In this document: piece after piece, positions 1 through 8,684 of the stretch
How positions within the stretch are numbered: the first letter of the stretch is position 1
How the letters are laid out: the number at the start of each line of letters is the position of its first letter
Assembly: GCA_017548175.1 (NCBI GenBank)
Contig: JAFYMZ010000180.1
Span: forward strand, 1-8,684
Reading direction: 5' to 3'
Length of the DNA stretch: 8,684 nucleotides
From: Clostridia bacterium
GTDB lineage: Bacteria; Bacillota_A; Clostridia; Oscillospirales; Butyricicoccaceae
The notes under the pieces: generated by a model
Database searches by the model: none
The model's input: the letters and a program-made list of their open reading frames with translations, nothing else
What the model was told of the DNA's origin: nothing
Translations under genes and position numbers: made by a program

Positions 1-249
1 CTTACAAATCTTTGCAGAGGCCATCGCAGAACCCAGCACCAGAACCAGCGCCATCTGCATTGCAATGGAAAGCAGACTCCAAAAACCGGAGCTGCCGCCC
101 CAAGCCGCCAGGATCTCGACGGGTCCCATGCCGGTAGCGAACATTGCAGCGACGTAAACGACGATGGTTAGAATGATGGCGAACAGGAAGGGATCGGGCA
201 GCCAACGATTGACCACGTTTACACAAGCATTGGTAAACTTCTTGAACAT
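1..249 (-). CDS. Short-chain fatty acid transporter, AtoE family (5' end only)
   Basis: The 83 visible N-terminal residues begin MFKKFTNACVNVVNRWLPDP and continue FLFAIILTIVVY, then a GFW-LL-AMQMALVLVLG segment. From memory of the family, E. coli AtoE has the same order (RWLPDP-FA-LLT, then FWNLLAFGMQMALI-TG). AtoE-type carriers are polytopic inner-membrane proteins thought to move short-chain fatty acids such as acetoacetate or butyrate. Two hydrophobic segments are visible, at about residues 21-40 and 60-80. The start at 249 is supported by AAAGGAGGAAATAAAG just upstream. A strong promoter (322-349) and a palindrome (280-296) precede it. The rest of the protein (the family usually has about 440-470 residues) lies beyond the left edge. 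Family assignment is fairly secure; the transported acid cannot be told. Confidence 0.85.
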   Translation of the reverse strand, partial: MFKKFTNACVNVVNRWLPDPFLFAIILTIVVYVAAMFATGMGPVEILAAWGGSSGFWSLLSIAMQMALVLVLGSAMASAKICK

Positions 250-279
250 CTTTATTTCCTCCTTTTGAAATCCGATTCA

Positions 280-296
280 TGCAACACTGCGTTGCA
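280..296. promoter_or_regulatory. Palindrome in the 5' leader of the AtoE-type gene (candidate operator or hairpin)
   Basis: TGCAAC-ACTGC-GTTGCA is a perfect inverted repeat with 6-bp arms and a 5-nt centre. It lies between the leftward promoter (322-349) and the ribosome site at about 257-264. The placement suits a roadblock operator or a leader hairpin. The regulator is unknown; TetR/MarR-type repressors often bind sites of this size, but nothing here identifies one. Confidence 0.45.
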
Positions 297-321
297 CATC
301 TGTACGGGAAATTCTACCTTC

Positions 322-349
322 ATTATAGTCCCCTTATTTCAAAAGTCAA
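322..349 (-). promoter_or_regulatory. Sigma-A-type promoter for the AtoE-type carrier
   Basis: On the minus strand TTGACT (349-344) is separated by 16 nt from a perfect TATAAT (327-322). Transcription would start near 315, giving a leader of about 65 nt that contains the 280-296 palindrome and the AGGAGG ribosome site. Confidence 0.8.
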
Positions 350-403
350 CAGAATACCCACCTATTTTTCACCTAATTTTCATCTTATTTTATCAATAAT
401 TTC

Positions 404-443
404 AGCAATAAAGAAAGCCTGTGGATGCGTGTCCACAGGCTTT
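404..443 (-). terminator. Intrinsic terminator of the permuted S11-like gene
   Basis: A 12-bp perfect stem, AAAGCCTGTGGA (414-425) with TCCACAGGCTTT (432-443), closes a 6-nt loop. On the minus strand it is followed by a T-rich stretch (CTTTATT). It lies 12 nt past the stop codon at 456. The inner stem AAGCCTGTGG/CCACAGGCTT is the same as in the terminator at 3302-3325. Confidence 0.8.
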
Positions 444-455
444 CGTTGCGGCAAT

Positions 456-1322
456 TTATTTTTTCAGCAGGCGTGCGCCCACGGTACGGGCAATGGCCAT
501 AGCGGTGACATTGCTGGAGGGCAGCAGCATCGCATGCAGGCCCTGATGGAAGGTCAACACATCGCCGGGCAGGAAATCTTCTGCATAGAAGCCGCCGATT
601 TCGGTGTCAAACTGACAATAATCAAAGGTCTCGCACAGGCTATCCACTTCATCCAGCATACAAACGGCGGTCAGAACCTTACTGACGGATGCCGGCACCA
701 GCGCTTCTTCGGCATTCTTGGCATAGAGTAGCGGCAGGTCTTCGCCCACCGGTGCGCCGGCGGCGGGGATCAGACAAGCGGCGGCTGCCTTGCAGCACAC
801 ATCCCGGTCAGACAAATCCAAATCGGGATCGGCCAGTTTCTCCAGCGCAATATCTGCGATCTGGCGGACGGCATCAAATCGGCTGCCAACCTCGCCGTTG
901 GGCGCATCGGCATACAATTCTACCACAGCCAGCCGTTCTCTGCGGCCGGGGATCTCCAGAATGACTGCCAGATTTCGTGCGTTGTATCGGGTCAGCGTGC
1001 CGGTTTTTCCGCCAATGATGTGATAATACATCTCCAGATGAGGCTGGACTACGGTAGATTCCACCGTCTGCTTCCGGGGCATATCACCCATGACCACCAG
1101 TTCATATTCCGGCGCGTTCCAGATGCCGTCCAGCGCACGGTAGCGGTCGGCACACAGCAGCAACCGCAGCAGATCGTGCGCCGTGCTCAGGTTATCGATA
1201 CCGGCCGGGTCACGGAACAAGCTGTTGTGCATGCCGATCGCAGCAGCTTTTTCGTTCATCCGTGCCACAAATGCGGCCAATGCCTCTGCCTCGGCGCAAG
1301 GTCTTTTTTCCATCTGATCCAT
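456..1322 (-). CDS. Circularly permuted D-Ala-D-Ala carboxypeptidase-like serine hydrolase (S11-like)
   Basis: This is a 288-residue protein. In order along the chain it shows FVARMNEKAAAIGM (residues 18-31), RDPAGID/STAHDL (37-51), GGKTGTL with K106-T107-G108, the strand NLAVILE (117-123), SRFDAVRQIADIALEKL (147-163), LLYAKNAEEALVPASVSK with the SxxK motif S212-K215, and LLPSSN with the SxN motif S269-S270-N271. Ordinary S11 enzymes run SxxK, SxN, MNxxAxxLGM helix, KTG. Here the piece before the helix sits at the C-terminus and the rest comes first, so the old termini are joined through residues 164-192 and new termini open just after SxN. All three catalytic motifs occur once and intact, so activity is plausible. 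No signal peptide or membrane segment is visible, unlike exported family members. The start at 1322 is chosen because GAGGG lies 7 nt upstream; the longer ATG at 1388 overlaps the -35 box. The gene stands alone between its own promoter and terminator. Substrate is unknown. Confidence 0.8.
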   Translation of the reverse strand: MDQMEKRPCAEAEALAAFVARMNEKAAAIGMHNSLFRDPAGIDNLSTAHDLLRLLLCADRYRALDGIWNAPEYELVVMGDMPRKQTVESTVVQPHLEMYYHIIGGKTGTLTRYNARNLAVILEIPGRRERLAVVELYADAPNGEVGSRFDAVRQIADIALEKLADPDLDLSDRDVCCKAAAACLIPAAGAPVGEDLPLLYAKNAEEALVPASVSKVLTAVCMLDEVDSLCETFDYCQFDTEIGGFYAEDFLPGDVLTFHQGLHAMLLPSSNVTAMAIARTVGARLLKK

Positions 1323-1359
1323 ATTCCATCCCTCGTTTCTACAAAGTTCGGTTGCCCTC

Positions 1360-1388
1360 ATTATAAACGGCTTCTTGTGCCTTGGCAA
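1360..1388 (-). promoter_or_regulatory. Promoter of the permuted S11-like gene
   Basis: On the minus strand TTGCCA (1388-1383), 17 nt, then perfect TATAAT (1365-1360). The predicted start of transcription near 1353 leaves about 30 nt of leader before the ATG at 1322. It also rules out the upstream in-frame ATG at 1388. Confidence 0.8.
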
Positions 1389-1512
1389 GTGTTTTTCTTT
1401 TCAGTTTCGCAAACTGGCCCGCTTAAAAATATAAGAACTGACTATTTTAACCAAACCAGTTTTTGTGTTACATTGAATACAAATCCCATCAGTTGTTTTT
1501 AAGGAGGTCCTT

Positions 1513-2079
1513 ATGAGCCAGTCTAAGAAAACCCGTTCCATCGTCATCACCGCATTTTTTGCCGCCGTCGTCTTTTTGGGCATTCAGTCCTTCCGCATCC
1601 CCATGCCCGCCGCCGTCGGCACACCCTTTCTGCACTTCGGTCACATTTTCGTGATGCTGGCGGTTCTGTGCCTGGGTCCCAAGCGCTCTGCCGCCGCAGG
1701 CGTGCTGGGTCTGGTCATCTTTGACCTGCTGAACGGATACATTCACGCCATCCCTAACGTTCTGGTAAGCACCATCATCAAGACGCTGGTCATCGGCGCG
1801 CTGTTCCTGCTGCTGAAGAAGCAGGCAAACGGCAACCAGAAGAAAGAATATGTCTACGCCGTCATCTGCGCCGCGCTGTACGGCATTCTGAACATCGTAC
1901 TGGACTTCGTCTGGAACACCGTGGAGCTGGTGATCGCAGGCAGCAACCTGCAGGCCGCCATTACCGCCGAGCTGGCTTCCATTCCCGCCACTATGATCAA
2001 TGCGGTCTTTACCGTCATCGGCATTGCCGTGCTGTATGTACCGGTGAGAGAGGCCTACCGCCGCGCCATTAAGGAGTAA
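1513..2079 (+). CDS. ECF transporter substrate-binding S-component (PF07155-like)
   Basis: This 188-residue integral membrane protein has about six hydrophobic segments (roughly residues 9-27, 42-55, 57-75, 82-101, 112-131 and 158-177). The stretch RIPMPAAVGTPFLHFGH (28-44), followed by VMLAVLCLGPKRSAAAG and IFDLLNGY, is typical of small vitamin/precursor-binding S-components of energy-coupling-factor transporters. Such proteins capture a micronutrient and use a shared EcfA/EcfA'/EcfT module, which is not encoded here. Starts after a near-perfect AAGGAGG (1500-1506). The end overlaps the ribosome site of the next gene (AAGGAG at 2071-2076), so the two are probably translationally coupled. No convincing promoter or riboswitch is visible in 1400-1512. 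The substrate cannot be assigned. Confidence 0.75.
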   Translation: MSQSKKTRSIVITAFFAAVVFLGIQSFRIPMPAAVGTPFLHFGHIFVMLAVLCLGPKRSAAAGVLGLVIFDLLNGYIHAIPNVLVSTIIKTLVIGALFLLLKKQANGNQKKEYVYAVICAALYGILNIVLDFVWNTVELVIAGSNLQAAITAELASIPATMINAVFTVIGIAVLYVPVREAYRRAIKE

Positions 2080-2082
2080 ATT

Positions 2083-3258
2083 ATGGATCACAAACTGGAG
2101 AAAATCCAGCGGCTGCTGCAGGAAAACGGGCTGGATGGCTGGTTATTTACCGATTATCACGGTCACGACCACATCACCCGGGACTTTTTGCAGTTGACCG
2201 ACCGGTTTTGCACCCGGCGACTCTTTTATCTGATCCCTGCCCAAGGGCAGCCGGTGAAACTGTTGTCGGCCATCGAGCCGCTGCTGCTGGATCACCTGCC
2301 CGGTGAAAAGCGCCTGTATCACGGCATTCGCGGGCAGCGCGAGGCGCTGGCTTCCCTGCTGCTGCCGGGGCAGAAAATTGCCGCGCAGTACTCCCCTATG
2401 GGCAACGTGCCCACCATCAGCACGATGGATGCAGGTTTAGTGGAATATCTGCGCAGTTTCGGCATAGAACTGGTGAGTTCTGCCGACTTGATGCAGCATT
2501 TCGGTGCCGTTTTGACCGAGGCGCAAATTGAAAGCCACCGACAGGCCGGTGTCATTATTCATCGGATCTTGGATGAGACCTTTTCTTGGATCCGGCAACA
2601 ACTGAACGCCGGCATCTATCTCGACGAGTGGCTGCTGCTGCAGCATATGAAAGAAATCATCGCGCAGCAACCCATTTATATGGATTCTCCCCCCTTCTTT
2701 GGCATTGACGATCACGCAGCCAACCCCGGCTATGAGCCCGAACCCGAAGGGTCCTATCAGATCAAGGAAGGCAGCCGTCTGATCGTGGACATTGCCGGCC
2801 GTCTGCCCCAAGCGGATGCCATATACTATGATGTGTCCTGGTGTATGAATGTGGGCGCTGCCATTGACCCCGAATACCAGCGGTGGTTTGATTTGGTGAA
2901 AGAGGCTCGGCAGGCGGCCTTTGATATGATTCAGTCCCGTCTGGATGCCGGTCAGGATATCTGCGGCTGCGAAGTGGACGCACATCTGCAGCGTTTCTTC
3001 CGGGAGCGCGGCGCGGCACAGTATTTGCTGCATCGGACAGGTCACAACATCGGTCACCGCTGCCACGGCATCGGCGCCAATCTGGACGATTATGAGACCC
3101 ACGATGACCGCCGTTTGCTGCCCGGCACCATGTTCTCCATCGAACCCGGCATCTACGCGGCACCCTATGGCGTGCGGTTGGAATATGACGTACACATCAC
3201 GCCGGAACGGAAACTGCGGATCTACGGTCCTGTGCAGGAAGAAATCCTGATTATTTGA
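2083..3258 (+). CDS. M24 family metallopeptidase (Xaa-Pro aminopeptidase-like)
   Basis: A 391-residue soluble protein. The N-terminal creatinase-like domain (about 1-145, with DYHGHDHITRDFLQLTDR) precedes a pita-bread catalytic domain (about 150-391). All five dinuclear-metal ligands expected in M24 enzymes can be placed: D236 (LIVDIAG), D250 (YYDVSW), H321 (RTGHNIG), E354 (SIEPGIY) and E367 (RLEYDV). H328 fits the further conserved His near the active site. Family enzymes remove an N-terminal residue preceding proline, or split X-Pro dipeptides, in the cytoplasm. The start codon is 3 nt after the stop of the ECF S-component gene, whose last codons supply the ribosome site, so the two form a tight operon. 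It ends before the terminator at 3302-3329. Family is certain; exact specificity is not. Confidence 0.88.
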   Translation: MDHKLEKIQRLLQENGLDGWLFTDYHGHDHITRDFLQLTDRFCTRRLFYLIPAQGQPVKLLSAIEPLLLDHLPGEKRLYHGIRGQREALASLLLPGQKIAAQYSPMGNVPTISTMDAGLVEYLRSFGIELVSSADLMQHFGAVLTEAQIESHRQAGVIIHRILDETFSWIRQQLNAGIYLDEWLLLQHMKEIIAQQPIYMDSPPFFGIDDHAANPGYEPEPEGSYQIKEGSRLIVDIAGRLPQADAIYYDVSWCMNVGAAIDPEYQRWFDLVKEARQAAFDMIQSRLDAGQDICGCEVDAHLQRFFRERGAAQYLLHRTGHNIGHRCHGIGANLDDYETHDDRRLLPGTMFSIEPGIYAAPYGVRLEYDVHITPERKLRIYGPVQEEILII

Positions 3259-3271
3259 CAATTTTCCTTCG

Positions 3272-3300
3272 TTGACAAATCGATTCAACCCCCGTATACT
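3272..3300 (+). promoter_or_regulatory. Strong promoter of the ZIP transporter gene
   Basis: Perfect TTGACA (3272-3277), 17 nt, then TATACT (3295-3300). The expected start near 3307 lies inside the left arm of the hairpin at 3302-3325, so the new transcript carries only the right arm and escapes termination. A second TTGACA at 3255-3260 has no matching -10 box. Confidence 0.8.
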
Positions 3301-3301
3301 G

Positions 3302-3329
3302 AAGCCTGTGGGATACCACAGGCTTTTTT
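3302..3329 (+). terminator. Intrinsic terminator of the ECF S-component/M24 operon
   Basis: AAGCCTGTGG (3302-3311), a GATA loop, CCACAGGCTT (3316-3325), running into a six-T tract (3324-3329). It follows the M24 stop by about 45 nt and directly precedes the ribosome site of the ZIP gene. Confidence 0.85.
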
Positions 3330-3347
3330 ATGAAGGAGGTTTCTGCA

Positions 3348-4100
3348 ATGGAGCTTGTATTATTGACCGCCTTGGGTGTAGGCGGCGCCACCATCTTCGG
3401 CTCGTTGATGGGCTTTGTGTTTAAGGATATTTCGCACCGATTTTCTGATATTGTACTTTCCTTTGCCGCAGGTGTGATGCTTTCTGCCGCGATTTTGGGA
3501 CTGATTTTACCCTCCGTGGAGTACGGCGGCAAGTCAGGGCTGATCATCACCGTGATCGGCATCTTTTCCGGTGCATTTTGTCTTAACCTGATTGACAAGG
3601 TGGTTCCCCATCTGCACAAACTGGCAGGCAGCGACATCGAGGCGCACAACAATGCAAATCTCAGCAAGGTTCTGCTTTTCGTCTTCGCCATTGCAATTCA
3701 TAATCTGCCGGAAGGCATCGCCGCAGGTGTCAGCTTCGGATCGGACAATCTCTCACAGGCACTGATGATCGCCGGCGGCATTGCGCTGCAGAACATTCCC
3801 GAAGGAATGGTCATCATCGGCCCTATGCTGAATGCCGGCGTCACTCCAAAAAAGACTTTTTTCTGCGCCATGCTTACCGGTTTGATTGAAGTTGTCGGCA
3901 CGCTCATCGGCTATTTCGCCGTCAATTTGGCTTCGGCGATTCTGCCCTTTGCACTGGCATTTGCCGGCGGCACCATGCTGTATGTAGTTAGCGATGAAAT
4001 GATTCCCGAAACCCATGCCCACGGCAGTCAGCGCGGCGCCACCTATGCTCTGCTGGTGGGTTTTTGCGTAATGTTAATCAGCGATGTGCTGTTAGGTTGA
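3348..4100 (+). CDS. ZIP family divalent metal transporter (GufA-type)
   Basis: A 250-residue polytopic membrane protein. The two ZIP core motifs are HNLPEG (residues 118-123, in AIAIHNLPEGIAAG) and QNIPEG (148-153, in IALQNIPEGMVI), which supply the metal-binding residues of transmembrane segments 4 and 5 (H118, N119, E122, Q148, N149, E152). A Gln in place of His in the second motif is usual for GufA-type bacterial ZIPs. A histidine-bearing loop lies at residues 88-100 (HLHK, EAH) and another H-rich stretch (ETHAHG, 221-226) near the C-terminus. It probably imports Zn2+ or a similar divalent ion. The start at 3348 is preferred over the in-frame ATG at 3330 because AAGGAGGT (3333-3340) lies at ideal spacing upstream and would fall inside the longer ORF. 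No recognisable Zur or MntR site was seen. Confidence 0.87.
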   Translation: MELVLLTALGVGGATIFGSLMGFVFKDISHRFSDIVLSFAAGVMLSAAILGLILPSVEYGGKSGLIITVIGIFSGAFCLNLIDKVVPHLHKLAGSDIEAHNNANLSKVLLFVFAIAIHNLPEGIAAGVSFGSDNLSQALMIAGGIALQNIPEGMVIIGPMLNAGVTPKKTFFCAMLTGLIEVVGTLIGYFAVNLASAILPFALAFAGGTMLYVVSDEMIPETHAHGSQRGATYALLVGFCVMLISDVLLG

Positions 4101-4111
4101 TTCCACAGTCC

Positions 4112-4144
4112 TCCCGCAGGCCAAACGGTCTGCGGGATTTTTTT
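4112..4144 (+). terminator. Terminator of the ZIP gene
   Basis: TCCCGCAGGCC (4112-4122) pairs with GGTCTGCGGGA (4127-4137), with one G-U pair and an AAAC loop, followed by seven Ts. It starts 12 nt past the ZIP stop codon. Confidence 0.85.
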
Positions 4145-4146
4145 GT

Positions 4147-4198
4147 ACATTTTTTGCAGAAAATACCACAATATATTGCAACCGGACATTTTTTGCAG
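4147..4198 (+). repeat. 13-bp direct repeat across the uracil permease promoter
   Basis: ACATTTTTTGCAG occurs identically at 4147-4159 and 4186-4198, with 39 bp between the starts. The second copy fills most of the -35/-10 spacer of the promoter at 4176-4204, so a protein bound there would affect transcription. It is a candidate operator pair. Confidence 0.55.
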
Positions 4199-4204
4199 TA
4201 CAAT
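4176..4204 (+). promoter_or_regulatory. Promoter of the uracil permease gene
   Basis: TTGCAA (4176-4181), 17 nt, TACAAT (4199-4204). The predicted start is near 4211, giving a leader of about 47 nt that opens with the hairpin at 4211-4226. Confidence 0.75.
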
Positions 4205-4210
4205 ATAGGC

Positions 4211-4226
4211 GGTGATTTTCATCACC
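4211..4226 (+). promoter_or_regulatory. Hairpin or operator at the transcript start of the uracil permease gene
   Basis: GGTGAT-TTTC-ATCACC is a perfect 6-bp inverted repeat placed at the expected +1. It could be a 5'-end stabilising hairpin or a repressor site. I see no PyrR-type binding loop and no terminator/antiterminator pair in the leader. Confidence 0.45.
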
Positions 4227-4257
4227 AAAACTCACATTTCAGAGAGGGGTTCGCATC

Positions 4258-5577
4258 ATGAAACACGATGCTATTTACGACGCACGAAAACTGGGTCTGC
4301 CCAGAATGCTGCTGCTGGGTTTGCAGCACATGTTCGCGATGTTTGGCGCCACCATTCTGGTGCCCATTCTGGTGAACAACTATTTTGAGGGCGAAGGCCT
4401 TTCCATTCAGGTCACCCTGATCTGTGCCGGTTTGGGCACGCTGTTCTTCCACCTGTGCGCAAAACTGAAGGTTCCTGCTTTCCTGGGCTCTTCTTTCGCA
4501 TTTTTGGGCGGCTTCCAGACGGTTGCAAATCTGGACACTGGCATTTTCGCTGATATGAGCATGGGCGAAAAGCTGCCCTATGCCTGCGGCGGCATCGTCG
4601 TTGCCGGTGTGCTGTATCTGACGTTGGCTTTGATCATTAAAGTGGTCGGTATCCGCCGCGTGATGCGGTTCCTGCCCCCCGTGGTCACCGGTCCCATCAT
4701 CATCTGCATCGGTTTGTCCTTGGCTCCCTCTGCCGTAACCAATGCTTCCAGCAACTGGCTGCTGGCGTTCCTTGCACTGGGCACCATCATTGCCTTCAGC
4801 ATCTGGGGCAAGGGTATGCTCAAGATCATCCCCATTCTGATGGGCGTGGTCATCCCCTATGCCGTGGCACTGGTGCTGCACTTCTGCGGTGTCACCAACC
4901 CCGACGGCAGCGCAATTCTGAGCTTTTCCGAAGTGGCTTCCGCTTCTTGGGTGGGTCTGCCTCCCTTCCAGCTGTGCAAGTTTGACCTGACCGCCATTCT
5001 GGTCATGGCACCCATTGCACTGGCGACCATGATGGAGCACATCGGCGATATGTCCGCCATTTCCGCCACCGTGGGCAAGAACTATATCGAAGATCCCGGT
5101 CTGGACCGCACCTTGATCGGTGACGGTATTGCCACAGCCTTCTCCGCACTGGTGGGCGGCCCCGCCAACACCACCTACGGCGAGAACACCGGCGTGCTGG
5201 AGCTGAGCCGCGTCTTTGACCCCCGCGTCATCCGTCTGGCTGCCGTCTACGCCATCGCACTGAGCTTTATCCCCAAGATGGCCGGCGTCATTGGCTCCCT
5301 GCCCTCTGCCATCATCGGCGGTGTCAGCTTTATGCTGTACGGTATGATTTCTGCCGTCGGCGTACGCAACGTGGTTGAGAACAAGGTGGACTTCACCCAG
5401 TCCCGCAACCTGATCATTGCAGCCGTCATTCTGGTCAGCGGTCTGGGCTTTGCCTCCGGCCTGACCTTCACCGTGGCCGGTGTTCCCGTAACCCTCACCG
5501 GTCTGGCCATCGCCGCCATCGCAGGTGTGGTGCTGAACGCCATCCTGCCCGGCAACAACTATAAGTTTGACGAATAA
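4258..5577 (+). CDS. uraA: Uracil permease, NCS2/NAT family (UraA/PyrP-like)
   Basis: This 439-residue protein has the hydrophobic pattern of a 14-helix nucleobase permease. Diagnostic parts are GLQHMFAMFGATILVPIL (residues 21-38), PAFLGSSFAFLGG (73-85), RFLPPVVTGPII (137-148), MMEHIGDMSAIS (258-269), DPGLDRTLIGDG (279-290) and GGPANTTYGENTGV (300-313). By alignment from memory to E. coli UraA, E260 and E309 match the uracil-contacting Glu241 and Glu290. D264 sits where UraA has His245. The product should import uracil with protons across the inner membrane. GAGAGGGG lies 8 nt upstream of the start. It has its own promoter (4176-4204) and terminator (5607-5646). Family is certain; uracil over xanthine is likely from the TTYGENTGV signature. 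Confidence 0.9.
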   Translation: MKHDAIYDARKLGLPRMLLLGLQHMFAMFGATILVPILVNNYFEGEGLSIQVTLICAGLGTLFFHLCAKLKVPAFLGSSFAFLGGFQTVANLDTGIFADMSMGEKLPYACGGIVVAGVLYLTLALIIKVVGIRRVMRFLPPVVTGPIIICIGLSLAPSAVTNASSNWLLAFLALGTIIAFSIWGKGMLKIIPILMGVVIPYAVALVLHFCGVTNPDGSAILSFSEVASASWVGLPPFQLCKFDLTAILVMAPIALATMMEHIGDMSAISATVGKNYIEDPGLDRTLIGDGIATAFSALVGGPANTTYGENTGVLELSRVFDPRVIRLAAVYAIALSFIPKMAGVIGSLPSAIIGGVSFMLYGMISAVGVRNVVENKVDFTQSRNLIIAAVILVSGLGFASGLTFTVAGVPVTLTGLAIAAIAGVVLNAILPGNNYKFDE

Positions 5578-5606
5578 GGAATCGGCAACAATTGCATCGC
5601 AAGTAC

Positions 5607-5646
5607 AGAACCGACCCGGCAGATTTCCGGGTCGGTTCTTGTTTTT
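5607..5646 (+). terminator. Terminator of the uracil permease gene
   Basis: A 13-bp perfect stem, AGAACCGACCCGG (5607-5619) with CCGGGTCGGTTCT (5627-5639), a 7-nt loop, then TTGTTTTT. It is the strongest hairpin on the rightward strand. Confidence 0.9.
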
Positions 5647-5672
5647 GTCCGCACGGTATGATAGGATACAAA
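5645..5672 (+). promoter_or_regulatory. Possible promoter of the GNAT gene
   Basis: TTGTCC (5645-5650), 16 nt, TACAAA (5667-5672): each box matches four of six consensus bases. It would start transcription near 5679, just before the ribosome site AAGGAGGG. The -35 box overlaps the T-tract of the previous terminator, and a separate promoter is needed after so strong a terminator. Confidence 0.4.
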
Positions 5673-5701
5673 CAGGAAGAAATCGTAAGGAGGGCGCACA
5701 T

Positions 5702-6157
5702 ATGACCTTTGAGAAACTGAGTCAAGCCAACGTGGACCGATACTTGGTCTATTTGAAAACGGCAATGGATACCGAACCGGAACTGATGATGGCAGACGTG
5801 CCGGACGAAGCCGGCATCCGCCAACGGGTCACCGACCCGTTTTACCAGCGTACCACCTCCATTCTGGCCATGGAGGACAACGCCGTCATCGGACGCATTG
5901 AGTTTCACTTTTACGGTGTCATGCAGGACGGGTATAAAATGGCCTATGTAGACTGGGTCTATGTATTGCCCCGGTATCGCCATCAAGGGGTTGCGCAGGC
6001 ACTGTTCCGGGAACTGGAGAAGGAATGCGCAGCATTCGGCATCGACCAGTATTATTTGATCCGGTCAGAGCGGCCGGAGCCGGATCGCTTCTATCGGGCT
6101 TTTCCCGATGCCGAATTATCCACCGCGCCTCTGCTGCGCCGTTTTTTCCAAAAATAA
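5702..6157 (+). CDS. GNAT family N-acetyltransferase
   Basis: A 151-residue soluble protein with one GNAT domain. The acetyl-CoA-binding motif A is YVDWVYVLPRYRHQGVAQAL (residues 82-101), with the pyrophosphate loop R93-H94-Q95-G96-V97-A98. A motif-B-like FYRAFPDAEL lies at 130-139. The preceding strand, SILAMEDNAVIGRIEF (53-68), is the usual antiparallel strand pair before motif A. It transfers an acetyl group from acetyl-CoA to an unknown amine. The start at 5702 is supported by AAGGAGGG 9-10 nt upstream; the frame is open further upstream to 5567 but that part overlaps the previous gene's end and terminator. Its neighbours do not suggest a substrate. Confidence 0.85.
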   Translation: MTFEKLSQANVDRYLVYLKTAMDTEPELMMADVPDEAGIRQRVTDPFYQRTTSILAMEDNAVIGRIEFHFYGVMQDGYKMAYVDWVYVLPRYRHQGVAQALFRELEKECAAFGIDQYYLIRSERPEPDRFYRAFPDAELSTAPLLRRFFQK

Positions 6158-6179
6158 AAAAAGCGCCCCTTCGGCGCTT
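6150..6179 (-). terminator. Leftward intrinsic terminator facing the GNAT gene
   Basis: AAGCGCC (6161-6167), loop CCTTC, GGCGCTT (6173-6179). Only the minus strand has a proper T-tract after the stem (TTTTTTTATTTTT, reaching the GNAT stop codon), so it best serves the leftward transcript starting near 6368. In the rightward direction it may act weakly for the GNAT gene. Confidence 0.75.
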
Positions 6180-6193
6180 CACAACATATCACA

Positions 6194-6295
6194 TCAAATA
6201 GAAATGACCCTTGAGATGTATCTTGCAACTACAATCTCAAGGGTCATTTCTGAGAGTTCTTGGTATCTAACATCATTGATATACCTCTCTTTCAT
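6194..6295 (-). CDS. Possible 33-residue small protein (alternative: 10-residue ORF at 6276-6244)
   Basis: From ATG at 6295 the frame reads MKERYINDVRYQELSEMTLE then IVVARYISRVISI and stops at 6194. The mixed charged/hydrophobic composition looks protein-like, but no ribosome site precedes it. A second frame from ATG at 6276 (MMLDTKNSQK, stop at 6244) has an ideal GAGAGG 7 nt upstream but is only ten codons. Both run into the 18-bp inverted repeat. Neither matches a family I know, and either or both may be untranslated. Confidence 0.25.
   Translation of the reverse strand: MKERYINDVRYQELSEMTLEIVVARYISRVISI
6200..6251. repeat. 18-bp perfect inverted repeat with 16-nt loop
   Basis: AGAAATGACCCTTGAGAT (6200-6217) and ATCTCAAGGGTCATTTCT (6234-6251) are exact reverse complements. 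It is the longest perfect stem noticed in the window. On the minus strand it is followed by ATTTGATG rather than a clean T-tract, so it is only a poor terminator by itself. Confidence 0.9.
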
Positions 6296-6374
6296 TAGAT
6301 TCACGAAACTACAGGAATGCTTCGTGTTCGACTCTTATCTATTACCATCGAGCTTTTGCTCTTTGGTTGTCTAT

Positions 6375-6403
6375 ACTATAGCACAGGAATCCCGGCTTTT
6401 CAA
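6375..6403 (-). promoter_or_regulatory. Leftward promoter of the structured RNA unit
   Basis: On the minus strand TTGAAA (6403-6398), 17 nt, TATAGT (6380-6375). Expected start near 6368. Nothing else on this strand needs a promoter here, which is the main argument for the ncRNA/small-gene call. Confidence 0.65.
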
Positions 6404-6478
6404 TTGGGAATGTTCTATGAAAATTTACTGTATTTTTTGTGCATAAGGGAGAACTTCTTTTGACATGGCTGGAAAGCA

Positions 6479-6508
6479 TTGACACGCCATTGCGCACGGT
6501 GCTATAAT
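6479..6508 (+). promoter_or_regulatory. Strong rightward promoter with no gene behind it
   Basis: Perfect TTGACA (6479-6484), 18 nt, perfect TATAAT (6503-6508). The predicted start near 6515 is only about 8 nt before the hairpin at 6522-6546, and the next genes lie on the opposite strand. Confidence 0.75.
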
Positions 6509-6521
6509 AAAAATGTTGAGT

Positions 6522-6553
6522 GACTGTCGGGTGACCCCCGGCGGTCTTTTTTT
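6522..6553 (+). terminator. Terminator directly after the orphan promoter
   Basis: GACTGTCGGG (6522-6531) pairs with CCCGGCGGTC (6537-6546), with two G-U pairs and a 5-nt loop, then seven Ts (6547-6553). Rightward transcripts from 6515 would be about 40 nt long. On the other strand the hairpin may help end the rhodanese transcript. Confidence 0.75.
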
Positions 6554-6557
6554 ATGC

Positions 6558-6590
6558 ACAACAGCCAACCCAAAGCGGGTTGGCTGTTGT
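6558..6590 (-). terminator. Hairpin after the rhodanese gene (probable transcript end)
   Basis: A 14-bp perfect stem, ACAACAGCCAACCC (6558-6571) with GGGTTGGCTGTTGT (6577-6590), and a 5-nt loop lie 33 nt past the rhodanese stop. No T-tract follows on the minus strand, so it may act with the next hairpin (6522-6546) or as an RNA-stabilising 3' end. Confidence 0.55.
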
Positions 6591-6622
6591 CTTACAGGAA
6601 TGGATGAAAGAAGGATTTTCTG

Positions 6623-6940
6623 TTATTCCAGCGGGCCGTCGTAATCTACGATGCCGCCAATATTGGTCACACGGGAATACCCCAGCTTTTTCAGCACGCC
6701 GGCCATACGGCTGCTTCTGGCGCCGCTGTGGCAATAAACGAACACGGGGGTATCTTTGTCCGGGATCAGGTTTTCTGCCTGATTCCAGGCCTGCAGCGGC
6801 AGATTCAGGCTGCCTGCGATGTGCCCCGACCGATATTCTTCGGGAGAGCGGGCATCCAGCAATACGGCACCCGGCGTTGCGGCATAGGTCTCCAGGCCTT
6901 TTTTCAAATTGGGTTTGTTCAGCAGATCCAGCACCGACAT
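6623..6940 (-). CDS. Single-domain rhodanese-like sulfurtransferase
   Basis: A 105-residue protein made of one rhodanese domain. It shows LLDARSPEEYRSGHIAGSLN (residues 27-46; D29 and R31 are the usual charged residues, H40-I41 the CH2A-type motif) and the active-site loop C70-H-S-G-A-R-S, six residues long as in sulfur (not arsenate/phosphatase) rhodaneses. C70 would carry a persulfide. GGAGG precedes the start, and only 15 nt separate it from the thioredoxin stop, so the two genes form an operon. Thioredoxin could reduce the persulfide or the thiol after sulfur transfer. No second domain, signal peptide or membrane segment is present. Confidence 0.87.
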   Translation of the reverse strand: MSVLDLLNKPNLKKGLETYAATPGAVLLDARSPEEYRSGHIAGSLNLPLQAWNQAENLIPDKDTPVFVYCHSGARSSRMAGVLKKLGYSRVTNIGGIVDYDGPLE

Positions 6941-6955
6941 CTTCTGTGCCTCCTT

Positions 6956-7261
6956 TTACATCATTGCCAAAATGGCTTCTTTATCTTTTTCACCGGTAGA
7001 GCGATCGACCACTTCACCGTTTCGAATGACCAGCAGCGTGGGGATGCTCATCACGCGGAACTTGCGCGCCAATTCCTTCTGCTCGTCCACATTGACCTTG
7101 CCCACTTTCCAATCTTGGCGTTCCGCCGCGATTTCCTCTACCAAAGGCAATACCGCACGGCAAGGTCCGCACCAAGGTGCCCAAAAGTCCAGCAGCACAG
7201 GCTTGTCCGACTGCATCACTTCGCGCTCAAAATTATCCTTATCAATCAAAATCGCAGACAT
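6956..7261 (-). CDS. trxA: Thioredoxin
   Basis: A 101-residue cytoplasmic thioredoxin. The redox motif W30-C31-G32-P33-C34 lies in LLDFWAPWCGPCR, D25 is the usual buried Asp, and the cis-proline is P74 (SIPTLLV). Length and C-terminal TGEKDKEAILAMM fit family norms, slightly short at the C-terminus. It reduces protein disulfides using electrons from thioredoxin reductase, which is not in the window. The start at 7261 is preceded by AAAAGGAGG; the frame is open to 7360 but that part lies upstream of the promoter. It is the first gene of the operon with the rhodanese, controlled from 7295-7323. Confidence 0.92.
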   Translation of the reverse strand: MSAILIDKDNFEREVMQSDKPVLLDFWAPWCGPCRAVLPLVEEIAAERQDWKVGKVNVDEQKELARKFRVMSIPTLLVIRNGEVVDRSTGEKDKEAILAMM

Positions 7262-7294
7262 GGGATATCCTCCTTTTGGTTTTTTCTTGCTTAT

Positions 7295-7323
7295 AGTATA
7301 CCACATAGGTATACATTTTTCCA
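7295..7323 (-). promoter_or_regulatory. Promoter of the thioredoxin-rhodanese operon
   Basis: On the minus strand TGGAAA (7323-7318), 17 nt, TATACT (7300-7295). The predicted start near 7288 gives a short leader. The -10 box is covered by the palindrome at 7296-7314. Confidence 0.65.
7296..7314. promoter_or_regulatory. 19-bp palindromic operator candidate over the trx promoter
   Basis: GTATACC-ACATA-GGTATAC has perfect 7-bp arms and a 5-nt centre. It overlaps the -10 box and spacer, so binding would repress. The arms are loosely like CsoR/CstR-family sites (ATACC...GGTAT); CstR senses persulfide and controls rhodaneses in other Firmicutes, which makes it one candidate, unproven. Confidence 0.6.
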
Positions 7324-7364
7324 TAGGTTTTTTGCATTTTTTTATAATTTTTTTGCGCATTATG

Positions 7365-7409
7365 AAAACAAAGCTGTGCAGAACCCGGGTTCCGCCACAG
7401 CGTTGTTTT
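7365..7409. terminator. Long bidirectional hairpin upstream of the trx promoter
   Basis: AAAACAA-A-GCTGTG (7365-7378) pairs with CACAGC-G-TTGTTTT (7396-7409) around an inner GAACCC/GGGTTC stem (7381-7392). Both strands end in TTGTTTT, so it can work either way. It would shield the trx promoter from leftward read-through. Confidence 0.6.
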
Positions 7410-7600
7410 ACTGCAAATCATTATCTCGCTTATCGATTGGTAAGCAGTCATGCCGACCCTGCCGGATCACCTTGCCGCAATGATACGCAATATTCAGTTG
7501 GTGTGCGGAAAAACAAAAAACTGCAGCAACCCAAATGGATCGCTGCAGCCGTATTCCCGCAACAAATGTCAAGATTGCGCACAGCGGATTTCAGGATCAT
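7410..7600. other. Stretch without a supported gene
   Basis: Apart from the terminator at 7511-7548, this stretch holds one rightward frame from ATG at 7450 to a stop at 7602 (50 codons; cysteines at 19, 25, 40 and 43). It has no ribosome site and overlaps the T-tract of a leftward terminator, so I do not call it a gene. No tRNA or other RNA was seen. Confidence 0.5.
7511..7548 (-). terminator. Leftward intrinsic terminator
   Basis: CTGCAGC (7521-7527) pairs with GCTGCAG (7542-7548); on the minus strand the stem is followed by TTTTTTGTTTTT. It is the second of three hairpins facing leftward traffic between the guaA remnant and the trx promoter. Confidence 0.65.
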
Positions 7601-7636
7601 AAAAGCCCCCGGAAGCAATGCTGCTTCCGGAGGCTT
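7601..7636 (-). terminator. Probable native guaA terminator
   Basis: AAGCC-C-CCGGAAGCA (7603-7617) pairs with TGCTTCCGG-A-GGCTT (7622-7636), with one mismatch and an ATGC loop. On the minus strand it is followed by TTTT. It lies 14 nt past the TAA at 7651-7653, as expected for the end of a leftward guaA. Confidence 0.7.
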
Positions 7637-7650
7637 GTTGGTTTTATTGA

Positions 7651-7672
7651 TTATTCCCACTCGCTTACGAGT
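7651..7672 (-). pseudogene. guaA: 3'-terminal guaA codons: probable attachment site of an integrated element
   Basis: The minus strand reads GAG TGG GAA TAA (7662-7651), Glu-Trp-Glu-stop. GMP synthases commonly end in TIEWE, and the 3' end of guaA is a known target for integrative elements. A terminator follows but no guaA coding sequence precedes it. The core is overlapped by a short inverted repeat ACTCG-CTTA-CGAGT (7659-7672), typical of a tyrosine-recombinase crossover site. Only about four codons match, so the call is inference; the intact guaA should lie at the far end of the element, to the right. Confidence 0.55.
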
Positions 7673-7772
7673 TCTTTCCCACAGTTACTTTTCGCCTTAT
7701 TTTGGGCTAATTTCCGTGAGATTTCTCTCGTTTTGCTTCGTTTTTCTCTGTATTCTCTGTGTTATCAGCCCG

Positions 7773-7807
7773 TTTGGTACTGTTTTGGTATCAAAGTTTG
7801 GTATCAA
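7773..7807. repeat. Short direct repeats, possible integrase arm sites
   Basis: TTTGGTA occurs at 7773-7779, 7784-7790 and 7797-7803; the last two extend to identical TTTGGTATCAA copies (7784-7794 and 7797-7807). Spacings of 11 and 13 bp are near one helical turn, about 110 bp from the att-like core. This resembles arm-type binding sites of tyrosine integrases. Confidence 0.5.
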
Positions 7808-7921
7808 TTTTCTGAAAAATCGGCGGAGAAAAAATTCGTTATTCTTTTTGAGCAAGTGATACCGTAACTGATGATATGTTGCAAATGGCTTGTAAGTTAG
7901 TATTCCTTGGTGAGCAAAGAC

Positions 7922-7950
7922 ATTATATCATATTACGTAGCGCATTACAA
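7922..7950 (-). promoter_or_regulatory. Possible leftward promoter inside the element end
   Basis: On the minus strand TTGTAA (7950-7945), 17 nt, perfect TATAAT (7927-7922). No gene follows before the guaA remnant. In AT-rich DNA this could be chance. Confidence 0.35.
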
Positions 7951-7989
7951 ACATAACAATACATCATATTTAATAATCGATGTATGTAC

Positions 7990-8340
7990 TCATTTTATTT
8001 CCAAACGGATATACGCTGTACCAGGAGGAGCCACTATTCTAGGTCCACGTTCTCCGGATATTGGAGTATCCGTTCGCGTCGATAAATCACCATCATTCAG
8101 TGCAATCATGAATGGCTTAATGATTCTGTCTTTCGGAATACCATTAAGAATATACTTTTGTGTTGGATTATATGGCGCAAATAAGTCGTAAACATTACGT
8201 AACGTAGTGATGACTTCGTGCGCAATTTGTCGAACAAGAGCATATTGAAGGTATTTAATTGCTATCGTATCTCCACTTGGAGCAATGTGCGTTAAAATGT
8301 TGGCAGTGCTTGTGATAATACCCTTATAGACTGAATCCAT
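7990..8340 (-). CDS. Hypothetical protein, possibly truncated at its N-terminus
   Basis: I do not recognise this 116-residue frame. It has natural-looking composition: about 80 residues rich in aliphatic and helical residues (SVYKGIITSTANILTHIAPS, then IKYLQYALVRQIAHEVITTL), followed by a Gly/Pro-rich end, TPISGERGPRIVAPPGTAYI-RLEIK, which resembles the close of a beta-sandwich but is not diagnostic. No signal peptide. No clear ribosome site precedes the ATG at 8340, which falls exactly where the sequence changes to an unrelated fragment, so the true N-terminus may be missing. Codons are AT-rich compared with the left-hand genes. The hairpin ATACATC/GATGTAT (7959-7985) lies just past the stop. 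Confidence 0.5.
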   Translation of the reverse strand: MDSVYKGIITSTANILTHIAPSGDTIAIKYLQYALVRQIAHEVITTLRNVYDLFAPYNPTQKYILNGIPKDRIIKPFMIALNDGDLSTRTDTPISGERGPRIVAPPGTAYIRLEIK

Positions 8341-8684
8341 CTTATTGAAGTTATCGACATGCAGAAGCCCGGAGAGGTGTTTGAATTCGACGGCATGAAG
8401 GTGAAGGTGCTTGGCGTGGCCAACGAATACACAAACAATCCCTATAACAATTCGTCAACCATCCTAAGGGTATGGGACAGAAAGAAATCCATTGTCTTTC
8501 TGGGAGATGCCGGAGTGGAATGTGGCGACAAGGTTCTGAACGGTCCTTTCCGCAACGACCTTGACTGCGAATACCTGCAAATGGCACACCACGGACAGCA
8601 GGGATGCTCGGAAGATTTCTACCGTTCCGTGAAATTCCGCGTATGCCTTTGGCCCACTCCTACATGGGTGTGGAACAACAATCA
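8341..8684 (+). pseudogene. Metallo-beta-lactamase-fold hydrolase fragment (N-terminus missing, runs off the window)
   Basis: The frame is open from 8335 to the window edge. It reads LIEVIDMQKPGEVFEFDGMK, then NNSSTILRVWDRKKSIVFLGDAG (the GD aspartate is a usual metal ligand), then LDCEYLQMAHHGQQGCSEDF with the late His pair, and CLWPTPTWVW. This is the C-terminal half of an MBL-fold protein of the ComEC-like soluble type; the HxHxDH signature that should lie upstream is absent. An in-frame TGA sits at 8332-8334 and no ribosome site precedes the first ATG (8359), so it is not a functional start. Either a real truncation or an assembly join. Confidence 0.7.

Follow-up and report, generated by a model that had tools for sequence, protein, structure and literature searches.

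The window gene and its surroundings

The stretch of DNA analysed here (8,684 nucleotides, hereafter the window) carries on its minus strand an open reading frame for a permuted S11-type protein (456..1322; 288 amino acid residues plus stop, ATG start). The original prediction gave these positions correctly as plus-strand numbers, but the gene is read from the minus strand, the plus-strand frame over 456-1322 being interrupted by a stop. A Shine-Dalgarno-like GAGGGA (1329..1334, minus strand), read from the sequence, lies 6 bases upstream of the ATG and could plausibly act as the ribosome site. A sigma-70-type promoter, TTGCCA-17-TATAAT (1360..1388, minus strand), agrees with the consensus at 11 of 12 positions and ends 37 bases upstream of the ATG, and an intrinsic-terminator-like hairpin with a 13-bp stem (413..444, minus strand), also a consensus match, follows 3' of the stop. 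These signals had been taken to argue for a working gene. All of them are present, but the numbers of promoter matches (3 versus 1.5 expected from shuffles) and terminator matches (3 versus 1.6 expected) in the window are near chance.

Neighbouring genes match the SCFA transporter, riboflavin ECF, M24, ZIP, NCS2, GNAT, rhodanese and thioredoxin families. A prophage or phage tail module around the gene is unsupported, these neighbours being ordinary metabolic and transport genes. Toward the end of the window (7600-8684), the region around 7600-8200 has a lowered GC content of about 36%, and a further open reading frame starts beyond about 8340 and runs off the end, which may reflect a contig junction.

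Motif order, block order and predicted fold

All three motifs of canonical S11 domains are present in the window protein at the positions originally predicted: KTG at K106-G108 (999..1007), SxxK at S212-K215 (678..689), which provides the predicted nucleophile and general base, and SxN at S269-N271 (510..518), all on the minus strand. The distance from SxxK to SxN is 57 residues, exactly as had been stated, and our count from SxN to KTG over the joined ends gives 125 residues rather than about 120. The same motif complement is found in every one of the 62 permuted domains described below, with K106, G108, S212, K215, S269 and N271 kept in all of them. The canonical linear order is SxxK - SxN - KTG and that of the window protein is KTG - SxxK - SxN; it is therefore filed as a permuted relative and not as a canonical member.

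Half profiles delimit two blocks in swapped order. Residues 16-140 (903..1277, minus strand) form the canonically C-terminal block, here N-terminal (the C block), which spans a helix with the MN-KA...GM pattern to the strands after KTG. Residues 195-285 (468..740, minus strand) form the canonically N-terminal block, here C-terminal (the N block), which consists of a strand, the SxxK helix and SxN. The new termini of the protein sit just before the MN..KA...GM helix.

Database comparisons captured this arrangement. Against Pfam model PF00768 (Peptidase_S11), the window protein scores 45.5 bits (cut-off 27.6), split over two stretches, the better of which places residues 16-109 on profile positions 120-211. 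In a phmmer search of PDB chains, residues 15-109 align with positions 107-199 of 3mfd and residues 196-285 with positions 20-107, the latter being weak when taken alone (10.8 bits); the best stretch on 1es4 places residues 198-283 on positions 21-110. Class A beta-lactamase models scored beneath their curated cut-offs (PF13354, 16.3 versus 22 bits; NF033103, 12.9 versus 200), and we rejected that assignment for the window protein.

The claim that joining the C-terminus to the N-terminus restores an S11 sequence was borne out by a rotation scan, in which 72 rotations of the chain in four-residue steps were compared with a profile of 51 canonical-order S11 domains (256 positions). The native chain scores 97.9 bits and matches one half of the profile (positions 108-251), whereas rotated chains starting at residues 165-197 score 171.6-172.1 bits over positions 24-251 (24-249 for start 165). 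Only 25 of 50 shuffled control sequences matched at all, the best with 0.2 bits. The peak thus places the joint between the old C-terminus and the old N-terminus somewhere within residues 165-197 (732..830, minus strand). Because profiles of permuted proteins were used to collect the 51 canonical rows, both the rotation profile and the tree presented below may be biased, and the Pfam and PDB searches serve as independent checks.

The usual single penicillin-binding-type domain fold is predicted for the window protein. The AlphaFold2 model, built on permuted homologues only, is a confident single domain (pLDDT 91.6, pTM 0.90). Its residues 10-169 match 4k91_B at 112-294, and a fragment model of residues 165-288 matches the same chain at 4-115, so that the two parts correspond to complementary halves of one penicillin-binding protein; the fragment match has Z scores of at most 7.2, the tool's range for a possibly common arrangement. 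Foldseek matches were weak, both for the whole model (best 6muq, E 3.3e-3, TMq 0.37) and for the fragment model (best E 2.3e-2). In the VIA fold search with the whole model, the best rows align the C block only. The best viral match to the model, A0A1P8VVG5 (E 9e-3), is partial. As both Foldseek and VIA align sequentially, these whole-model searches neither support nor refute the whole fold.

A family of permuted domains in bacteria, phages and plasmids

The original prediction called for homologues with the same motif order. After removal of duplicates, we count 62 distinct permuted domains, the window's included. The protein search returned 52 proteins, classified by blocks as 42 permuted (P0002-P0038 and P0040-P0044), nine canonical (P0045-P0053) and one with a single block. 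The last one (P0039, 383 residues) has the C block of a permuted domain, without the N block, and a carbohydrate-binding-like module. Further permuted domains were drawn from genome contigs, viral contigs, phage records and plasmids. Among 92 open reading frames with a block match in the first locus set, 14 are permuted, 56 canonical and 22 have one block; the first viral scan took in the best 80 of 382 relatives. A second viral scan contributed 19 loci, 12 permuted and 7 canonical.

Genome scans with strict E-value cut-offs found a full permuted match only in the centre genome G001 (one genome each of 396, 394, 391 and 15); in the three large scans, whose draws overlap, scoring covered only some of each genome's candidates. 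Nine further genomes of the 394-genome scan gave half matches, which proved canonical. In the scan around G1135, where for some genomes scoring was likewise limited to some of the candidates, 2 of 268 genomes have a full match: the genome behind the Bacteroidota locus L003 and a genome with an open reading frame that shares the length and place of that at L004. Permuted domains are also present in Bacteroidota (L003, L004).

The middle residue of KTG is variable: T in 27 of the 62 permuted domains, G in 13, D in 12 and S in 10. The window clade (P0001-P0013) keeps KTG in 13 of 13 members. The motif is replaced by CKDG in 12 of 12 relatives (P0014-P0021, P0024, P0027, P0032, P0034), a replacement that, judged from sequence, suggests a changed substrate pocket, and by (R/K)KGG in 10 of 10 others (P0022, P0025, P0026, P0028-P0031, P0033, P0035, P0036). 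With D or G in this position in 25 of 62 domains, substrate recognition may differ within the family.

Export by a signal peptide is usual for canonical S11 enzymes. None is visible in the window protein, which also lacks an extra C-terminal domain. A hydropathy scan, which is not a signal-peptide predictor, detected no hydrophobic N-terminus in any of the 13 window-clade proteins or the ten (R/K)KGG relatives, and a hydrophobic N-terminal segment in all 12 CKDG relatives; the Bacteroidota forms (L003, L004) have a signal-like segment. We also considered a hidden signal peptide upstream of the window gene and rejected it: inspection by eye showed nothing hydrophobic in the in-frame extension to 1388, and the promoter match, which ends 37 bases upstream of the ATG, was counted against it.

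Several permuted domains lie within phage tail modules (L002, L011, L017). For example, the Vagococcus domain (L002) is at the end of an 842-residue protein, with upstream genes matching tape-measure, Dit and tail-protein-with-endopeptidase families and an endolysin gene downstream. Similarly, the L011 domain ends a 639-residue protein encoded between Dit and tail-protein genes, followed by a holin gene, and the L017 gene comes after tape-measure and Dit genes. At L013 and L014 the adjoining upstream gene has partial minor-tail or tail-fibre matches, and the upstream genes of L031 showed no tail match. Staphylococcus phages UHP46 and ZCSS1 each encode one permuted domain, annotated as "serine hydrolase". 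Canonical-order S11 domains likewise end phage proteins, for example that of L018, downstream of baseplate genes.

Five plasmid records matched at least 80% of the query. In all three that were examined, a free-standing permuted gene (257-259 residues) starts right after an in-frame stop; the staphylococcal plasmid products are the RefSeq "serine hydrolase" proteins WP_069805213.1, WP_053025643.1 and WP_070863822.1. On two staphylococcal plasmids (L124, 7983-11154; L125, 7983-10839) this gene faces a Mur ligase family gene, an arrangement not shared by a third plasmid (L145).

In three phage-contig proteins (L002, L011, L015), in P0039 and in the L001 protein, the permuted domain comes after a carbohydrate-binding-like module. 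The last of these is a 4023-residue open frame in an Oscillospiraceae metagenome-assembled genome (L001, 1702-13770) whose matches are to peptidase S9 and GDSL lipase in addition to this module and permuted S11; this genome also holds five canonical S11 matches, and one of its canonical S11 proteins has such a module as well. At L017 (7479-9284) and L019 (7449-9377) the module is located between the two halves, at the old termini, the Pfam match at L017 being under the cut-off (20.4 versus 25.9). The gap between the halves is 206 residues in L017 and 214 in L019, compared with 40-87 in the other permuted rows that were compared. The inserted module may be a relic of a duplication step or a later insertion.

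Likely function, origin and relation to known systems

In our assessment, the window gene likely encodes a natural circular permutant of an S11 domain that is predicted to fold as usual and would act as a serine acyl-enzyme on D-Ala-D-Ala-type peptides. The roles of the SxxK, SxN and KTG residues in S11 enzymes are established and are the basis of the mechanism proposed here by analogy. S212 would be the nucleophile towards the carbonyl of a D-Ala-D-Ala-type bond and K215 the base, S269 and N271 would act in proton relay and substrate positioning, and K106 and T107 would bind the carboxylate of the substrate. The acyl-enzyme would then be hydrolysed, as in a carboxypeptidase or endopeptidase, or aminolysed. 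Such chemistry in the window protein is probable by this analogy, and the catalytic residues are the same in all 62 versions, so there is likely still one working active site. "D-Ala-D-Ala carboxypeptidase" is a label that we infer for the window protein from its sequence. In tail tips, the permuted domain could trim or cut wall peptides on entry. Any specific physiological role for the window protein is doubtful at present. With no visible signal peptide, there are two options, a cytoplasmic enzyme or one acting after lysis; the default, to which we give rather low credence, would be the cytoplasm, with cytosolic muropeptides or D-Ala-D-Ala-ended precursors as substrates.

That the motif order is an artefact, produced by a frameshift, a rearrangement during assembly or motifs occurring by chance in an unrelated open reading frame, is extremely improbable. 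Local chimerism is conceivable in that the 3' end of the window, after about 8340, may join other DNA. However, P0002, which is 99% identical to the window protein, represents a cluster of 43 member sequences, the same order recurs in phage genomes and in plasmid sequences recorded as complete, and there are 62 distinct permuted domains and a full-length profile score on rotation. The frameshift or misassembly of a normal S11 gene that the original prediction had named as its possible undoing is ruled out by these homologues with the same order. It is likewise unlikely, though by no means to the same degree, that the S11 fold has been kept and the peptidase role lost, in favour of a wall peptide or glycan adhesin or sensor, or another ester or amide hydrolase. 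The D and G variants of the KTG middle residue (12 and 13 of 62), the adjoining carbohydrate-binding-like module in several proteins and the absence of a visible signal peptide from the window protein, unlike canonical S11 enzymes, would fit such a change. Against it, the serine and lysine of SxxK, for which a pure binder has no need, are kept in 62 of 62 domains, and the window clade retains KTG in 13 of 13 proteins.

Relationships between permuted and canonical domains were examined in trees. In the both-block tree of 70 rows (35 permuted, 35 canonical), a branch with support 95/94 sets the permuted rows apart from the canonical ones; an earlier both-block tree (32 permuted, 34 canonical) gave 99/96. 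Two changes of order are needed in the both-block tree that includes the long row L054, and four and three in the single-block trees of the C block and the N block, respectively; a single origin is thus supported, not proven. Nearest to the permuted clade are seven canonical rows, three from viral contigs (L018, L029, L142) and four from bacterial contigs (L005, L006, L007, L009), joined to it by an unstarred branch with 93/91. The plasmid gene and the staphylococcal phage gene form a pair (100/92). That the permuted order arose several times, by repeated duplication and trimming of S11 domains in phages and bacteria, is quite unlikely: the changes of order in the single-half trees and the differing architectures of L017 and L019, with their long gaps, speak for it, but the concatenated trees gather the permuted rows on one side, and the block boundaries coincide among them. 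No protein was flagged with more than two block matches among the loci classified, so the duplication-and-trimming route itself is a guess. Tandem pairs of canonical S11 open frames are present in Erwinia and Pantoea contigs (L006, L008); a permutant could emerge from an arrangement of this kind.

The reading that we prefer is one permutation event, which would have taken place in or near phage tail S11 domains. Such domains need no signal peptide because virion parts exit the cell at lysis. The permuted domain was probably spread by phages, and free-standing copies such as the window gene and the staphylococcal plasmid gene would derive from capture of a phage tail domain. For the window gene itself there is little to indicate a phage ancestry, its neighbours being ordinary metabolic and transport genes. 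Taken as a whole, the proposal that a single ancient permutation gave rise to a second penicillin-recognising lineage in phage tail tips, captured at least twice (by the window gene lineage and by staphylococcal plasmids) and active inside the cell without a signal peptide, is tentative, with the odds somewhat against it.

Few enzyme superfamilies have been studied as thoroughly as penicillin-binding proteins and serine beta-lactamases, and the order of motifs is one of the features by which they are recognised. A conserved natural permutant means that nature did what engineers did with a beta-lactamase, and the family is ready material for testing how permutants fold and evolve. It also draws attention to probable wall-active domains in phage tails that had been overlooked, and poses the puzzle of why bacteria and plasmids keep penicillin-binding-type proteins without a signal peptide. 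The original prediction knew of no natural permuted S11 group, and we likewise found no natural permuted S11 or other penicillin-binding protein in searches of open-licence literature; the permutation discussed in PMC12419801 concerns another fold.

In its three motifs, block-wise profile and predicted fold, the window protein is like S11 enzymes (PF00768), which include PBP5/PBP6, the K15 DD-transpeptidase and staphylococcal PBP4. It differs from them in its swapped blocks, with the joint of the old termini in the 165-197 stretch and new termini ahead of the MN-KA-GM helix, and in having neither a visible signal peptide nor an extra C-terminal domain. The viral-contig proteins L018 (PHROG 5304, "peptidase"), L029 and L142, although among the nearest rows, have the canonical S11 order. 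The staphylococcal plasmid "serine hydrolase" proteins, about 30% identical to the window protein, are like it free-standing permuted S11 domains without a signal peptide, and their RefSeq product names and notes make no mention of permutation. The closest precedent of the family is the man-made beta-lactamase CP254 (1alq), whose cut at residue 254 falls after KTG and not between SxN and KTG. CP254 is described as a laboratory-made permutant of staphylococcal PC1 beta-lactamase (PMC2395249), whereas the permutation of the window family is natural.
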